A stretch of DNA of 64,000 bases from Ruminococcaceae bacterium BL-4 (GTDB lineage Bacteria > Bacillota > Clostridia > Oscillospirales > Acutalibacteraceae), in NCBI GenBank assembly GCA_902809935.1, contig LR778134.1:620001-684000 (forward strand), in the 5' to 3' direction. Both the position numbers and the translations under genes were made by a program. Numbering within the stretch: the stretch's first letter is position 1; each line of letters opens with the position of its first letter. Positions 1 to 64,000 of this stretch are shown piece by piece. The notes below the pieces were generated by a model. That model saw only the letters and a list, made by a program, of their open reading frames with translations. It was not told where the DNA came from and did no database searches.

Positions 1-1190
1 AGATCTGCAAAAATGCAGATTTAGGAGAATCAGGCTATATTTATTTAATCAGCAATGACGGCGAAATCATCTATCATCCCCGTCAGCAGTTGATTTATTC
101 CAACCTAATTCACGAAAACAATTCGGCGGCTGCGACTTACAGTGACGGAAATCATACGGAAATCTTTGAAAATGAAGAGCGCATGGTCTCGGTAAAAACG
201 GTTGGCTATACCGGCTGGAAAATCGTCGGCGTTGTTCCAATAAAAGATATCACTGCCAATTATACAGAGCTGCAAACTTATATCTGGTTCTTTGCATTCT
301 TTACCATTTTTCTTTTGGCTTCTGCAAACTTGTTTTTATCCTCCAGAATTGCAAACCCAATTAAAGAATTGGAGCAATCTGTTCGAGAACTGGAAAAAGG
401 AAATCTTTCTGCACCAATTTCTATCGGAGGTTCCTATGAAGTACGTCATTTAGGTTCTGCGCTTCGTTCCATGGCAGAACAGATGCGAAAACTGATGGAC
501 GACATCGTCGCCGAACAGGAAAGTAAACGTAAAAGTGAAATGGACGCGCTGCAGGCACAGATCAACCCGCACTTTCTTTACAATACCCTGGATTCTATTG
601 TCTGGATGATCGAAAATGAACACTATGACGGTGCGATTGAAATGGTTACCGCACTTGCTAAACTATTCCGCATTAGTCTTTCCAAAGGAAAAACCGTGAT
701 TTCAGTAAAGGACGAACTGGAGCATGTACGTAATTACCTAACCATTCAAAAAACACGTTATAAAAATAAATTTATTTATACGATGGAAGCACAACCCGAA
801 GTTCTTTCCTGTGCAACTATCAAACTGATCGTCCAGCCGCTTGTGGAAAATGCAATTTATCATGGCATGGAATTTATGGACGGCGACGGTGAAATTCATA
901 TTCGTGCTTACCAAAAAGAAAAAGATCTCTTTATTGACGTTGTGGATAATGGGCCAGGTATGCCCCCAGAGCAAGCAGAGTCACTCCTTCTAGAAAGCCC
1001 TCAAAAGCCAAAGGCAGGAAAAGGTTCCGGTGTTGGCTTAAGAAATGTCAACGAGCGTATTCAGCTCTATTTTGGAAAAGAGTATGGCTTAAAAATTCTA
1101 AGCCAACCGGACGAAGGGACACTGGCAAGGATTCATCTCCCCGTTAAAACTATCGCCGAAGTGACCGGAAAAGGGGGCGATCCCATTTGA
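1..1190 (+). CDS. Sensor histidine kinase, YesM/LytS type (5' partial)
   Basis: The frame is open to the left edge: from base 3 it reads a Cache-like sensor end (GYIYLISNDGEIIYHP), so the gene begins outside the window and the TTG at 90 is not its start. In order the visible 395 residues hold the end of an extracellular sensor, a membrane helix (about residues 94-112), a HAMP linker, a His_kinase domain with the phospho-acceptor His in INPHFLYNT (codon 570-572), and a HATPase with PLVENAIYHG, DNGPGMP and GSGVGLRNV. YesM-type kinases sense sugars or cell-envelope signals and phosphorylate an AraC-type regulator, presumably encoded just upstream. The stop overlaps the next start by 4 bp, so it is cotranscribed with the two sugar-binding proteins. 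Confidence 0.93.
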   Translation, partial: ICKNADLGESGYIYLISNDGEIIYHPRQQLIYSNLIHENNSAAATYSDGNHTEIFENEERMVSVKTVGYTGWKIVGVVPIKDITANYTELQTYIWFFAFFTIFLLASANLFLSSRIANPIKELEQSVRELEKGNLSAPISIGGSYEVRHLGSALRSMAEQMRKLMDDIVAEQESKRKSEMDALQAQINPHFLYNTLDSIVWMIENEHYDGAIEMVTALAKLFRISLSKGKTVISVKDELEHVRNYLTIQKTRYKNKFIYTMEAQPEVLSCATIKLIVQPLVENAIYHGMEFMDGDGEIHIRAYQKEKDLFIDVVDNGPGMPPEQAESLLLESPQKPKAGKGSGVGLRNVNERIQLYFGKEYGLKILSQPDEGTLARIHLPVKTIAEVTGKGGDPI

Positions 1191-2164
1191 AAAAGCATCG
1201 CAGTTTGATTGTCTTTTCAGTCATTCTTATCTTTTTTCTGATTTTTCTGGCCATTATTTCCCAAGGCATTCGTTTTTCTCAGACCCAACCGGAGATTCGA
1301 AAAATTTCTTTTCTTGCGGGTGGAAAAAAAGGAGAAACTTGGTCTAAAATGGAACAAGGAATTACGCAGGCGGCATCTGATTATAAAGTAGAACTCACTC
1401 CTGTTTATCTTTCCAAAGAGAATGACGCACAGGAACAAATTCAGATGCTGGAACGTGAAGTGGAAAATGGTGCAGATGCCATTGTGATTGCCCCCGTTAA
1501 TTCGAAAGACCTAGAGGAGCCAATTCGAAAAGCTTCCCATTCGATTCCGGTCGTCACGATTGATTCCGAGATTGCAGGCGCTGACGATATTCCTTATATT
1601 CACTGTGATAATACTGCCTTAGGAGAAACGTTATCCGAGCGAATGCTGAATGATCCAGCAAAAGCTGAAAAACCGATTGCACTTGTAAACCGTAATCTTT
1701 CCAGGACCAGTTGTGCTGAACGTTATCAGGGGTCTAAATCAAAGCTGCAGGAAGAAAACGTTTCCTTTGTGGAATGGGCTCTCCCCGAAGATTCTACCGA
1801 AGCTTATAATCAACTGCTTACCCTTTTGCGCGGATCATCGGTGAGCAAAGTCACTGCGTTTGACAGTGACACATCTGAACTTGTCGCCAAAGCAGAACAA
1901 GAGCTATCCCCCTCCGGCGTTACCTCTGTACAAATTTTTGGCGTCGGCTCTACTCGTCAGGTAGTCTCCTATCTGGAAGATCATGTTATTTCTGCTCTGG
2001 GCGTTCAAAATGAATTTAACATCGGCTATCTGGGCCTACAGAAAGCCGTAAATATCTTAAATAAACAACCTTTACAGAACACAGTGATTGATTATTCCAT
2101 TGTAAATGGAGAAGATCTTTATACAAAAGAAAATCAACGCCTGCTCTTTCCATTCTCTCAATAA
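1187..2164 (+). CDS. Membrane-anchored sugar-binding protein (PBP1/LacI-type fold)
   Basis: The TTG start overlaps the kinase stop (TTGA), which indicates translational coupling; a GGGGG run lies just upstream as ribosome site. The 325-residue product starts with a Lys/Arg cap and one hydrophobic helix (about residues 7-27) without a lipobox cysteine, so it is probably anchored outside by this helix. The rest follows the type I periplasmic-binding fold: an ABC-like start (ISFLAGGKKGETW), the IQMLEREVENGADAIVIAP strand-helix typical of ribose/galactose binders, and a second lobe with VQIFGVGSTRQVVSYLED. Binding proteins next to YesM kinases often act as co-receptors that hand a sugar signal to the kinase. 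That role is inferred here. Confidence 0.8.
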   Translation: MKKHRSLIVFSVILIFFLIFLAIISQGIRFSQTQPEIRKISFLAGGKKGETWSKMEQGITQAASDYKVELTPVYLSKENDAQEQIQMLEREVENGADAIVIAPVNSKDLEEPIRKASHSIPVVTIDSEIAGADDIPYIHCDNTALGETLSERMLNDPAKAEKPIALVNRNLSRTSCAERYQGSKSKLQEENVSFVEWALPEDSTEAYNQLLTLLRGSSVSKVTAFDSDTSELVAKAEQELSPSGVTSVQIFGVGSTRQVVSYLEDHVISALGVQNEFNIGYLGLQKAVNILNKQPLQNTVIDYSIVNGEDLYTKENQRLLFPFSQ

Positions 2165-2200
2165 TTTATAGTTAATTCCGGTAAAAAGGAGGCTCTACTT

Positions 2201-3265
2201 ATGAAATTCTGGAAACGTACCATTTCTTTACTGATTGTGGCCGGACTTTTTCTCTCTATCTGCGGCTGTTCAGACAATAAAAAATCATCTCAGTCCATCG
2301 AAACAATTCGAATTGGCATCGCTGCCTATCGTATGGATGACGCTTTTATTTCCTCACTCTGTGACAATATGGAACAGTATGCTAAAAAACAGGAGTCTCT
2401 TTTGGGAAAGAAAATTATTCTTACTATCGCGGATGGCAAAGACAATCAGTCCATTCAAAATGATCAGGTTGATAACTTTATCAACCAAGCCTACAACGTG
2501 ATCTGTGTAAACGAAGTAGACCGCACAGTCTCGGCAGTCATTATCGATAAAGCTCAGCGGGCCAATATTCCGATTATCTTTTTTAACCGTGAACCGGTTC
2601 AAGAGGATCTGCAAATGTGGAATAAAGCCTATTATGTAGGCACCGACGCCAAACAGTCCGGCATGCTGCAGGGACAAATGGTTCTGGATGCACTTAAAAG
2701 GAACCCCTCTATCGACAAAAATGGGGATGGAAAGTTGCAGTATGTAATGCTGGAAGGGGAACCTGTTCATCAGGATTCCGTTTTGAGGACCGAGTATTCT
2801 GTAAAGTCCATCACAGACGGCGGAGTTCCTATGGAAAAACTTGCGAATGCTTCTGCAAACTGGCAGCGCAATCAGGCTTCTTCTAAGATGCAGCAATGGT
2901 TGGACAGTGGCTTAGGTGATCAGATCGAAGTCGTTATCTCCAATAACGATGATATGGCATTGGGCGCAATCGAAGCACTCAAAAAGAAAAATCTTTTGCA
3001 TTCAAACGGTGGACCTTTGGTGGTAGGAATTGATGCGATTGAACCGGCTTTGGATGCCATTCGGGACGGATCTCTTTACGGAACCATTAAAAATGACGCC
3101 GACGCACAGGCCGAAACCATTGTCGGAATGGCTTGTATTCTTTCAGCCGACGGCGATCCTTCTCAGTCTTATCCGGTTACGGATGGCCAGTATGTACGTA
3201 TTCCGCATTCCATTATAACCGCTCAAAATTTACAAACTACCACGTCCTCTTCTTTAGTTGGTTGA
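2201..3265 (+). CDS. Galactose/sugar ABC substrate-binding lipoprotein (MglB-like)
   Basis: A strong ribosome site (AAAGGAGG) precedes the ATG. The 354-residue product has a lipoprotein signal ending in SICGC, so Cys23 is the likely lipid-modified residue. The mature part resembles MglB-type galactose/glucose binders: IRIGIAAYRMDDAFISSL at the start, DGKDNQSIQNDQVDNFI, NVICVNEVDRT, a calcium-loop-like DKNGDGKLQ segment, and the hinge strand VVISNNDDMALGAIEALK. No permease or ATPase follows before the next promoter. The protein therefore either serves a transporter elsewhere or works as a sensor partner of the upstream kinase. It is the last gene of the unit that enters from the left edge. Confidence 0.85.
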   Translation: MKFWKRTISLLIVAGLFLSICGCSDNKKSSQSIETIRIGIAAYRMDDAFISSLCDNMEQYAKKQESLLGKKIILTIADGKDNQSIQNDQVDNFINQAYNVICVNEVDRTVSAVIIDKAQRANIPIIFFNREPVQEDLQMWNKAYYVGTDAKQSGMLQGQMVLDALKRNPSIDKNGDGKLQYVMLEGEPVHQDSVLRTEYSVKSITDGGVPMEKLANASANWQRNQASSKMQQWLDSGLGDQIEVVISNNDDMALGAIEALKKKNLLHSNGGPLVVGIDAIEPALDAIRDGSLYGTIKNDADAQAETIVGMACILSADGDPSQSYPVTDGQYVRIPHSIITAQNLQTTTSSSLVG

Positions 3266-3267
3266 AC

Positions 3268-3296
3268 TTGTAAAAATTATTCAAATATGATAGAAT
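3268..3296 (+). promoter_or_regulatory. Sigma-A type promoter for the DtxR-like gene
   Basis: TTGTAA at 3268-3273 and TAGAAT at 3291-3296 are separated by 17 bp, about 37 bp ahead of the DtxR-like start. There is no clear terminator between the preceding sugar-binding gene and this promoter. Confidence 0.5.
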
Positions 3297-3332
3297 AATA
3301 TAAAAATTTTTTTTAAAAAGGTGGGAGTACAG

Positions 3333-3698
3333 ATGAAAATTCAGGAATCCGGAGAAAACTATCTGGAAACCATCCTGATTCTTCAGGAACGTACCGGAAA
3401 TGTTCACTCTGTCGATATTGCACGAGAGATGAATTTTTCAAAGCCAAGTGTCTGTAGAGCAGTTTCAGTTCTTCGAAAAGCAGGTCACTTGACAATGGCA
3501 GAAGACGGACAGATTACCCTAACCAGTTCCGGTAAAAAAATTGCAGATAATATTTATGCGCGGCATCGTTTTTTAACAAATTTTTTGATTTCTATCGACG
3601 TAACCCCAGAGGTTGCCGCAGCCGATGCCTGTCGAATTGAACATGATATCAGTGAAGAAACCTTTGCGCGTCTACAAGAACATTTTCTGCAGAAATAA
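3333..3698 (+). CDS. DtxR/MntR-family metal-dependent regulator
   Basis: The ATG at 3333 is chosen over an in-frame GTG at 3321 because AAAAGGTGG lies at proper distance from it. The 121-residue product has the DtxR N-terminal winged helix (GENYLETILILQERTGNVHSVDIAREM, then SKPSVCRAVSVLRKAGHL) and the dimerisation/metal half (ARHRFLTNFL and ACRIEHDISEETFARL), which contains the usual His and Glu/His ligands. It lacks the third SH3-like domain, as in MntR. Such proteins repress metal uptake when Mn2+ or Fe2+ is plentiful. No metal transporter is adjacent, so its targets lie elsewhere. It converges on the Opu operon across a shared terminator. Confidence 0.85.
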   Translation: MKIQESGENYLETILILQERTGNVHSVDIAREMNFSKPSVCRAVSVLRKAGHLTMAEDGQITLTSSGKKIADNIYARHRFLTNFLISIDVTPEVAAADACRIEHDISEETFARLQEHFLQK

Positions 3699-3734
3699 AA
3701 ATTGTTAATTTGTGCAGATTTCCTTTTTGATATC

Positions 3735-3788
3735 ACAAATCCCCCAATCGTAGAAAAATAAAACTACGATTGGGGGATTTGTTTCTCT
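3735..3788. terminator. Bidirectional intrinsic terminator
   Basis: A perfect 19-bp inverted repeat (arms 3735-3753 and 3764-3782, core AATCCCCCAATCGTAG) is followed by a T-rich run on + and preceded by A-rich sequence. It separates the converging DtxR-like gene and the Opu operon. Confidence 0.9.
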
Positions 3789-3791
3789 TTT

Positions 3792-5018
3792 TTACAACAT
3801 TGAAGAAAGTACAGAAGCCTTTGTTACAATTCCCAAAAGTCTGCCGTCTTCTCCTAAAACCGCAAGTGGATATTTTGCCTTAGCAGCTACCGGCATAACA
3901 TCACTAATCAAAGTATCGGGTGTTGTTGTCTCTACATCATGAAGCTGTACCTCCGCAAGAGAAAGACGCTCTCGGCTGCTTCTGACCGCACCCTCGATAT
4001 TAACGATTCCCTGCAATTTAATTTCATGATCAACCACATATGCAGTAGAAGTTCCGTTTCTTTTCATTTCCTGAATTGCAAACTGCGGGCTGTCCTTGAG
4101 CCGCACAACACAAGAGGGCGTCATCATGATATGCTTTACCGTAAGGACTTTTGTCTTATCGGCACTGCCAATAAATTCGCGCACATAGTCATCTGCCGGA
4201 TGAGCGCTCATTTCCTCCGGTGTTCCAACCTGAATCAACCGGCCATCACGCATAATCGCAATCTGATCCCCAAGCTTAAATGCTTCATCAATATCGTGCG
4301 TGATAAAAATAACCGTCTTTTTAAGCTTGCGCTGAATCGATAAAAGTTCAAATTGCATATCTTTTCGAACTAATGGGTCCAAAGCGGAAAACGGTTCGTC
4401 CATCAGAAGGACTTCCGGATCATTTGCAAGTGCTCGAGCAATCCCCACGCGCTGTTTCATGCCGCCGGAAAGATCATTGATAGAGGAATGCTCCAGCCCT
4501 TTTAAGCCTACCATTTCAATCATTTCGGCAGCTTTGCGTTCTCTCTCTATCCGAGGGACCCCTTTCACTTCCAATCCATAGGCAACGTTTCCCATCACAT
4601 CCCGGTGTGACATCAGACCAAAATTTTGAAAAACCATCGAAATTTTATCCCGACGATAATGAAGCAAATCATTTTTTCCAAACTGATCAATTTTACTGTC
4701 CTCAAAAATCACTTCACCGGAAGTAGGCTTATGAAGCATATTGAGCGTTCTGACCAGTGTAGATTTTCCGGATCCAGATAGGCCGATAATGACAAAAATA
4801 CTGTTCTTTTTGACCGAAAAGCTAACGTCCCACAAAGCCAGCGTCACACCAGTTTTTTCAAAGATTTCATCTTTTTCGGCGCCAGCTTCCGCCAGTTTGG
4901 CAGCTTCCTGCTTATTCACTCCATAGAGTTTTGTCAGATGGCTAACCCGAATCATGTTTTCTTGGTTTGGATCTTCTTCCGTATGAGTTCCCAAAAATTC
5001 TAAATTATTATCTGCCAT
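3792..5018 (-). CDS. opuAA: Glycine betaine/proline ABC transporter ATPase (OpuAA/ProV)
   Basis: This 408-residue ATPase powers osmoprotectant uptake. It has an N-terminal extension before the core, Walker A (GLSGSGKST), the ABC signature LSGGMKQRV, Walker B (VLLMDEPFSALDP) and an H-loop (FITHDIDEAF). After about residue 280 come two CBS motifs (VKHIMMTPSCVVRL and ISDVMPVAAKAKYPLAVL). CBS pairs in OpuA sense ionic strength or nucleotides and gate transport; that role is from the family. Its start overlaps the upstream receptor-permease gene by 11 bp, so the two are one operon. The length and the CBS tail match ProV/OpuAA rather than the shorter OpuCA type. Confidence 0.93.
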   Translation of the reverse strand: MADNNLEFLGTHTEEDPNQENMIRVSHLTKLYGVNKQEAAKLAEAGAEKDEIFEKTGVTLALWDVSFSVKKNSIFVIIGLSGSGKSTLVRTLNMLHKPTSGEVIFEDSKIDQFGKNDLLHYRRDKISMVFQNFGLMSHRDVMGNVAYGLEVKGVPRIERERKAAEMIEMVGLKGLEHSSINDLSGGMKQRVGIARALANDPEVLLMDEPFSALDPLVRKDMQFELLSIQRKLKKTVIFITHDIDEAFKLGDQIAIMRDGRLIQVGTPEEMSAHPADDYVREFIGSADKTKVLTVKHIMMTPSCVVRLKDSPQFAIQEMKRNGTSTAYVVDHEIKLQGIVNIEGAVRSSRERLSLAEVQLHDVETTTPDTLISDVMPVAAKAKYPLAVLGEDGRLLGIVTKASVLSSML

Positions 5019-6903
5019 CTGTCTTTTTCTCCCCTTTCTTGAGCATTCCCTGCGTCATGCGATCCATCAAAATTGCAACGATAACAACTGCACTGCCCGC
5101 TAATAAGCCACGTCCAATCTCAATCCGGTTGACACTGATCAAAACTTCCATTCCAAGTCCGGAAGCTCCAATCATAGAACAAGTAACTACCATGGACATC
5201 GCCATCATAAGCGTTTGATTGACACCGGTTAAAATGGTTGGCATTGCCTGCGGGATCTGCACTTTCCACAAAGTCTGCATACGGGTAGAGCCAAATGACT
5301 TCGCTGCCTCCACCACTTCAGGATCAACCTGTCGGATTCCGTGGCTAGTTAGTCTAATGACCGGCACAATCGCATAAACCAAGGTTGCAATAACTGCCGG
5401 TGCTTTTCCCAATCCAAAGAACAGGACCGCCGGGATCAAATAAACGAAGACTGGCATGGTCTGCATCGTATCTAGAATTGGTCGAACAATTCGATTGGCA
5501 CGGTCGCTGCCCGAAATCAAGACTCCGATCGGCAGCCCCAGCAAAAGTGAAATCAGTACAGAAGCAATTACAATAGAAAGCGTCTCATACATCATATCCC
5601 ACAACCCGATCATACCAATCACAGAGAGCAAGACCGCATATAAAACGCCGGTACGAATCTTATGATTCATTTTCCAGCCGGCAATAAATACCAAGGCCAG
5701 CATCAACCACCATGGAATAATCGAAAGAATTCCAGAAATGGCAGAAATCAAACTGTTAATTCCGTTCTTCTGTGCATTAAAGAAAGCAGCGCCAGACGAG
5801 GCAAAAGACTTAACCGAAGTATCAAAAGAGGTAACATCAATCGGAAGCTGAAATGGGAACTCCAAAAAATAATTTTTCTTTTTTTCTGTCAGTCCCAGTG
5901 AAGCCTTTACTGCTTCCGCTTTATCAGGATCCTGTACCCATTGGTTTACCAAATCCTGATGCTTCGTTAAGAACCATTTAGCAGTATCCGTATAACTGAT
6001 GCCAGGGTTGTCCTGCATATAAGCAAGCGCCTCGTTAATCAGTGCACTCGAAGTACGATAACGTTTTAAAAAGGAACAGTAGTCTGCATTGTTTGGATTA
6101 TTTGCAAACGAATTACTTGTTGCAATCGTTACATCAACGGATGGGCAGGCAGTACGTCCCTCTTTATAGCTCGCAGCATCTGTATAGGGAACATCGTCCA
6201 AAAGCACCATATCAAGCTTTCCCAAAAGCCATGTGGGGCTCCAATAATAGCCGACAATGGGCTCTCCTTTCTGGTAGGCAGAAGTAAATGCCGCCGAAAG
6301 TGCCGAATCTGAACCAGGCTGAAAATAATTATACATAGAATCGAGGCCATTAAATGAAACCTTTTTCTTCATGATCTCATTTACTTCCCACCCGGGAATT
6401 GCCCCATAAATTCTGCCCTTAGAAGGGTTTTCGGGATCTTTAAAAAGACTTGCATACTTTTTGAGGTCCTGCACCGTTTTCAAATCCGGCGCCATAGGCT
6501 CAATCCCACGTGAGGCGTCGCCTTCGATCACATAGCGCGGCACATAGAATCCCTGAATATTATCATCAAAATTTGTTCCCATCTCTTGAAAGAGACCGGC
6601 TTTTAAATCAACTGCATAGCTTTGAATATTATCGGTCCACTCTTCCATGTTCACATCAATCTCACCTTTTGTGAGTGCCTCATGCATAATCGGTGTAGAC
6701 CCGGAAGTTTCCGACCATGTATACCCATACCCGGACTGCGCAATCAAACCCGCAACCGCATTGTTAAAACGGACACTGTCCCAGCCAACATCTGCAAATT
6801 TAATTTCTCCTTTGCTGCTGGAAGAATTGCCGCATCCAGTAAACTGTACACAAATTCCCAATGCCAAAACAACAGTCAACAGTACTGACAGCACTCTTTT
6901 CAT
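5008..6903 (-). CDS. Fused glycine-betaine receptor and permease (OpuAC-OpuAB order)
   Basis: The reading frame is open further upstream, but the ATG at 6903 has AAAGGAGGAG just before it and opens a lipoprotein signal (GICVQFTGC), so I use it. The 631-residue product joins two parts. Residues about 25-345 form an OpuAC/ProX-type receptor (IKFADVGWDSVRFNNAVA, GYYWSPTWLLGKLDMV). Residues about 400-620 form a binding-protein-dependent permease with about six membrane helices and the EAA loop (EVVEAAKSFGSTRMQTLWKVQIPQAMPTI). The first helix enters from outside, consistent with an external N-terminal receptor. In the well-known lactococcal OpuABC the receptor is at the C-terminus of the permease, so this order is reversed. 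It is the first gene of a two-gene operon. Confidence 0.92.
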   Translation of the reverse strand: MKRVLSVLLTVVLALGICVQFTGCGNSSSSKGEIKFADVGWDSVRFNNAVAGLIAQSGYGYTWSETSGSTPIMHEALTKGEIDVNMEEWTDNIQSYAVDLKAGLFQEMGTNFDDNIQGFYVPRYVIEGDASRGIEPMAPDLKTVQDLKKYASLFKDPENPSKGRIYGAIPGWEVNEIMKKKVSFNGLDSMYNYFQPGSDSALSAAFTSAYQKGEPIVGYYWSPTWLLGKLDMVLLDDVPYTDAASYKEGRTACPSVDVTIATSNSFANNPNNADYCSFLKRYRTSSALINEALAYMQDNPGISYTDTAKWFLTKHQDLVNQWVQDPDKAEAVKASLGLTEKKKNYFLEFPFQLPIDVTSFDTSVKSFASSGAAFFNAQKNGINSLISAISGILSIIPWWLMLALVFIAGWKMNHKIRTGVLYAVLLSVIGMIGLWDMMYETLSIVIASVLISLLLGLPIGVLISGSDRANRIVRPILDTMQTMPVFVYLIPAVLFFGLGKAPAVIATLVYAIVPVIRLTSHGIRQVDPEVVEAAKSFGSTRMQTLWKVQIPQAMPTILTGVNQTLMMAMSMVVTCSMIGASGLGMEVLISVNRIEIGRGLLAGSAVVIVAILMDRMTQGMLKKGEKKTDGR

Positions 6904-7025
6904 CTTTTCTCCTCCTTTTAAAAAAATTAAATAATACTTTTTTATTATATCATAAAATTTTGTCTTAATATTGCTTTCCATTCTTTATTTAAAAATTGTT
7001 TAAAATTAGGAAGCTTAAAACAATC

Positions 7026-7054
7026 TTGTACCTTTTTGACAAGACGCGTATAAT
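7026..7054 (+). promoter_or_regulatory. Sigma-A type promoter for the CYTH gene
   Basis: TTGTAC at 7026-7031 and a perfect TATAAT at 7049-7054 are spaced by 17 bp. They lie 21 bp before the CYTH ATG, which leaves a leader of roughly 15 nt. Confidence 0.7.
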
Positions 7055-7075
7055 CATTTTATCGAAAGGAAGAGG

Positions 7076-7558
7076 ATGAGACGAAAAATGGAAATTGAGC
7101 GAAAATTTTTAATGGAGAAAGAGCCCCGGGAACTTCCGATTTTGGAGCAAGCAGTTGTTTATCAAGGCTACCTCTGCACAAAGCCAACCGTGCGAATCCG
7201 GAAAAAACAAGTTGCAAATAATGCCCCTACCTTTCGGCTCTGCATTAAAGGCAAGGGCACTTTACGCCGCACCGAAGTAGAGACTGATCTTACAGAGCAG
7301 CAGTTCACCGAACTTTGTGGACTTCTTTCGCGCGAGATGGTAAAAAAGGATTACACCGTCTATGCGCTGCCCGATGGAAAAAAGCTAGAATACAGTGTGG
7401 TCGACTCTGGAAAACCAACTTCTTTCTGCTATGCAGAAGTAGAATTTTCTTCAACAGAGGAGGCAAATGCGTTTATTCCGCCTGAATTTTTAGGGCGGGA
7501 AGTTACCGAAGTTCGCGGATTTACCATGTCGGACTACTGGGAAAAGACTTCAAAATAA
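7076..7558 (+). CDS. CYTH-domain phosphohydrolase
   Basis: This 160-residue protein is a stand-alone CYTH domain, the fold of class IV adenylate cyclases, thiamine triphosphatases and tripolyphosphatases. The hallmark ExExK motif is present as EIERK near the N-terminus. Further strands carry alternating charged residues (TVRIRKKQ, FRLCIKGKGTLRRTEVETDL, AEVEFSS) that line the triphosphate tunnel in family members. AAAGGAAGAGG precedes the ATG at 7076; an in-frame ATG at 7088, directly before EIERK, is an alternative. In bacteria like this one the usual activity is inorganic tripolyphosphate or nucleoside triphosphate hydrolysis rather than cAMP synthesis, but the substrate cannot be read from the sequence. 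Confidence 0.85.
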   Translation: MRRKMEIERKFLMEKEPRELPILEQAVVYQGYLCTKPTVRIRKKQVANNAPTFRLCIKGKGTLRRTEVETDLTEQQFTELCGLLSREMVKKDYTVYALPDGKKLEYSVVDSGKPTSFCYAEVEFSSTEEANAFIPPEFLGREVTEVRGFTMSDYWEKTSK

Positions 7559-7580
7559 GCTACGATTTTTTAAAAATAAA

Positions 7581-7614
7581 AAAGCGTGTGCCAAAATAGA
7601 CACACGCTTTTCTT
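7581..7614. terminator. Bidirectional intrinsic terminator
   Basis: A 10-bp perfect stem (AAAGCGTGTG at 7581-7590, CACACGCTTT at 7601-7610) has A-rich and T-rich flanks. It lies between the converging CYTH and DUF1015 genes. Confidence 0.85.
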
Positions 7615-7628
7615 AGACTTTTTAATGA

Positions 7629-8900
7629 TTAAAAATCCATTTTGTTCATTGCAAGACCGGTGATTAGCTTCGGATAAAAATAAGTGGATTTTTGTGGCAT
7701 TTTTTCTCCAGCCGCCGCTACGTCCCGAATCTGCGTTACACGAGTAGGATTCATCAAAAATGCGCACTGACTCTTTTTCTGCCGCACACTTTCGAGTGCT
7801 TCATCCAAATCACGGGTATAAGATAGATTGATCTGCTTTGCCATATTTTCCTTGTCGATTCCAAGATACTTTTCAAGGATCATCGTATGGAGTACGGCAA
7901 CATCTAGTTCCTGACTTGCCTTGGATTTTTCCGGCAGATAAGTTTTCATCACGGCAGGATCCTTTAAGACAAGCAGATTCCAACTTTCGCCGCCGCAGTA
8001 ACAAGCAAACGCTTTTTCGCCCTTCTGATAGCATTCGTTCAACGTTGCCTGAATCTTGTCGGTTCCTTCGTAAGAGGTCACCTGAAATTCCTGTTTGCAG
8101 TCCTCTAAAAGCTTTTTCTCATCAAAATTCGGAAGGTCATGGATCAAACGATGGGTCGGAAAAACGACCAGCCCCTCATTCTCCATATCCACCAGCATCA
8201 TCATGCAGTAATCCGGTTCCGGCGAAATTACGCCCTGCTCCCGGCACCAGTTGCGGAAATTGAGCGCTGTTTCATAGCGATGATGACCATCTGCAATATA
8301 AAGTTTTCTCATGGAAAAATCATTGCAGATTGCCTCAATGGCCACCGGATCATTGACGATCCACATCCGGTGCGTCACGTTTCCATCAGAAAATTCATAC
8401 CGCGGCGTATCCTTAGAGAGTGCATCAATCCTGGATTTCGTTTTGTGCTGTTCATCCATATAAAGGGAATAAATTTGACTAAAATTACAATGCGTTGCCT
8501 TCATTAGATGGAAACGATCTTCTTTTGCCTTGCTGAGTGTTTCCTCATGCGGCAAAATAACGCCTTTATCAAATTCAATCAGCTTAACCCGACAAATCAG
8601 GCCCTTAATTTTCTTTGTTTGGCCGTAAGCTTTAAACTCTTCCTCATAAATATAAATCCCCGGCTGAGTATCCTCGCGGAGGATGCCGTCTTTGAGCCAG
8701 GTATCAAGCGTGCGGCCAGCCTCTCCATAAGGATCTTCTCCCTTGGGCAATTCCAGACGAATCACATTTTGAGGATTTTCGTCAAGATAGGCTTTTCGCT
8801 GCTCTTCACTGATGATATCATAAGGTGGACAGGTTAATTCCGCAATTTTTCCTGCCTTATCTGTATAGCGAAGTGCTCGAAATGGTTTGATAATTGCCAT
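7629..8900 (-). CDS. DUF1015 family protein
   Basis: This 423-residue cytosolic protein has the typical DUF1015 opening (IIKPFRALRYTDKAGKIAELTCPPYDIIS) and conserved later stretches such as LYIADGHHRYETALNFR and DYCMMMLVDMENEGLVVFPTHRLI. The DGHHRYE segment, with two adjacent His, looks like a catalytic or metal site. Families of this kind are distantly related to ParB/SerK-like kinases, and DUF1015 genes often sit near serine biosynthesis; neither is visible here, so I do not assign a reaction. It has its own promoter and no operon partners. The ATG follows a GAGGG ribosome site. Confidence 0.85.
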   Translation of the reverse strand: MAIIKPFRALRYTDKAGKIAELTCPPYDIISEEQRKAYLDENPQNVIRLELPKGEDPYGEAGRTLDTWLKDGILREDTQPGIYIYEEEFKAYGQTKKIKGLICRVKLIEFDKGVILPHEETLSKAKEDRFHLMKATHCNFSQIYSLYMDEQHKTKSRIDALSKDTPRYEFSDGNVTHRMWIVNDPVAIEAICNDFSMRKLYIADGHHRYETALNFRNWCREQGVISPEPDYCMMMLVDMENEGLVVFPTHRLIHDLPNFDEKKLLEDCKQEFQVTSYEGTDKIQATLNECYQKGEKAFACYCGGESWNLLVLKDPAVMKTYLPEKSKASQELDVAVLHTMILEKYLGIDKENMAKQINLSYTRDLDEALESVRQKKSQCAFLMNPTRVTQIRDVAAAGEKMPQKSTYFYPKLITGLAMNKMDF

Positions 8901-8943
8901 ACACTATAACCCTCCTACTGTTTTTTGAACTTTTATACACTCT

Positions 8944-8972
8944 ATTTTAAACGGTGACACTGTTTCCGTCAA
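8944..8972 (-). promoter_or_regulatory. Sigma-A type promoter for the DUF1015 gene
   Basis: On the minus strand TTGACG (8967-8972) and TAAAAT (8944-8949) are spaced by 17 bp, about 44 bp upstream of the start codon. Confidence 0.65.
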
Positions 8973-9099
8973 GCAAAACCCAACTTTAAGAATCACGGAA
9001 TCTTCACATAATGTTCAGATAGTATTTTTATAATAGAAATTAATTTGTGCCCGAAACTTTCATAAAGCTTCCCCACATCAAAAAGGAGTGAATTCCAGA

Positions 9100-10122
9100 T
9101 TGATTAACGTCAGTCACCTTTCCAAACGATATGGCCTTTTTACGGCCCTCGACGATATCACCTTTTCAGTAGAAGGCAGTGGTGTCGTCGGCTTTTTAGG
9201 TCCAAATGGTGCGGGAAAATCCACCACCATGAACATTTTGACCGGATACCTTTCTGCAACTGACGGAACGGTCCTTATCGGCGGCCACAATATTCTGGAC
9301 GAACCCAACCAGGCAAAATCGCTGATTGGATATCTGCCGGAAATGCCCCCGCTCTATATGGATATGACCGTGCGCGAATATCTCAGCTTTATCTTTGATC
9401 TCAAAAAGATTCGAATGCCAAAAGAAGAACATATTCGACAAATCTGCAAAAAATCGGGTGTTTGGGAGGTCTCCTCCCGGTTGATCGCCAATCTTTCCAA
9501 AGGATATCGTCAGCGGGTAGGACTTGCACAGGCACTGCTCGGTAATCCTCCGCTCTTAATTTTGGATGAACCCACTGTTGGGCTTGATCCAAAACAAATT
9601 ATTGAGATCCGAAATTTTATTAAAGAGCTTGGAAAAGAACATACCGTATTGCTTTCTTCCCATATTCTTCCGGAAATTGAAGCGACCTGTTCTCGGATTC
9701 TCGTCATCAATCACGGACGCCTCGTAGCTGACGGAAATCCGGAATCGCTCTCTGAAAATATGGAAGAACCTCATTTACAGCTGATTCTACAGGCACCGCG
9801 TGACGAAGCGCTTTCCGCTTTACGAAATCTGCCTTCCGTAAAAGTAGCGGTCTGCTCCGAACGTCGGGAAAACGGCACTTGCCTTTTTTCGATCGAAGAA
9901 AAAGACGATGCCCGCAGGGAGATTTTTTCTCTCTGTAAAGAGCAGGATTGGCCTATTTTGGAGCTTCATTCTCATGAACAGAGCCTAGAACAAGTCTTTC
10001 TGCGCCTGACAAGCGGTGAATATGATGATGGACATTTACTGCCCAAAAATGATTCTACGTCTGTATCTTCCGCCGCTGTGGATGCTTCTGCCGATTCTAA
10101 AGAAGGGAGTGATAAAGAATGA
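9100..10122 (+). CDS. ABC transporter ATPase, GldA/NatA-like
   Basis: The frame can be read from a GTG at 9088, but the AAAAGGAG ribosome site ends there; the TTG at 9100 (INVSHLSKRYG) is better placed and fits where such proteins begin. The 340-residue product has Walker A (GPNGAGKST), signature LSKGYRQRV, Walker B (PLLILDEPTVGLDP) and an H-loop (LLSSHILPEIE). A C-terminal extension of about 110 residues follows, as in GldA and drug-export ATPases. It overlaps the permease start by 4 bp (ATGA) and heads a four-gene unit. The substrate is unknown; the accompanying GldG-like and DUF4340 proteins suggest an envelope role. Confidence 0.9.
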   Translation: MINVSHLSKRYGLFTALDDITFSVEGSGVVGFLGPNGAGKSTTMNILTGYLSATDGTVLIGGHNILDEPNQAKSLIGYLPEMPPLYMDMTVREYLSFIFDLKKIRMPKEEHIRQICKKSGVWEVSSRLIANLSKGYRQRVGLAQALLGNPPLLILDEPTVGLDPKQIIEIRNFIKELGKEHTVLLSSHILPEIEATCSRILVINHGRLVADGNPESLSENMEEPHLQLILQAPRDEALSALRNLPSVKVAVCSERRENGTCLFSIEEKDDARREIFSLCKEQDWPILELHSHEQSLEQVFLRLTSGEYDDGHLLPKNDSTSVSSAAVDASADSKEGSDKE

Positions 10123-10823
10123 AAGCCATTTTTAAAAGGGAACTGAATTCTTATTTTCATTCTCCAATTGCCTATGTCTGTATCGGCGTTTTGTTGGCGC
10201 TCTATGGGTTTTTCTATTACAATGTTCTGCTTTTACAGACTTCTACTTATATTTCCAGTGTATACAGCTCCATGTTTCTTTTTAATATGCTTGTCATCCC
10301 GATTATTACGATGCGAAGTTTTAGCGAAGAGCGAAAGAACAAAACCGATCAGGCACTTTTAACAGCACCGGTCGGCACCTATGCAATTGCTTTCGGAAAA
10401 TTTTTGGCAGCATTATTGGTGTTTGCCGTTTCTTTAGTAGGGTCCCTGATTCCCGCCTTCGTAATCGGTATTTTTTCATCACCTAACTGGGCAATTATCT
10501 TTGGTAACATTCTCGGCACTCTTTTTTATGGCGCCGCCATGATCGCTATCAGTATGTTTCTCTCTTCGCTGACTGAAAATCAGATTGTCGCCGCCATCAG
10601 CTCGATGGGGGTTGCAGTCTTTTTGATGGTGATCGATCAAATTGGTTCGATCGTCAGCAACTCAGTCGTTACTCAGATTATTAACTGGATTTCCTTTAAC
10701 ACTCGTTATAAAACATTTACTTCCGGCGTCTTTGACCTTTCTTCACTGGTCTTTTTCCTGTCGGTCGCTGCGGCTTTTCTCTTCCTGACGGCACGTCGTC
10801 TCGAAGGCCGCCGCTGGAACTAA
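10119..10823 (+). CDS. ABC-2 type permease, GldF-like
   Basis: This 234-residue membrane protein has six predicted hydrophobic helices and begins with the ABC-2 coupling segment (MKAIFKRELNSYFHSPIAYV). The sequence MLVIPIITMRSFSEERKNKTDQALLTAPV between helices 2 and 3 is the typical GldF/NosY signature. It is coupled to the ATPase by an ATGA overlap and is followed after 13 bp by the GldG-like gene. It should form the transmembrane channel of the complex as a dimer. This is a short, single-domain ABC-2 permease of normal family length. Confidence 0.88.
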   Translation: MKAIFKRELNSYFHSPIAYVCIGVLLALYGFFYYNVLLLQTSTYISSVYSSMFLFNMLVIPIITMRSFSEERKNKTDQALLTAPVGTYAIAFGKFLAALLVFAVSLVGSLIPAFVIGIFSSPNWAIIFGNILGTLFYGAAMIAISMFLSSLTENQIVAAISSMGVAVFLMVIDQIGSIVSNSVVTQIINWISFNTRYKTFTSGVFDLSSLVFFLSVAAAFLFLTARRLEGRRWN

Positions 10824-10836
10824 GGGGGTGTGCTCG

Positions 10837-12417
10837 ATGAAAAGTACAAAAGATCCTCAGGAAAAAGCTGCTGAAAAGGCAGCTAAGAAAGTAAAAAAAG
10901 AAGTGGCCAAGGCACAAAAGAAAGCTTTTCACAAACCTTTAAAAGAGACTCTGCGTTCTCCGAAATTTCGCCATGGAACCGCCGCCAATATATTTACCGC
11001 AGGACTTCTTGTCGTTTTGGTATTAGTAAATGTTCTTGTTAGCACGCTTGTTCAAAAGTATCCCAGCCTCAATTTGGATATGACAACAGGTGGCCTTAAT
11101 TCTCTAAGCAGCACCACAAAAGATGTTGTAAAAAATGTTTCTCAGGAAACCGATATTTATATTTTAGCTTCGGAAGCTCAGGTAAAAGGGGATCAGATTC
11201 TTTCAAACTATGGCATCAAATACAGCCAAGTTGCAAATCTCTGCGCCAAAATGGCAGAGATAAATCCTAATATCAAAATTTCATATAAAGATCTCGATAC
11301 GGACCCCAGTTTTGCTTCCGGATATTCCAGCGAAAAGCTTTCCGCTGGAGATATCATCATTAAAACTTCGAGCCGATATCGCCATATCGCCTATACCGAC
11401 TTATTTAATATCAGCTCTAATTATACCGGCTCTACTGCCATTTATTCTCTGGTTGATTCCACACTGGCAAGTGCAATCAACAATGTAAATGCAAACACTC
11501 TGCCCATTGTTGCTATTGATACAGGGCATCAGGAACAATTGGACACTACCGCAATGGGAAAAATTCTCGCCGGCAGCAACTTTGAAACAAAATCTTTTAA
11601 CCTTTTAACAGATGCAATTCCAGACAATACTCAATTAATTATTCTCGCGACTCCTTCAAATGATCTAACATCGGATGAAGTCGAAAAGCTGGAGTCTTAT
11701 TTGAAAGATTCTTCCCGTGCTGTCGACCGTGGTCTCGCGGTAACATTCTATCCCAATCAATCCGCCATGCCGAACCTGACCTCTCTCTTAAAAGAATGGG
11801 GCATTGAACCGCAGCGCAATTACGTTGCTGAAAGCAATTCACAAAAGTATTTGAGCCAAGACCCGACCTATCTTTTGGCACAGGCACAAAACAGTATAAC
11901 GCTTAACAGCAACCATTCCTATAATCTCTTGATTGCTCCTGCGAGCGTTCCTTTTAATTTGCTTTTCTCCGAACAAAACGGAATTAAAACTTATTCGCTA
12001 ATGAAAACTTCATCCTCCTGTTACGCGTTGAGCATGGATAAACAGGCAACCGGTGAGGAAAAAAATAACCAACAGGCATTTGATATTGCCGTTCTCGCGC
12101 AGAGCACCGTTTCTTCTAACGGAAATGACTATCACGCAAACGTAGTAGCTTTGGGTAGCTCGCCTTTCTTTGTAGACGGAATTGTCAACTCCAGTACCTT
12201 TAATAATTCAACCTGGACCGCTGATCTTGCGCGCTACATGACCGGCAGCAATGACAGCGGCACTATCCCCACAAAATCTGTACAAACGAACACCATGGAT
12301 ATTTCAATTCCTACCGGTGTGATTCATTTGTTGGGAATTGGTGTCTTTACCTTCCTGATTCCAATGTGCTTTGCCATTGCCGGAATTGTGGTTTACCGCA
12401 AGAGGAGGCGTCTATAA
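10837..12417 (+). CDS. GldG-like ABC auxiliary protein
   Basis: An in-frame GTG at 10828 is less likely than the ATG at 10837, which has AGGGGGTG at the right distance. The 526-residue product starts with a very Lys/Ala-rich cytoplasmic segment (about 40 residues), then a membrane helix (IFTAGLLVVLVLVNVLVSTL), a large extracellular domain and a closing membrane helix near the end (HLLGIGVFTFLIPMCFAIAGIVVY) with a basic tail. The external domain matches the ABC_transp_aux/GldG pattern (LNSLSSTTKDVVKNVSQETDIYILAS, LPIVAIDTGHQEQ). In Bacteroidetes GldG belongs to the gliding/secretion ABC complex; in firmicutes the role is not established. Located between the permease and the DUF4340 gene. Confidence 0.85.
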   Translation: MKSTKDPQEKAAEKAAKKVKKEVAKAQKKAFHKPLKETLRSPKFRHGTAANIFTAGLLVVLVLVNVLVSTLVQKYPSLNLDMTTGGLNSLSSTTKDVVKNVSQETDIYILASEAQVKGDQILSNYGIKYSQVANLCAKMAEINPNIKISYKDLDTDPSFASGYSSEKLSAGDIIIKTSSRYRHIAYTDLFNISSNYTGSTAIYSLVDSTLASAINNVNANTLPIVAIDTGHQEQLDTTAMGKILAGSNFETKSFNLLTDAIPDNTQLIILATPSNDLTSDEVEKLESYLKDSSRAVDRGLAVTFYPNQSAMPNLTSLLKEWGIEPQRNYVAESNSQKYLSQDPTYLLAQAQNSITLNSNHSYNLLIAPASVPFNLLFSEQNGIKTYSLMKTSSSCYALSMDKQATGEEKNNQQAFDIAVLAQSTVSSNGNDYHANVVALGSSPFFVDGIVNSSTFNNSTWTADLARYMTGSNDSGTIPTKSVQTNTMDISIPTGVIHLLGIGVFTFLIPMCFAIAGIVVYRKRRRL

Positions 12418-13839
12418 GTGAAATCCTCCCCCAAAAACAAATTCGTGATTCTTGGAATTTGGGCGGTGGCTTTGGTTGCTGTAATTGTCGCTCTGAATTT
12501 TTCAGGAAACCATCCAAATAGTCCTGCTTCTTCCTCTGTTTCTACATCTGAGATTTCGCTTTTGAATCAAGGCCTTTCTAACCTAAAACAGATAGAAGTT
12601 CAAAATTCCAACGGCAGCTATACGTTAGTCCGTGACGAATCAGCAACCGAAGCAGCACAGTCCTCGTCTTCCGGCGGCAGCACCGATCCTGTCTTTACAA
12701 TCAAAGAGCTCGCCGGTTATGATCTTGATTCTACCGCTGTAAAAGCAGCAGCACAAAATGGTTGTGCACTCTCTGCCTCTAAAGCGATCGATATATCTTC
12801 CGGCTCTTCGGGCACTTCCGGATTTGGTCTGGAAAATCCGCAGGCAACCATGAAAATGACTTATGAGGATGGATCAAGTGCCACCCTTTTAATTGGTGGT
12901 CAGCCACCGCTTTCAGAATCCAGCCGATATGTACAGCTTGAAGGCAGCGATACTATTTATGTTGCCGGAATTGAAGATGCCATTCTCGGGGATAAATCGA
13001 TTTTCCTCTCAAAGCAGCTTACAAATCTTACTTCTTCATCAAGTTCCGTCTCCGTTCAAAAGTTGAATCTTAAAAATAAAAACAGCACGATTGAAATTTT
13101 GCCTACTTCCTCTGGAGACGGCTATACAGTAAACGGACAGCCGGGCGACCACGACAAGATCGCCGCACTTGGGAATCAACTAGGAGACACTTCCGCTGTC
13201 AGCGTTACCTTAATGAATCCTACAACAGATCAGCTAAAAAGCTATGGCCTCGATTCCCCTACTTCCGTCATTTCCTTTACGATTAACGGCGAAAGTCACA
13301 CCTTCAAAATTGGGAATCTCGCCGACAGCCGCTATGCTTTGATGATGGACGACCGGCCGGTTATCTACCAGTTTTCTGCTAGTGGAGCTTCTTGGATTAA
13401 TGCTTCTGCTTTGACTTATCGGCAGCTAAATCCCATTTCTCAAAAGAAAGAAGACATTGCTTCTTTAAAAGCGGAGGGAAACGGCTCCGTCTATAACTTC
13501 TCCGCAGACCGTGAAATTGATGAAAATAGCTCCACAGAAGATAATACCACTTATAAGTATACTTATTCTTTAAATGGAACCACACTTTCGAGCAGTGACA
13601 ATTACCTTTCTTTCTGGAGCAGTTTTCAGAATCTAAAAATTACCGACGAAGCATCCCCTGTTTCCGGAACGCTGGAATGGACTTTCACACTAACCGGATA
13701 TGACGGCAGCAAAACCATTTATACCTTTTATAAAATCTCCGACTCACAGGAAACAGTGGCCATAAACGGTACTGTTTTTGGCAACTTAGACCGTTCTGAT
13801 TTTACCCCTGTAATCGAAGCACTTACCTCCTGCAAATAA
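12418..13839 (+). CDS. DUF4340 envelope protein
   Basis: The GTG start directly follows the previous stop, with AGAGGAGG upstream. The 473-residue product has one N-terminal membrane helix (VILGIWAVALVAVIVALNF), a Ser-rich linker, and a long extracellular part with repeated beta-rich DUF4340 units. Examples are FGLENPQATMKMTYEDGSSATLLIGG, followed about 140 residues later by YGLDSPTSVISFTINGESHTFKIG: an internal duplication with the pattern GL-x-P-x-x-x-(I/M)-x-x-(T/Y). DUF4340 genes commonly follow GldG-like genes, and the two products probably form the extracellular part of the same ABC complex. Function is unknown. Confidence 0.85.
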   Translation: MKSSPKNKFVILGIWAVALVAVIVALNFSGNHPNSPASSSVSTSEISLLNQGLSNLKQIEVQNSNGSYTLVRDESATEAAQSSSSGGSTDPVFTIKELAGYDLDSTAVKAAAQNGCALSASKAIDISSGSSGTSGFGLENPQATMKMTYEDGSSATLLIGGQPPLSESSRYVQLEGSDTIYVAGIEDAILGDKSIFLSKQLTNLTSSSSSVSVQKLNLKNKNSTIEILPTSSGDGYTVNGQPGDHDKIAALGNQLGDTSAVSVTLMNPTTDQLKSYGLDSPTSVISFTINGESHTFKIGNLADSRYALMMDDRPVIYQFSASGASWINASALTYRQLNPISQKKEDIASLKAEGNGSVYNFSADREIDENSSTEDNTTYKYTYSLNGTTLSSSDNYLSFWSSFQNLKITDEASPVSGTLEWTFTLTGYDGSKTIYTFYKISDSQETVAINGTVFGNLDRSDFTPVIEALTSCK

Positions 13840-13888
13840 AAAAGGCACTCTCCTATTGATTGCAACTAGGAGAGCGCCTTTTTTTATT
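13840..13888. terminator. Bidirectional intrinsic terminator
   Basis: A 16-17 bp stem with one mismatch (arms AAAGGCACTCTCCTA and TAGGAGAGCGCCTTT) has A- and T-runs on its two sides. It ends both the GldA-DUF4340 unit and the converging CLC gene. Confidence 0.88.
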
Positions 13889-15167
13889 CTGCTTTTTTAT
13901 TGATAAACTTTGCATGGAATTTTCCATACAAAATAGTCTGTTCGGAATAAAGACCTGTATAACCAGACAGCATGTACGAAATTGCACATGCAAGGAAGAA
14001 ATACGGGGCAGTATCATATCCAAAAAGGGAACAGCTTAAAAACAAAGCTGTAATTGGGCAGTTGACAACGCCGCAGAATAGGCAAACTAGACCGACTGCT
14101 GCGCCAATCCCTGGGTCAATCCCCAAAAGACCACCCATCCAGCATCCGAAGGTTGCACCAATATAAAAGCTTGGCACAATTTCGCCGCCCTTAAATCCTG
14201 CCCCTAAGGTGAGTCCAGTCAGAAAGATTTTTAATAGAAATGCTTCCGGTCTGACCTCGCCGCTGATTGCACGTTCAATAATATCGCCGCCGGCTCCTTC
14301 ATAATCGTGTACGCCCGTCAAAAGCATCACCAAAACGACAAGGACTCCGCCAACTGCTACTCGAATATACGGATTCGGAAAAAAGCGCTGATAAAGCTTT
14401 CCAAAGAGGCGAAGCGATCTGCAAAATAGAATAGCGACCAAAGCACAGAGCCCCGCAAGGACAGCAATCTGCAACGCCGGAAACAGACTGATTCCTTCCT
14501 CTGATGCGTTCAGTACAAAATGAGTTGGAATCGCACCAAAGCTCTCTGCAATTCCAGACGCCAGTAAGCAGGAAATACAAACTGGGACCAATGCTGAATA
14601 ATACATCACACCAACACTGGTTATCTCCAGCGCAAAAACAGCCGCAACTACCGGCATTCCAAACAGTGCTGAAAAAACAGAGCCCATTCCGCACATGGTT
14701 ACCACATGCAGCGCATTTTCGTCCAACTTCATTAAACGTCCCAAGCGATAGCCTAAGCTACCGCCGATTTGCAATGCAGCACCTTCTCTGCCGGCAGAAC
14801 CGCCAAATAAATGAGTGATACCGGTCGAAATAAAAATCAGCGGTGCCATTTTAGCAGGCAATGGTTCTTTCTCCCGAATAGACAACAGTATTAAATTCGT
14901 CCCACGGCTTTTCTCTACGCCGCAGGAACGATATAACCAAACAATTAAAAGGCCGCCCAGAGGCAAAAAATACAGCAGCCATTCATGCGTACTTCTTGTA
15001 TCTGTGCACCATTCGAGTGCGTAATAAAAAAGCGTTCCGACAAAACCGCCAATAAAAACTCCAATGATCACACTTAAAAATACCCAGCGAAAAAAGATCC
15101 CCATATATTCTTTTACATGATGAGTCTTTTCCTTCAAATATTCTTTATGCTCCTCTCTAATCCGCAA
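13884..15167 (-). CDS. CLC family anion transporter, CLC-F-like
   Basis: The 427-residue product has ten or more hydrophobic segments and CLC motifs. The gating glutamate lies in GGSAGREGAALQIGGS and the second pore loop reads GAGFKGGEIVPSFYIGA. The first selectivity motif is not the chloride-type GSGIP but RGTNLILLSI, followed by PAKMAPLIFISTGITHLFGG. As I recall the family, this combination is typical of the fluoride/proton antiporter branch (CLC-F) rather than chloride transporters. A TTG start with AAAGGGG upstream is used; no better in-frame start is seen. No fluoride riboswitch is visible upstream. Single gene with its own terminator. Confidence 0.85.
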   Translation of the reverse strand: MRIREEHKEYLKEKTHHVKEYMGIFFRWVFLSVIIGVFIGGFVGTLFYYALEWCTDTRSTHEWLLYFLPLGGLLIVWLYRSCGVEKSRGTNLILLSIREKEPLPAKMAPLIFISTGITHLFGGSAGREGAALQIGGSLGYRLGRLMKLDENALHVVTMCGMGSVFSALFGMPVVAAVFALEITSVGVMYYSALVPVCISCLLASGIAESFGAIPTHFVLNASEEGISLFPALQIAVLAGLCALVAILFCRSLRLFGKLYQRFFPNPYIRVAVGGVLVVLVMLLTGVHDYEGAGGDIIERAISGEVRPEAFLLKIFLTGLTLGAGFKGGEIVPSFYIGATFGCWMGGLLGIDPGIGAAVGLVCLFCGVVNCPITALFLSCSLFGYDTAPYFFLACAISYMLSGYTGLYSEQTILYGKFHAKFINKKAE

Positions 15168-15276
15168 AAGCTTGCATCCCCTTTAATAAGTTTTCTAAAT
15201 TCATTATAAAGTAGCCTTCCTTAAAAAACAAGTATTCCACATACATCCTTTTAATTGGACAATTTTTTAATAAAAA

Positions 15277-15316
15277 AGGCGGAATCTTTTATTTTGAAAA
15301 GATTCCGCCTTTAAAT
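15277..15316. terminator. Intrinsic terminator after the GerQ-like gene
   Basis: Perfect 16-bp arms (AAAGGCGGAATCTTTT and AAAAGATTCCGCCTTT) lie about 13 bp downstream of the GerQ-like stop, with A-rich sequence forming the U-run on the minus strand. Confidence 0.88.
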
Positions 15317-15328
15317 ATAATCAATAAT

Positions 15329-15766
15329 TTAAATTAACCGGCGCTGCTGATTATCCCGCAGATGATTAAAATTGTGCTGAGGCCGTTTCCCTGGCTGATA
15401 AAAATAAACAAACTTAATCGAAAAAATATCGCAGGTGATAAAGAAATCAGACTGATCATCAAAAATGGTGATAAAAGTACGCCCTACATGAACAAGCACT
15501 CCCTGCTTACGCATAATTAGATCGGTTCCGATCAAGAACTCGGCAACGATATATTCCCCGATATTTTCAGAAAGCGTCTTTTGCACAGTACCGCGCATTT
15601 CTTCCGAATCAAACTTTTCCTGTGGTGGCAAATAAAATCGGTTATTCTGGAGTAGTTCCTTTACGCTTTCACTAGACCCTTGATGCCAATCATATTGTTC
15701 TACTTGCTTCTGACGGCTGCTACCGGCGACTTGGCTAGACTGGTTATTTATGATCGTATTAGCCAT
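15329..15766 (-). CDS. GerQ-like spore coat protein
   Basis: The 145-residue product has a Gln/Ser-rich, low-complexity N-terminal half and a compact C-terminal domain. That domain has the pattern LSENIGEYIVAEFLIGTD, RKQGVLVHVGRTFITIFD, then CDIFSIKFVYFYQPG. It resembles the C-terminal domain of GerQ-type coat proteins, which anchor the cortex hydrolase CwlJ in the coat. The strongest support is context: the gene lies 14 bp behind a CwlJ-like gene on the same strand, and cwlJ and gerQ are adjacent in several Bacillus genomes. AAAGGAGG precedes the ATG. The Gln- and Lys-containing N-terminus could be a transglutaminase substrate as in Bacillus GerQ; that is inference. Confidence 0.65.
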   Translation of the reverse strand: MANTIINNQSSQVAGSSRQKQVEQYDWHQGSSESVKELLQNNRFYLPPQEKFDSEEMRGTVQKTLSENIGEYIVAEFLIGTDLIMRKQGVLVHVGRTFITIFDDQSDFFITCDIFSIKFVYFYQPGKRPQHNFNHLRDNQQRRLI

Positions 15767-15780
15767 AGAGAGTGCCTCCT

Positions 15781-16215
15781 TTAGGTTGTTGCATAAACAG
15801 GTGTCGGATTATAAAAGCAATGATCCCCGATACGGATTGCGAATCTTCCAACATTTGAGGGGAAATTGGCTTTACAGACCGGGCTATATGGATTAAAATA
15901 CCACAGCGCAAATCCAAGACTATTCAATCGGTTCCCCGCGATTGCCCAATCTGCAATATTATAATGGACACCAGTTGGACGCATATTGTAAATATTCTGC
16001 AGATTCTGCGCTCCATAAAGGGTTTCGCGTACACAGACAAATTGTCCTTTTTGATAAACGACCGCCCGAATCGTATGTAAGTTTGCATATTCCCCATAGG
16101 TGATTTGTACCCGATTCATCACGATACAAGCAACCGCTTTCATTCCGGTTTCTCCTTCACCACCGGCTTCGCACTCAATGATTCGTGCCAAAATTTCCCG
16201 ATCGGAAAATGCCAT
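15781..16215 (-). CDS. cwlJ: Spore cortex-lytic hydrolase, CwlJ type
   Basis: The 144-residue protein is a bare Hydrolase_2 (SleB/CwlJ) domain. It has the characteristic ARIIECEAGGEGETGMKAVACIVMNRV opening with the catalytic Glu and the GVHYNIADWAIAGN and WYFNPYSP stretches. It has neither signal peptide nor peptidoglycan-binding repeats, which distinguishes CwlJ from SleB and matches the ~142-residue length of CwlJ. CwlJ is made in the mother cell, sits in the coat and degrades cortex during germination; this follows from the family. A GAAAGGGGG ribosome site precedes the ATG. The following gene is GerQ-like, the known CwlJ partner. It marks the organism as a likely spore former. Confidence 0.85.
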   Translation of the reverse strand: MAFSDREILARIIECEAGGEGETGMKAVACIVMNRVQITYGEYANLHTIRAVVYQKGQFVCVRETLYGAQNLQNIYNMRPTGVHYNIADWAIAGNRLNSLGFALWYFNPYSPVCKANFPSNVGRFAIRIGDHCFYNPTPVYATT

Positions 16216-16336
16216 CCGCTTTTCCCCCTTTCAAAAAGTTCCTTTTTATTCTTATGCGAATTCTTTCCTTCTCTATGCGTGTCCCAACAACATCAACCAA
16301 TAAAAAAGTCTCTTCATACAGCCATTTTTGTCACAC

Positions 16337-16374
16337 AAAAAAGCGGTACAGCTTTCACTGCACCGCTTTTTATT
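16337..16374 (-). terminator. Intrinsic terminator after nrdG
   Basis: Stem AAAAGCGGTACA / TGCACCGCTTTT (one mismatch) with an 8-nt loop lies 26 bp after the nrdG stop, with A/T runs on both flanks, so it can work for the minus strand. Confidence 0.8.
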
Positions 16375-16399
16375 AGAAAAAGTTTTTTGCAACCGTTTT

Positions 16400-16918
16400 C
16401 TAGTCCTCTAAATTGTCAAGTACTACACAGCCCGCTTTTCTAGTCGCATTTAAATCAATCACTCGCTGATTGCTGCTGCCGCGAAACTGCAGGGAAAGAT
16501 CCATCTGTTCCTTAATAAAGGGCCCATCAATCAGATAATCTGAAAGAGCAAGAAGCTGATCTGTCCAGTAATCTTTTTGGGCTAACAGCTCTTCATAAGT
16601 CCAGCCGGAAAAGACGGTCAAATCAAGGTTCGTTTCCTCTTTGATTTTTTTTGCCAAATAAGAAAGTGCCTGTGCCTGAGAAAACGGCTCTCCGCCGGAA
16701 AAAGTTACGCCCCGGAGCAACGGATTTTCCTTCATCTCTTTGAGAAATCTTTCAGGACACTCCAGAATACCGCCTTCAAACGAATGAGTCTGTGGATTAT
16801 GGCAGCCGGGACAGTGGTGAGGACAGCCCTGCACAAAAATCACATAGCGAAATCCTCGCCCATCTACAATAGATTCCGGTTCTACACCGGCTAATCGAAT
16901 CAGATTATTTGAGTCCAT
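16400..16918 (-). CDS. nrdG: Anaerobic RNR activating enzyme
   Basis: The 172-residue radical SAM protein installs the glycyl radical on class III ribonucleotide reductase. The [4Fe-4S] cysteines are C32, C36 and C39 in QGCPHHCPGC (CX3CX2C, as in all glycyl-radical activases). They are followed by GVTFSGGEPF, the GGE SAM-binding motif. NrdG homologues have normally 150-175 residues. The ATG overlaps the end of the 53-residue glycyl-radical ORF by 14 bp, so nrdD, the small ORF and nrdG form a tightly coupled operon ended by the hairpin at 16337. Confidence 0.95.
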   Translation of the reverse strand: MDSNNLIRLAGVEPESIVDGRGFRYVIFVQGCPHHCPGCHNPQTHSFEGGILECPERFLKEMKENPLLRGVTFSGGEPFSQAQALSYLAKKIKEETNLDLTVFSGWTYEELLAQKDYWTDQLLALSDYLIDGPFIKEQMDLSLQFRGSSNQRVIDLNATRKAGCVVLDNLED

Positions 16919-17066
16919 GCTTTACCCGATCACGCTCTTCTGCAAGTTTTGCATCGTTCCAACGGTCAAGTGTTCCCACAAGATATCCCGTAATCCTGCG
17001 AATCCGCTCAAATCCAACGCCTGCTCCTACTTCTTTGACTGCTTCTGTTTGTGTTGTTCCAGTCAT
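16905..17066 (-). CDS. Detached C-terminal glycyl-radical segment of class III RNR (53 aa)
   Basis: This short ORF lies between nrdD and nrdG on the same strand, with its own excellent ribosome site (AAAGGAGG, 8 bp before the ATG). It reads an N-terminal tail of about 18 residues, then FERIRRITGYLVGTLDRW and ERDRVKH near its end. This is the sequence expected at the very C-terminus of NrdD, where the Gly of the R-I-T-G-Y-L motif carries the catalytic radical. The large NrdD upstream ends without such a motif. The gene is 45 bp from the nrdD stop and overlaps nrdG by 14 bp. A single sequencing frameshift would not create the separate start site and the distinct NrdD terminus, so a genuine split gene is more likely. 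Confidence 0.88.
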   Translation of the reverse strand: MTGTTQTEAVKEVGAGVGFERIRRITGYLVGTLDRWNDAKLAEERDRVKHGLK

Positions 17067-17111
17067 AACAATTCCTCCTTTAAAAATATAAAAATTTAAT
17101 TATTTGATCTA

Positions 17112-19412
17112 TTAACGTCCATCGCAGCCGCAGCCCGGAATAATCGGCATATCCGGATATTTCTTGCGCAGTTCCTTAAGACGTTCAACACTGACCGGCT
17201 CTCCTTCACGGCGACCGCAGCGCGGACAAACATTATCAATGACACCATTATACCCACAAATCGGATCGCGGTCTACAGGATGATTGACGCTGCCATAACC
17301 AACTCCTGATTCCTTCATGCAGCGAATCACCGATTCAAAAGCATCCAGATTCTTGCAGGTATCGCCGTCGAGTTCGACATAAGAGATATGTCCCGCATTC
17401 GTCATGGCATGATAGGGAGCCTCAGTTTGAATCTTTTTAAAAGCACTAATTGGATAATAAACCGGCACATGGAAACTGTTGGTATAATATTCCCGATCGG
17501 TAACGCCCGGAATCACTCCGTATTTGACCTTATCAATCTTCACAAATCTTCCGGAAAGTCCCTCTGCCGGCGTTGCAAGAAGTGTAAAATTGAGATGCGT
17601 TTTCTCGCTTTCCTCATCCATACGCTGCCTCATATGAGAAATAATCTTTAGTCCCATCTTTTGGCTCTCTGCACTTTCTCCATGATGTTTTCCAGTAAGA
17701 GCGACCAATGCTTCTGCCAGCCCAATAAAGCCCACTGAAAGTGTTCCATGCTTTAAAACTTCTGCAACACTATCCTCAGGTCCAAGCTTTTCGGAATCCA
17801 GCCAGATCCCCTGTCCCATCAGGAACGGATAGTGATAAACTTTTTTGCTGCACTGAATCTTAAAGCGGTGAAGCAGCTGACGAATGACAAGGTCAATTCG
17901 CTGATCCAAAATCTCAAAGAACTTCTTTTCGCTGCCTTTTGATTCAATTCCGATTCTCGGCAAATTAATACTGGTAAAGCTTAAGTTTCCTCTTCCGCAG
18001 GTAACTTCCTTTGTGCGGTCATGCACATTTCCCATTACACGGGTACGGCAGCCCATATAAGCGACTTCGCTGTCATAGCTTCCATCGTAATACTGAAGAT
18101 TAAAAGGAGCATCCAGAAAACTGAAATTGGGGAACAGGCGCTTTGCACTGCATTTCATTGATTCCCGGAAAAGATCATAATTAGGATCCCCTTTGGAATA
18201 ATTGACGCCGTCTTTTACTTTAAAAATCTGCACCGGGAAAATCGGCGTTTCACCGGCGCCAAGTCCCGCCTCGGTTGCTTTAAGCAGGTTTTTCATGACC
18301 ATACGCCCTTCGGGGCTTATATCCGTTCCGTAATTTAAGCTGGAAAACGGTACCTGTGCACCTGCGCGGGAATTCATGGTGTTAAGATTGTGGATTAAAG
18401 CTTCCATTGCCTGATAAGTCGCCCGATCTGTATCGGATAATGCAGATTTGACTGCAAAAGCGTTTGCTTTTTTCGCTTCCTCCTCAGAGATTTTCTGGAA
18501 TCCATTCTCCTCCTGATGGCGCGGCAGATAATCACAAAGAGCTTTCTCCATTTTTTCTTTGTTACTCATAGAAATTGTTTCCGTAAGATTCTTTTTCAAA
18601 TCTTCAACAAGAAGCTGCGCATCCTGTTGATTCATCCCAAAAGCAATTTCAAAATAATTTTTCAGACCATAGAAATAAGATTTTCGGTATGTTTTAGCAA
18701 CACCAGGCGCCATTGAATAATCAAAATTCGGAACAGATTGTCCACCATGCATCTCATTCTGATTTGCCTGAATCGCAATGCAGGCAAGCGCCGCGTAGGA
18801 ACGAATATCGTTTGGCTCTCGCAGGTTGCCGTGTCCAGTACAAAATCCGTTCTTAAAAAGCTTCAGCAGATCGATCTGGCAGCAGGTCTCGGTCAGCATA
18901 TAGAAATCTTCATCGTGAATATGAATGTCTCCATTCATATGTGCCGCAGCGATATCTTTTGGCAGAATATAATTGTTGACAAAGTATTTACTGCCTTCAC
19001 TGCCATATTTAAGCATCGTCCCCATGGCTGTATCTGCATCGATATTGGCGTTTTCACGCTTAATATCCGCATCTTTCGCATCTTGAAAGGTTAGTTGCCG
19101 GTAAATATTCATCAAATCCCCTTCGGCCTGACGAATCTTTGTGTGCTCCGCCCGATAAAGGATATATGCTTTTGCCGTTTGCGCATAATCTGCCTTGATT
19201 AGCTTTTCCTCTACTAAATCTTGAATTTTTTCTACATTTGGTATTTCTTTTTCAGAAAGAGAATTGAGTACCGAAGCAGTTAATGCATCCAGTGCCTTTG
19301 AAGTCATCGTTTCTGACGACACTGCATCATTCGCTTTTTTGATCGCCGTACGGATTTTATCCGCATCAAAAGTTACTTTGCTGCCATTCCTCTTAATAAT
19401 TTCCTTGACCAT
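17112..19412 (-). CDS. nrdD: Anaerobic ribonucleoside-triphosphate reductase, large part
   Basis: The 766-residue protein reduces NTPs to dNTPs without oxygen. The N-terminal ~95 residues form an ATP-cone regulatory domain (VKEIIKRNGSKVTFDADKIRTAIKKA). The catalytic barrel follows, with DIHIHDEDFYM, NTMNSRAGAQVPFSSLNYGTD and MGCRTRVMGN, the latter carrying the active-site Cys region. Near the end is a zinc-finger-like segment with Cys in ICGYNG and CPRCGRREGE; the protein stops after PGCGCDGR. The glycyl-radical motif normally found about 15-20 residues past the zinc site is absent and occurs on the next ORF. ATG start; NrdR-like boxes and a good promoter lie upstream. Confidence 0.94.
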   Translation of the reverse strand: MVKEIIKRNGSKVTFDADKIRTAIKKANDAVSSETMTSKALDALTASVLNSLSEKEIPNVEKIQDLVEEKLIKADYAQTAKAYILYRAEHTKIRQAEGDLMNIYRQLTFQDAKDADIKRENANIDADTAMGTMLKYGSEGSKYFVNNYILPKDIAAAHMNGDIHIHDEDFYMLTETCCQIDLLKLFKNGFCTGHGNLREPNDIRSYAALACIAIQANQNEMHGGQSVPNFDYSMAPGVAKTYRKSYFYGLKNYFEIAFGMNQQDAQLLVEDLKKNLTETISMSNKEKMEKALCDYLPRHQEENGFQKISEEEAKKANAFAVKSALSDTDRATYQAMEALIHNLNTMNSRAGAQVPFSSLNYGTDISPEGRMVMKNLLKATEAGLGAGETPIFPVQIFKVKDGVNYSKGDPNYDLFRESMKCSAKRLFPNFSFLDAPFNLQYYDGSYDSEVAYMGCRTRVMGNVHDRTKEVTCGRGNLSFTSINLPRIGIESKGSEKKFFEILDQRIDLVIRQLLHRFKIQCSKKVYHYPFLMGQGIWLDSEKLGPEDSVAEVLKHGTLSVGFIGLAEALVALTGKHHGESAESQKMGLKIISHMRQRMDEESEKTHLNFTLLATPAEGLSGRFVKIDKVKYGVIPGVTDREYYTNSFHVPVYYPISAFKKIQTEAPYHAMTNAGHISYVELDGDTCKNLDAFESVIRCMKESGVGYGSVNHPVDRDPICGYNGVIDNVCPRCGRREGEPVSVERLKELRKKYPDMPIIPGCGCDGR

Positions 19413-19454
19413 TTCCCGAAAATCTCCTCTCCTGTTTTATCTGTACTAGTTTGT

Positions 19455-19483
19455 ATTTTAGCACTGCTCTTTTAGGAAGTCAA
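19455..19483 (-). promoter_or_regulatory. Sigma-A type promoter of the nrdD operon
   Basis: On the minus strand TTGACT (19478-19483) and TAAAAT (19455-19460) are spaced by 17 bp, about 43 bp upstream of the nrdD start. Two NrdR-like boxes lie immediately upstream of the -35. Confidence 0.7.
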
Positions 19484-19491
19484 GCAGCATG

Positions 19492-19537
19492 ACACTTTAT
19501 ATTGACATATTTTTATTTACAAGTCTATATATTGTGC
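19492..19537 (-). promoter_or_regulatory. Two NrdR-like operator boxes
   Basis: The minus strand carries GCACAATATATAGACT (19522-19537) and TGTCAATATAAAGTGT (19492-19507). Each resembles the NrdR consensus acaCwAtATaTwGtGt, with 12-13 of 16 matching. They are separated by 14 bp, close to the usual 15-16. NrdR represses ribonucleotide reductase genes in response to dATP/ATP, so the operon is probably under this control. Confidence 0.65.
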
Positions 19538-19563
19538 TATTTAAAAGTAGGAGCGATTATTAA

Positions 19564-19603
19564 AAAATCCGCAAACGCTTTTAATCAGCGCCTGCGGATT
19601 TTA
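19564..19603. terminator. Intrinsic terminator after the HxlR gene
   Basis: Stem AAATCCGCA-AACGC / GCG-CC-TGCGGATTT with small internal asymmetry and A/T flanks lies 15 bp past the HxlR-like stop. Confidence 0.75.
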
Positions 19604-19617
19604 ATGGAGATTATTTT

Positions 19618-20073
19618 TTAAAAAGTTTTTGCCCATTCTGCCATCTGTTGAGCAGCAGGAACAGCCCCTTTTGCAGAGGGACTCAGCCGATACTCAACCT
19701 TTGGCGGAATCTCCTGATATTGTCTGCGCTCAATTAGCCCATCCGCAGTCAATTCACGCAGACTTTGGCTGAGCATCATATCTGTAATACCGGAAACTAT
19801 ACTTTTGATTTCTCCATAACGCAAAGCGTCTTGTGCACAATTCTCCAGTGCCAAAAGAATCCGGAGCTTCCACTTTCCTCCGACTTTTGAAAGAGCTAGT
19901 GCCAAAAGGGAATCTGCATTATCCGCATTTTCCGAAACTTTTTCCTCTTCTTTAGGAGAAACAATCGGTTGCTTTTCCTGTTGTGCCGCCTGCTTTTTTA
20001 AGTCCTTGGAAGATTTAGAAGAAGCCGTTTCTTCCCGGCTGCGCTTTTTCTTTTTTTCTTTATCTTTTTTCAT
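19618..20073 (-). CDS. HxlR-family regulator with charged N-terminal extension
   Basis: The C-terminal ~95 residues form an HxlR winged helix (LALSKVGGKWKLRILLALE, RYGEIKSIVSGITDMMLSQSLRELTADGLIERRQY, VEYRLSPSAKG). HxlR regulators respond to thiol, redox or aldehyde stress in several bacteria. Unusually, about 55 residues of Lys/Glu/Ser-rich disordered sequence precede the domain (it opens MKKDKEKKKKRSREE). HxlR proteins normally start only about 10-20 residues before the helix-turn-helix. The usual N-terminal Cys (in CPV or similar) is not seen; one Cys occurs in LENCAQDA. Last gene of aspS-queH-HxlR (41 bp after queH). AAGGAGAAG precedes the ATG. Confidence 0.82.
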   Translation of the reverse strand: MKKDKEKKKKRSREETASSKSSKDLKKQAAQQEKQPIVSPKEEEKVSENADNADSLLALALSKVGGKWKLRILLALENCAQDALRYGEIKSIVSGITDMMLSQSLRELTADGLIERRQYQEIPPKVEYRLSPSAKGAVPAAQQMAEWAKTF

Positions 20074-20114
20074 ATGTGATTCTTCTCCTTATAATCTTCA
20101 TTAAGCTTCTAAAA

Positions 20115-20777
20115 TTATTCAGACTGAGCACTCTGCAAAATTGCTTTTTCTTCTCTTTTTTTCTCTGCCTGCGCTGCAGAAAAGACACAGCCACAGTAGT
20201 TTTGCCGATAAAGGTGATATTCCTTAGAAAGGGCAATACTTCGGTTATATCCTCCGCGCTTTTTAAAGTCACTAAAAAGATAAGGAATCCCAATTTTTTC
20301 GCCGAGTTCTTTTCCGATCGCATTTAGAGCTTGTGCATCTTTATATGGACTAATTGAAAGGGTCGTTGTAAAATAATCAAATCCGTTTTCCTTAGCGACC
20401 TGTGCCGCCTGGAGCAAGCGCAGACGATAACATCTATGGCACCGTTCGCCGCCCTCCGGGAGACTTTCCATCCCTTTTGCCATTTCAAAAAAGCGTTGGG
20501 GGTCATAAGGGCCTTCCAAAAATTCCACAGAGCTCGAAAATGGCATCTCCTTTAATAGACGCTTTGCTTCCCGTACCCGTTTTTCGTACTCCTCTTTGGG
20601 AGAAATATTCGGATTATAGTAATAAAGCGTAATCGCAAAATAGCGGCTGAGATATTCCAGAACATAACTGCTGCATGGGGCACAGCATCCATGAAGAAGC
20701 AGCTTTTTTCTGCCATTTAAGTTCTGCAAGGTTCGATCCAGAACCAACTGATAATTTTCTTTTGGCGCCAAAATCAA
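20115..20777 (-). CDS. queH: Epoxyqueuosine reductase QueH
   Basis: The 220-residue protein carries the three Cys clusters of QueH: HGCCAPC (C31, C32, C35), ERCHRCYRLRL and NYCGCVFS. It also has the conserved DYFTTTLSISPYKD. QueH is the cobalamin-independent enzyme for the last step of queuosine synthesis in tRNA and binds an iron-sulfur cluster plus a second metal site. No ATG is available; TTG at 20777 is used, but a second TTG at 20771 has the better spaced AGAGGG. It lies 56 bp downstream of aspS. Asp tRNA is a queuosine-containing tRNA, a pleasing but unproven link to its neighbour. Confidence 0.92.
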   Translation of the reverse strand: MILAPKENYQLVLDRTLQNLNGRKKLLLHGCCAPCSSYVLEYLSRYFAITLYYYNPNISPKEEYEKRVREAKRLLKEMPFSSSVEFLEGPYDPQRFFEMAKGMESLPEGGERCHRCYRLRLLQAAQVAKENGFDYFTTTLSISPYKDAQALNAIGKELGEKIGIPYLFSDFKKRGGYNRSIALSKEYHLYRQNYCGCVFSAAQAEKKREEKAILQSAQSE

Positions 20778-20833
20778 TCCCTCTATTCTGAAATGATCCG
20801 GCCTCTCTCCAAAAAGGTTCGGAAAAATCGGCT

Positions 20834-22612
20834 TTATTTTTGTTTTGCAATTTGAATTCCAAGTTCATTGAGCTGTTTTTGATCGACTTCGGTAGGTGCT
20901 TCCGACATCAGTTCTGCCGAAGACGCAACCTTCGGGAATGCAATTACATCACGAATAGAATCGCAGTTGAGCATCAGCATAACAAGACGGTCAAGCCCAA
21001 AGGCCATACCACCGTGCGGCGGGGCTCCAAAGCGGAACGCATCAATCAAGAATCCAAACCGGCGCTGTGCTTCTTCCGGTGTAAATCCAAGTGCTTTAAA
21101 CATGCGGCGCTGCAGTTCGGAATCATTGATTCTGATAGAGCCACCGCCGACTTCATTTCCGTTTAAAACCATATCATATGCTAATGCACGCACCGAACCG
21201 GGATCACTTTCGAGCCTGTCAAGATCCTCTGGATTCGGCATGGTAAACGGATGGTGCATTGCCATAAATCTTCCCTCTTCTTCGCTGTACTCAAAGAGCG
21301 GAAAATCAGTAATCCACAAAAGGCATGGCTTGCTGCCATCGATTAGGTTAAATCTGTGCGCAAGCTCACAGCGCAGAGCGCCCAATGTATCAAAGACCAC
21401 TTTGTTTTTCGGATCGGCAACAAAGAACAGTACATCTCCAGGCTGTGCATCCATCTTTTTACGCAGCGCTTCAACTTCTTCTGCCTTCAAAAACTTTTCA
21501 AAGCTGCTTGTCTCTTTTTCAGCAAGGCGAGTCCATGCAAGGCCCTTTGCCCCATAAGATTTCACCCATTCGCCCAGTTTATCAATCTCTTTGCGGGAAA
21601 GTGCCTGCGCCTGTCCCTTCAGATTGATTCCGCGAACACTTCCGGTTTTTAGTGCGCCGGAGAATACTTTAAATTCCGTATCTTTCAGGCACTCACTTAC
21701 ATCAGTTAGTTCCATCCCAAAACGCAGATCCGGCTTATCGGAGCCAAAACGCTCCATTCCTTCCTGCCATGTCATTCTGCGCAGCGGCAGCGGAATTTCA
21801 ATTCCAAGAATCTCGCGGTAAACTTTCTGGATAAAGCCCTCTGCAATCCCCATGACATCTTCCTGATTGACAAAGCTCATCTCAAAGTCGATCTGCGTAA
21901 ATTCCGGCTGACGGTCCGCACGCAGATCTTCATCGCGGAAACAGCGGGCAATCTGCATATAGCGGTCAAATCCTGAAAGCATTAAAAGCTGTTTATAAAG
22001 CTGCGGACTCTGCGGCAATGCAAAGAAATTGCCGGGGAACATCCGGGAAGGAACCAGATAATCTCTTGCGCCTTCCGGGGTGGATTTAATCAGGTCCGGC
22101 GTTTCAATCTCAACAAAGCCGTTTTCATCATAATAATCGTGTGCAACTTTAACAATCCGATGTCGTCCGATAATCTTCTTCTGCATATCCGGACGACGCA
22201 AATCCAAATAACGATATTTTAGGCGAGTATCTTCTTTTACATTGGAATTTTCTTCAATCGCAAAAGGCGGCGTTTCACTCTTCGAAAAGACACGCAGCTC
22301 CTGCACTTCTAATTCCACATCGCCGGTAGGAATTTCTTTATTTTTGCTGGTCCGCTCTCGTACAACGCCAACTGCCGCCAACACATATTCTGCACGCACG
22401 GAAAATGCTTTTTGAAATACATCTCGATTACAGCTCTCATCAAAAGCCAACTGCAAAATACCAGTGCGATCTCTTAAATCAATAAAAATCAGTTGTCCCA
22501 GATCTCGCTGACGCTGACACCAGCCGCAAACCGTAATTTTTTTTCCAACATCACTCAGGCGCACTTCACCGCAGTAACAGCTTCGTTTTAAGCCTGTCAT
22601 AAATTCTGCCAT
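20834..22612 (-). CDS. aspS: Aspartyl-tRNA synthetase
   Basis: The 592-residue protein charges tRNA-Asp (or tRNA-Asp and tRNA-Asn in non-discriminating forms). In order it has the OB anticodon-binding domain ([28 protein letters not shown]), a class II catalytic core with motif 2 ([23 protein letters not shown]), a GAD insertion at about residues 290-420, and motif 3 ([14 protein letters not shown]). Length and domain order are typical bacterial AspRS. The first gene of a three-gene unit, with an extended -10 promoter and a leader too short for a T-box. Whether it also charges tRNA-Asn cannot be told from the sequence alone. Confidence 0.97.
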
Positions 22613-22676
22613 GGTTTATAAACCTCCAAGATTGCAGGTCTTTTTTTAAAAGTCCTGCATTTCTAAATCATTTTTT

Positions 22677-22685
22677 ATTATAGCA
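22677..22685 (-). promoter_or_regulatory. Extended -10 promoter of aspS
   Basis: On the minus strand TGCTATAAT provides a TG-extended -10 about 65 bp before the aspS ATG; no good -35 is visible. The ~55-nt leader has a small TGCAGG/CCTGCA hairpin and no T-box elements. Confidence 0.5.
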
Positions 22686-22786
22686 CAGCCGTCTTCAGAA
22701 AGAAATCAACTTTTCAAAATTCTGCTTTTCTCAGCTTTGTTTTTTAAAAATTTTACACGATTTTATATACATTTTAAAAGACTATG

Positions 22787-22795
22787 TGGTATAAT
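22787..22795 (+). promoter_or_regulatory. Extended -10 promoter of the mgtE leader transcript
   Basis: TGGTATAAT gives a perfect -10 with TG extension; the -35 region is weak. Initiation near 22802 would yield a leader of about 270 nt before mgtE that includes a 26-codon ORF and an intrinsic terminator. Confidence 0.6.
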
Positions 22796-22847
22796 AAGAA
22801 CGTTCATGCAGAGATTCAAAAAAATCAAAATAAAGGAGGAGCACCAA

Positions 22848-22928
22848 GTGGACATCTATGACCGAAGCGCCCAAAATGACGATGACGTTCCTTTATGGAC
22901 GACCATTTTAGCTCGATTGATTTTTTAA
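22848..22928 (+). CDS. 26-residue leader peptide upstream of mgtE
   Basis: A GTG codon lies 8 bp behind a near-perfect AAAGGAGG and opens 26 codons ending in TAA. The peptide has an acidic middle, QNDDDVPLW, and a hydrophobic end (TTILARLIF). Runs of Asp/Glu next to Pro at the start of nascent chains are known to destabilise translating ribosomes when Mg2+ is low, as for the enterobacterial MgtL leader. This peptide sits between the promoter and a terminator ahead of a Mg2+ transporter gene. The last bases of its ribosome site plus the next six (22839-22847) can pair with 22942-22950, just beyond the stop. The codons 22914-22938 around the stop can form a small hairpin. No homologue is recognised; the coding status is inferred from site, position and composition. 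Confidence 0.6.
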   Translation: MDIYDRSAQNDDDVPLWTTILARLIF

Positions 22929-22969
22929 TAAATCATCGGCTTTGGTGTTCGTTTTTCATAAGGACTCGT

Positions 22970-23018
22970 TATGGCTGTGCGCAATTTTTAAAAAGTAATT
23001 TGCGCATAGCTATTTTTT
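22970..23018 (+). terminator. Intrinsic terminator/attenuator in the mgtE leader
   Basis: Arms TATGGCTGTGCGCAA (22970-22984) and TTGCGCATAGCTA (23000-23012) pair with G-U wobble, followed by six T. It lies between the leader ORF and mgtE, with no second good promoter seen downstream. mgtE transcription must therefore read through it, which makes it a probable attenuator. Confidence 0.75.
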
Positions 23019-23073
23019 CGCCGTTTGGGGTTCTCTGTCTCTTTACTTAAAAAGCGAAGGAGGGACCTCCCAT

Positions 23074-24432
23074 ATGGACAATTTTAACAATGAAGACCTC
23101 AAAAATCGGCTTCTGGAATTTTTAAGCCAGCGCAACTTTGCATCCGTACGCAAACTGCTCGACGATATGAACGAAGTAGATATCGCCGAACTGCTGGAAA
23201 AATTACCGGCCGAAAAATCGATTGTTGCATTCCGTACCTTGCCAAAAGAGGTGGCAGCCGAAGTTTTTTCCAATCTGGAGTCGGATACCCAGCAATATTT
23301 AGTGGAATCCATTACCGACCAGGAACTGCACGAAATTCTGGAAGATCTTTCGGTTGATGATGCAGTGGATATGGTCGAAGAACTGCCGGCCAACATGGTC
23401 AAACGTGTTTTAAAAGTCGCTTCTAAAGATACCCGCACACTGATCAATAAATTTCTGCAGTATCCGGAAAATTCTGCCGGCAGCATTATGACTGCGGAAT
23501 TTATGGATTTGCGGCGGAATATGACCGTCAAAGATTCCATCCGCAAAATCCGCCGTACAGGAGAAGACAGTGAAACTATTTATACCTGCTATGTGATCGA
23601 TGATCAGCGAATTCTACAGGGAATTGTTACCGTAAAAGATCTATTGCTTTCAAACGACGACTGCCCGATAGAAGAGCTGATGGACGAAGATATCATCAAA
23701 GCCACCACAACAGACGATCGAGAAGATGTCGCCAATAATTTTAGTAAATACGACCTTCTTTCCATGCCGGTAGTCGATAAAGAAAATCGTCTTGTAGGCA
23801 TTATCACCGTTGACGACGCTATGGACGTCATGGAACAAGAAGCCACCGAAGATATGCAGGTCATGGGCGCTATGGCCCCAGAAGAAACCCCCTATCTCAA
23901 GACCGGCGTTTTTCGGCTTGCTAAAAACCGAATCGTATGGCTTCTGATTCTGATGGTTTCCGGCATGATTAACGGATCCATTCTTAATAACTACGAGGCT
24001 GCATTTTCGGCAATGCCGATCCTAGTTTCCTTTATTCCGATGCTTACCGATACCGGCGGCAATGCCGGCAGTCAGTCAAGCACCATCATCATTCGCAGCA
24101 TGGCACTGGGAGAAGTCCAAATGCACGACTTCTGGAAAGTTCTCTGGAAAGAAATTCGAGTCAGTATCATGGTAGGCGTCATTTTAAGCGTGATCAATTT
24201 TGTTCGTCTAATTATTATTTATCCTGACCAGCCTTTAATTGCACTGACCATATCTCTTGCGATGATCTGCACCGTTATCATGGCAAAATCCATCGGTGGT
24301 GTACTGCCAATGATTGCAAAGGCACTGCATCTGGATCCTGCTTTGATGGCAGCGCCGCTGATTACGACGATTGTGGATGCGGTTTCCTTGATCATCTATT
24401 TCTCGATTGCAGCGCAGCTTCTTCATGTGTGA
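23074..24432 (+). CDS. mgtE: Magnesium transporter MgtE
   Basis: The 452-residue protein is a Mg2+-gated Mg2+ channel of the inner membrane. It has the superhelical MgtE N domain (about residues 1-130, with DDMNEVDIAELLEKLPAEKSI), two CBS motifs (about 135-255), a connecting helix, and five membrane helices. The signature PMLTDTGGNAGSQSSTIIIRS contains the pore-lining residues. Acidic residues at the N/CBS interface sense cytosolic Mg2+ in the family. Length is normal. The ribosome site GAAGGAGGG is partly self-complementary with ACCTCCC just before the ATG, which could lower initiation. Expression probably depends on the leader ORF and attenuator upstream. Confidence 0.96.
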   Translation: MDNFNNEDLKNRLLEFLSQRNFASVRKLLDDMNEVDIAELLEKLPAEKSIVAFRTLPKEVAAEVFSNLESDTQQYLVESITDQELHEILEDLSVDDAVDMVEELPANMVKRVLKVASKDTRTLINKFLQYPENSAGSIMTAEFMDLRRNMTVKDSIRKIRRTGEDSETIYTCYVIDDQRILQGIVTVKDLLLSNDDCPIEELMDEDIIKATTTDDREDVANNFSKYDLLSMPVVDKENRLVGIITVDDAMDVMEQEATEDMQVMGAMAPEETPYLKTGVFRLAKNRIVWLLILMVSGMINGSILNNYEAAFSAMPILVSFIPMLTDTGGNAGSQSSTIIIRSMALGEVQMHDFWKVLWKEIRVSIMVGVILSVINFVRLIIIYPDQPLIALTISLAMICTVIMAKSIGGVLPMIAKALHLDPALMAAPLITTIVDAVSLIIYFSIAAQLLHV

Positions 24433-24458
24433 AAACCACTTATATCTACACTTAAAAC

Positions 24459-24490
24459 GGCACCGGAAAAAATCCCGGTGCCATTTTTTC
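24459..24490. terminator. Intrinsic terminator after mgtE
   Basis: GGCACCGG (24459-24466) and CCGGTGCC (24475-24482), followed by T6, 27 bp after the mgtE stop. It also faces the converging hypothetical gene. Confidence 0.88.
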
Positions 24491-24501
24491 ATTTTTAATC
24501 C

Positions 24502-24936
24502 TTACAGATATTTTTTAAGACGTTCCACGTTATTCTCTTCAAATTTTCTCAGACGCTCCATTAGGCTTTTTATTTCTGGAGAAACCCCGCTGTCATATTT
24601 TTTGAGATTTTTGATCGCATCAATTACACCCATATTGCTGCCGATCATCAGCATTTCGGCAATATGAGGCACCGAACGATCAGTTAGAGTTTCCAGATTC
24701 ACCATCAGATACGTACGAATTTTTTCAAAAGCACCCAGCCCTTTTTCCTCTTTTCCGTGGTTCTCGAGAAATAATTTTGCCTCTTTATGAATCGAATCAT
24801 ATTCCCGCTTCTGTCCTTCAAGTTGTTTCTCAAATTCCGGAGAATCTTTTACCATGGGAATCAGTTGCCCCAGCGTCTCTACTCCCATCTGTGAATTCTG
24901 ATAAATAAAGTTCAGTAGTTCTGCGTCTCCATTCAT
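24502..24936 (-). CDS. Hypothetical helical protein (144 aa)
   Basis: The frame extends upstream to 24993, but the ATG at 24936 has AAAAGGAGCG before it and starts a coherent helical protein (MNGDAELLNFIYQNSQMGVETL). The product is almost entirely amphipathic helix. Glu and His are spaced as in a four-helix bundle (EKQLEGQKREYDSIHKEAKLFLE, then RSVPHIAEMLMIGSNMGVIDAI). It has no signal peptide, Cys or long hydrophobic segment. The layout recalls small ferritin-like or spore-coat-associated bundle proteins of clostridia, but I do not recognise the family. It stands alone between two terminators. Confidence 0.7.
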   Translation of the reverse strand: MNGDAELLNFIYQNSQMGVETLGQLIPMVKDSPEFEKQLEGQKREYDSIHKEAKLFLENHGKEEKGLGAFEKIRTYLMVNLETLTDRSVPHIAEMLMIGSNMGVIDAIKNLKKYDSGVSPEIKSLMERLRKFEENNVERLKKYL

Positions 24937-24991
24937 ATTGCTTTCACGCTCCTTTTTTCTGTAAAGTTCCCGTTTGGAGCGCTCTTTATGC

Positions 24992-25040
24992 AAAAAAGCC
25001 GAAACATTTGTCTATTAAATCAAACCGTTTCAGCTTTTTA
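24992..25040 (-). terminator. Intrinsic terminator after the FtsX-like gene
   Basis: Minus-strand stem AAAAGCTGAAAC / GTTTCGGCTTTT with a ~22-nt loop and U-run lies 14 bp past the permease stop. Confidence 0.75.
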
Positions 25041-25053
25041 TTTTTTATTCTAT

Positions 25054-28000
25054 TCAATCAACAGACTTTAAAGATTCCACCATATTAATTCGTTTGAGTT
25101 TTCGATTCATAAATAGATCAACAATCACAGAGAACAGCAAAGTTAAGAGAGCACTGTAGAGGAAGCTTTGCGGTGCAATCTCACGGCCAAACATTACCAC
25201 ATCCACTTCTACCGTTGTAATCACATAAGCATGCATCAAAATTCCCAAAAGCAGCCCTGCTCCGCACCCCAAGATCGTCAGCCAACTGGTCTCCCGATAA
25301 ATATAAGCGCTGACTTCACGATCATAAAATCCCAGAACCTTAATGGTAGCAAGTTCCCGCTGCCGCTCTGTAATATTGATATTCGTCAGATTATAAAGGA
25401 CGATAAATGCCAACATTCCAGCACAGAAAATCAGAACCAAAATAATATTATCCAGCGATTCGATCATCTTTTCAAATGCTTTTGTTGTATCTCTCAAAAA
25501 CGTAACAATGGTAATTCCATCGCTATTTAACAGCTCATCGCTGTATGCTTTCTGCGCAGCACTATCCGGGGCATCCGCCTTAATACACAATTCGTTATAT
25601 TGAGGCTGATCTCCTGTGACAGATTCATAAAGTACCGGATCGATATAAAGAAAATGATAAAGATAATTTTCTGTAATTCCGGTTACCGTAAACGAAACTT
25701 GTTTTCCCTCATTATTTTTAATGATTACTTTTCCACCCACAGAAACGCCCAATTGGCCGGCAGCCTTTTCAGTGAGAACAACGCTATTACTGCCAAAAGG
25801 CACTTGTTCATGGCTTTTTCTCAAACGCAGATTCACAAAATCCGGAAGTTCGTCTGCTGTTTCCGGTACAAAAAGATACCCGGAAATGCTCTTTCCACTT
25901 TCGTTATCAATATCGATATTGCGGCGCTCATCTTTCATCCACCCGGAAGTTTTCTGAGGATCTTCCAAAACTTTTTTCGCTTCATCAGAAACATTTCCGT
26001 CTTTCAAATGTGCCACCACATTATAAGAATAAAGCACATTATACTGGTTGGTAATAATGTCGGAAATGCTGTCTTTAATCCCATATCCGGTCAAAAGAAG
26101 CCCCGTTGCACCGGCAATTCCAACAATCGTCATAATGAGACGGCGTTTATAGCGAAACATATTCCGTGCCGTTACTTTGCTGGTAAACTTCATACGGCGC
26201 CAAATCGGGTGGATCCGCTCAAGAAAGATTCGCTTTCCGGGTGCCGGTGCTTTTGGCAGCATCAAAGACGCTGGGGATTCTTTCAAAGAAGAAACCACCG
26301 CAAAAGCAGTTGCTCCCAAAGAAGTTCCAAGAGAAGCAAAAAATCCGATTGCGGTATATTTGAGATTGAACTCCAAAATCGCAGGCGGTGCTATATACAT
26401 CAGGCGATAGCTGTTCCAACAGATCGGCGGCAAAAGGTACATTCCTAAAGGAATTCCCACTGCGCAGCCTGCCACTCCTGCAATTCCCGCATAGAGCAAA
26501 TATTTTTTCAGGATCGTATGCTTAGAATACCCCAAAGAAAAATAGGTTCCGATCAGGACCCGCTCCTCTTCTACCATGCGGGTCATTGTTGTGAGTGCTA
26601 CAAGCGCTGCGACTAAAAAGAATAGAACTGGAAACACAGTCGAAAGAGAATCCATTCGGTCTGCATCGCTTTCAAAACTGGCAAAACCAAGGTTCTTGTG
26701 GCGGTCAAGGATATACCATGTAGGCGCTTTCAGTTCATCCAGTTTTGTTTTTCCGTCGTCGAGTTCCTGTTTTGCATCGGAAAGCTTTTCTGCCGCTTCT
26801 TTTTTTGCATCCTCATAAGATTTTTGTCCATCAGAAAGTGTATTTTTGGCTTCTTCCAGTTGTTGTCTTCCTTGTGCCAAACGTGTTTCATTTGAAGAAA
26901 TCTCTGCAGCAGCGCTGTCAAGTTTTTGTTTTGCCGCAGAAAGCTGTTCCCAGCCGGAATCCACTTTCTGTTGATTCTCAGCAATCTCCGTCTCAGCGGA
27001 AGTGACGGCCTCTTGTCCCTCTCCAACCTGTTGTTCCGCAGAAGTCAGCTGCTCTTTCATCGAACCAAGCTGCGGAGAAAGCGTATTTGCCTGCGCAAGA
27101 AGTCCGCTAAGATTTTGCAGTTCAGAATTTGCAGCGATTATCCCGTCATTCACCTGCTGCAAACCACTTTCCGCCTGGGAAATCCCTGCATTTACCTCGT
27201 CAAGTTGATTTTGCAGTTTTGCCTTTTGACTTTCGTAATCAGGAGCTTTTGGATTCAGCGCATTTATCTGTGTGTTGAGCGTTTCTGCTTGGGATTTTAA
27301 TCCCGTAATTTGAGCTTCCAAAGATTTCTGTTTTGCAGTCAGGTCATTTATTGTCTGCTGTGCCTGCTTGATGCCGGTTTCCAGCTGTGGAATACTTTGC
27401 ACCAACTGCTCTGCCTGAGAAAGTTGATCTTTTCCTTCTTCCAGCTTTTTCTTTGCATCCTCTAACTGCTGCTTTTTTTCAGCCAGGGTTTCTTTCCCTG
27501 CATCAATCTGGTTCTGCGCAGCATTTAGCTGTGAAACCGTCTCTGCCGCTTTTTCCTGATAAGCCGCAAGCCCACTCTCATACTCCTGCTTTCCTGTAGC
27601 AAGCTTCGCTTCTCCGTCTTCCAGTGTCTGCTCATTTTTAGAGATCTGTTCTGCTCCATCCAAAAGCTTCTGCTGTGCTTCATTTAACTGCGCATCCGTA
27701 TCCGCCTTTGCATCATCATATTTTTTCTGGGCATCGGAGAGCGTCTGCTCAGCATCTGCTTTCACTTCCTGTAGGCGATCATCCTGCCTCGACTCACGAA
27801 TATCCTCCAGGCGATCACTGACTGCACCGACGATCTCATCATACCGGTCTGAAAAAGTGCTGACTGAATTTACGCCTTTCACCTTGAGATAGAGCGTCGA
27901 ATAAGCACTGCTTTTAAAATCTTCCGGCAAAATAAAGGCATAGCGGTCAAGCTGACCATTCCCAATAGTCGTAGTGCCGACTGAAAAGCTGACATAATAC

Positions 28001-28560
28001 GGAGAATCCACATAGCCAACCACTGTAAACGTATCTGTTTTCAAGGTATCCGAAAGCCCGCCTGTACAAGACTGCATCGTAATCGTCGAACCGATCTCGA
28101 TACTGTTCTTGAGGTTCTTCCCTTTTCCAACAACACATTCTCCGCTGTTCTGCGGCCAGCGTCCTTCGACCAAAGTCGGACGGTTCATAGATTCTGTCGA
28201 CGTATCTTCCGCTCCTAATGACGGGAGCGCATGAATTCTAATCGTAATATCTTTTTGATCTACCGTAGTGATGGCATCGGTATAATAGGTCGGCATTACC
28301 GCTTCGACACCTTCGACCTGAGAAACAGCTTCCACATCCGAATCCGAAAATCCCATGGTGGACAAAAGCTGAAGATCCATTAGGTTACCGTCTTTCATAT
28401 ATTGGTCAACGGTTCTGCGCATATCTGGTGCGGTTGACCGCAAACCGGCATAAAATCCTGCACCCAACGCTACGATTAGCAAGATCGCAAAAAATCGACC
28501 CTTTGACCGCGAAATGGAACGGCGGATTTCAGTTCTGAAAGCTTTCATCTCACCATTCAA
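25054..28560 (-). CDS. FtsX/MacB-type ABC permease with long coiled coil
   Basis: The 1168-residue product begins with a membrane helix (FFAILLIVALGAGFYAGL). A MacB-like extracellular domain (about 45-245) follows, then a very long Gln/Ala/Glu-rich coiled coil (about 250-610, heptads such as LEDAKKKLEEGKDQLSQAEQ). Next comes the first FtsX core of three helices (about 635-780), a second extracellular domain, and a second FtsX core (about 1020-1160, ending MNRKLKRINMVESLK). Permeases with this layout occur in Gram-positives next to a LolD/MacB-type ATPase, as here. The coiled coil would project from the cell surface. The start overlaps the ATPase by 11 bp. Cargo is unknown; lipid, peptide or cell-wall enzyme control are possibilities. 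Confidence 0.9.
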   Translation of the reverse strand: MNGEMKAFRTEIRRSISRSKGRFFAILLIVALGAGFYAGLRSTAPDMRRTVDQYMKDGNLMDLQLLSTMGFSDSDVEAVSQVEGVEAVMPTYYTDAITTVDQKDITIRIHALPSLGAEDTSTESMNRPTLVEGRWPQNSGECVVGKGKNLKNSIEIGSTITMQSCTGGLSDTLKTDTFTVVGYVDSPYYVSFSVGTTTIGNGQLDRYAFILPEDFKSSAYSTLYLKVKGVNSVSTFSDRYDEIVGAVSDRLEDIRESRQDDRLQEVKADAEQTLSDAQKKYDDAKADTDAQLNEAQQKLLDGAEQISKNEQTLEDGEAKLATGKQEYESGLAAYQEKAAETVSQLNAAQNQIDAGKETLAEKKQQLEDAKKKLEEGKDQLSQAEQLVQSIPQLETGIKQAQQTINDLTAKQKSLEAQITGLKSQAETLNTQINALNPKAPDYESQKAKLQNQLDEVNAGISQAESGLQQVNDGIIAANSELQNLSGLLAQANTLSPQLGSMKEQLTSAEQQVGEGQEAVTSAETEIAENQQKVDSGWEQLSAAKQKLDSAAAEISSNETRLAQGRQQLEEAKNTLSDGQKSYEDAKKEAAEKLSDAKQELDDGKTKLDELKAPTWYILDRHKNLGFASFESDADRMDSLSTVFPVLFFLVAALVALTTMTRMVEEERVLIGTYFSLGYSKHTILKKYLLYAGIAGVAGCAVGIPLGMYLLPPICWNSYRLMYIAPPAILEFNLKYTAIGFFASLGTSLGATAFAVVSSLKESPASLMLPKAPAPGKRIFLERIHPIWRRMKFTSKVTARNMFRYKRRLIMTIVGIAGATGLLLTGYGIKDSISDIITNQYNVLYSYNVVAHLKDGNVSDEAKKVLEDPQKTSGWMKDERRNIDIDNESGKSISGYLFVPETADELPDFVNLRLRKSHEQVPFGSNSVVLTEKAAGQLGVSVGGKVIIKNNEGKQVSFTVTGITENYLYHFLYIDPVLYESVTGDQPQYNELCIKADAPDSAAQKAYSDELLNSDGITIVTFLRDTTKAFEKMIESLDNIILVLIFCAGMLAFIVLYNLTNINITERQRELATIKVLGFYDREVSAYIYRETSWLTILGCGAGLLLGILMHAYVITTVEVDVVMFGREIAPQSFLYSALLTLLFSVIVDLFMNRKLKRINMVESLKSVD

Positions 28561-29251
28561 TCCTTTCAGCGTTCATTGGATTTTCGTTCAGCTCCATCTT
28601 CTGAACCTTTCCTGAATGGATGTGAATCACACGATCTGCAAGGGCAGTAAACGCCTGATTATGCGTAATGACAATCACAGTTCTTCCGGTATTGCGGCAG
28701 GTATCCTGTAAAAGCTGAAGGACGGCCTTTCCGGTGCGGTAATCCAGTGCACCGGTCGGCTCATCACAAAGCAGCAACTTTGGATTTTTTGCAAGAGCAC
28801 GGGCAATCGCAACCCGCTGCTGCTCGCCACCCGAAAGCTGTGACGGAAAATTATCCGCCCGTTCTTCTAGTCCCACTTCCCGCAAAACTTCCATCGCATC
28901 CAGCGGATCCTTACAGATTTGAGACGCCAATTCTACATTTTCGAGCGCCGTTAAGTTCTGCACCAAATTATAAAACTGAAAAACGAACCCTACATCGTAC
29001 CGTCGGTACTGGGTAAGCTGTTTTTGATTATAGCTGCTGATATTTTTGCCGTCTAAAAGGATCTCTCCACTCGTACAAGAATCCATGCCCCCCAGCATAT
29101 TGAGCACTGTAGTCTTTCCCGCACCACTTGGCCCAACGATAATGACAAATTCTCCTTTTTCGATGGAAAAATCGACACCGTCTGCCGCATGGATTGAAAC
29201 TTCACCCATTTGATAAAACTTGGTTACATCATGAAATTCTACAAAAGCCAT
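28550..29251 (-). CDS. ABC transporter ATPase, MacB/LolD type
   Basis: The 233-residue ATPase has Walker A (GPSGAGKTT), the Q-loop in VFQFYNLV, signature [15 protein letters not shown], Walker B ([12 protein letters not shown]) and H-loop ([10 protein letters not shown]). The TGALD and [17 protein letters not shown] stretches are characteristic of the mechanotransmission family that couples to FtsX/MacB-type permeases. Its stop overlaps the permease start by 11 bp, so the two are one complex. It lies 12 bp downstream of the Smr-domain gene. Confidence 0.94.
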
Positions 29252-29263
29252 ATGATTCTCCCG

Positions 29264-29512
29264 TTATTTTAAAATCAGTCGGGTCTCCCCAGGGTTTAGC
29301 GCGATCATCTTTGTCTTGATGCGAGGGTGATGAAAATGGTAACGAATCATATCTCGAAGAGCCGTACCGCCGTGATATCCATGAATCACACGCACTTCAC
29401 GGACAGAATCCGGCGCATGAGAAAGATAAGAAGTCAGCTCCCGCTGTGCGTCTTTGACCAGCGTATTATGAAAATCCAGTTCCACCACCGGGCCGCTTCC
29501 TCGCTCTACCAT
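29264..29512 (-). CDS. Small Smr-domain protein
   Basis: The 82-residue protein is a lone Smr (MutS2 C-terminal-like) domain. The LDxH motif appears as VELDFHN, followed by a helix with DAQREL. The second motif HGxGxG/L is VRVIHGYHGGTALRDMIRYHF, and the ending is MIALNPGETRLIL. Smr domains nick or cleave nucleic acids, and MutS2-type ones act in ribosome rescue. Here the first motif has Asn after His where DLHG/DxHG is usual. The gene reads into the ABC ATPase 12 bp downstream. ATG start with AAAGGGG upstream. Confidence 0.8.
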   Translation of the reverse strand: MVERGSGPVVELDFHNTLVKDAQRELTSYLSHAPDSVREVRVIHGYHGGTALRDMIRYHFHHPRIKTKMIALNPGETRLILK

Positions 29513-29630
29513 TATAAATGATGCCCCTTTCGCATATTGATATTATTATACACATTTAAGATAAAAAGTGTATGAACTTTTTATTTTAAATTGACTTTTG
29601 ACTTTCTCGGGAAAAGTCCTTCCCATCTGC

Positions 29631-29659
29631 TTGAAAAAGACAGACAGGTAGGATAAAAT
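29631..29659 (+). promoter_or_regulatory. Sigma-A type promoter
   Basis: TTGAAA (29631-29636) and TAAAAT (29654-29659) with a 17-bp spacer lie 36 bp before the hypothetical gene at 29696. Confidence 0.65.
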
Positions 29660-29695
29660 AGAAAAGTAAGTTTTTAGAAAGGAGCACTGCAGAAT

Positions 29696-30859
29696 ATGAA
29701 ACTAATTGACCTGCGCAACATTTTTACAAACTGCAATGATGTTTTGATCGATATCTGCGGTGATCTAATCTATTATGCAGAAGAAAAAACAGAGGACGGC
29801 AAACAGAGTCTTTTCCTTCTGCGCTACAACAGTGCCACCAAAAAAGAGGATATGCTCGCAAATTATCTGGTACAAAAACCCGGCTATATGATGCACTATT
29901 TTTCGTTTTCCACTGATTTTCTCGTTGTGATGGAAAACGGCAGCGGGGAAGCATGGGTTCTGCGGCTCAGTAAAGAAGGAAAAGAAAAGAATTTTGACCA
30001 GGTGACTTTTGCGGGAAATTACTCTGGCAGCTTTGCAATCGATGAATCCCACATTCTTTTTTATGTAGAGGAAAACGATCGGGATGAAGCACTGTTTCAT
30101 GAATATCAGCTGCACACGGGAAACTCTCGGGCAGCTTATCTTTACGATTTGGAAACCGGCCGCTGCCGCAGCATTCGGGATAAGCGCATCTGTGGGGGTG
30201 CAGCGCTCATTCCGTTTACCGGCGGAGAAATTCCGCAGCTTCTTTTACTGCAGCCTCATGGTACAGAAGAGGACAAACGAAAATGCTATCAGGATAAGCG
30301 GTGGCTTGGAGATGATATTTCTGATTCTGTTTGGCTTGGAATGCAAAGTGAAATATTGGATGCGATCCACTATGGAAAAAGTGAATTACCAATGGAATGC
30401 ATCCTTCGCGCCGGTACCGATGGGCTTGTCCGTTATGCCGGTCAGGACGAAAAATCTCTGTATTTTCGCGCCTTATATTTCCCCAAAAACGACCAACGGC
30501 TGATTGCGGTCGATAAAGAAACCGGACATAAAACAGTTGCCGCAAACCTAACTCTTACAGGGAATGATAAAGATGCACAATTTCAGATAGACAGGGAATG
30601 CCGGGTTTTTCAAATTAGTCACTGCAAAGAGGGAATTCATGTAAAAGGGATTCTCCACAGCTCAGTAGATACCTGTTACAATACTGAAATGGGAGATTTT
30701 ATTACCTGCCTTGACGATCGTTATCTTTTAGCCCGCTATGAAATGACGGATGAAAAAAGCACCTTTGTTTTTTACTCTCTTTATGATCTAAAAACCGGAA
30801 AGACACAAAGTTATGAAGGGGATTGTGCAGTCCGCGGAGATATTGTTGTCCTTTTCTAA
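29696..30859 (+). CDS. Hypothetical protein, beta-propeller-like (387 aa)
   Basis: GAAAGGAGC precedes the ATG, a promoter lies upstream and a terminator downstream, so this is a real single-gene unit. The product has no signal peptide or membrane helix. It is built of short alternating strands with recurring aromatic-acidic turns: GDLIYYAEEKTEDGKQSLFLLRY, HILFYVEENDRDEALFHEYQL, AAYLYDLETGRCRSI, STFVFYSLYDLKTGKTQSYEG. This is what a cytosolic WD/Kelch-type propeller or PQQ-like sheet protein looks like. I do not recognise the family and assign no function. Confidence 0.7.
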   Translation: MKLIDLRNIFTNCNDVLIDICGDLIYYAEEKTEDGKQSLFLLRYNSATKKEDMLANYLVQKPGYMMHYFSFSTDFLVVMENGSGEAWVLRLSKEGKEKNFDQVTFAGNYSGSFAIDESHILFYVEENDRDEALFHEYQLHTGNSRAAYLYDLETGRCRSIRDKRICGGAALIPFTGGEIPQLLLLQPHGTEEDKRKCYQDKRWLGDDISDSVWLGMQSEILDAIHYGKSELPMECILRAGTDGLVRYAGQDEKSLYFRALYFPKNDQRLIAVDKETGHKTVAANLTLTGNDKDAQFQIDRECRVFQISHCKEGIHVKGILHSSVDTCYNTEMGDFITCLDDRYLLARYEMTDEKSTFVFYSLYDLKTGKTQSYEGDCAVRGDIVVLF

Positions 30860-30877
30860 GTGATTTTTAAATAAAAA

Positions 30878-30919
30878 GGCAGCGGCACAAGTAGAAATGC
30901 TTGTGCCGCTGTCTTTTAC
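30878..30919. terminator. Intrinsic terminator
   Basis: GGCAGCGGCACAAG (30878-30891) pairs with CTTGTGCCGCTGTC (30900-30913), one mismatch, with A-rich 5' and T-rich 3' flanks. It lies between the hypothetical gene and the lipoprotein gene. Confidence 0.88.
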
Positions 30920-30978
30920 AAAAATCCGTTAATTATACATTATATATGAGGCTAGCCCCATATTTTCATTCTCTCTTG

Positions 30979-32145
30979 TTATGCTGCAGAGCTGGTACTG
31001 CTTACCGCATCAGAAGTACTTGAGGTACCTTCTGAAGAAGTATCTTGCGAAGAAGCTGCTGCACTGCTGGACGGAGCCGTATAGAACAGATCCGGTGTAT
31101 ACGCATTGATGCAGGCTGTATTAAAGGTTGCATTCGTATAATTTTCTGCTTTCTGCTCAATGTCCTGCTGGAATTCGTCCCCTTTGAGTCCATTTAAAAC
31201 GGAAAGTTTTGTCTGCTCTTTCTGCAGTTCTGTATCTGTTTGGGTCTTAATATCGCGCTTGCTGACAAGAATATAAGCGAAACCAATATCAAGCACCTGT
31301 ACATCTCCACTATTCATATTTTGAATGCTTGTAACCAAGTCGGTGGGATACCCGCTGATTTTCAAATCGGTTGTGACATCCTGATAGGGAGAAGCGGTAA
31401 CGGTATCGGAGTGTGCATTCATATAATCCGTTCCCACATCAGACATGGACTTTTTGCCGCTTTTTACTTCATTTGCATAGCCTTCCAGCTCTGCTTTGAT
31501 CTTTGCTTTATCGTCATCTTTCATAACATTGTAAGATCCGGTTGAGGAATCCATGCTATAAAGAGAAACCGGAACCATCTCAAAAGAGGTAAAATTCTTT
31601 TCAAAGTATGCTTTCTGATCGTCTGCACTGATTTCTTTGCTTCCGCCTTGTCCATAGATTGCTTCAAAGACCTTCTCATACTTGACATAATATTCAGCAC
31701 TGGCAATTTGGAAAGACGATTTTGCGATATTATACTTCTCCAAGGTAGAACCAAGTCCTACATTAGAAGAAGAGCCATTCCAATCAGAAGCCGTCTTGGT
31801 GTCAATTATTTTATTATCATCATCCGAAAGGGTCAGGTTCAGGTCTTTCATCATATCATCAATGACAAAGATCTGATTAATGCTATTCTTAGCGGTATCT
31901 TTCGTCCATGTAAATGCATCTTTGCCATCAATTGTTTGGGTTTTCATATCCATAGAGGCGGTATATCCCGCCTTTGTTTTTGCCTGATTATAAGCATTGG
32001 AAAGTTCATAAATATAAACGCCCGCCGGAAGTTTCGTATCTCCCGATTTTGCACACCAGGACTTGTCCCCTCCGATCGTACAGCCTGAACTGCAGAGTGC
32101 CACCGCACCTGCCATTAAGGCTGCGAAAATCTTTTTAGACTTCAT
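30979..32145 (-). CDS. SurA/PrsA-like foldase lipoprotein
   Basis: An upstream in-frame TTG exists, but ATG at 32145 follows TGGAGTG and starts a lipoprotein signal (AGAVALCSSGC), so it is used; length 388 residues. The mature part resembles SurA-N/PrsA chaperone domains: a helical N-terminal half that begins with the GDTKLPAGVYIYELSNAYNQA pattern seen in clostridial foldase lipoproteins. A long helical part follows and then a Ser/Thr/Ala-rich low-complexity tail of about 35 residues (SSSAAASSQDTSSEGT). A clear parvulin PPIase domain is not evident, though residues 180-320 could be a degenerate one. It probably assists folding of secreted proteins outside the membrane. Confidence 0.7.
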   Translation of the reverse strand: MKSKKIFAALMAGAVALCSSGCTIGGDKSWCAKSGDTKLPAGVYIYELSNAYNQAKTKAGYTASMDMKTQTIDGKDAFTWTKDTAKNSINQIFVIDDMMKDLNLTLSDDDNKIIDTKTASDWNGSSSNVGLGSTLEKYNIAKSSFQIASAEYYVKYEKVFEAIYGQGGSKEISADDQKAYFEKNFTSFEMVPVSLYSMDSSTGSYNVMKDDDKAKIKAELEGYANEVKSGKKSMSDVGTDYMNAHSDTVTASPYQDVTTDLKISGYPTDLVTSIQNMNSGDVQVLDIGFAYILVSKRDIKTQTDTELQKEQTKLSVLNGLKGDEFQQDIEQKAENYTNATFNTACINAYTPDLFYTAPSSSAAASSQDTSSEGTSSTSDAVSSTSSAA

Positions 32146-32260
32146 AGTTTCACACTCCAAAATTAATTTTGTATTTTTTTAACAAATTAGAATTGTTTTC
32201 ATTATAGCCTTGTTTACACAATTTGTCTACCGCCTTTCTTGTCCTAAAAAGTCGAATTCC

Positions 32261-32542
32261 CTAGAAAGGATAATAGCGAAAAATTCGCTGTAGACGGCGC
32301 AAACCTGCACTGATATGTTTTTCCACTGTCGGTGGTGTAATCTCCAGATCTTTCGCTATCTTTTTGATCGCTTCACCCTCACATCGACGCCAAAGGCATT
32401 CTCTCTGCCGCTCAGTCAATTCCTCCTCCATTGCAAGTTTTACTGTTTGACAAAGCCTTTCTCTTTTGGGATCTTCCTGTTCGGGAACCTTTGCGGCGAT
32501 CCCTTTTTTTAGGGCTTCCAGACTAAGCAACTTTGTCCTCAT
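32261..32542 (-). CDS. Sigma-region-4-like HTH protein (93 aa)
   Basis: The frame opens further upstream, but the ATG at 32542 overlaps the preceding stop (ATGA) and has AAAAGG at good distance. The product ends with a sigma-70 region 4-type helix-turn-helix: ELTERQRECLWRRCEGEAIKKIAKDLEITPPTVEKHISAGLRRL, typical for the -35 reader of sigma factors or of LuxR-type HTH. There is no region 2, so it cannot be a complete sigma factor. It is coupled to a 71-residue helical protein. Such pairs resemble phage-type or anti-terminator-like regulators, but no phage genes are near. Confidence 0.75.
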   Translation of the reverse strand: MRTKLLSLEALKKGIAAKVPEQEDPKRERLCQTVKLAMEEELTERQRECLWRRCEGEAIKKIAKDLEITPPTVEKHISAGLRRLQRIFRYYPF

Positions 32543-32754
32543 GCGTAATGCCTTTTCAAATAGAGACCGGTAAACCGGCACTCCAGATACATCTGATAAA
32601 GCATTGCCTGCCGCCGTTGCAGAGAAATCGTCTCTTCAAACCCAAGCCTTTTCTGCTTTAACCGATTTTTAATCGGTACGATTGCCTCCTTCAATTTTTG
32701 GGCCTCTCCTAAGTATTCGTTTGATAATGCTAAATAATCCATTCGTTTATCCAC
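32539..32754 (-). CDS. Small helical protein coupled to the sigma-4-like gene (71 aa)
   Basis: The GTG start at 32754 follows AGGAAAGCGA; an in-frame ATG at 32742 is an alternative. The product is predicted all-helical and basic (LGEAQKLKEAIVPIKNRLKQ, QRRQAMLYQMYLECRFTGLYLKRHYA) with no known motif. Its stop overlaps the HTH gene by 4 bp, which strongly suggests that the two proteins act together, perhaps as a two-chain transcription factor. A nested inverted repeat lies about 90 bp upstream and may be its operator. Confidence 0.65.
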   Translation of the reverse strand: MDKRMDYLALSNEYLGEAQKLKEAIVPIKNRLKQKRLGFEETISLQRRQAMLYQMYLECRFTGLYLKRHYA

Positions 32755-32839
32755 TCGCTTTCCTGAATTTCTCGGTCGGGTAAATTTTCTCTCCTCTTTT
32801 TATTTTATGAGCTTCTGTGGACAAGCGCAATAATTATTC

Positions 32840-32900
32840 GAACATTTATTCTTCCACTTCGGGGTCATGTCCCAAAAATGGGACATGAGATTAAATGTTC
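32840..32900. repeat. Nested inverted repeat
   Basis: An inner perfect 9-bp palindrome (TCATGTCCC at 32865-32873, GGGACATGA at 32880-32888, 6-nt loop) is nested in an outer perfect 9-bp one (GAACATTTA at 32840-32848, TAAATGTTC at 32892-32900). No U-run follows, so it is not an ordinary terminator. It lies 86 bp upstream of the two small regulator genes. It may be an operator or a remnant of a small mobile element. Confidence 0.6.
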
Positions 32901-32946
32901 ACAAATTGAATGCTGATTTTTTATTTATTTTTTAATGGAAATACAA

Positions 32947-32985
32947 GAAAAACCGGCAAACCATTTTTGGCTTGCCGGTTTTTGT
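32947..32985. terminator. Intrinsic terminator after rubrerythrin
   Basis: AAAAACCGGCAA (32947-32958) and TTGCCGGTTTTT (32972-32983) form a perfect 12-bp stem. It lies 35 bp beyond the rbr stop. Confidence 0.88.
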
Positions 32986-33018
32986 AAGTTTTGTAAGATT
33001 AAAGATTCAATTTATCAA

Positions 33019-33558
33019 TTAATAGTTGACTGCACGGCGCTCAAAATAAGCTTGTGGATGCTTACAGGCAGGGCACACTTTTGGAGCTTCTTTGCCAACA
33101 TAGATATAACCGCAGTTCCGGCATACCCAAACTGTTTCTTCATCGCATTTGAAAACGATATCCTCTTTCAAATTAGAAAGCAGTTTACGATAGCGCTCCT
33201 CGTGTGATTTTTCAACCGTCGCAATGTCACGCATCGTCTGTGCAATTTGCGCAAAACCTTCTTTATCAGCTTCCTCTGCAAAATGCTTATACATATCGGT
33301 CCATTCGTAATTTTCACCGGCAGCCGCATCGGCCAAATTGGTCATGGTATCCGGGATCTCACCATTATGAAGAAGTTTAAACCAAAGTTTTGCATGCTCT
33401 TTTTCATTATTGGCTGTTTCTTCAAAGATAGCTGCAATCTGCTCATATCCATCTTTTTTTGCCCGGCTGGCATAGTAAGTATACTTATTGCGTGCCTGAC
33501 TCTCGCCGGCAAACGCAGCCGCCAAATTTGCTTCTGTTCTACTTCCTTTGAATTCCAT
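33019..33558 (-). CDS. rbr: Rubrerythrin
   Basis: The 179-residue protein is a cytosolic peroxidase of anaerobes. The N-terminal ferritin-like bundle has the di-iron ligands in [25 protein letters not shown] and [12 protein letters not shown] (two ExxH-type motifs plus Glu). The C-terminal rubredoxin-like domain has [11 protein letters not shown] and [13 protein letters not shown] (CxxC x12 CxxC). The order ferritin-rubredoxin and the length are classical Rbr. Rubrerythrin uses NADH via rubredoxin reductase to reduce H2O2. AGGAGG precedes the ATG. I see no PerR box in the 100 bp upstream. It lies downstream of ychF on the same strand without a clear terminator in between. Confidence 0.96.
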
Positions 33559-33659
33559 ACGAATTACCTCCTAATTTCATTTTGATTTATGCAAATTCTA
33601 AAGAAAAGAAAAACTTTCTTTCCCTTAAAAAGAATTGCCAAAAAGAAATTTCTTAAACA

Positions 33660-34754
33660 TTAAACATTAAACCTAAAAAGAACTACATCTCCATCTTGCA
33701 TCACATAGTCTTTGCCTTCACTGCGGTAGAGACCTTTTTCTTTTGCCGCGGCAATGGAACCACACTCCACTAAATCTTTAAAAGAAACGATCTCGGCACG
33801 GATAAAGCCGCGCTCAAAATCCGTATGAATCTTTCCGGCAGCCTGCGGTGCTTTTGTTCCTTTTTTAATGGTCCATGCACGGACTTCAGGTTCTCCTGCA
33901 GTCAAAAAGCTGATCAAGCCTAAGAGGGAATAGCAAGCACGAATCAGACGATCCAGCCCAGATTCCTTTAACCCCAGGTCCGCAAGGAACAACTCTTTTT
34001 CGTCGGGCTCCATATCGCCCATTTCTGCTTCCAGCTCTGCACAAATCGGCAACACCGCAGCATGTTCCTCATTTGCAATCTTTTCGACTTCTGCAAGGAA
34101 ATGATTTTGATTAATATCAGCTTTAAAATCCGCCTCACTCATATTGGCAGCATAGATAATTGGTTTATTGGTCAAAAGATTGACTGTAGAAAGAAGCGCC
34201 GCTTCATCTTCGTTACATTCCACACTGCGTGCAGGTTTTCCAGCATCTAAAGCTTCTTTGACCCGTTTAAAAAAGTCAAGTTCAATCTGATACTTTTTAT
34301 CTGCTTTAATCATCTTCTGGGTCTTATCAATTCGGCGGTCCAAAACTTCCAAATCCGAAAGAATTAATTCCACATTAATCGTTTCAATATCACGCTTCGG
34401 ATCAATGCTGCCCTCTACGTGGACAATATCATCATCTTCAAAACAGCGGACAACGTGGACGATTGCATCCACTTCTCGAATATTGGCAAGAAATTTATTG
34501 CCAAGTCCTTCGCCTTTGCTTGCTCCTTTTACAAGGCCCGCAATATCTACAAACTCAATGGTAGCCGGCGTAAACTTCTTTGGATGATAAAGATCCGAAA
34601 GCCAGTTAAGACGTTTATCCGGTACCGCCACGACCCCAATATTCGGCTCGATGGTACAAAACGGATAGTTTGCGCTTTGTGCTCCTGCATTTGTAATCGC
34701 GTTGAACAAGGTGCTTTTTCCCACGTTCGGCAGTCCTACAATTCCTAATTTCAT
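33660..34754 (-). CDS. ychF: Ribosome-binding ATPase YchF/OLA1
   Basis: The frame is open upstream to 34820, but the conserved N-terminus [21 protein letters not shown] starts at 34754 with AGAGGG upstream, giving 364 residues. Motifs are the P-loop GLPNVGKST, switch [22 protein letters not shown], a coiled-coil insertion, and the C-terminal TGS domain ([34 protein letters not shown]). The G4 motif is of the YchF type (NMSE), which explains ATP rather than GTP preference in the family. Conserved, housekeeping, single copy. Confidence 0.97.
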
Positions 34755-34851
34755 ACGGTGATCCCTCTTTGTCTTTTCGTTTTTTATAATATCATGAAGA
34801 ATTTGGAAAGTCAATGCCAATTTAATAATAATTATTATTTCTCTGTGCGTT

Positions 34852-35367
34852 TTACTTTATTTTTGGGATAATTTTCTCCATTATGTAGTCATCCATCACA
34901 AATCCGCTGCCAATATCGGTGACAGCGCTGTCGGTAATCTGAAATCCGCGATGCTGGTAAACTGCAAGGGGAATTTTGTTGTATTTATTGACGGTAAGCC
35001 AAATCGACCGGCGCCCCTCTTTTTGGCAAAGATCTTCGAGAAAATCAAAAGCTCTGCTGGAAAGGCCTTGTCCTCTTTCTTCTTTTTTAAGATACAGTTT
35101 ACTTAAAAAAAGCCGCCCTTCATCACCGGGGTTCACCGCCACTCCTGTATAGCCAACTAGCACTCCATCTTTTAAGAAGCGATAATAGCGGTATCCTTCC
35201 ATTTTTGTCTGACGGCGCATCGCGGTGAGAGACTGAAATTTTTCCACCATATACGCTACCTGTTTTTCTCCGATGATAGGCGTAAAATGTTCTTCCCAGA
35301 TTTCTTTTGCTAAAGCAGCAACCTGAGGTAAATCTTCCTCTTCTGCTTTTACAATTTGCAGTTCCAA
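34852..35367 (-). CDS. GNAT family N-acetyltransferase
   Basis: The 171-residue protein has the GNAT fold: a first strand VKAEEEDLPQVAALAKEIW, the beta4 strand RLFLSKLYLKKEERGQGLSSRAFDFL with the acetyl-CoA motif (R/Q-x-x-G-x-G/A region as ERGQGL), then SIWLTVNKYNKIPLAVYQHRGFQ. The NKYNKIPLAVYQHRGF ending is typical of acetyltransferases acting on small metabolites or protein termini. The substrate is not deducible. It is transcribed divergently from the FlK-like thioesterase gene, sharing a 73-bp intergenic region. Confidence 0.9.
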   Translation of the reverse strand: MELQIVKAEEEDLPQVAALAKEIWEEHFTPIIGEKQVAYMVEKFQSLTAMRRQTKMEGYRYYRFLKDGVLVGYTGVAVNPGDEGRLFLSKLYLKKEERGQGLSSRAFDFLEDLCQKEGRRSIWLTVNKYNKIPLAVYQHRGFQITDSAVTDIGSGFVMDDYIMEKIIPKIK

Positions 35368-35380
35368 TTTACAGTTCTCC

Positions 35381-35410
35381 TTGTCCCTTTTTCAGAAAAT
35401 ATGATATAGT
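35381..35410 (+). promoter_or_regulatory. Possible promoter of the thioesterase gene
   Basis: TTGTCC (35381-35386) and TATAGT (35405-35410) with an 18-bp spacer lie 30 bp before the ATG. The -35 is weak. Confidence 0.4.
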
Positions 35411-35440
35411 AAGTATAACATGATTCTAGGAGGGATTACA

Positions 35441-35818
35441 ATGCAAGAAACAAAATTGACCATCACAAAAACCGTAACCGAAGATATGCTCGCTGTAAAT
35501 GTCGGATCCGGCAGCCTGCGGGTTCTTGCCACTCCAACTCTGGCTGCCCTTTTTGAGAGCGCTTCCATGAATCTCGCTGCCAAATATTTGGATGAAGGTT
35601 CTACAACGGTCGGCTGTTCCATCACAGTCAATCACAATGCCCCCTCTCCTTTGGGTGCCGAAATTACCGTAACGGCAGTTTTGACAAAACACGAGGGACG
35701 CTTTTTCGATTTTTCTTTGACTGCCAGCGATAACAAAGGCGAAGTTGCTACCGGAGTTCACCAGCGCGTTTGTGTCTTTTCCAACCGTTTCCAGCAAAAA
35801 GCTGATTCCAAGCTATAA
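35441..35818 (+). CDS. FlK-like hotdog thioesterase
   Basis: ATG at 35441 has AGGAGGG before it; an upstream in-frame start at 35420 lacks a site. The 125-residue hotdog-fold protein resembles the fluoroacetyl-CoA thioesterase FlK group. The residues corresponding to the FlK triad Thr42-Glu50-His76 appear as T31, E39 and H65, with exactly the same spacings of 8 and 26. The surrounding sequence is ATPTLAALFESAS and SITVNHNAPSPLGAEITVTA. Most clostridial members of this group have no proven substrate. The usual broader reaction is hydrolysis of short acyl-CoA or removal of an aberrant acyl-CoA. Single gene. Confidence 0.85.
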   Translation: MQETKLTITKTVTEDMLAVNVGSGSLRVLATPTLAALFESASMNLAAKYLDEGSTTVGCSITVNHNAPSPLGAEITVTAVLTKHEGRFFDFSLTASDNKGEVATGVHQRVCVFSNRFQQKADSKL

Positions 35819-35884
35819 AAAATGCCATTTTCAAAAAAATAATTTAAAAAATAAATTTTCCGAGTTAAATTGCTAAACTTTTTA

Positions 35885-35913
35885 TTGACCTTCTTGTTAT
35901 TCTATCGTATAAT
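35885..35913 (+). promoter_or_regulatory. Sigma-A type promoter of the ilvBNC operon
   Basis: TTGACC (35885-35890) and a perfect TATAAT (35908-35913) are spaced by 17 bp. Initiation near 35920 leaves about 97 nt before ilvB, including a terminator hairpin. Confidence 0.8.
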
Positions 35914-35927
35914 TACTAATTAAATTC

Positions 35928-35970
35928 GGAAAAAGGTTTTGCCGATCCTTTTTCTGGATCGGCTTTTTTA
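35928..35970 (+). terminator. Short attenuator ahead of ilvB
   Basis: GCCGATCC (35941-35948) and GGATCGGC (35956-35963), followed by T7, form a strong terminator inside the ilvB leader. The preceding GAAAAAGG (35929-35936) can instead pair with CCTTTTTC (35947-35954), which overlaps the terminator stem and loop and would act as antiterminator. The leader before it is only about 10-20 nt and contains no leader peptide or T-box. Confidence 0.7.
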
Positions 35971-36016
35971 TTAAGAATATTTTAGCAGTTTATCAGCAAA
36001 AAGGGAGGAAATATCC

Positions 36017-37639
36017 ATGTTTAGCGGCGCACAGATTATGGTAAAATGTCTGGAAAAAGAAAATGTTAATCTTGTTTTCGGCTATCCCGGCGCTGCAATC
36101 TGCCCTTTTTATGATTGCCTTTTCGAATCTGAGATTCAGCATATTCTCTGCCGGGAAGAACAAAATGCGGCACACGAGGCCAGCGGCTATGCCCGCTCCA
36201 GCGGAAAAATTGGTGTTTGTGTTGCAACCTCCGGTCCCGGCGCAACTAATTTGATTACTGGAATTGCTACCGCTTATATGGATTCGATTCCGCTGATCAT
36301 TATTACCGGCCAAGTGAATTCATGGCTTTTAGGGCGCGATGTTTTTCAGGAAGCCGACATCACCGGTGCCTGTGAAAGTTTTACAAAGCACAGTTATCTT
36401 GTAAAAGACGCGAATGATCTGGCCCACATCTTTAAAGAAGCCTTCTATATTGCTTCTACTGGACGTCCCGGCCCCGTTTTGATCGATATTCCCACCGATA
36501 TTCAAAACCAGATGGTAGAAGATTTTCACTATCCGGAAAAAGCGCAGATCCGTGGCTATAAGCCTCGCACTCAGGGACATATTATGCAGGTCAAAAAAGC
36601 GCTCACTGCTATCGGTAAAGCAAAACGCCCCATTCTCTGCTGCGGCGGCGGCGTAGTTCTTTCTGGCGCCAGAGAAGAAATGATTTCATTTGCGACAAAC
36701 AGTGGAATTCCCGTCTGTGCAACCATGATGGGGATCGGCGTAATTCCGATGAATAGTGATCATTATCTTGGCATGATCGGTACCCACGGCAGAGAAAGCG
36801 CCAATCGGGCACTAAAAAAAGCTGATTTGGTGATTCTATGCGGCGCAAGAGTGGGGGATCGTGCTGTCAGCTCTCCAGAACAAATCGCCAATAAAGCTGT
36901 GATTATTCATATTGACATCGACCCCGCAGAAATTGGAAAGAATATGCAGGTGGATATTCCGATTGTCGGCGATATCCGCGGTGTTCTGCACACGATGGCA
37001 GAAGAAATCACCGATACGGTTCCGGAGGAATGGAAAAAAGAAGTCTTAGATCTTAAAAATCAGTATCCACTTCGTGGAGCTCCCCGAGAGGATGGAGTAG
37101 AACCCCGGGTTTTCATTCGCGATCTTTCTTCTATGATGGAAGAAAATGCGATTCTTGTCGCTGATGTGGGGCAAAACCAAATTTGGTCGGCACGCAATTT
37201 TAATGTAAAGCTGGGCAGGTTCCTAACAAGCGGCGGCCTTGGCACCATGGGATATGCCATTCCAGCGGCAATCGGTGCAAAGCTTGCAAAACCTCACCGA
37301 GAGGTTGTCGCCGTCTGCGGAGACGGCTCCTTTCAAATGGCAATGTGCGAACTTGGCACCATCATGCAGTATCAAATTCCAATTAAAATTATCATCATGC
37401 AAAATGGCACTCTTGGCATGGTCAAAGAATTTCAAGATAAACTTTATCACAGCCATTATATTGCAACGCAGTTAAAAGGCGGCGAACCGGATTTTGTTCT
37501 TTTGGCAAAAAGCTATGGAATCAAAGCAGAATCCGCTTTTTCCAACCGAGAAGCAAAAGAAGCCGCCGCACGAATGCTCAAAAGTCCTGATCCCTATATT
37601 TTGGTATGCCGGGTTGATCCGGATACCCCAAGTATTTAA
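36017..37639 (+). CDS. ilvB: Acetolactate synthase, large (catalytic) subunit
   Basis: The 540-residue ThDP enzyme condenses pyruvate to acetolactate (or with 2-ketobutyrate), the first common step of Val/Leu/Ile synthesis. Visible features are the catalytic Glu in LCREEQNAAHEASGYARSSG, VCVATSGPGATNLITGIATA, a central FAD-type domain, and the ThDP/Mg motif GDGSFQMAMCELGTIMQY...MQNGTLGMV. Length is typical for clostridial IlvB. The ribosome site AAGGGAGG precedes the ATG. It is first in ilvB-ilvN-ilvC, with the small subunit 15 bp downstream. Expression probably depends on the short attenuator ahead of it. Confidence 0.96.
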   Translation: MFSGAQIMVKCLEKENVNLVFGYPGAAICPFYDCLFESEIQHILCREEQNAAHEASGYARSSGKIGVCVATSGPGATNLITGIATAYMDSIPLIIITGQVNSWLLGRDVFQEADITGACESFTKHSYLVKDANDLAHIFKEAFYIASTGRPGPVLIDIPTDIQNQMVEDFHYPEKAQIRGYKPRTQGHIMQVKKALTAIGKAKRPILCCGGGVVLSGAREEMISFATNSGIPVCATMMGIGVIPMNSDHYLGMIGTHGRESANRALKKADLVILCGARVGDRAVSSPEQIANKAVIIHIDIDPAEIGKNMQVDIPIVGDIRGVLHTMAEEITDTVPEEWKKEVLDLKNQYPLRGAPREDGVEPRVFIRDLSSMMEENAILVADVGQNQIWSARNFNVKLGRFLTSGGLGTMGYAIPAAIGAKLAKPHREVVAVCGDGSFQMAMCELGTIMQYQIPIKIIIMQNGTLGMVKEFQDKLYHSHYIATQLKGGEPDFVLLAKSYGIKAESAFSNREAKEAAARMLKSPDPYILVCRVDPDTPSI

Positions 37640-37654
37640 AGGAGGGCAGTTTTA

Positions 37655-38158
37655 ATGAAATCTACACTTTCTGTACTGGTCGAAAACCAGCCCGGCCTGC
37701 TCTCAAAAGTGGTCAGCCTTTTTGCTCGGCGGGGATTCAATATTGATTCTCTCGCGGTGGGCGTTACGGAAGACTCCACCATCTCCCGCATTACAATTGT
37801 GGTGGACGGCGATGAATCAATCATCGAGCAAGTGGAAAAACAATTAAATAAGCTGATTCAGGTCATCAAGGTAAAAGTGTTAACGCCCGGCAATTTTCTT
37901 TCTCGAGAGTTATCTCTCATCAAGGTAAATTGCCGCACACAGGACCGGATCGATCTGATGAAGATTTCTGAGCTGATGAAAGCTCGGATTATAGATGTAG
38001 CACCCAGCAGCCTGACTTTGGAAATTTCGGATACACAGGAAAACACCCAAACTTTGATTGATTTGGTACATCCCTATGGAATCAAAGAAATTGTCCGAAC
38101 CGGTGCAATCGCAATCGAAAAGGGTGCTCAAATTACAAGGAGTAAAGTAAATCCCTGA
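37655..38158 (+). CDS. ilvN: Acetolactate synthase, small (regulatory) subunit
   Basis: The 167-residue protein has the N-terminal ACT domain (STLSVLVENQPGLLSKVVSLFARRGFNIDSLAVG), which binds valine in the family. The C-terminal ALS_ss_C domain begins near SLIKVNCRTQDRIDLMKISELMKARIIDV. It activates IlvB and confers feedback inhibition. AAAGGAGG precedes the ATG; 15-bp gap from ilvB. The full two-domain length indicates a functional regulatory subunit and not a truncated one. Confidence 0.96.
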   Translation: MKSTLSVLVENQPGLLSKVVSLFARRGFNIDSLAVGVTEDSTISRITIVVDGDESIIEQVEKQLNKLIQVIKVKVLTPGNFLSRELSLIKVNCRTQDRIDLMKISELMKARIIDVAPSSLTLEISDTQENTQTLIDLVHPYGIKEIVRTGAIAIEKGAQITRSKVNP

Positions 38159-38201
38159 TTCTTTTACGTTAACCCAACTCTTTTCAGAGTTCCGTTTATA
38201 A

Positions 38202-39245
<1,044 letters not shown>

Positions 39246-39283
39246 TCTTTTAAAATTTGCGGCATAATTCACCATATAAAGTG

Positions 39284-39333
39284 AAAAAAGAAGGCTTCCG
39301 TACCAACTTGGTATTGGAAGCCTTCTTTTTATA
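39284..39333. terminator. Bidirectional terminator after ilvC
   Basis: AAAAAAGAAGGCTTCC and GGAAGCCTTCTTTTT pair perfectly around a looped TACCAACTTGGTA core. Between ilvC and the converging LysR gene. Confidence 0.9.
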
Positions 39334-39350
39334 TTCTTCAATGACTGATT

Positions 39351-40310
39351 CTACCCAATCGCTAAAAAATTTCTTTTGGAAATTTCCGCAACCTCTTTTC
39401 TCAATGTTTCAATAAATACACGAACATACATCGGCTGACTCATATGGCTGTGCGTTACTAAATCAATGTGTAATTTTCGATCCAAATGATTAATGGGCAA
39501 CATATAAAGCTTTTTATTTTCACTACAGGTGAGATTATGCCGATAGGCAGTCGTGAGCAGCATTTTGGGGCAGAGTGATGCGCAGATTCCCTCTGCACAA
39601 AGAAGGATTTGCGTCTCACTATCGCTGATATTATACATGACCTTTAGCTGAAGCTTTCTGTCATTCAGGTATTCCTGAATCACTCGATTTACTTTTCCTG
39701 TTTTAAAGCTAAGCGTAAAAGGAACATCACAGAATTTCTCCATATCCACCCCTTTTTGCATCATTTTAATTTCTTCCACACGAAAATAGCTATGCAGAAG
39801 TTCCGAAGAAATCACCAACACAATTTCATCTAAAGCAATCGTTTGAATGCAAAATTCAGGATTGGGGTCTGTATTAACGCCAATAAAAAGATCAATATCC
39901 CCACGCAGCATTCTTTCCTCTAAAACTTGCGTATCCTCTATACAAAAAGAAATTTTCACCTTTGGAAAAGCTTCATGATAGTGTGACAAAACCGCCGGAA
40001 GAACCACCGGCGCTCGGGATGTACTGATTCCAAGTGTAAATTTTCCGACTTCTCCATGTGCCATATCTTTTAAATCACTGTTCATTCGTTTTTCTAGGAT
40101 CTGAATATTTCTAACATTCTGGAGCATCACTTCTCCCGCCGGCGTCAGCTTAAACTTAGGTCTCCGTTCAAAAAGTTGAACCCCATATTCTTTTTCCAGC
40201 CGCTTAATATGGTCACTGACGCATTGCTGGGTAACAAATGCTCTTTCTGCAGCACGAGAAATATTTTTCTCCTCTGCCGTCATCAAAAAGATTTCATATC
40301 CTGTTTTCAT
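39351..40310 (-). CDS. LysR-family transcriptional regulator
   Basis: The 319-residue protein has the LysR winged helix at residues 1-65 (ISRAAERAFVTQQCVSDHIKRLEKEYGVQLFER) and a two-lobed effector domain (GKFTLGISTSRAPVVLPAVLSHY, DIDLFIGVNTDPN, LCAEGICASLCPKMLL). It lies downstream of the TRAP/DUF6282 operon on the same strand, beyond a terminator, and converges with ilvC. It is the likely regulator of the TRAP genes and their promoter at 44360, where a 7-bp inverted repeat is seen; this is inference. The effector is unknown. Confidence 0.9.
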   Translation of the reverse strand: MKTGYEIFLMTAEEKNISRAAERAFVTQQCVSDHIKRLEKEYGVQLFERRPKFKLTPAGEVMLQNVRNIQILEKRMNSDLKDMAHGEVGKFTLGISTSRAPVVLPAVLSHYHEAFPKVKISFCIEDTQVLEERMLRGDIDLFIGVNTDPNPEFCIQTIALDEIVLVISSELLHSYFRVEEIKMMQKGVDMEKFCDVPFTLSFKTGKVNRVIQEYLNDRKLQLKVMYNISDSETQILLCAEGICASLCPKMLLTTAYRHNLTCSENKKLYMLPINHLDRKLHIDLVTHSHMSQPMYVRVFIETLRKEVAEISKRNFLAIG

Positions 40311-40445
40311 GAAAAATCCCCTTCCATATGAATTAGCTCCTTTTCATTCATACAAATAGAACTTCTTTATTTCATCATACTATCATTTCTGATTATCTGC
40401 AATCATAAGAAATCCTCACAATTTTTGCCTGCGAAATCCTTTAAA

Positions 40446-40486
40446 AAAGCAGTGCCTGCATAAAAACAGGGCACTGCCTTTTTATT
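40446..40486 (-). terminator. Intrinsic terminator after the TRAP operon
   Basis: AAAAAGCAGTGCC and GGGCACTGCCTTTTT pair, with A- and T-rich flanks, 46 bp downstream of the dctM stop. The rest of the 221-bp gap before LysR shows no gene. Confidence 0.82.
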
Positions 40487-40531
40487 TTTTATATATGTAT
40501 ATGATTTTTATCGATTGCTTTTTAAGATTCC

Positions 40532-41821
40532 TTAATAACTAAATCCCATGGCACGCGGTAAACATAAAATAATGTCTGGGAAAAACGCCAAAGGTACCAG
40601 TAAAACCACTTCTGTTATCACATATGGGATAACTCCTTTGACAACCTGATTGAATTTAAGTTCCGATACAGAAACAGCCGTAAAAAGATTGTAGCCGAAT
40701 GGAGGTGTTACAAAACCGACCACAAGGCAAATGCAGAACAGTACGCCCAAATGAAGTGGATTGCATCCGAGAGCAACACCAATCGGAATTAAAATTGGAG
40801 CAAGGATTAATGTGGCAGCCACATTATCCATTAAGCATCCCACAACCAGCAAAATCAGGATCAACAGAATGAGATAAACATTTTTGTTGCCGCCAACCAT
40901 ACTGATAAAGCCTTTTGAAATCACTTTTCCAACCTGAGATCTGGAAACCACCCAAGAGAACAGCGAGGCAGCCGCAATGATAAAGTTTACCATTGTGGAA
41001 GTTTTAAGAGAAGAAATCAAAATTTTCGGCATGTCTTTGATTTTGAGTTCCTTAAGTGCAAATCCAAGGATCAGCGCATAAACAATACCAACAGCAGCGG
41101 ATTCAGTGGGCGTAAAAATTCCGCCGTAAATGCCGCCTAAAATAAGGACCGGCAGACCGAGGGCACCCAAAGCTTTCCAAAACATTTTAAGAGAATATTT
41201 GAAATTGAATTTTACTTCGCCCGCTCGTTTACGAACCTCTGGATTTTTAAAGGAAAAGTAAACATTGACCAAGCACAGAACAATTGCAATCATAAGACCG
41301 GGAACAATTCCGGCGGCGAACATGGCCGGGATTGAAAGGCTCATGGTAACACCGTAAATAATCATCGGAATACTTGGAGGAATAATGGGGCCCAACGCAC
41401 CTGCTGCAGCAACCAAACCAGCACTGCTCTCTTTTGAATAGCCGGATTTGAGCATAGAGGGCAGCATAATACTGCCGATTGCCGCAACTGTTGCCGGACC
41501 GGAACCTGTCAATGCTGCAAAAATTGCGCAACTAAAAACCGTCACGATACCGAGTCCGCCTGGCATCCAACCCAAAAGACTCTTCGCCCAATCGGTCAGG
41601 CGCTTGGAAATCCCACCAAAATCCATCAGATTTCCTACCAAGATGAACAGTGGAACCGCCAAAAGGGTAAAGGAATTGAGACCATAAATCAAGCGCTGAG
41701 AAAGAGTAAGGATACTCATTCCATTGGTGGCAAGATATGCGACGCCGGAAGAAATAATTGCGAATGCGACCGGGACTCCGACCAGCATTAGGCCAAACAA
41801 TATAATAAATACGAGTGTCAT
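40532..41821 (-). CDS. dctM: TRAP transporter large permease
   Basis: The 429-residue DctM-type protein has twelve or so hydrophobic segments. It carries typical stretches: VPVAFAIISSGVAYL, LLAVPLFILVGNLMDFGGI, GSGPATVAAIGSIMLPSMLKSGYSKESSAGLVAAAGALGPIIPPSIPMIIYGV and VGFVTPPFGYNLF. It is the Na+-coupled transport channel of a tripartite periplasmic/extracellular-binding-protein-dependent transporter. The start overlaps the small permease by 4 bp. DctM-type subunits do not reveal the substrate; context (DUF6282) suggests an organic acid or cyclic/amide compound. Confidence 0.95.
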   Translation of the reverse strand: MTLVFIILFGLMLVGVPVAFAIISSGVAYLATNGMSILTLSQRLIYGLNSFTLLAVPLFILVGNLMDFGGISKRLTDWAKSLLGWMPGGLGIVTVFSCAIFAALTGSGPATVAAIGSIMLPSMLKSGYSKESSAGLVAAAGALGPIIPPSIPMIIYGVTMSLSIPAMFAAGIVPGLMIAIVLCLVNVYFSFKNPEVRKRAGEVKFNFKYSLKMFWKALGALGLPVLILGGIYGGIFTPTESAAVGIVYALILGFALKELKIKDMPKILISSLKTSTMVNFIIAAASLFSWVVSRSQVGKVISKGFISMVGGNKNVYLILLILILLVVGCLMDNVAATLILAPILIPIGVALGCNPLHLGVLFCICLVVGFVTPPFGYNLFTAVSVSELKFNQVVKGVIPYVITEVVLLVPLAFFPDIILCLPRAMGFSY

Positions 41822-42318
41822 TCTGCAGTGCCCTCCTTCTTTTCCGCTTTATCAGAAAGATAGACCGCAATCTGCACAATAGCCTGAAACATCAGAAGTG
41901 CACCGCTTACGGCTACCGACAAATTGATTACCCACATTGGGATTGACATGGCCGTACTGACGTTTGTACGGGAGCGATAAGATACAATCACTCCGGAATA
42001 AAGCATCAAAGTACCGTCAATCAAAATGATTGCCTCTATTAGGATATTGACGGCTTTGCGTGCCTTGCCGTGAAGAAGGTCGAGAATCACTGTCACAGTC
42101 GCATGTCCGTTATCCTCAATCAAAAGAGATGCGCCGATCAGATGCATCCAGACAAATAGATATCTTGCCAATTCCTCTGTCCATGAAAGTGAATTATTTA
42201 GAACAAAGCGGAAGAACACCTGCATAACACATGCAAAAACGAGCCCTACAAACATTACGATTCCCGTATAGCTAACCGCTTTATTAATGGTATGAGAAAC
42301 GCGTTTTAACCCTTTCAT
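41818..42318 (-). CDS. dctQ: TRAP transporter small permease
   Basis: The 166-residue protein has four membrane helices and the DctQ motif FVLNNSLSWTEELARYLFVWMHLIGA, where the small subunit contacts the large one. An acidic and Lys-rich cytoplasmic tail (DKAEKKEGTAE) ends the protein. 4-bp overlap with dctM; 76 bp after dctP. Normal family length. Confidence 0.94.
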   Translation of the reverse strand: MKGLKRVSHTINKAVSYTGIVMFVGLVFACVMQVFFRFVLNNSLSWTEELARYLFVWMHLIGASLLIEDNGHATVTVILDLLHGKARKAVNILIEAIILIDGTLMLYSGVIVSYRSRTNVSTAMSIPMWVINLSVAVSGALLMFQAIVQIAVYLSDKAEKKEGTAE

Positions 42319-42394
42319 TTACATTTCCACCCCTTCTCATTCTGATCAGAATTTCTGATTTTTGCGCTGCCCTGCAAAAGCCCTTTCAAAATCA

Positions 42395-43402
42395 TCATTT
42401 GCTTTCAACTTCCTTCTCCAAATCCGAAACCCACGTTCCGCCAATATAAGATTCCATTTTTTGATAGACAGGCTTTGCAGCTTCCTGAAAAGCCTTTGAA
42501 TCCACCTCATCAGTAGGAACCACAGTCATCCCTTTGGAGATCAGATCCTTTTCCATCGTTTCCGCAGAATCATCATTGTTTTTGCGAACGGTAGCAACGG
42601 CTTCTTGTGCAGCTTCACGGATAATCTGCTGATCCTCTTTGGAGAAAGATTCCAAAACTCTGCTCGAAATACAGATCGGCAATGGAGAATAAAACAAATT
42701 TACATTATTGATGTATTTGCTGACATCCGGGAACCCATTTGTATACAGTACACTCAACGGTGCATCACAGCCGTCAATCGTTCCCTGCTGTAAAGCGGTC
42801 AAAACCTCGCTCCATGCCATCGGGGTCGCGTTAACGCCCAGTGCAGCATAAGCTGCAAGATATGTTTTTGTCTCCATACAGCGAATTTTCATTCCCGCAA
42901 GATCAGACGGCTCCTTAATGCTTCTTTTGCCCGTAGCCAGCTGACGGAACCCACCTTCAGACCATCCCAGAACGGTTACTCCTGCACTCTCTACATTTTT
43001 CGCAAGTTTCTGTCCATAATCGCCGTCCAATATCTTTCTTGCCTGTTTGGAATTGGAAAAAATAAACGGAAGATCTAAAGCTCCGTTTGCCAAAACGTAG
43101 GTAGAAACATATGCGTTTGTCATAACAGCCATATCACAGGTGCCAATCTGCATTCCTTCCCACATTTCCGGCTCCGAACCAAGCTGACTGCTCGGATAAT
43201 CATTCACCGTAATGCGCCCCTGTGTTTTTTCTTCCACGACTTCTTTAAACTTCTGCGCAGTAAGCGAATAAGGATCATTTGGATTCGAAGCAGTCGTATA
43301 GCCAATGCTGAGTACTGTTTTCGGAGCAGAACTTGTCTCTCCACATCCAACCAGACTAAGCACCATAGCAGATGCCAAAACTGCAGCAATGAAACGTTTC
43401 AT
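42395..43402 (-). CDS. dctP: TRAP transporter substrate-binding lipoprotein
   Basis: The 335-residue DctP-type receptor starts with a lipoprotein signal (MVLSLVGC, lipid Cys20). The mature part has QKFKEVVEEKTQGRITVNDYPSSQLG, LDLPFIFSN, and the substrate-carboxylate site region GMKIRCMETKTYLAAYAALGVNATPMAWSEVLTALQQGTIDGCDAP. The Arg of GMKIR normally salt-bridges the carboxylate of the ligand, so a carboxylate substrate is expected. It lies between the DUF6282 gene (19 bp) and dctQ (76 bp). Confidence 0.95.
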   Translation of the reverse strand: MKRFIAAVLASAMVLSLVGCGETSSAPKTVLSIGYTTASNPNDPYSLTAQKFKEVVEEKTQGRITVNDYPSSQLGSEPEMWEGMQIGTCDMAVMTNAYVSTYVLANGALDLPFIFSNSKQARKILDGDYGQKLAKNVESAGVTVLGWSEGGFRQLATGKRSIKEPSDLAGMKIRCMETKTYLAAYAALGVNATPMAWSEVLTALQQGTIDGCDAPLSVLYTNGFPDVSKYINNVNLFYSPLPICISSRVLESFSKEDQQIIREAAQEAVATVRKNNDDSAETMEKDLISKGMTVVPTDEVDSKAFQEAAKPVYQKMESYIGGTWVSDLEKEVESK

Positions 43403-43421
43403 TTTCGATTTTCCCCCATTT

Positions 43422-44282
43422 CTACTCTAACCCTAAAATAACCTCCGGAACATTATGAATTAAATCCCGGATCTCAGAATCCTTCAATCCTTGTTCCAGC
43501 AGCGCACAAACAAACCGATGCATTTCGATCGTCGGATGCGGACTTCCTTTTTGTCCACGGTCTGTTGTAATAAATGCACTGCTCGACCCAATTCGGCGAA
43601 TGGTGCTCACCATTTGCTCGATCGATACGGATTTCTGAACGACATTAAGCCAAACCTTCTCAATAAAAACTCCTTCTTTAGCGAGTTCCTCCTGAATCCC
43701 CGCCGGAACAATCGTACGGGAAAACTCCGGATGTGTCAAAACCATGCGAACCCCTCTGCGTCTACCTTCTTTGCAGAGAAGAACGGATTCTTCCGGACTT
43801 AAATGCCCACTTGCCAACGTTGCATCATACCGTTTAACAACATCCATAATCTCATAGACACAATTCTTAAGATGACCTTTCTGGTCAAGAACGGTAATCC
43901 CTGGACGATCAAAAAAATCTCCCGACATATTTCCAAAAGTCAAACTGTTGGCCGCATCCCGTGTTGGCATCCAGATGATTTTGGCTCCAAATCTGAGGGC
44001 ATTTTCCACCGCGTAAACATTTAGTCCCCCTACGGGCCAATTTAACGCAACGGCACCATACGCCTTTGTCTCGGCGTGCCCATACTGATTCACCAAGATG
44101 GCACGAGCAACTGTTGATTCATAGTGGCTCTTTAAAACAACTCCTTTCATTCCCGCTTGGCTGGCTTCTTTTACTAGCTGAAAGCAGTCCAGCGACCGCG
44201 GAAACACCGAGGGTAACGTATGAATATGTAAATCATACCCTCCCTTCATTAATTCACTTGCTTTATCATCAAAATTTTTCAC
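43422..44282 (-). CDS. DUF6282 amidohydrolase-like protein
   Basis: The 286-residue protein has the look of a metal-dependent TIM-barrel hydrolase. A first motif YDLHIHTLPS (HxH) is followed by VVLKSHYEST, WMPTRDAANS, a second His in LASGHLSPEE, THPEF and ITTDRGQ (Asp near the last strand). The order His-x-His, Lys/His, His, His, Asp matches amidohydrolase metal ligands. I recall this as DUF6282; no member has a function I can name. It is the first gene of the TRAP operon. The simplest reading is that it hydrolyses the imported ligand or a derivative of it. Confidence 0.8.
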   Translation of the reverse strand: MKNFDDKASELMKGGYDLHIHTLPSVFPRSLDCFQLVKEASQAGMKGVVLKSHYESTVARAILVNQYGHAETKAYGAVALNWPVGGLNVYAVENALRFGAKIIWMPTRDAANSLTFGNMSGDFFDRPGITVLDQKGHLKNCVYEIMDVVKRYDATLASGHLSPEESVLLCKEGRRRGVRMVLTHPEFSRTIVPAGIQEELAKEGVFIEKVWLNVVQKSVSIEQMVSTIRRIGSSSAFITTDRGQKGSPHPTIEMHRFVCALLEQGLKDSEIRDLIHNVPEVILGLE

Positions 44283-44359
44283 ACCTATCTGCTTCCTCCA
44301 TTATGGAATCTATTTCCAAAGAAGCAGGAGGCCGGCCTGATTCTTGCTTTGTTGGCTAA

Positions 44360-44388
44360 AGTATAGCATCGCGTTCTAACAAGGTAAA
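44360..44388 (-). promoter_or_regulatory. Promoter of the DUF6282-TRAP operon with possible operator
   Basis: On the minus strand TTTACC (44383-44388) and TATACT (44360-44365) with a 17-bp spacer lie 78 bp upstream of the start. AACAAGG (44378-44384) and CCTTGTT (44420-44426) form an inverted repeat across and upstream of the -35, a plausible activator site. Confidence 0.45.
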
Positions 44389-44426
44389 ACAAGTATTTTC
44401 AGAATATTCACAAGAAATTCCTTGTT

Positions 44427-44744
44427 GATTTGTTTCCATTTAGTTCATATTTTATATAATAAATAGTAAATATAGGACTTTTGTGAAATTCATTTTCAAG
44501 GCTTTCGTATAATATTGCTGTAATCTTCTCACGATATTTATTGATTATTTTTTTTAAAGCTTCTCGTTTCTTGTTTATAAAAAATAATTGCCTAATAAAA
44601 AGCACAATTGTTTGTGTATTTTGATTAATTCCCTCTCAGACAATCTCAAAACCCTTTTTATCGCCAGTCACCACTTTTCGCAGGAGATCTTTTGAGACAA
44701 AAAAGCACAAAATTTTTTTAACATTTAAAAAACGTCAAAAGCCA
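44427..44744. other. AT-rich intergenic stretch
   Basis: About 320 bp without a supported gene between the divergent TRAP operon and the M-box/mgtA unit. One 65-codon minus-strand frame exists, but it is of AT-rich low complexity and has no ribosome site. No repeat or RNA is recognised. Confidence 0.6.
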
Positions 44745-44773
44745 TTGACATCATATTTGAATATACTTATAAT
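44745..44773 (+). promoter_or_regulatory. Consensus sigma-A promoter of the mgtA unit
   Basis: Perfect TTGACA (44745-44750) and perfect TATAAT (44768-44773) with a 17-bp spacer. Initiation near 44780 places the start at the 5' edge of the M-box aptamer. Confidence 0.92.
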
Positions 44774-44779
44774 AAGTAG

Positions 44780-44927
44780 GATTCGGTAGGTGAGGTTTTG
44801 CAGGGATATGGATTGTTGCCGCAGAGTGGTGGAGACACCATGGAGAAGGTTGGAGCAGGCTATATCGAACCTAAGGTGTAGCATAATACAGTTTCACTGC
44901 CCTGCAAAGCTAAAGCTCAAACGAAGA
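44780..44927 (+). ncRNA. M-box (ykoK) magnesium riboswitch aptamer
   Basis: The region has the conserved opening TTCGGTAGGTGAGG and the closing CTAAAGCTC (44910-44918) followed by CGAA that pairs with the TTCG. A 9-bp helix TTTGCAGGG (44797-44805) / CCCTGCAAA (44900-44908) matches the M-box P2. A GAGA-tetraloop hairpin TGGTG/CACCA (44827-44840) is present. Position relative to promoter, following terminator and a Mg2+ ATPase gene all fit. The M-box binds Mg2+ and promotes termination when Mg2+ is sufficient. Confidence 0.92.
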
Positions 44928-44948
44928 AGTCAGAAGTGCTTTTTTACA

Positions 44949-44990
44949 CTCCCATATATTCTTGACCGAATATATGGGAGCTTTTTATTT
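44949..44990 (+). terminator. Intrinsic terminator of the M-box riboswitch
   Basis: CTCCCATATATT (44949-44960) and AATATATGGGAG (44969-44980) are perfectly complementary, followed by C and T5ATTTTT. It is the expression platform directly behind the M-box. Confidence 0.92.
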
Positions 44991-45039
44991 TTCAGCATGT
45001 TTTGACATCTTTAAAATCGAAAATAATCTTTGATTCAAA

Positions 45040-45165
45040 CGGAGGTGAGAAGAATGGACTCTGGGAGTAGCAGCGGCACAGTCCCCGACGGATGGCCTAC
45101 ATCACAAATGAAAATCATGAAAAAGTCAAACCATGATTTCATTCTTCTCTGTATCTGATCCTCCG
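45040..45165 (+). promoter_or_regulatory. Self-sequestering leader structure around a 34-codon ORF
   Basis: The ribosome site and start of the small ORF, CGGAGG (45040-45045) and AGAAGAATG (45048-45056), are exactly complementary to CCTCCG (45160-45165) and CATTCTTCT (45140-45148) at the end of the ORF. A competing hairpin (45107-45119 with 45132-45143, 12 bp, one bulge) shares 45140-45143 with the second of these. The two folds are therefore mutually exclusive. Folding was judged by eye only. Confidence 0.55.
45054..45158 (+). CDS. 34-residue leader peptide between M-box and mgtA
   Basis: ATG with GGAGGTGAG at good distance opens 34 codons. The peptide begins [16 protein letters not shown], continues SQMKIMKK and ends NHDFILLCI. 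It has no signal peptide and no known domain. It lies after the riboswitch terminator and 74 bp before the mgtA ATG, so it is only transcribed when the M-box allows. Its ribosome site can be masked by its own 3' end. Together with the Pro-Asp and Trp-Pro pairs this suggests a regulatory peptide whose translation controls mgtA. A second CCTCC (45188-45192) could mask the GGAGG of mgtA (45220-45224). Coding status is inferred. Confidence 0.6.
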
Positions 45166-45232
45166 TCCTATAAAAAGTGCCATACTTCCTCCTTTTAGCA
45201 CATGTCAATTTGAAAAAATGGAGGTACGAGCG

Positions 45233-47941
45233 ATGAAAAAAAATCTAAAAACAGCTTTAACCAAAAAAAATCTCTTTACGGCAGATTCGTGTAGTACAGA
45301 AATTAAAAATCGTCTTTTATTTGCTTCGACTCACGATAAAACAGAAGTCTTGCAAGCGCTTGGTACCGGGGTTGCTGGATTAAACGAAGAAGAGGTTGAA
45401 TCCGCAAAAAAATCTTTTGGCAGCAACATCGTCATGCATAAAAAGAAGCAATCTCTTTTTAAAAGGATTTGCAGCGCTTTTATCAACCCTTTTACAGCAA
45501 TTTTATTTGTGCTTGCCATTATCTCGGTATTTACTGATATTCTTTTTACAGAACCGGGCCAACAAAACTATACAACCGTCATTATTATCGTAACGATGGT
45601 CATGATTTCTGGAGTTCTTCGCTTTATTCAAGAAACGAAAAGTGGAAATGCGGCTGCAAGCCTGTCCAAAATGATTCATACAACAACTTGCGTCGAGCGG
45701 CAGGAATCCGGCAAGCAGGAAATCCCTTTGGAAGATGTAGTAGTCGGTGACTTAATTTACCTTTCCGCCGGCGATATGATTCCAGCCGATCTTCGCATTC
45801 TCTCTGCAAAAGACCTGTTTATCAGCCAATCCGCCCTAACTGGAGAAAGCCAGCCGGTTGAAAAATATGGGACTCCTGTAAATGAGCAGAACTCTTTGAC
45901 GGAAATTTCGAATCTTGCTTTTATGGGAAGCACCGTGATCAGCGGAAGCGCCAAAGCGGTTGTGGTTGCTACCGGAAATGATACCATGCTCGGCCGCATC
46001 GCAAAAAGCCTCACGGAAAAGCCCCCCAAAACCAGTTTTGAAAAGGGAGTAAACTCTGTTTCATGGGTCCTTCTTCGGTTTATGTTGGTTATGGTACCGA
46101 TTGTCCTTTTCATTAACGGATTTACGAAGGGTGACTGGCTCAAAGCATTTTTATTTGCAATTTCTGTTGCAGTAGGTCTTACACCGGAAATGCTGCCCAT
46201 GATTGTGACTACCTGCCTCGCAAAAGGTGCTGTCGCAATGAGTCAAAAAAAGGTAATCATTAAAAGTCTTAATTCCATTCAGAATTTAGGCTCTATTGAT
46301 TTGCTCTGCACTGATAAAACCGGAACTCTCACACAGGACCGTGTGATTTTAGAGTCCCATCTGGATATCGAGGGCAATGAAGACTCCCGCGTACTGCGCC
46401 ATGCTTTTTTGAACAGCTATTTTCAAACAGGACTTAAAAATCTAATTGATCTTGCAATTATCTCAAAACAGAATGAATTAGGACCTGTCCCCATTGAAAA
46501 CGATTATCGGAAAGTGGATGAAATTCCATTTGACTTTAACCGTCGTAGAATGAGTGTTGTGGTCTCGGATAAAAACGGCAAAACGCAGATGATTACAAAG
46601 GGAGCCATTGAAGAAATGCTCAAATGCTGTTCCTATGCCGAGCTCCATGGAACAGTAAAACCGTTGACAAAAGAAGTCCGTTCCTTTGTCATTTCCAAAT
46701 CTGACGAACTAAATGCCTCCGGCATGCGCGTGATTGCGGTCGCACATAAAACAAATCCTGCTCCAGTCGGTGAATTTTCGGTAGCAGACGAAGACAACAT
46801 GGTATTGATTGGATTCCTTGCCTTTTTAGATCCCCCGAAAAAAACAACAGCTAAAGCAATCCGGGCACTTACCGAACACGGTGTTGCAGTCAAAATTCTG
46901 ACCGGAGATAATGAAAAAGTCACCTGCAGTATCTGCCGTCAGGTAGGGATTCCAGACAATCGTATGCTTTTAGGAAAAGATCTCGATAATATGACAGACG
47001 ATGAGCTTACCCAAAAAGCAGAAAAGGCAATGGTCTTTGCAAAGCTGTCTCCTGCTCAAAAGGCACGCGTGATTCAAATTTTTCGGCAAAATGGCCATGT
47101 CACCGGATATATGGGTGATGGCATCAACGACGCTGCCGCCATGAAAGTCGCCGACGTAGGTATTTCTGTTGATACTGCAGTAGATATCGCAAAAGAATCT
47201 GCAAATGTTATTATGTTGGAAAAAGACTTAATGGTTTTGGAAGACGGAATCATCGAGGGAAGAAAAACATACGCAAACATGATAAAATATATCAAAATGA
47301 CTGCTTCTTCTAATTTCGGGAACATGTTTTCCGTTTTGGCTGCCAGTGCATTTCTCCCTTTTCTTCCAATGGCCTCGATTCAGCTATTATTGCTGAACCT
47401 CATTTATGATATCTCCTGCACTGCGATTCCTTGGGACAATGTAGACCGGGAATATCTGCAAAAGCCGCGAAAATGGGATGCTTCTTCTATCAGCAAATTC
47501 ATGCTATGGATTGGCCCTACCAGCTCGGTATTTGATATTGCCACCTACCTTCTCATGTATTTTGTTATTTGCCCGATGATCTGCGGCGGACAGCTCTTTC
47601 CTCAAATCACGGACCCCTCTTTAAAACTACTTTATATCTCGACTTTTCAATCCGGATGGTTTGTAGAATCCATGTGGAGTCAATCTTTAGTGGTTCACAT
47701 GATCCGCACCCCTAAAATTCCATTTTTACAAAGCCGTGCTTCTGTGCCTGTGTTGTCTTTAACCGCATTTGCCATTTTTACGGCAACATTGATCGTATCT
47801 ACTCCTTTGGGATCATTTTTAGGGTTTTCTCCCCTCCCTCCGATTTATTTTGCATGGCTTTCCGCGATTGTTCTCGGTTATATGATACTCGCGACGATTG
47901 TCAAAAAATTATATATTAAAAGATATGGAGAGTTACTTTAA
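45233..47941 (+). CDS. mgtA: Mg2+-transporting P-type ATPase MgtA
   Basis: ATG at 45233 is preferred to the in-frame ATG at 45218, because GGAGG lies between them at proper distance to the second. The 902-residue protein is a type IIIB P-ATPase: actuator TGES ([10 protein letters not shown]), intramembrane [20 protein letters not shown], phosphorylation DKTGT ([13 protein letters not shown]), nucleotide-binding [12 protein letters not shown], hinge [12 protein letters not shown], and C-terminal helices with [20 protein letters not shown] typical of MgtA/MgtB. It imports Mg2+ when the ion is scarce. Upstream lie a consensus promoter, an M-box, a terminator and the leader ORF. Ends at a strong hairpin. 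Confidence 0.97.
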
Positions 47942-47954
47942 GATATTTAAGAAT

Positions 47955-47990
47955 AAAAAAGTCCACGCGAAATTCGCGTGGACTTTTTAT
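47955..47990. terminator. Bidirectional terminator
   Basis: AAAAGTCCACGCGAA and TTCGCGTGGACTTTT form a perfect stem with A- and T-runs, between converging mgtA and hisS. Confidence 0.92.
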
Positions 47991-48042
47991 ATAACCAATT
48001 AAATCAATAAAAACAAATTGAAAATTCTTACCATCGATACAA

Positions 48043-49305
48043 TCAGCTGTTTTCTAAGACACAGAATTCTTTTAAGAACTCATCTCCTAGAGAAACTTCC
48101 GTTTTTTCTCCGTTTGCCATATTCTTAATCATCACTCGACCGCTCTCGATCTCATTATCGCCTAGGACCAAACTGAACCGTGCCCCAATTTTATCGGCAT
48201 ATTTCATCTGTGCCTTGAGTCCACGCCCAATCTCATCAAATTCTGCATAAAGGCCGGATTCCTTGCACTTCTGCGCCAAAAGGAACGACTTTTCCCGCGC
48301 TGCATCCCCAAGAGATGCTAAGAAAAGATCGCAGCGTTTTTTAGATGGAAATTCAACCTTCTGCTCTTCCATCGCAAGGATTACACGTTCGAGTCCCATT
48401 CCAAATCCCAATGCAGGTGTTGGAGTTCCACCCATTTCTTCTACAAGTCCGTTATAACGGCCGCCGGCGCAAATCGCCATTCCTTTATAGAGAAATTCAA
48501 AAACGGTATTTGTATAGTAATCTAATCCGCGGACAATAGAAGGATCAATGGTATAAGAAATCCCCATCGCCTCCAGTGCATGCTTTACACCGTCGAAATG
48601 TTTCTGGCAATCCTCACAAAGGAAATCTAAAATCTTTGGCGCATTCGCTGCGATTCCTTGGCATTCTTTCTCTTTGCAGTCCAAAATCCGCATCGGATTC
48701 CGTTCAAGACGAGACAAGCAGGTTTCACATAGTTCTCCTTTGCGAGCAGAAAAATATTCTTTCAGTGCCTTTGTATAAGCTGCCCGACAAGTAGGGCAAC
48801 CAATGGAATTAATTGCAAGTGAAATACCGGCAATTCCAAGTCTTTGCAAAACAGAATATCCAACACCGATCACTTCGGCATCCGAAAGAGGAGAATTGGA
48901 ACCAAACATTTCGATTCCAAACTGATGAAATTCCCGCAGTCTGCCTTTCTGCGCTTTTTCATAGCGATAACAACTGGTCAGATAATAAAACTTTTGCGGC
49001 ATTCCGGCAGAAAGTAAACCATGCTCCAAAAAAGCACGCACTGCACCGGCTGTTCCCTCCGGACGAAGGGTAATGCTGCGGTTGCCTTTATCTTTAAATG
49101 TATACATCTCTTTTTGCACCACATCGGTAGTTTCTCCAACACTGCGCAAAAAAAGTTCCGTATGTTCAAAAACCGGTGTGCGGATTTCCGAAAATCCATT
49201 CTTTTCGGCTTCGTTTCGTGCAACCGATTCTACTACCTGCCATTTTTCGCTCTGTCCCGGCAAGATATCTTCCGTTCCGCGAGGTGCCTGCGTAATCAGT
49301 TCCAT
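48043..49305 (-). CDS. hisS: Histidyl-tRNA synthetase
   Basis: The 420-residue class II synthetase charges tRNA-His. Motif 1 is near the N-terminus (APRGTEDILPG, EIRTPVFEHTELFLRSVGETTDVVQKEMYTF). Motif 2 contains FYYLTSCYRYEKAQKGRLREFHQFGIE. The His-specific signatures are RGLDYYTNTVFEF and GGRYNGLVEEMGG, and motif 3 is ALGFGMGLERVILAM. The C-terminal anticodon domain is present. Cys pairs in GCPTCRAAY, CETCLSRL and CEDCQKHF suggest a zinc site, common in firmicute HisRS. AGGAGG precedes the ATG. Own promoter and terminators; aspS is not adjacent here. Confidence 0.97.
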   Translation of the reverse strand: MELITQAPRGTEDILPGQSEKWQVVESVARNEAEKNGFSEIRTPVFEHTELFLRSVGETTDVVQKEMYTFKDKGNRSITLRPEGTAGAVRAFLEHGLLSAGMPQKFYYLTSCYRYEKAQKGRLREFHQFGIEMFGSNSPLSDAEVIGVGYSVLQRLGIAGISLAINSIGCPTCRAAYTKALKEYFSARKGELCETCLSRLERNPMRILDCKEKECQGIAANAPKILDFLCEDCQKHFDGVKHALEAMGISYTIDPSIVRGLDYYTNTVFEFLYKGMAICAGGRYNGLVEEMGGTPTPALGFGMGLERVILAMEEQKVEFPSKKRCDLFLASLGDAAREKSFLLAQKCKESGLYAEFDEIGRGLKAQMKYADKIGARFSLVLGDNEIESGRVMIKNMANGEKTEVSLGDEFLKEFCVLENS

Positions 49306-49391
49306 AAGAATTTTCCTCCTGTATCATTTCAAAAACCATCAAAAGCTATAAAAGCCCTCGGCCTTGATCTCAAATAAAAATGTTATTTTTT

Positions 49392-49400
49392 ATTATACCA
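49392..49400 (-). promoter_or_regulatory. Extended -10 promoter of hisS
   Basis: The minus strand reads TGGTATAAT, about 87 bp upstream of hisS. The -35 is weak. The leader of roughly 80 nt is too short for a T-box. Confidence 0.5.
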
Positions 49401-49445
49401 TAAATCGACTGCTCCGAAAACAGCTTTCTCTAAAAGAAAAGCAAA

Positions 49446-49490
49446 AATCCCGCCCTGCCGGAGAGATACGGCAAAGGCGGGACTTTTTTA
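49446..49490. terminator. Intrinsic terminator after mgsA
   Basis: TCCCGCC-C-TGCCG pairs with CGGCA-AA-GGCGGGA, followed by T-run on + and A-run on the other side. It ends the long cell-shape operon on the minus strand. A smaller CCCACTGAT/ATCAGTGGG palindrome (49509-49529) overlaps the mgsA stop. Confidence 0.8.
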
Positions 49491-49521
49491 ATGATTCGCA
49501 CAAAGAGACCCACTGATAAAA

Positions 49522-49926
49522 TCAGTGGGAAGGATTTACAATATTGCGCCAATCTAAATCGCCGCGCTCCAAACCATGAATCAAAACTTCCGCCGTTGCA
49601 ATATTCGTAGCGACCGGAATATTATGGGTGTCACAGAGACGAAGCATATTATTATCATTAGGTTCATGCGGCTTTGCAGAGAGCGGATCTCTAAAAAACA
49701 AGAGCATATCCACTTCATTACAGGCAATCCGAGCAGAAATCTGCTGATCTCCACCCTGACTTCCGCTTAAAAAACGTTGTATTTTAAGGCCAGTCGCATC
49801 GCTGACCAGCTTTCCTGTCGTGCCGGTAGCACATAAATCATGACGGCTTAAAATCCCGCAATATGCAATACAAAACTGAACCATCAATTCTTTCTTTGCA
49901 TCGTGTGCGATCAATGCAATGTTCAT
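49522..49926 (-). CDS. mgsA: Methylglyoxal synthase
   Basis: The frame is open to a GTG at 49935, but ATG at 49926 has AGGAG at proper distance. The 134-residue enzyme converts dihydroxyacetone phosphate to methylglyoxal and phosphate. The phosphate-binding motif [15 protein letters not shown], the catalytic Asp region [29 protein letters not shown] and the HEPND segment are all present. Hexameric MgsA has usually 130-150 residues. It follows minD after 40 bp, an arrangement I recall from other clostridia. Confidence 0.95.
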
Positions 49927-49966
49927 TTTTAACACTCTCCTATATCATTATTATTTTTCGATATTT

Positions 49967-50710
49967 TTAAAACTTTTGCAGAGACGGCAGCGGAACCTCA
50001 TGCCCCTCTAGCCGCACAGCAAGCCGAGCAAAAGCTAACGCTGCAGGGCATTTTTGCGGGGGCAATCTCCGCACCGCTGCTGCACGAAGCTCCTCATCCT
50101 CCGGAATTACTGCAATCAGCTGGATTCCAGTCTGGTCAATCATATCATCTACATCGGTAAAAAATGCCGATTTTCGAAAAAAAGAAGATGAAAACCGATT
50201 GATCACAAGCCTTTGTTCCGTTATACCTGCTTCTAAAAGCTGCGCACGGGTTTTAAAAGATGCCAATGTGCAAACTTTATCTGGTGTACTGACTACCAGA
50301 GCTCTGTCCGCTGCTGAAACAGCACTGCGAAAACCTGCCCCGATGCCCGCAGGGCAATCAATCAACACATGATCAAAATAACATGAAATTGCGCCGATGA
50401 GCTCCCGCATGATTCCAGGGCTAACTAAGTCTTCTTCCCGAAATGGAGCCGGCATTAAATAAAGACCGTCCTGATAAGAGCTGGGATAAATCGCCTGTGC
50501 AGGTGTAGCAGTACCTGAAACCACATCCGAAAGGTCAAAGACCTGCTGCTGCGCAATATTGAGAAGCAAATCAAGACATCCTAGCCCCGCATCACAATCA
50601 ACCAGAAGCACTCGACGCCCTCTTGCTGCCAATGCCAGACCAACATGCGCTGTTGTGGTGGATTTTCCTACGCCACCTTTTCCCGATGTAATAACTGTTA
50701 CTGCTCCCAT
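49967..50710 (-). CDS. minD: MinD-like septum-site ATPase
   Basis: The 247-residue protein has the deviant Walker A of ParA/MinD (SGKGGVGKSTTTAHVGLALA), DCDAGLGCLDLLL and VLIDCPAGIGAGFRSAVSAAD. This places it in the MinD branch. MinD normally recruits MinC to inhibit FtsZ away from midcell. Here neither minC nor minE is adjacent. The canonical amphipathic membrane-targeting helix at the C-terminus (a Phe/Leu/Lys-rich tail) is not obvious; the protein ends HEVPLPSLQKF. Between PBP2 and mgsA. Confidence 0.85.
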   Translation of the reverse strand: MGAVTVITSGKGGVGKSTTTAHVGLALAARGRRVLLVDCDAGLGCLDLLLNIAQQQVFDLSDVVSGTATPAQAIYPSSYQDGLYLMPAPFREEDLVSPGIMRELIGAISCYFDHVLIDCPAGIGAGFRSAVSAADRALVVSTPDKVCTLASFKTRAQLLEAGITEQRLVINRFSSSFFRKSAFFTDVDDMIDQTGIQLIAVIPEDEELRAAAVRRLPPQKCPAALAFARLAVRLEGHEVPLPSLQKF

Positions 50711-50854
50711 ATTAAAAACCTCATTTTCATAGTATCACAAGACTCTTAAATAGTCAATTTTTTTATATAAAATCAACATATATTTGTTAATACAAGCTGA
50801 AATACAGTCAAAATAACTGTTTTTTATTCCGTCTCAAGGCTTTTTTTAACAAAT

Positions 50855-52858
50855 TTATGATTGAAAATATGCGTCAAAAATATCTTTTGCGATATTTTGA
50901 GCATAAGTGCCTGCTGCACCGTGGGGCAATACCACCGCCACAGCGATTTGAGGATTATCATAAGGCGCATAGGCGATAAAAGTGACATTATCGCTGCCGT
51001 TTGTTTCTGCGGTTCCGGTTTTAGCGGCAATCGCAATCTTATAGTTAGAAAAGAGTGTCCTTGCAGTACCGGAAGTCACGACTTCTCTCATTCCTTCCTG
51101 TACTGTCTTTAAGTTTTCTGCAGAAAGATAACTGTAATCAGAATTATCTACAAGGGTTTCTCCTTGTGTTGAAGAAATGGTATTCTGACGGCTATAATCG
51201 GTTACGTGATCAACCAAATGTACTTTTTTTCGAGTTCCGTTATTGGCAATGGTTGCAACATAATCGGCAAGCTGAGCGGGAGAAAACTGATTATCACTTT
51301 GTCCGATCGCCGCTTGTACGGTATCGCCGTCGTACCAGGTTCCACCCGCAGCGGTTCTGGATTCTGGGCCGGCAAGCGTTCCCTCCGTTTCATCGATTTC
51401 CACTCCGGTTTTTACTCCGAGTCCCAGTTTTTTCGCGTACAGATCCATACTTGTGATCCCCAAGCGATAGCCGGTCTCACAGAAGAATACGTTGCAAGAC
51501 TGTGCCAAGGCAGAACGAACATCCATAGGACCGTGCCAACCCATACAGGTCAAAATCAAGCTCGGCTTAAAACGATCATAAACATGATTACAAACAATTT
51601 TCGTTGTATCCGTAATGGCTCCTTCCTGCAAAGCTGCCAGTGCAACGCATGGTTTAAAAACAGAGCCGGGGGTAAATGCGCTTCCGAAAGCCCTATCGAC
51701 TTGAGGATTGGAAGAGTCTTTTAAAAGAGAATCAAAATAAGAAGCGTTGCTGTATTGAGAAAGATCATAAGTCGGATAGCTTGCAGCAGCCAGCACTGAA
51801 AAATCCGAAACTCTCAGCGCTACCACTCCGCCGCCAACACAATCTTTGGTTGTCGCATGCGCCGCCTGTACATTTTTTGCAAGCGAATCGGCGGCAACCT
51901 TCTGTACTTTGGAATCAATGGTAAGGAATACGGTATTTCCCGCCTGCGGCTCTTTGGTTACAGTCTCCTGCTGAACCTCTCCGCTGCTGTTATACTCAAT
52001 TTTCTTTTCTCCTGCGGAGCCTCTCAGTGTAGATTCCATCGCAGCCTCAATTCCAAATTTTCCGATTGTATCATTCAGCGTATATCCTTTTGATTTTAAA
52101 GATTCATACTGCTTTTCAGAAAGCGCCCCCAGATTTCCTAAAATATGAGGCATCAAGGTTGGCTCTGGGTATTGCCGAACCGATGTGATCTGTGTAGATA
52201 CGCCGGGCAAATCATCGCTGTTTTCGCTGATGATTGCTACTGTTTCCTGACTGACCTTGCTAGAAAAGACATACGGGACCCCCAGAGAAAATCCGCTCAT
52301 TGTCATGCCGTAACGCACGGACAAAATATCGCGCAACTGCTCAAGAGTATACTCTGAAGCATCATTTCCGCTCCCCGCGAAATATCGTTTTGAAAGTGCA
52401 TCGATACAAGTCTGAGGGTCGGCATCTTGTCCTACTTTCAAGAACTGATCGGATTTTAGATATGTAATCGCATCTTCTGCACCTGCTTGAAATTCATATT
52501 CCCCGTTTTGATATAAAATAGGCAGAGTATCATTCCATGATTCTCCGCGCATTTTTAAAAGCGAAATCAGTTTTCCTGTGATTTTATTAATTGACGCCGC
52601 CGACATTTCTCCCAAATTAAACCGGATCTCATAAGAAATCTTGTTGGTTGCCAGCCCGACTCCATTCATATCCACAATTTCTCCCCGGGCAGTGGGAATC
52701 GTTTGTGTTGTGCTGACTGATTGTTCCGCAAGAGCCGAAAGCTCTTGTCCATCCACAAACTGCCACTCTATCAGTCGAACAGCAAAAATGCCGCAGACTA
52801 AAATAAGAAGTCCCATACAAACTTTTTTTCTGGACAACTGTTTTTTCCACAACCTCAA
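50855..52858 (-). CDS. mrdA: Penicillin-binding protein 2 (elongasome transpeptidase)
   Basis: The 667-residue class B PBP has an N-terminal membrane anchor (VCMGLLILVCGIFAVRLI) and a pedestal domain beginning TIPTARGEIVDMNG. The transpeptidase domain carries the SxxK site in GSAFTPGSVFKPCVAL, SxN as AQSCNVFF, and KTG as AAKTGTAET. With SEDS protein RodA (not in this window) it makes side-wall peptidoglycan. TTG start with AAGGAAGTGGG upstream; a second in-frame TTG lies two codons later. It follows mreBCD, the usual PBP2 position. Confidence 0.94.
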   Translation of the reverse strand: MRLWKKQLSRKKVCMGLLILVCGIFAVRLIEWQFVDGQELSALAEQSVSTTQTIPTARGEIVDMNGVGLATNKISYEIRFNLGEMSAASINKITGKLISLLKMRGESWNDTLPILYQNGEYEFQAGAEDAITYLKSDQFLKVGQDADPQTCIDALSKRYFAGSGNDASEYTLEQLRDILSVRYGMTMSGFSLGVPYVFSSKVSQETVAIISENSDDLPGVSTQITSVRQYPEPTLMPHILGNLGALSEKQYESLKSKGYTLNDTIGKFGIEAAMESTLRGSAGEKKIEYNSSGEVQQETVTKEPQAGNTVFLTIDSKVQKVAADSLAKNVQAAHATTKDCVGGGVVALRVSDFSVLAAASYPTYDLSQYSNASYFDSLLKDSSNPQVDRAFGSAFTPGSVFKPCVALAALQEGAITDTTKIVCNHVYDRFKPSLILTCMGWHGPMDVRSALAQSCNVFFCETGYRLGITSMDLYAKKLGLGVKTGVEIDETEGTLAGPESRTAAGGTWYDGDTVQAAIGQSDNQFSPAQLADYVATIANNGTRKKVHLVDHVTDYSRQNTISSTQGETLVDNSDYSYLSAENLKTVQEGMREVVTSGTARTLFSNYKIAIAAKTGTAETNGSDNVTFIAYAPYDNPQIAVAVVLPHGAAGTYAQNIAKDIFDAYFQS

Positions 52859-52888
52859 GTGATCCCACTTCCTTTCTGAAATTTTTTA

Positions 52889-53404
52889 TTAAATATCAGC
52901 CGGCGCTCTCAGCCTTGTCGCTAAAAACCGATTCAAATAATAAAGAGGCACTGCAAATATTGCCGTATAGAGTACCCGCGGCAAAAGATGATAAAACAAC
53001 AGATACCAGCTCCCAGAATTCCCTGGAAAAAGGGCGGTAAAAATCCATTGTAAAAGTGCTAATATTCCTCCCAGCGCCAAAGTGGAAACGACAGCGCTCA
53101 AAAGGTTTGTCTTTAAAAATTGACTGGCGAGAAAACTGACGCAATATCCGCCAACCGCAAATTCCAATGCTTTTGCTCCCAAGAAGCTGCCGCTGCCAAA
53201 ATCCATCAGCAACCCACAAAAAAGGCCGCAGACCATTGCCGGCACTTCCTCTTCAAAAAAGGCTGCCGTAACCACCGCCGGAATCAAAAGTACTGGCAGA
53301 GAATGCAATATTTCCGGAAAAAGTCCTGGGATCTGCTGCAATAGATACAAGAGCAAAAATTCGGCGCTATAAGCCATTCCCCGTAGGACTCCCGCCCGCC
53401 TCAT
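52889..53404 (-). CDS. mreD: Rod-shape protein MreD
   Basis: The 171-residue protein is hydrophobic, with five to six membrane helices (FLLLYLLQQIPGLFPEILHSLPVLLIPAVV, LFCGLLMDFGSGSFLGAKALEFAVGGYCVSFL). The GLLMDFGSGSFLGAKAL loop is the characteristic MreD pattern. Its ATG overlaps the mreC stop by 4 bp. It links MreC to the membrane part of the elongasome. MreD is poorly conserved; identification rests on position and this loop. Confidence 0.88.
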   Translation of the reverse strand: MRRAGVLRGMAYSAEFLLLYLLQQIPGLFPEILHSLPVLLIPAVVTAAFFEEEVPAMVCGLFCGLLMDFGSGSFLGAKALEFAVGGYCVSFLASQFLKTNLLSAVVSTLALGGILALLQWIFTALFPGNSGSWYLLFYHLLPRVLYTAIFAVPLYYLNRFLATRLRAPADI

Positions 53405-54294
53405 GAGTTTCCTCCTGAGGAAGCTGTATTTTCTCCGGCTGCACTTTTTCCTGCAAAATTAGTAATCACCATCACATCTTTTGGATTCTTTAAATCTACT
53501 GCAGGCTGCACAAGCGCATAAAGGGAGGCATCTGATTCACTGCGGCTAACAGACTTCACCGTTCCCACCGTCAGATTTCTGGGGAAAAGTCCCCCAAATC
53601 CACTTTCTACTGCAAGACCGCTCGTAACGACCAAGTCGCCTTCCTGCACCTTTGTGGTGGAATCCAAATAATTCATTCGAAGATATCCTTCATCTGCCGA
53701 TTGAACCGTACAGCTCATAATTCCTGTTTCCTGCGTTTGGCTGTCACGAGCCCCAAATTTTGCATCCGCATGGAACAGCGTTGTCACGCGGCTCGAGGTA
53801 GGGAATACCTCGCTCACCCAACCGAGGAGCCCTGCATCTGTTATGACCGGGTCGTTTTTTGAGACCCCATCTCTAGACCCCTGATCGATCGTGATACTGC
53901 CATACAAGTCATCTGGATCTTTTGCAATCACTTCGGCTGCCAAAAGCTGATAGTCCTGATTTTCTTCTTTAAGCCCCAGGTATTTTTTATATTCTTCGTT
54001 TTCTCTTTTGAGCGTATCATAATTGATCAGCTGACGATTCAAATCATTGATCTGTGCCTTGAGGTTCTTATTTTCGCTGAGAAGATCTTCTTTTGAAGCT
54101 CCTGTTTCCTCTGCATTTGCAGTAATCTGCTCTGACAAAGCAGCACTCACTCGCTGCATCGGCATCAAGAGCAAATTAACAACGCCTCCAACACCGTTGG
54201 AACTAAATGCGGCGGTAGAGAGCATCAAACAGCCCATTAAAGCACATACCATTAAAAGTTTTCCAAGCCCTTTTTTGTGAGATTCTTTTTTCAA
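53401..54294 (-). CDS. mreC: Rod-shape protein MreC
   Basis: The 297-residue protein has a short cytosolic start, one membrane helix (LLMVCALMGCLMLSTAAF), a coiled coil (about residues 60-100, with SENKNLKAQINDLNRQLINYDTLKRENEEYKKYLG) and two beta domains (AEVIAKDPDDLYGSITIDQGSRDGV, GDLVVTSGLAVESGFGGLFPRNLTVGTVKSV). A Ser/Gly-rich tail follows. It dimerises outside the membrane and scaffolds PBP2. It lies between mreB, from which a hairpin separates it, and mreD. Confidence 0.95.
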   Translation of the reverse strand: MKKESHKKGLGKLLMVCALMGCLMLSTAAFSSNGVGGVVNLLLMPMQRVSAALSEQITANAEETGASKEDLLSENKNLKAQINDLNRQLINYDTLKRENEEYKKYLGLKEENQDYQLLAAEVIAKDPDDLYGSITIDQGSRDGVSKNDPVITDAGLLGWVSEVFPTSSRVTTLFHADAKFGARDSQTQETGIMSCTVQSADEGYLRMNYLDSTTKVQEGDLVVTSGLAVESGFGGLFPRNLTVGTVKSVSRSESDASLYALVQPAVDLKNPKDVMVITNFAGKSAAGENTASSGGNS

Positions 54295-54326
54295 TTCCGC
54301 CGCCTCCTTTTTTCATCATAAAAGTC

Positions 54327-54388
54327 GGAAAAAGAAAAGCAGAAAAGATCTGCGGATCCTTGTTTGTCCGAAGTCTTTCTGCTTTTTC
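54327..54388 (-). terminator. Weak terminator-like hairpin between mreB and mreC
   Basis: Minus-strand stem AAAAGCAGAAAGA / TCTTTTCTGCTTTT (one bulged base) with a ~25-nt loop is followed by TCTTTTT. Located 7 bp after the mreB stop and 30 bp before mreC. It may reduce but not abolish read-through, allowing more mreB than mreC. Confidence 0.6.
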
Positions 54389-54394
54389 GAATTC

Positions 54395-55444
54395 TCATTC
54401 TTTCGAATCATTCGGCTCGCTTTTCTTCGGCTCCGGCTGCTGCTCCTGCCGTTCTGCCTGCTCAATTCCCTGCAAACGCATTCCCGCGCCTAACGCCACA
54501 CAATCCAAGGGGGAATCTGCAATCCGAACCGGCAGGGAAGTCTCTGTTTTGATTAACTCGTCGATCCCTCGCAGCAGTGCACCGCCGCCTGTAAGCGTAA
54601 TTCCATGGTCAATGACATCTGCCGCAAGCTCCGGCTCCGTTTTCTGCAGCGTATTGCGAACCGCATCAATAATTTCAGAGAGCGGGTCAGAGATCGCCTC
54701 ACGAATTTCAGCAGCTGTAATCGTGATATAAGCGGGCAGACCATCTGCAAGATTTCTCCCTTTGACTTTCAGCGAAAGGCCGTTTGATTCTTCTGTAGGA
54801 TAGGCCGAACCAATCTGTAATTTTAATTCTTCCGCTGTACGTTCGCCAATCAGAAGATTATATTTATCTTTCACATATTCTCTAATGGATTCATCAAATT
54901 TATTTCCTGCTACCCGAACGCTGGTGCTTGTAACAATATCTCCAAGAGAAATTACCGCAACTTCACTTGTCCCACCGCCGATATCAACGATCATAGAGCC
55001 GATCGGGTCTATCACCGGTAATCCTGCGCCCATTGCAGCAGCCATCGGTTCCGTCATAATTTCCACCTGACGCACACCGGCATCCGCCATCGCATCTTCC
55101 ACTGCGCGGCGTTCTACTCCGGTAACACCGGATGGCACACAAATTACGATTTTAGGCTTGGAAAAATGAGAAGGCTTCCCCAAAGTCTCCTGAATAAAAT
55201 GTTTGAGCATGGTCGCGGTAATGTCAAAATCCGCGATAACACCGTCATGAAGCGGACAAACAGCCTCAATGGTATCCGGTGTACGGCCGATCATCTCTCG
55301 TGCTTTTTCTCCGACTGCCAGCACAACATCGCTTTCGACATCCACGGCAACAACCGATGGCTCTCTCAATATAATTCCCTTGCCTTTTCCATAAACAAGC
55401 GTATTGACCGTACCAAGATCAATCGCAATATTCTTCAAGCGCAT
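54395..55444 (-). CDS. mreB: Actin-like rod-shape protein MreB
   Basis: The 349-residue protein forms membrane-bound actin-like filaments directing cell-wall synthesis. The actin nucleotide-binding motifs are present: phosphate 1 IAIDLGTVNTLVYGKGKGI, phosphate 2 SMIVDIGGGTSEVAVISLGD and adenosine GITLTGGGALLRGIDELI. A Gln/Glu/Lys-rich C-terminal tail (QEQQPEPKKSEPNDSKE) extends beyond the normal end. The Maf gene lies 26 bp upstream, with GGAGAAG ribosome site. Confidence 0.96.
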   Translation of the reverse strand: MRLKNIAIDLGTVNTLVYGKGKGIILREPSVVAVDVESDVVLAVGEKAREMIGRTPDTIEAVCPLHDGVIADFDITATMLKHFIQETLGKPSHFSKPKIVICVPSGVTGVERRAVEDAMADAGVRQVEIMTEPMAAAMGAGLPVIDPIGSMIVDIGGGTSEVAVISLGDIVTSTSVRVAGNKFDESIREYVKDKYNLLIGERTAEELKLQIGSAYPTEESNGLSLKVKGRNLADGLPAYITITAAEIREAISDPLSEIIDAVRNTLQKTEPELAADVIDHGITLTGGGALLRGIDELIKTETSLPVRIADSPLDCVALGAGMRLQGIEQAERQEQQPEPKKSEPNDSKE

Positions 55445-55470
55445 AATTGGAGAAGCTCCTTTCCCTTATC

Positions 55471-56037
55471 CTACTTTTCCGGATGGATTCCAACCTTTTT
55501 CAGAATCCTATGAATTTTTCCAAGCGGAAGTCCAACCACACTGGTAAAACTTCCATCAATTCGTTTGACAAAAACGGCACCGCGCCCCTGAATTCCATAT
55601 CCGCCCGCTTTATCCATGGGCTCGCCCGAAGCGATATAAGCTTCGATTTCCTCCGGTTCAATCCGATAAAATTCTACACTTGTACAGTCTTTATCCTCAT
55701 AAATCTCGTTATTTGCAATTAAACAGAATGCCGTATAAACCTGATGCACCTGCCCGGAAAGCAGTCCAAGCATCTTTTTTGCCATTTCAGGGGTTTGAGG
55801 CTTTCCAAGAATTCTCCCTTTAAAAGCCACCAGCGTATCTGCGGCAAGAACCGCATCTCCAGGATGCTGCTTCGCAACTGCAATTGCTTTACGGCGTGCC
55901 AATTGTTCTACCCGCTGCATTGGAGGGGTTCCATGTGGGCAGGCTTCATTTACCTGCGCCGGGATCACCTCAAAATCATAGCCTGCCTGATGCAGCAAAT
56001 CAGAACGTCTTGGAGAAGAAGAGGCTAGTATGAACAT
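55471..56037 (-). CDS. maf: Maf/YhdE nucleoside triphosphate pyrophosphatase
   Basis: ATG at 56037 (AAAGGAG at good distance) is used; a TTG one codon earlier is possible. The 188-residue protein has the Maf signature FILASSSPRRSDLLHQAGYDFEVIPAQVNE, then AVLAADTLVAFKGRILGKP with the catalytic Asp, and EIEAYIASGEPMDKAGGYGIQGRGAVFV. Maf proteins hydrolyse dTTP/UTP or modified nucleotides and limit aberrant incorporation. The maf-mreB arrangement is common in firmicutes. Confidence 0.95.
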   Translation of the reverse strand: MFILASSSPRRSDLLHQAGYDFEVIPAQVNEACPHGTPPMQRVEQLARRKAIAVAKQHPGDAVLAADTLVAFKGRILGKPQTPEMAKKMLGLLSGQVHQVYTAFCLIANNEIYEDKDCTSVEFYRIEPEEIEAYIASGEPMDKAGGYGIQGRGAVFVKRIDGSFTSVVGLPLGKIHRILKKVGIHPEK

Positions 56038-56163
56038 CAAAAAGTACTCCTTTCAGGATGAAATTGTAAAAAGAATTTTTCCTTTACAATTCGTTTTTAT
56101 TCTAAATGATAAAAATCAAAAATCCGGTCGAATATTTTCTATTTTATCTTTCTATTTTATTCT

Positions 56164-56430
56164 TTATTCACGAATCTTAATGTGGGAATAAAGGAGAATG
56201 CCAACCAAAATCAAAATTGCCTGTAAAACATTGATGTTGACAGTAAGTCCAAAGGTAAACTTTAAAACATAAAGATCAACAACCGTTGGTTCCAATCCAA
56301 AGCTGGCTCCGGCACCGAGAAAGGAAATCCATGGAATGGTGAGTGCTGAATCTCCGCCGACTTTTCCGAGCACAATCGCCAAAAGCAATATCACAATCAA
56401 AAGGATTGTACGTAATAATTTTTTCTTCAT
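56164..56430 (-). CDS. DUF4321 membrane protein
   Basis: The 88-residue protein has a basic start, a membrane helix (LLRTILLIVILLLAIVLGKVGGD), a central extracellular loop (LTIPWISFLGAGASFGLEP) and a second hydrophobic helix near the C-terminus (INVLQAILILVGILLYS). It matches the DUF4321 pattern of clostridia, almost always next to maf and the mre genes. Function unknown; probably part of the elongasome environment. Lies between dut (53 bp) and maf (126 bp). Confidence 0.82.
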   Translation of the reverse strand: MKKKLLRTILLIVILLLAIVLGKVGGDSALTIPWISFLGAGASFGLEPTVVDLYVLKFTFGLTVNINVLQAILILVGILLYSHIKIRE

Positions 56431-56483
56431 AACAAATGATGGAACTCCTTAAAATATGATTAAAATCTGCCAAAACCGTATTT

Positions 56484-56924
56484 TCAGACAGAAGTTCCCG
56501 TAGAACCAAACCCATGATCTCCGCGGACGGTCTCATCTAGTTTCTCTCTAAATTCCGGTTCCATCATTAAAACCGGAAGCACCAAAAGCTGTGCAAATCG
56601 CTCATTCGGCGCAATGGTCCACGGCTCGCTGCCAACATTACAAAGTCCGACGATCAGCTCTCCGCGATAGTCGGAATCAATCACACCGACGCTGTTCGAG
56701 GGGGTAATCCCATGACGAACTCCCAATCCGCTGCGCCCACAGATCAAGCCAACACTATTTTCCGGCAAAGCTACTGCTACGCCTGTGGGAATCCGACAGA
56801 GCGCTCCCGGCGCAATCGTGACCGGTTCTTCCATACAGGCATAAAGATCCAGCCCTGCAGAATCCTTGGTTCCTCTGGTTGGCAGAATCGCCTGTTCGTT
56901 TAATTTTTTAAATATCAGTTTCAT
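56484..56924 (-). CDS. dut: Deoxyuridine 5'-triphosphate nucleotidohydrolase
   Basis: The 146-residue trimeric dUTPase has all five motifs: AGLDLYACMEE (1), CGRSGLGVRHGI (2), GVIDSDYRGELIVGL (3, catalytic Asp), NERFAQLLVLPV (4) and the Gly-rich RGDHGFGSTG (5, closing the active site). It removes dUTP and supplies dUMP for thymidylate. The start overlaps the U32 stop by 4 bp. Confidence 0.96.
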   Translation of the reverse strand: MKLIFKKLNEQAILPTRGTKDSAGLDLYACMEEPVTIAPGALCRIPTGVAVALPENSVGLICGRSGLGVRHGITPSNSVGVIDSDYRGELIVGLCNVGSEPWTIAPNERFAQLLVLPVLMMEPEFREKLDETVRGDHGFGSTGTSV

Positions 56925-58993
56925 AAAACACCTCGGTAAGATAATCCACGGGTCAACACACCCAAAATCGGCTTATCCTCTTTTAAATGCGTCAAAATAT
57001 TACGTTCTTCCTCTAAAGTTTCCGTAGTAAACCGCACGGAAACAAAATCCAAATTGGAAAGCTCTTTTTGTCTACCAAAAAGCGAAAGCGGAACCGAATT
57101 ATAAACTTCGCTGCACGCTCCTACACAACTGACCGGGAACTCAATTTTTTTACGGTCAACAAGTGTCCGCGGGTTTCCGCAGCCGCCCCACGGATTTTTC
57201 CTTCCTGGACAGCCGCCATTTGCGATTGGACAGCATCGAGTCAGCATCAGTGCCTGCCGTCCGTAAACCATCGTTCCTCTGGGAAGTTGTCCTCCTAAGC
57301 TGCATGCCTGCTGCAAAGAAAGCTCAAAGCTCAGTTCCGTATCACAGAGCCCCTCTTCTTCCAAAAAGTTGAGTGCTTGCGTGTTAAAAACATTCAGCGA
57401 ATATCCACCATGAATTCTCATTCCTTCTTCTTGTGCCAACGCCACTGCATTGAGTGTTCCCGCAAAGACATCCAGAATTCCGATTTTTTTCGCTTTCTGC
57501 AATTCTTTTCTCAGTTGTTCTTCAATTCCGAACATTCCCCGCGGAAGCTCAATTCCCACTCGAAAGCCTCGTTTTTGCAAAGCAGCAAGTGTCTCCTGCG
57601 GCACACCGCACGGAACATAGATCAATTCACAGTAATCTGCTTCCTGCGGAACCTCTCCGGTCGGAAAATGTGCCCGAAAAGAAACCTTTTCCGCATGATG
57701 GGGCATTCTTTGAGGAAATCTATATTCAAACGGAATTTTAGGAAAATCCGCTCTCTCATCAAGTAAAATTTCAAGGGTTTGCCGCCGCAAAGCATTGAGC
57801 TCTTTCATTGGAACCGAAAGGCCCTCTTCAATTTCGGTGGAAATCTTTTTAACAAAGAAGGGGGACCCGCCTGTTTTACAAAGCTGCTCTTTGCAGCGTT
57901 CTTCAGAAATTGCTCTTGTTTTTGCATCTTCCGGGATAGGACCGTCTACTTTTGCCCGATGCCCATTTTCATCCTCTGCTAAAAGAGTCACCGGAAAGTT
58001 CTTCTCGATTTTTAGAAAAAAAGAAACCGGCACCCGCGGATATTCCCCTTTATAAAGCTCATGCAGTTTTGGAAAAACCGCCTTTGCTCTTTGGGAATCT
58101 TCCGGCTGCCTTGTCCCAAACATGGAGCTATCACGCTTACCATCCGGGAATCCGGTTGTAAAACCGCTTCTTGAAAAGACCTGCTCCAAATCAGTTTGAA
58201 GCTCCTGCGGAATTTTCTCTCCGTCTGCTGCAAATCGGCAGGCACGAGAAGAGGCCGCAACATATTCAGGGCGCTTCATTCGTCCTTCTATTTTAAGGCT
58301 CATCACGCCAGCTTTTGTTAAATCAGAGACCCGCGAAATCATGGAAAGATCTTTTAAGCTCAGATCATGTCCGGTTCCACCCGGTGCAGAAAACGGCAGC
58401 CGACAGGTTTGGGCGCACTGGCCTCGATTTCCGCTGCGGGAACCAAGCATGGCACTAAAATAGCACTGCCCGGAAACACTCATGCACAGAGCACCATGCA
58501 CAAACGCCTCCAGATCGATCTGCGGATTTTCTTTTTTACAGGCGGCAATTTCTGAAAGACTCATTTCTCTCGAAAGCACCACCCGCTCAAATCCAATCTT
58601 TTTACAGAATCTGACTCCTGCGGGAGTATGAATACTCATCTGCGTACTCGCATGAAGCGGCAATTTTGGGCAGCATTTTCTAAGAAGATAAAGAAGTCCT
58701 AAATCCTGCACCAAAACGGCATCTACCGGCAAAGAGCAAGCAAACTCCACAAGTTCCAGCGCTTGTGATAATTCTTCTTCATGTAGCAATGTATTGACGG
58801 TTAAATGAACTCGTACTCCTCGCTGATGACAAAGTTTAACCGCCTCCGAGAGTTCATCTTTTGTAAAATTTTGGGCACCTGCCCGCGCAGAAAAGCTCTG
58901 CGCACCAAGATATACCGCATCGGCACCGCCTCGTACCGCGGCAATCAGAGTTTCCATTTTTCCAGCGGGTGCAAGAACCTCAGGTTTTATCAT
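56921..58993 (-). CDS. U32-family RNA hydroxylase-like protein (RlhA-type)
   Basis: The 690-residue protein has the peptidase-U32 domain (KPEVLAPAGKMETLIAAVRGGADAVYLGAQSFSARAGAQNFT, DAVLVQDLGLLYLL, SREMSLSEI, EAFVHGALCMSVSGQCYFSAMLGSRSGNRGQCAQTCR), then a DUF3656-like middle and a C-terminal part with CCPIANGGCPG and CVGACSEVYNS. The conserved Cys bind a [4Fe-4S] cluster in relatives. U32+DUF3656 proteins such as E. coli RlhA hydroxylate a 23S rRNA cytidine; shorter ones modify tRNA. The peptidase label is historical. It overlaps zapA by 14 bp and dut by 4 bp. Confidence 0.9.
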   Translation of the reverse strand: MIKPEVLAPAGKMETLIAAVRGGADAVYLGAQSFSARAGAQNFTKDELSEAVKLCHQRGVRVHLTVNTLLHEEELSQALELVEFACSLPVDAVLVQDLGLLYLLRKCCPKLPLHASTQMSIHTPAGVRFCKKIGFERVVLSREMSLSEIAACKKENPQIDLEAFVHGALCMSVSGQCYFSAMLGSRSGNRGQCAQTCRLPFSAPGGTGHDLSLKDLSMISRVSDLTKAGVMSLKIEGRMKRPEYVAASSRACRFAADGEKIPQELQTDLEQVFSRSGFTTGFPDGKRDSSMFGTRQPEDSQRAKAVFPKLHELYKGEYPRVPVSFFLKIEKNFPVTLLAEDENGHRAKVDGPIPEDAKTRAISEERCKEQLCKTGGSPFFVKKISTEIEEGLSVPMKELNALRRQTLEILLDERADFPKIPFEYRFPQRMPHHAEKVSFRAHFPTGEVPQEADYCELIYVPCGVPQETLAALQKRGFRVGIELPRGMFGIEEQLRKELQKAKKIGILDVFAGTLNAVALAQEEGMRIHGGYSLNVFNTQALNFLEEEGLCDTELSFELSLQQACSLGGQLPRGTMVYGRQALMLTRCCPIANGGCPGRKNPWGGCGNPRTLVDRKKIEFPVSCVGACSEVYNSVPLSLFGRQKELSNLDFVSVRFTTETLEEERNILTHLKEDKPILGVLTRGLSYRGVL

Positions 58994-59486
58994 GCTTGTC
59001 CTCTTTACTCCCTTTAGAGCCTGTTTTCTGAAACAGGTTTACAAAGCCTTCCTGTTCCGGTATCTCCTCATTTGTTTTTGTATAAGTCCCGGTTCGCTGA
59101 ATCGGTGCATTGGCTCGAGGAGCAGGCTGATCAACCGGTTTTTCGCCCAAACGGGCGCGCAGAGATGCGACCTCTTTTTTCAGCCGTCCAATCTCTTTTT
59201 GAGCTTCTTCCGCTTCTAGGCGGGCACGGGAAGTATCTGCCAGATAGTCCTTAATCTGAGCGCGCAGCTTTTCTGCATCAGCCGCAGCTTTTTTATAGTC
59301 ATCACAGTATGAAAGCGCTGCCACCGTAGCGGTTACCGTTGCGGAAGCGTGTTCATTCTCTTGCGAAAGATGTTCGATCGTATCGGCAACTTCCTTTGCG
59401 ATTCCTTTTACATAGGTTTCGCTGTCCATCGCTCCGACCACACATTCAATTCCGCAAATATTTAACCGGACACTGTTTTTGCTCAT
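58980..59486 (-). CDS. zapA: Cell division protein ZapA with extended C-terminus
   Basis: The ATG at 59486 has AAAGGAGAG before it and starts the conserved part (NSVRLNICGIECVVGAMDSETYVKGIAKEVADTIEHL). The 168-residue protein has the ZapA globular head (about 1-75), a coiled coil (about 80-130, KLRAQIKDYLADTSRARLEAEEAQKEIGRLKKEVASLRARL) and a disordered tail of about 45 residues. ZapA is normally 85-110 residues, so the tail is an addition seen in some clostridia. It bundles FtsZ filaments. First gene of the long cell-shape cluster. Confidence 0.9.
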   Translation of the reverse strand: MSKNSVRLNICGIECVVGAMDSETYVKGIAKEVADTIEHLSQENEHASATVTATVAALSYCDDYKKAAADAEKLRAQIKDYLADTSRARLEAEEAQKEIGRLKKEVASLRARLGEKPVDQPAPRANAPIQRTGTYTKTNEEIPEQEGFVNLFQKTGSKGSKEDKHDKT

Positions 59487-59588
59487 GAGAAGGCTCTCCT
59501 TTCCCAAAAATCCTACTCCTTTGCAAGAAATAATTCTTACAAAAAGATTTGCAGAAAAATCAGATTTTCACTGCCTACGGATGATTTT

Positions 59589-59617
59589 ATTGTATCACGG
59601 ATCGTTCCCTCCGTCTA
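59589..59617 (-). promoter_or_regulatory. Probable promoter of the zapA-mre cluster
   Basis: On the minus strand TAGACG (59612-59617) and TGATACAAT with TACAAT at 59589-59594 are spaced by 17 bp, about 100 bp ahead of zapA and just after the mfd stop. Confidence 0.45.
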
Positions 59618-59630
59618 GTCTGCATGAATT

Positions 59631-62600
59631 TCAATTTTTTGTTTTTTTCTCTACAAAAAGGGCCTTTTTAAGGACCCCCAGAATTTCGTCTTTAGGCTGC
59701 AATTTCAAGCTGACATACGGCTTTTCGCCGGCACCGACCAACACTCTTCCCTTAAAGAGATCAGAGATGTCCCCGATCCATTTCATATCGAGCGTTTTGC
59801 TGTAAAAATACAAGCCGCCATTTTGCTGTTTAATCTCGGAAAATCCTATTTTTCCTGCTTGATTGCGCAAAAGTGCCACTTGAATCAGCCCTTCGACACT
59901 CTTTGGTGCATCTCCGTAACGATCGATCAATTCATCCGTCACATCCATTGCATCCTCTTCGCTGCGGATATCCGCAATGCGACGGTACATTTCCAATCTG
60001 CCGGAAAGACTTTCGATATAGCTTTCCGGGATATGTGCCTCCACCTGCAAGTCAACTACACACTCTTCATCTGTTTGGGGTGCTTCTCCTTTTTCAGCTG
60101 CGATTGCATCTGAAAGCAGCTTTAAGTACATATCATAGCCTACCGCTTCCATATGCCCATGCTGTTCTCCGCCAAGAATGGAGCCCGCTCCGCGAATTTC
60201 CAGATCCCGCATTGCAATTTTAAAGCCGGAACCAAATTCTGTAAATTCCCGAATGGCCGAAAGCCGCTTCTGCGCAATCTCTGAGAGAACTTTATTTTTA
60301 CGGAAGGTCAAATAAGCATAGGCGCGCCTATTCGATCTTCCGACTCTGCCGCGAATCTGATGCAGCTGCGAAAGCCCCATTCGATCTGCATTATCAATAA
60401 TCAAGGTATTGACGTTTGGTACATCTACACCGGTCTCGATAATCGTTGTGCAGACAAGCACATCGATCTCATGGTCAATTAGTTGACGCCATTGCTCCGA
60501 AAGCTCCTGCTCACTCATTTTCCCGTGCCCGATCCCAATTCTTGCTTCGGGAATCCGCTGCTTTAAAGAAGCTGCCACCCTGGTGATCGAAGCCACGTCA
60601 TTATGCAGCCAATAAACCTGTCCGCCTCGGCGAAGCTCCCGGCGCACCGCTTCCCCCAGGACTCCCGCATCATATTCCAATACATAGGTCTGTACCGGGT
60701 GACGGTCATGAGGTGCTTCTTCGATCACGCTCATATCGCGTATGCCGGACATCGCCATATTGAGAGTACGGGGAATCGGCGTTGCCGAAAGGGTCAGCAC
60801 ATCAACATTGTTACAAAGCTTTTTTAATTTTTCCTTCTGTGCGACACCAAATCGCTGTTCCTCATCAATAATGACCAATCCTAAATCCCGGAATTTTACA
60901 TCCTTGCTGATCAATCTGTGGGTGCCAATAATCAAGTCAACTTCTCCACGCTTCAATTTCTGTAAAATTTCTTCCTGCTGCTTCGGCGTGCGAAAGCGCG
61001 ACAGCAGTTCGATCGTGACAGGGAACCCTTCCATTCGTCTCGTCACCGTCTGATAATGCTGCCACGCAAGAATTGTAGTCGGCACTAAAAGTGCACATTG
61101 CTTCCCATCTGTAACACATTTGAACGCTGCACGCAGTGCCACTTCGGTCTTTCCAAATCCAACATCTCCGCAGAGCAGCCGATCCATCGGTACAGGGCGT
61201 TCCATATCCTCTTTGATCTCTTCAATGCAGCGCAGCTGATCCTGCGTTTCATCAAATTCAAAATGAGATTCAAAATCCCGCTGCCAGTCGGTATCTTTGG
61301 AAAAAGCATGTCCTTTTGCCTGCATTCTCGCAGCATAAAGCTTGATCAGCTCTTTTGCCATATCTTTTACAGCACTGCGCACTCGCGTCTTGGCTTTTTG
61401 CCAGTCACTGCCGCCTAGGCGGCTGAGCTTTACCGTAGAATCCTCTCTGGGACCAATATATCGACTCACCAAATCGAGCTGTGTAACAGGCACATAGAGA
61501 ATATCATTTTTAGCATAGCGAATTTTGATATAATCTTTGACAATTCCGTGTGTATCAATTTTATGGATTCCATCAAAGACGCCGATTCCGTGGATATCGT
61601 GCACCATGTAATCCCCAATGGAAAGCTCTGAAAGGGAGCTGATTGCCTGCCGGTTCGGATCTTTTTTGCTGCTTACACGCTGCCGATTTCCCTGCATCAG
61701 TTTTCCGTGGGTGATGATTCCCAATGCGATTCCAGGCCATTCCATACCTGCAGAGAGAGTCCCCGGCATCACTGCAATCATATTTTTTTGAACTTCTGTT
61801 GGTCCTTCGGAATAATAAGCCGGCATGTTAAGTGCTGCCAAATCAGAAGCAACTGTTTTTGCGCTGCGTTCAGTTCCCGCTAGAACTATACAAGCCTCTC
61901 CTTGATGAAGCATTGCCGAAAGGTCCTCCTGCAAAAGCTCCATAGAGCCGCCCCAAGCTGCTAATTGTCGTGCTGTAAAATTTAAAAGGACGCGAAGCGG
62001 CACATCATAGCTGCCATGAGCAAAAACGTCCAAGAATATGGAACTGCTGTTTTCTGCTTTAGAAAGCAAATCTTCATAGGAAATAGAAAATGAATCAAGG
62101 GTGCGGCAGAGCGTTCCTTCTGCAAGATATGCTTTTAAATCTTCTCCCCACTGTGTAGTAAGTGCGCGCAGCCGCTCCTTTTGCCGCGCCGGTTCGCTTA
62201 AAAAGAGAAAGCCGTCCTGCGGCAGATAAGAAAGCAGCGTTGCTTTCTGCGGATACAAAATCGGGAGGAATTTATCCATGCAGGAAAGTCGGATTCCATT
62301 CATAAGCCCGTCAATTTGTTCTTTTAAAACTTCCTTTTGTTTCGGCGCTGCTTTTCCGCGCAGAGATGACATCAACTTTTGAAGTGTCTTGGCAAAAGCT
62401 TTCGGATGGTCGGTTAAAGCTTCTACCGCCGGCACAACGGTTACCTCTTCAACAGAATCCGTACGTCTCTGTGTAACCGCGTCAAAATGAGAGATGGTAT
62501 CAATTTGATCTCCCCAAAATTCGATTCGCAGCGGAGAAGCAGACTCTGGCGGATAAAGATCCAGAATCCCTCCGCGACGGGAAAATTGCCCGGAACCATC

Positions 62601-63095
62601 CACCTGTTCTGCCCGTTCATAACCGCAGGACAAAAGCAAGGATTCCAAAGATTCCGGAGAAACGTCCTCTCCGGAGCAAAATTCTTTTGTATGATTTTTT
62701 AAAACTTCCGGCGGCAGGGTAAGCTGTAAGGCCCCCTCGATGCTGCAGACCAAAACCTTGCAAGCCCCTTCTAAAAAGCGGGAAAGTACTCCAATCCTCT
62801 GATGCTCATATTCGTGAGAAGCAGTTCCACTGAGAAACGTAAAATCTCTTGCAGGATAAAAAAGGGTCTCAATTCCCAATGATTCCAGGTCGGACTGCAG
62901 GCGATTTCCTTCACTCTCATCCCCACAAACGACGATTGCTGGTTTTTCACTCTGCTCACAGAGTGCACTAATCAGTGCCGCCTTATGAATCCCGGTAAGC
63001 CCCGTACAGGCAATCGGAGCCCTTTTCTCCCTTAAAGCTGTTATTAAAGCCGTATATTCGGGAAGATTTTGAAAAGCATTGGTTAAAAGTTTCAT
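59631..63095 (-). CDS. mfd: Transcription-repair coupling factor
   Basis: The 1154-residue protein releases RNA polymerase stalled at lesions and recruits UvrA. In order it has a UvrB-like N-terminal module (about 1-350), the RNAP-interaction/CarD-like domain (about 490-560, DYMVHDIHGIGVFDGIHKIDTHG), and the helicase motor with Walker A DVGFGKTEVALRAAFK, DEEQ as IIDEEQRFGV, TATPIPRT-like LSATPIPRTLNMAMSGIRDMSV and the Q-rich motif QIRGRVGRSNRRAYAYL. The C-terminal TRCF domain follows. Full length. In many clostridia pth precedes mfd; here the upstream neighbour is a divergent transporter. Confidence 0.97.
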   Translation of the reverse strand: MKLLTNAFQNLPEYTALITALREKRAPIACTGLTGIHKAALISALCEQSEKPAIVVCGDESEGNRLQSDLESLGIETLFYPARDFTFLSGTASHEYEHQRIGVLSRFLEGACKVLVCSIEGALQLTLPPEVLKNHTKEFCSGEDVSPESLESLLLSCGYERAEQVDGSGQFSRRGGILDLYPPESASPLRIEFWGDQIDTISHFDAVTQRRTDSVEEVTVVPAVEALTDHPKAFAKTLQKLMSSLRGKAAPKQKEVLKEQIDGLMNGIRLSCMDKFLPILYPQKATLLSYLPQDGFLFLSEPARQKERLRALTTQWGEDLKAYLAEGTLCRTLDSFSISYEDLLSKAENSSSIFLDVFAHGSYDVPLRVLLNFTARQLAAWGGSMELLQEDLSAMLHQGEACIVLAGTERSAKTVASDLAALNMPAYYSEGPTEVQKNMIAVMPGTLSAGMEWPGIALGIITHGKLMQGNRQRVSSKKDPNRQAISSLSELSIGDYMVHDIHGIGVFDGIHKIDTHGIVKDYIKIRYAKNDILYVPVTQLDLVSRYIGPREDSTVKLSRLGGSDWQKAKTRVRSAVKDMAKELIKLYAARMQAKGHAFSKDTDWQRDFESHFEFDETQDQLRCIEEIKEDMERPVPMDRLLCGDVGFGKTEVALRAAFKCVTDGKQCALLVPTTILAWQHYQTVTRRMEGFPVTIELLSRFRTPKQQEEILQKLKRGEVDLIIGTHRLISKDVKFRDLGLVIIDEEQRFGVAQKEKLKKLCNNVDVLTLSATPIPRTLNMAMSGIRDMSVIEEAPHDRHPVQTYVLEYDAGVLGEAVRRELRRGGQVYWLHNDVASITRVAASLKQRIPEARIGIGHGKMSEQELSEQWRQLIDHEIDVLVCTTIIETGVDVPNVNTLIIDNADRMGLSQLHQIRGRVGRSNRRAYAYLTFRKNKVLSEIAQKRLSAIREFTEFGSGFKIAMRDLEIRGAGSILGGEQHGHMEAVGYDMYLKLLSDAIAAEKGEAPQTDEECVVDLQVEAHIPESYIESLSGRLEMYRRIADIRSEEDAMDVTDELIDRYGDAPKSVEGLIQVALLRNQAGKIGFSEIKQQNGGLYFYSKTLDMKWIGDISDLFKGRVLVGAGEKPYVSLKLQPKDEILGVLKKALFVEKKTKN

Positions 63096-63133
63096 AAAAT
63101 TTGCTCCTGTTTTGCATTTTTAGGAAGAATCGA

Positions 63134-63162
63134 TTGTTTTTCGCCAAAATAAATGCTATAAT
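63134..63162 (+). promoter_or_regulatory. Promoter of the NSS transporter gene
   Basis: TTGTTT (63134-63139) and TGC-extended TATAAT (63157-63162) with a 17-bp spacer lie about 77 bp ahead of the ATG. The leader holds a small GCTAAATTAGC palindrome. Confidence 0.7.
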
Positions 63163-63238
63163 AAATTTATCTATTCAAAAATTTAAAGTGCTAAATTAGC
63201 ATTTTAATTTTTTTCAAATGAGGGGGTAAATAGATCTT

Positions 63239-64000
63239 ATGAATCAAGAAACAAAAACCCGCAGCAGCTTTTCCGGTAAAGTCGGATTTATATTAGCCGC
63301 AGCGGGCAGTGCAGTCGGCCTGGGGAACATTTGGCGGTTCCCGTATCTTGCCGCAAAATACGGCGGCGGTATTTTCCTGTTTGTTTACATTATCCTTGCG
63401 GTAACCTTTGGTTTTGTGCTGATGATTACAGAAATTGCAATTGGGCGGAAAACCGGTCTTTCTGCAATCGAAGCCTATGGCGCTATCAACAAGAAATTTA
63501 AGTTTTTGGGGGTCCTTACTTCTCTGGTTCCAATCATCATTCTGCCTTACTACAGTGTAATCGGCGGTTGGGTTATGAAATATCTGGCAGTGTACGTTGC
63601 AGGTCAGGGGAATGCAGCTGCAGGTGCCAAATTCTTCGGCAACTTTATTAGTGAACCAATTGAACCGGTCCTCTGGTTCTTGCTCTTTGTTGGGCTCACC
63701 GCAATCATCGTTCTGTTTGGTGTACAGAAAGGCGTTGAAAAAGCCAGCCGAATTCTGATGCCGGTACTGGTCGTTTTGTCGGTTGCAGTAGCAATTTACT
63801 CTGTCACTTTGCCCGGCGCTGTCGAGGGTGTTAAATATTATCTGCTGCCCGATTTCAGCAAATTCTCCATCAACACCGTTCTCGGTGCTATGGGACAGCT
63901 TTTCTATTCTTTGAGTCTTGCTATGGGCATCATGATTACTTATGGCTCCTATATGAAGCGGGACGTAGACCTTGTACAATCTGCCCGCCAGATCGATATT
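63239..64000 (+). CDS. NSS-family sodium-dependent transporter (3' partial)
   Basis: ATG at 63239 opens 254 codons that run off the right edge. The sequence is that of the neurotransmitter:sodium symporter (LeuT-fold) family. TM1 has the unwound substrate/sodium motif FILAAAGSAVGLGNIWRFPYLAAK, followed by GGGIFLFVYIILAV, a TM2 end with EIAIGRKTG, and later TM6-like LGAMGQLFYSLSLAMGIMITYGSYM. Bacterial members import amino acids or related amines with Na+. AGGGGG lies 12 bp before the ATG. A long minus-strand reading frame across the same region is a shadow. Confidence 0.93.
   Translation, partial: MNQETKTRSSFSGKVGFILAAAGSAVGLGNIWRFPYLAAKYGGGIFLFVYIILAVTFGFVLMITEIAIGRKTGLSAIEAYGAINKKFKFLGVLTSLVPIIILPYYSVIGGWVMKYLAVYVAGQGNAAAGAKFFGNFISEPIEPVLWFLLFVGLTAIIVLFGVQKGVEKASRILMPVLVVLSVAVAIYSVTLPGAVEGVKYYLLPDFSKFSINTVLGAMGQLFYSLSLAMGIMITYGSYMKRDVDLVQSARQIDI

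Follow-up and report, generated by a model that had tools for sequence, protein, structure and literature searches.

A leader-peptide element before Mg2+ importer genes in Clostridia and its divergent copy upstream of mgtE

The mgtE gene in the window (the whole 64,000-nucleotide stretch analysed here, from contig LR778134.1 of Ruminococcaceae bacterium BL-4) is preceded by what its sequence suggests is a divergent copy of a leader-peptide element of Clostridia, and we consider it probable that this element acts as a ribosome-controlled attenuator of Mg2+ importers, switched ON when low Mg2+ slows translation of the leader. The element is widespread in Clostridia, stands almost only before mgtE or mgtA, and occurs a second time in the window, 22 kb from the mgtE copy, between an M-box riboswitch and mgtA.

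Leaders before mgtE and mgtA in the window

All features of the window given here lie on the + strand. An earlier note on this DNA had read the region before mgtE as a 26-codon open reading frame (ORF) with a strong Shine-Dalgarno (SD) sequence, followed by a terminator and the gene, and this order was confirmed. The leader SD, AAGGAGG (22833-22839), precedes an ORF of 26 codons with a GTG start (22848-22928; MDIYDRSAQNDDDVPLWTTILARLIF followed by a stop), recognised by ORF reading and family conservation. Its in-frame CGA codon (22863-22865) is codon 6 in the window's own sub-group and is mostly found at codons 12-14 elsewhere. The intrinsic terminator (22971-23018), identified by sequence reading and hairpin scoring, comprises a hairpin at 22971-23013 (roughly -20 kcal/mol) and a U-run that extends to 23018; it was missed by a simple scan for hairpins with loops of at most 8 bases, a limit that its loop presumably exceeds. 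The mgtE gene itself (23074-24432; MgtE_N, CBS, and MgtE domains) has its SD, by sequence reading, at 23057-23064, and a possible hairpin at 23025-23072 (-15.2 kcal/mol) may mask this site; pairing of the SD with the upstream stretch is not above shuffles at this locus, 727 of 1,000 being as good. As a whole, the fold of 22801-23090 beats 200 of 200 shuffles (z -3.7).

The extended -10 promoter proposed in the same note was recovered as a pattern match only: a promoter pattern scan placed TATACA-18-TATAAT, with TG preceding the second hexamer, at 22766-22795 (10 of 12 matches). There are 5 sites as good on both strands of 22500-23300 versus 1.7 in shuffles, and this promoter-like site is weak on its own. 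The description of the leader as lacking an M-box was correct, in that Rfam at gathering thresholds returned no match within it. With E values up to 10, only sub-threshold matches appeared (best E 2.1 to 2.7), and the RF00380 aptamer was absent at both thresholds.

The copy before mgtA was not covered by the note. Here an M-box riboswitch (RF00380; 44775-44935; Rfam, 89.3 bits) is followed by a terminator-like hairpin and U-rich stretch seen by eye (44950-44992) and then by the second leader (45054-45158), which encodes a 34-residue peptide and scores E 4.3e-7 in its own genome with model R1, described below, of which it is one of 41 training rows. The ORF listing begins the downstream mgtA-type P-type ATPase gene at 45218, and an SD at 45220-45226 favours a start at 45233 (45233-47941). 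With M-box, terminator-like hairpin, and peptide leader in tandem (44775-45158), mgtA appears to be preceded by two stacked elements that are both Mg2+-related but differ in nature.

Spread of the element and constraint on its peptide and codons

To describe the family, 72 mgtE upstream regions were drawn from the best-scoring matches in 181 of 300 family genomes and from a genus search. In 56 of these there is a short, SD-preceded ORF of the leader type, ten of which are doubtful; the encoded peptides start M-[DE] (one M-N) and continue mostly with Gly, Ser, and Asn, and two of them (L020 and L064) were added by eye. Among the 16 regions without a leader are those of second genes of pairs, M-box-only genes, and genes with nothing recognised. 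The sequence-only model R1 (69 positions) was built from 41 leaders, 40 before mgtE and one before mgtA, and omits 16 of the 56 ORFs, namely the near-duplicates L002, L003, L004, L007, L045, and L048 and the ten doubtful ones (L011, L012, L015, L037, L038, L050, L054, L058, L065, and L070).

R1 matched 114 of 300 family genomes at E <= 0.1; with the cut-off at E <= 0.001, it matched 54 of 394 genomes in the order, 26 of 391 in the class, and 7 of 299 in the phylum, these samples partly overlapping. Among 86 loci at E <= 0.001 (L118-L200 and L206-L208, including some training loci fetched again), an mgtE or mgtA gene stands behind the leader in 85, and the contig of the remaining one (L171) ends before any gene. 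The loci newly fetched in the class and phylum searches all precede importers (30 of 30; 27 mgtE and 3 mgtA); L233, also among the loci of these searches, is a training locus. That R1 finds more mgtE leaders is partly by design, which holds less for the mgtA finds and for the pattern scan below. Weak matches deserve less trust: among five at E 0.0019-0.009 (L201-L205), an importer is missing in four, and the fifth has just a distant P-type ATPase. No gene was assigned at 32 of 149 loci, which include those with only about 60 nt of mgtE, those with no real leader, L171, and the four weak ones.

The least biased test of gene specificity is a scan of 84,980 species genomes with a DNA pattern for the peptide core alone, requiring neither SD nor gene. 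It gave 113 matches, 97 before mgtE, 8 before mgtA, 7 at sequence ends that leave at most 169 nt, and one (L339) that has neither an SD nor an importer gene and is apparently a chance match; several of these loci come from the same organisms as training or earlier loci. The titles of 80 pattern matches name Clostridia or subgroups of it, Bacillota, and in one case a plain 'bacterium', and the named carriers include Herbinix hemicellulosilytica (Lachnospiraceae). Where enough upstream sequence was present, an M-box lies upstream of the leader at 7 of 62 mgtE and 4 of 6 mgtA loci, as counted with a regular expression that misses some. Rfam on 18 carriers gave M-boxes at two loci and no family covering the leader. 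The same searches placed a tRNA gene upstream of the leader at one locus (L163) and a ZTP riboswitch match on the other strand of another locus with an mgtE leader (L167:1777-1863).

The family consensus is MDAGSSxGTxPxGRS, of which the window's mgtE leader peptide, with D2, D5, D11-13, and P15, is untypical; although a training row, it scores only E 0.036 in its own genome with R1. Its closest relatives (98, 96, and 95% identical MgtE) have the same leader peptide with at most one change, the leaders of the next genus read MDLCGRSTKMDSGVPLR and the like, and many others follow the consensus. Because intermediates such as MDLCGRSTKMDSGVPLR connect the two, the window copy is, on its sequence, a divergent member of the family joined to the rest by intermediate sequences. 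Within the window's genus, a close mgtE copy is present in 4 of 11 genomes (its own included), with a fifth, partial match at E 2.7e-4; in two genomes of the genus without this close copy (G003 and G004), the leader stands before mgtA. One of two tandem mgtE copies elsewhere (G018:C82:25654-26985) contains an in-frame TGA.

The earlier note had pointed to the run N-D-D-D-V-P, which was not supported as a conserved sensing element. Among 217 leaders (those followed by an importer or truncated by a sequence end), DDD is found in the window's genus only (L001-L004), and the nearest other genus has MDSGVP, MDSDVP, or QDKDVS in its place; DDDD occurs in L203, a weak match without an importer. An acidic/proline run was likewise rejected as the conserved core, 61 of 105 non-redundant leaders with a gene having no acidic residue in positions 3-14. 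Common to the family are instead D or E at position 2, a Gly/Ser block, a proline within positions 3-18 (82 of the 105), and usually an in-frame CGA. The acidic residue 2 is found in 105 of 105 leaders, but the first search required GA at codon 2 and a later locator preferred G; two leaders (L064 and L214) have N2. At position 5, 82 of the 105 have Ser or Gly.

Conservation of the ORF at the protein level in relatives, the check suggested in the note, was borne out. In 133 leaders that share less than 80% of their first 60 nt and lie 90-330 nt from the gene, the observed/expected ratio of nonsynonymous to synonymous changes is 0.15 for codons 2-9, 0.46 for codons 10-15, and 0.85 for codons 16-25, where the ratios count pairs rather than events, the pairs are not independent owing to clade kinship, and the last value comes from 31 pairs only. 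Single changes in codons 2-9 are synonymous and nonsynonymous in the proportion 7709:3165, versus 2854:8020 expected, and the entropy of third positions in these codons exceeds that of first and second positions. Thus, amino-acid identity counts in the first nine residues and hardly at all in the C-terminal half. N-terminal amino-acid conservation could also be accounted for by a small protein that regulates the importer, in the manner of MgtR or MgtU, but the near-neutral C-terminal half beside nine constrained residues points to a leader rather than a small protein, the lengths vary from 20 to 50 residues (n=105), six leader peptides had no Pfam or NCBIfam match, and no membrane segment was seen in the peptides by eye; we regard this explanation as very improbable.

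Constraint also acts on nucleotides. In 196 leaders (those of the 105-leader type plus the pattern-scan leaders, excluding L339), an in-frame CGA lies within codons 5-18 in 173 and is absent there in 23. Of the Arg codons within codons 5-18, 191 of 350 are CGA, whereas further along the ORFs the figure is 20 of 202 and in mgtE genes 32 of 521; CGAAG occurs 123 times in frame and 11 times out of frame; and Ser is encoded as AGY in 555 of 633 cases in codons 1-18 versus 42 of 179 later. A nucleotide constraint on CGA and AGY therefore overlies the amino-acid conservation. Such constraint, together with the long pairings described below, would be expected of an untranslated RNA element, or a riboswitch, with an incidental ORF, but the conserved SD and start, the long open frames, the variation rich in synonymous changes, and the frame of CGA all argue against this reading, to which we give hardly any credence.

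The codon lock could alternatively mean that under Mg2+ shortage ribosomes pause at the fixed CGA and AGY codons and that the pause site sets the RNA fold, with the peptide mattering little. The preference for CGAAG in frame and the shifting place of CGA, at codons 5-8 or 11-18, are in line with such a codon sensor, and in a bacterial his-leader assay of Arg-Arg pairs, CGU and CGC were faster than CGA, while CGU too stalled in one context (PMC4046918). Against it, conservation in codons 2-9 is of the amino acids, the third positions being freer, 23 of the 196 leaders have no CGA in the stated range, and the AGY lock can follow from pairing of GGAAGUA, with CGAAGU complementary to ACUUCGUCC in one clade by eye. 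In the window's genome, ARAGORN named no tRNA-Arg with anticodon TCG among 54 of 55 tRNA matches; the tRNA-Arg genes have ACG, CCG, TCT, and CCT, which would leave CGA to an inosine tRNA. CGA is likewise read by an inosine tRNA in B. subtilis, where it is not a rare codon (PMC10454642), so that CGA would not necessarily be read slowly in the present organism. Taken together, we judge a pure codon sensor improbable. The leader alignments contain no run of one amino acid's codons of the kind used by amino-acid attenuators of the trp or his type.

RNA pairing, terminators, and the proposed control

MAFFT and RNAalifold gave no consensus structure for 68 mixed leaders, and pairing was instead assessed by ranking the duplex of two segments at their own locus against duplexes with that segment taken from elsewhere (14 pairs, at up to 133 loci). 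The leader ribosome site and the end of the ORF and beyond (1:3) have a median rank of 0.11, with 39% of loci in the best twentieth; the two pairs of 2:4, in which codons 3-12 or codons 12-18 meet the stretch that precedes the importer, have median ranks of 0.19 and 0.21; and the importer SD with that same stretch (4:5) has 0.20. Controls with a segment upstream of the leader gave 0.51 and 0.53, and pairs that no model needs gave 0.50 (ribosome site with codons 12-18) and 0.58 (SD with codons 3-12). Other pairs fell between, at 0.24 for the leader ribosome site with the later stretch, 0.24 for codons 12-18 and 0.36 for codons 3-12 with the inner stretch, and 0.35 for codons 19-27 with the later stretch; the ribosome site with codons 19-27 gave 0.20. 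Because pairs outside the model thus also outrank the upstream control, three helices do not give the full picture of the real fold. Similar values came from an earlier run on 103 loci (median 0.15; controls 0.44 and 0.43). In one clade (33 leaders; 29 realigned), the 1:3 helix appears, but segment 1 hardly varies, and for this reason covariation was not counted.

At the two loci of the window, 1:3 alone beats shuffles. Before mgtE, segment 1, the leader ribosome-binding site with the GTG start (22833-22852), pairs with segment 3, the anti-leader-RBS (22936-22956), at -21.6 kcal/mol, as good a duplex arising in 3 of 1,000 dinucleotide shuffles; the assignment of segment 3 draws on duplex energy, shuffles, and the family rank test. 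In the second copy, the anti-leader-RBS (45137-45167) pairs with 45038-45059 at -25.6 kcal/mol, equalled by 0 of 1,000 shuffles. A possible segment 4 before mgtE (22954-22973) may pair with leader codons 12-18 (22881-22900) at -14.8 kcal/mol; the wider pairing of segment 4 with the codons is equalled by 59 of 1,000 shuffles and is not secure at this locus. The corresponding sequence before mgtA, GUGCC-A-UACUUCC (45176-45190), complements both leader codons 4-9 (-16.2 kcal/mol) and the mgtA SD GGAGGUA (-12.2 kcal/mol), neither pairing being above shuffles at this single locus (389 and 217 of 1,000). Across loci, the sites of 2:4 and 4:5 overlap at chance level (0.83 versus 0.79 by chance placement). 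We take 1:3 with 4:5 and 2:4 as alternatives, because 2:4 crosses 1:3 and shares segment 4 with 4:5.

In the mechanism that we propose, formation of 1:3 and 4:5 would shut off the importer. A ribosome held on the first leader codons would keep segment 1 open, so that 2:4 could form and the importer ribosome site would be free, while a ribosome that runs through and leaves would allow 1:3 and 4:5 to re-form. Low Mg2+ would then slow or abort early elongation and the importers would be made; the signal, the step, and the direction are all our inferences, and the candidate Mg2+-sensitive features are Asp2, the Gly/Ser chain, and the CGA codon. For the mgtE copy in the window and part of the family, an intrinsic terminator would add a transcriptional layer, and before mgtA the M-box would add a direct Mg2+ sensor. 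A more far-reaching version, which we put forward only tentatively, is a ribosome-based Mg2+ gauge of Clostridia in which one leader peptide serves two unrelated importers, and in which weakly read fixed codons (CGA by inosine tRNA, AGY) and the Gly/Ser chain, in place of an acidic run, make early elongation Mg2+-sensitive, stacked behind an M-box in the case of mgtA.

The terminators could also be read as those of a translation-coupled attenuator, in which a ribosome close behind RNA polymerase covers the terminator hairpin, placed within the leader ORF or shortly after it, and lets the polymerase pass, so that slow or absent translation terminates and the importer is ON when translation is efficient. 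The window's mgtE leader carries a clear terminator, and terminator-like hairpins at or below -10 are found in 55% of the 105 leaders, versus 18% of mononucleotide shuffles. In 23 of 37 strong cases, the U-run lies within the ORF or within 5 nt of its stop; under simple coupling, a running ribosome would relieve such a terminator, giving a direction opposite to that proposed here. However, 45% of the leaders have no such hairpin by that score, some U-runs are, by eye, complementary to a GGUGAGAA-like ribosome site of the same leader (L135), meaning that the terminator signal may partly be 1:3 pairing, and importers would be expected to be ON when Mg2+ is short, which should slow translation. 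We consider this coupled attenuator rather unlikely, and a hairpin with U-run as a family-wide terminator is weakened on the same two grounds. By eye, terminator-like U-runs inside the ORFs of L135 and L130 complement their own GGUGAGAA or GAUAAAAAA ribosome site. The aligned leaders also share a recurring UUYUGCG-UYUGUUUUU-like stretch, in varying frame within the ORFs, which is perhaps a pause or anti-RBS signal.

Comparison with known systems

In enteric bacteria, Mg2+ sensing through leader translation has been worked out, and the MgtL leader of mgtA carries Glu2/Asp4 (EPDP), sharing an acidic residue 2 and a proline with the present leader. An EPDP-like acidic/proline N-terminal motif of the MgtL type is not a feature of the present family. 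The earlier note's proposal of a leader and attenuator like the enteric Mg2+ leaders stands as regards the anatomy before mgtE and the conserved protein, but not as regards the DDD run as sensor, and the best reading remains that the mgtE leader works like these enteric leaders.

MgtL is likewise a leader ORF before an Mg2+ importer, and its terminator is Rho-dependent (PMC11282234); in the Clostridia leader, by contrast, position 2 alone is acidic across the family, such terminators as were seen are intrinsic, and both mgtE and mgtA are targets. The M-box (RF00380) shares these target genes and lies upstream of the leader before the window's mgtA and some mgtE and mgtA genes elsewhere, but the leader is a separate downstream element, and that of the window's mgtE has no aptamer. 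The Rv1805A/uORF2 reading frame after mycobacterial M-boxes is also a conserved short ORF by an M-box with a conserved proline but is described as mycobacteria-specific and as itself the regulated ORF (PMC12810186). The mgtE motif SRC-65-1 is, as here, a candidate cis element before mgtE; it is reported from Thioalkalivibrio only and is classed as a riboswitch candidate, not a uORF (PMC11109978). No description of the leader was found in the literature searched, which leaves subscription journals and preprints outside and so does not prove its absence, and the string 'MDAGSS' occurs in no paper of that literature.

The closest parallel in layout is MgtQ, an 8-amino-acid uORF before mgtB of Salmonella, in which a ribosome slowed at Asp2/Glu5 keeps region 1 open, so that 2:3 forms in place of the alternative 1:2/3:4 fold and mgtB is translated (PMC8092293). 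Shared with the Clostridia leader are a short ORF with a strong SD before an Mg2+ transporter and an acidic residue 2; alternative RNA folds, one of which would mask the transporter's ribosome site as in MgtQ, are predicted for the Clostridia leader. The geometry of 1:3 and 4:5 versus 2:4 recalls the 1:2/3:4 versus 2:3 of MgtQ, and the same logic may apply. MgtQ differs in having 8 codons, in lying inside an operon, and in acting on mgtB at translation only; moreover, no sequence likeness was seen between the two, and the phylum differs. The Clostridia leader probably works like MgtQ and MgtL but is a member of neither, given its different sequence, targets, and phylum and, in most of the family, the lack of an acidic run. 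If this is true, a leader of unrelated sequence and comparable layout in a different phylum would point to a general strategy, perhaps reached independently. It would mark a second control element, beside the M-box, on the Mg2+ importers of many Clostridia sampled from rumen and gut, and it offers a simple way to ask whether what is sensed is the need of the ribosome itself for Mg2+.
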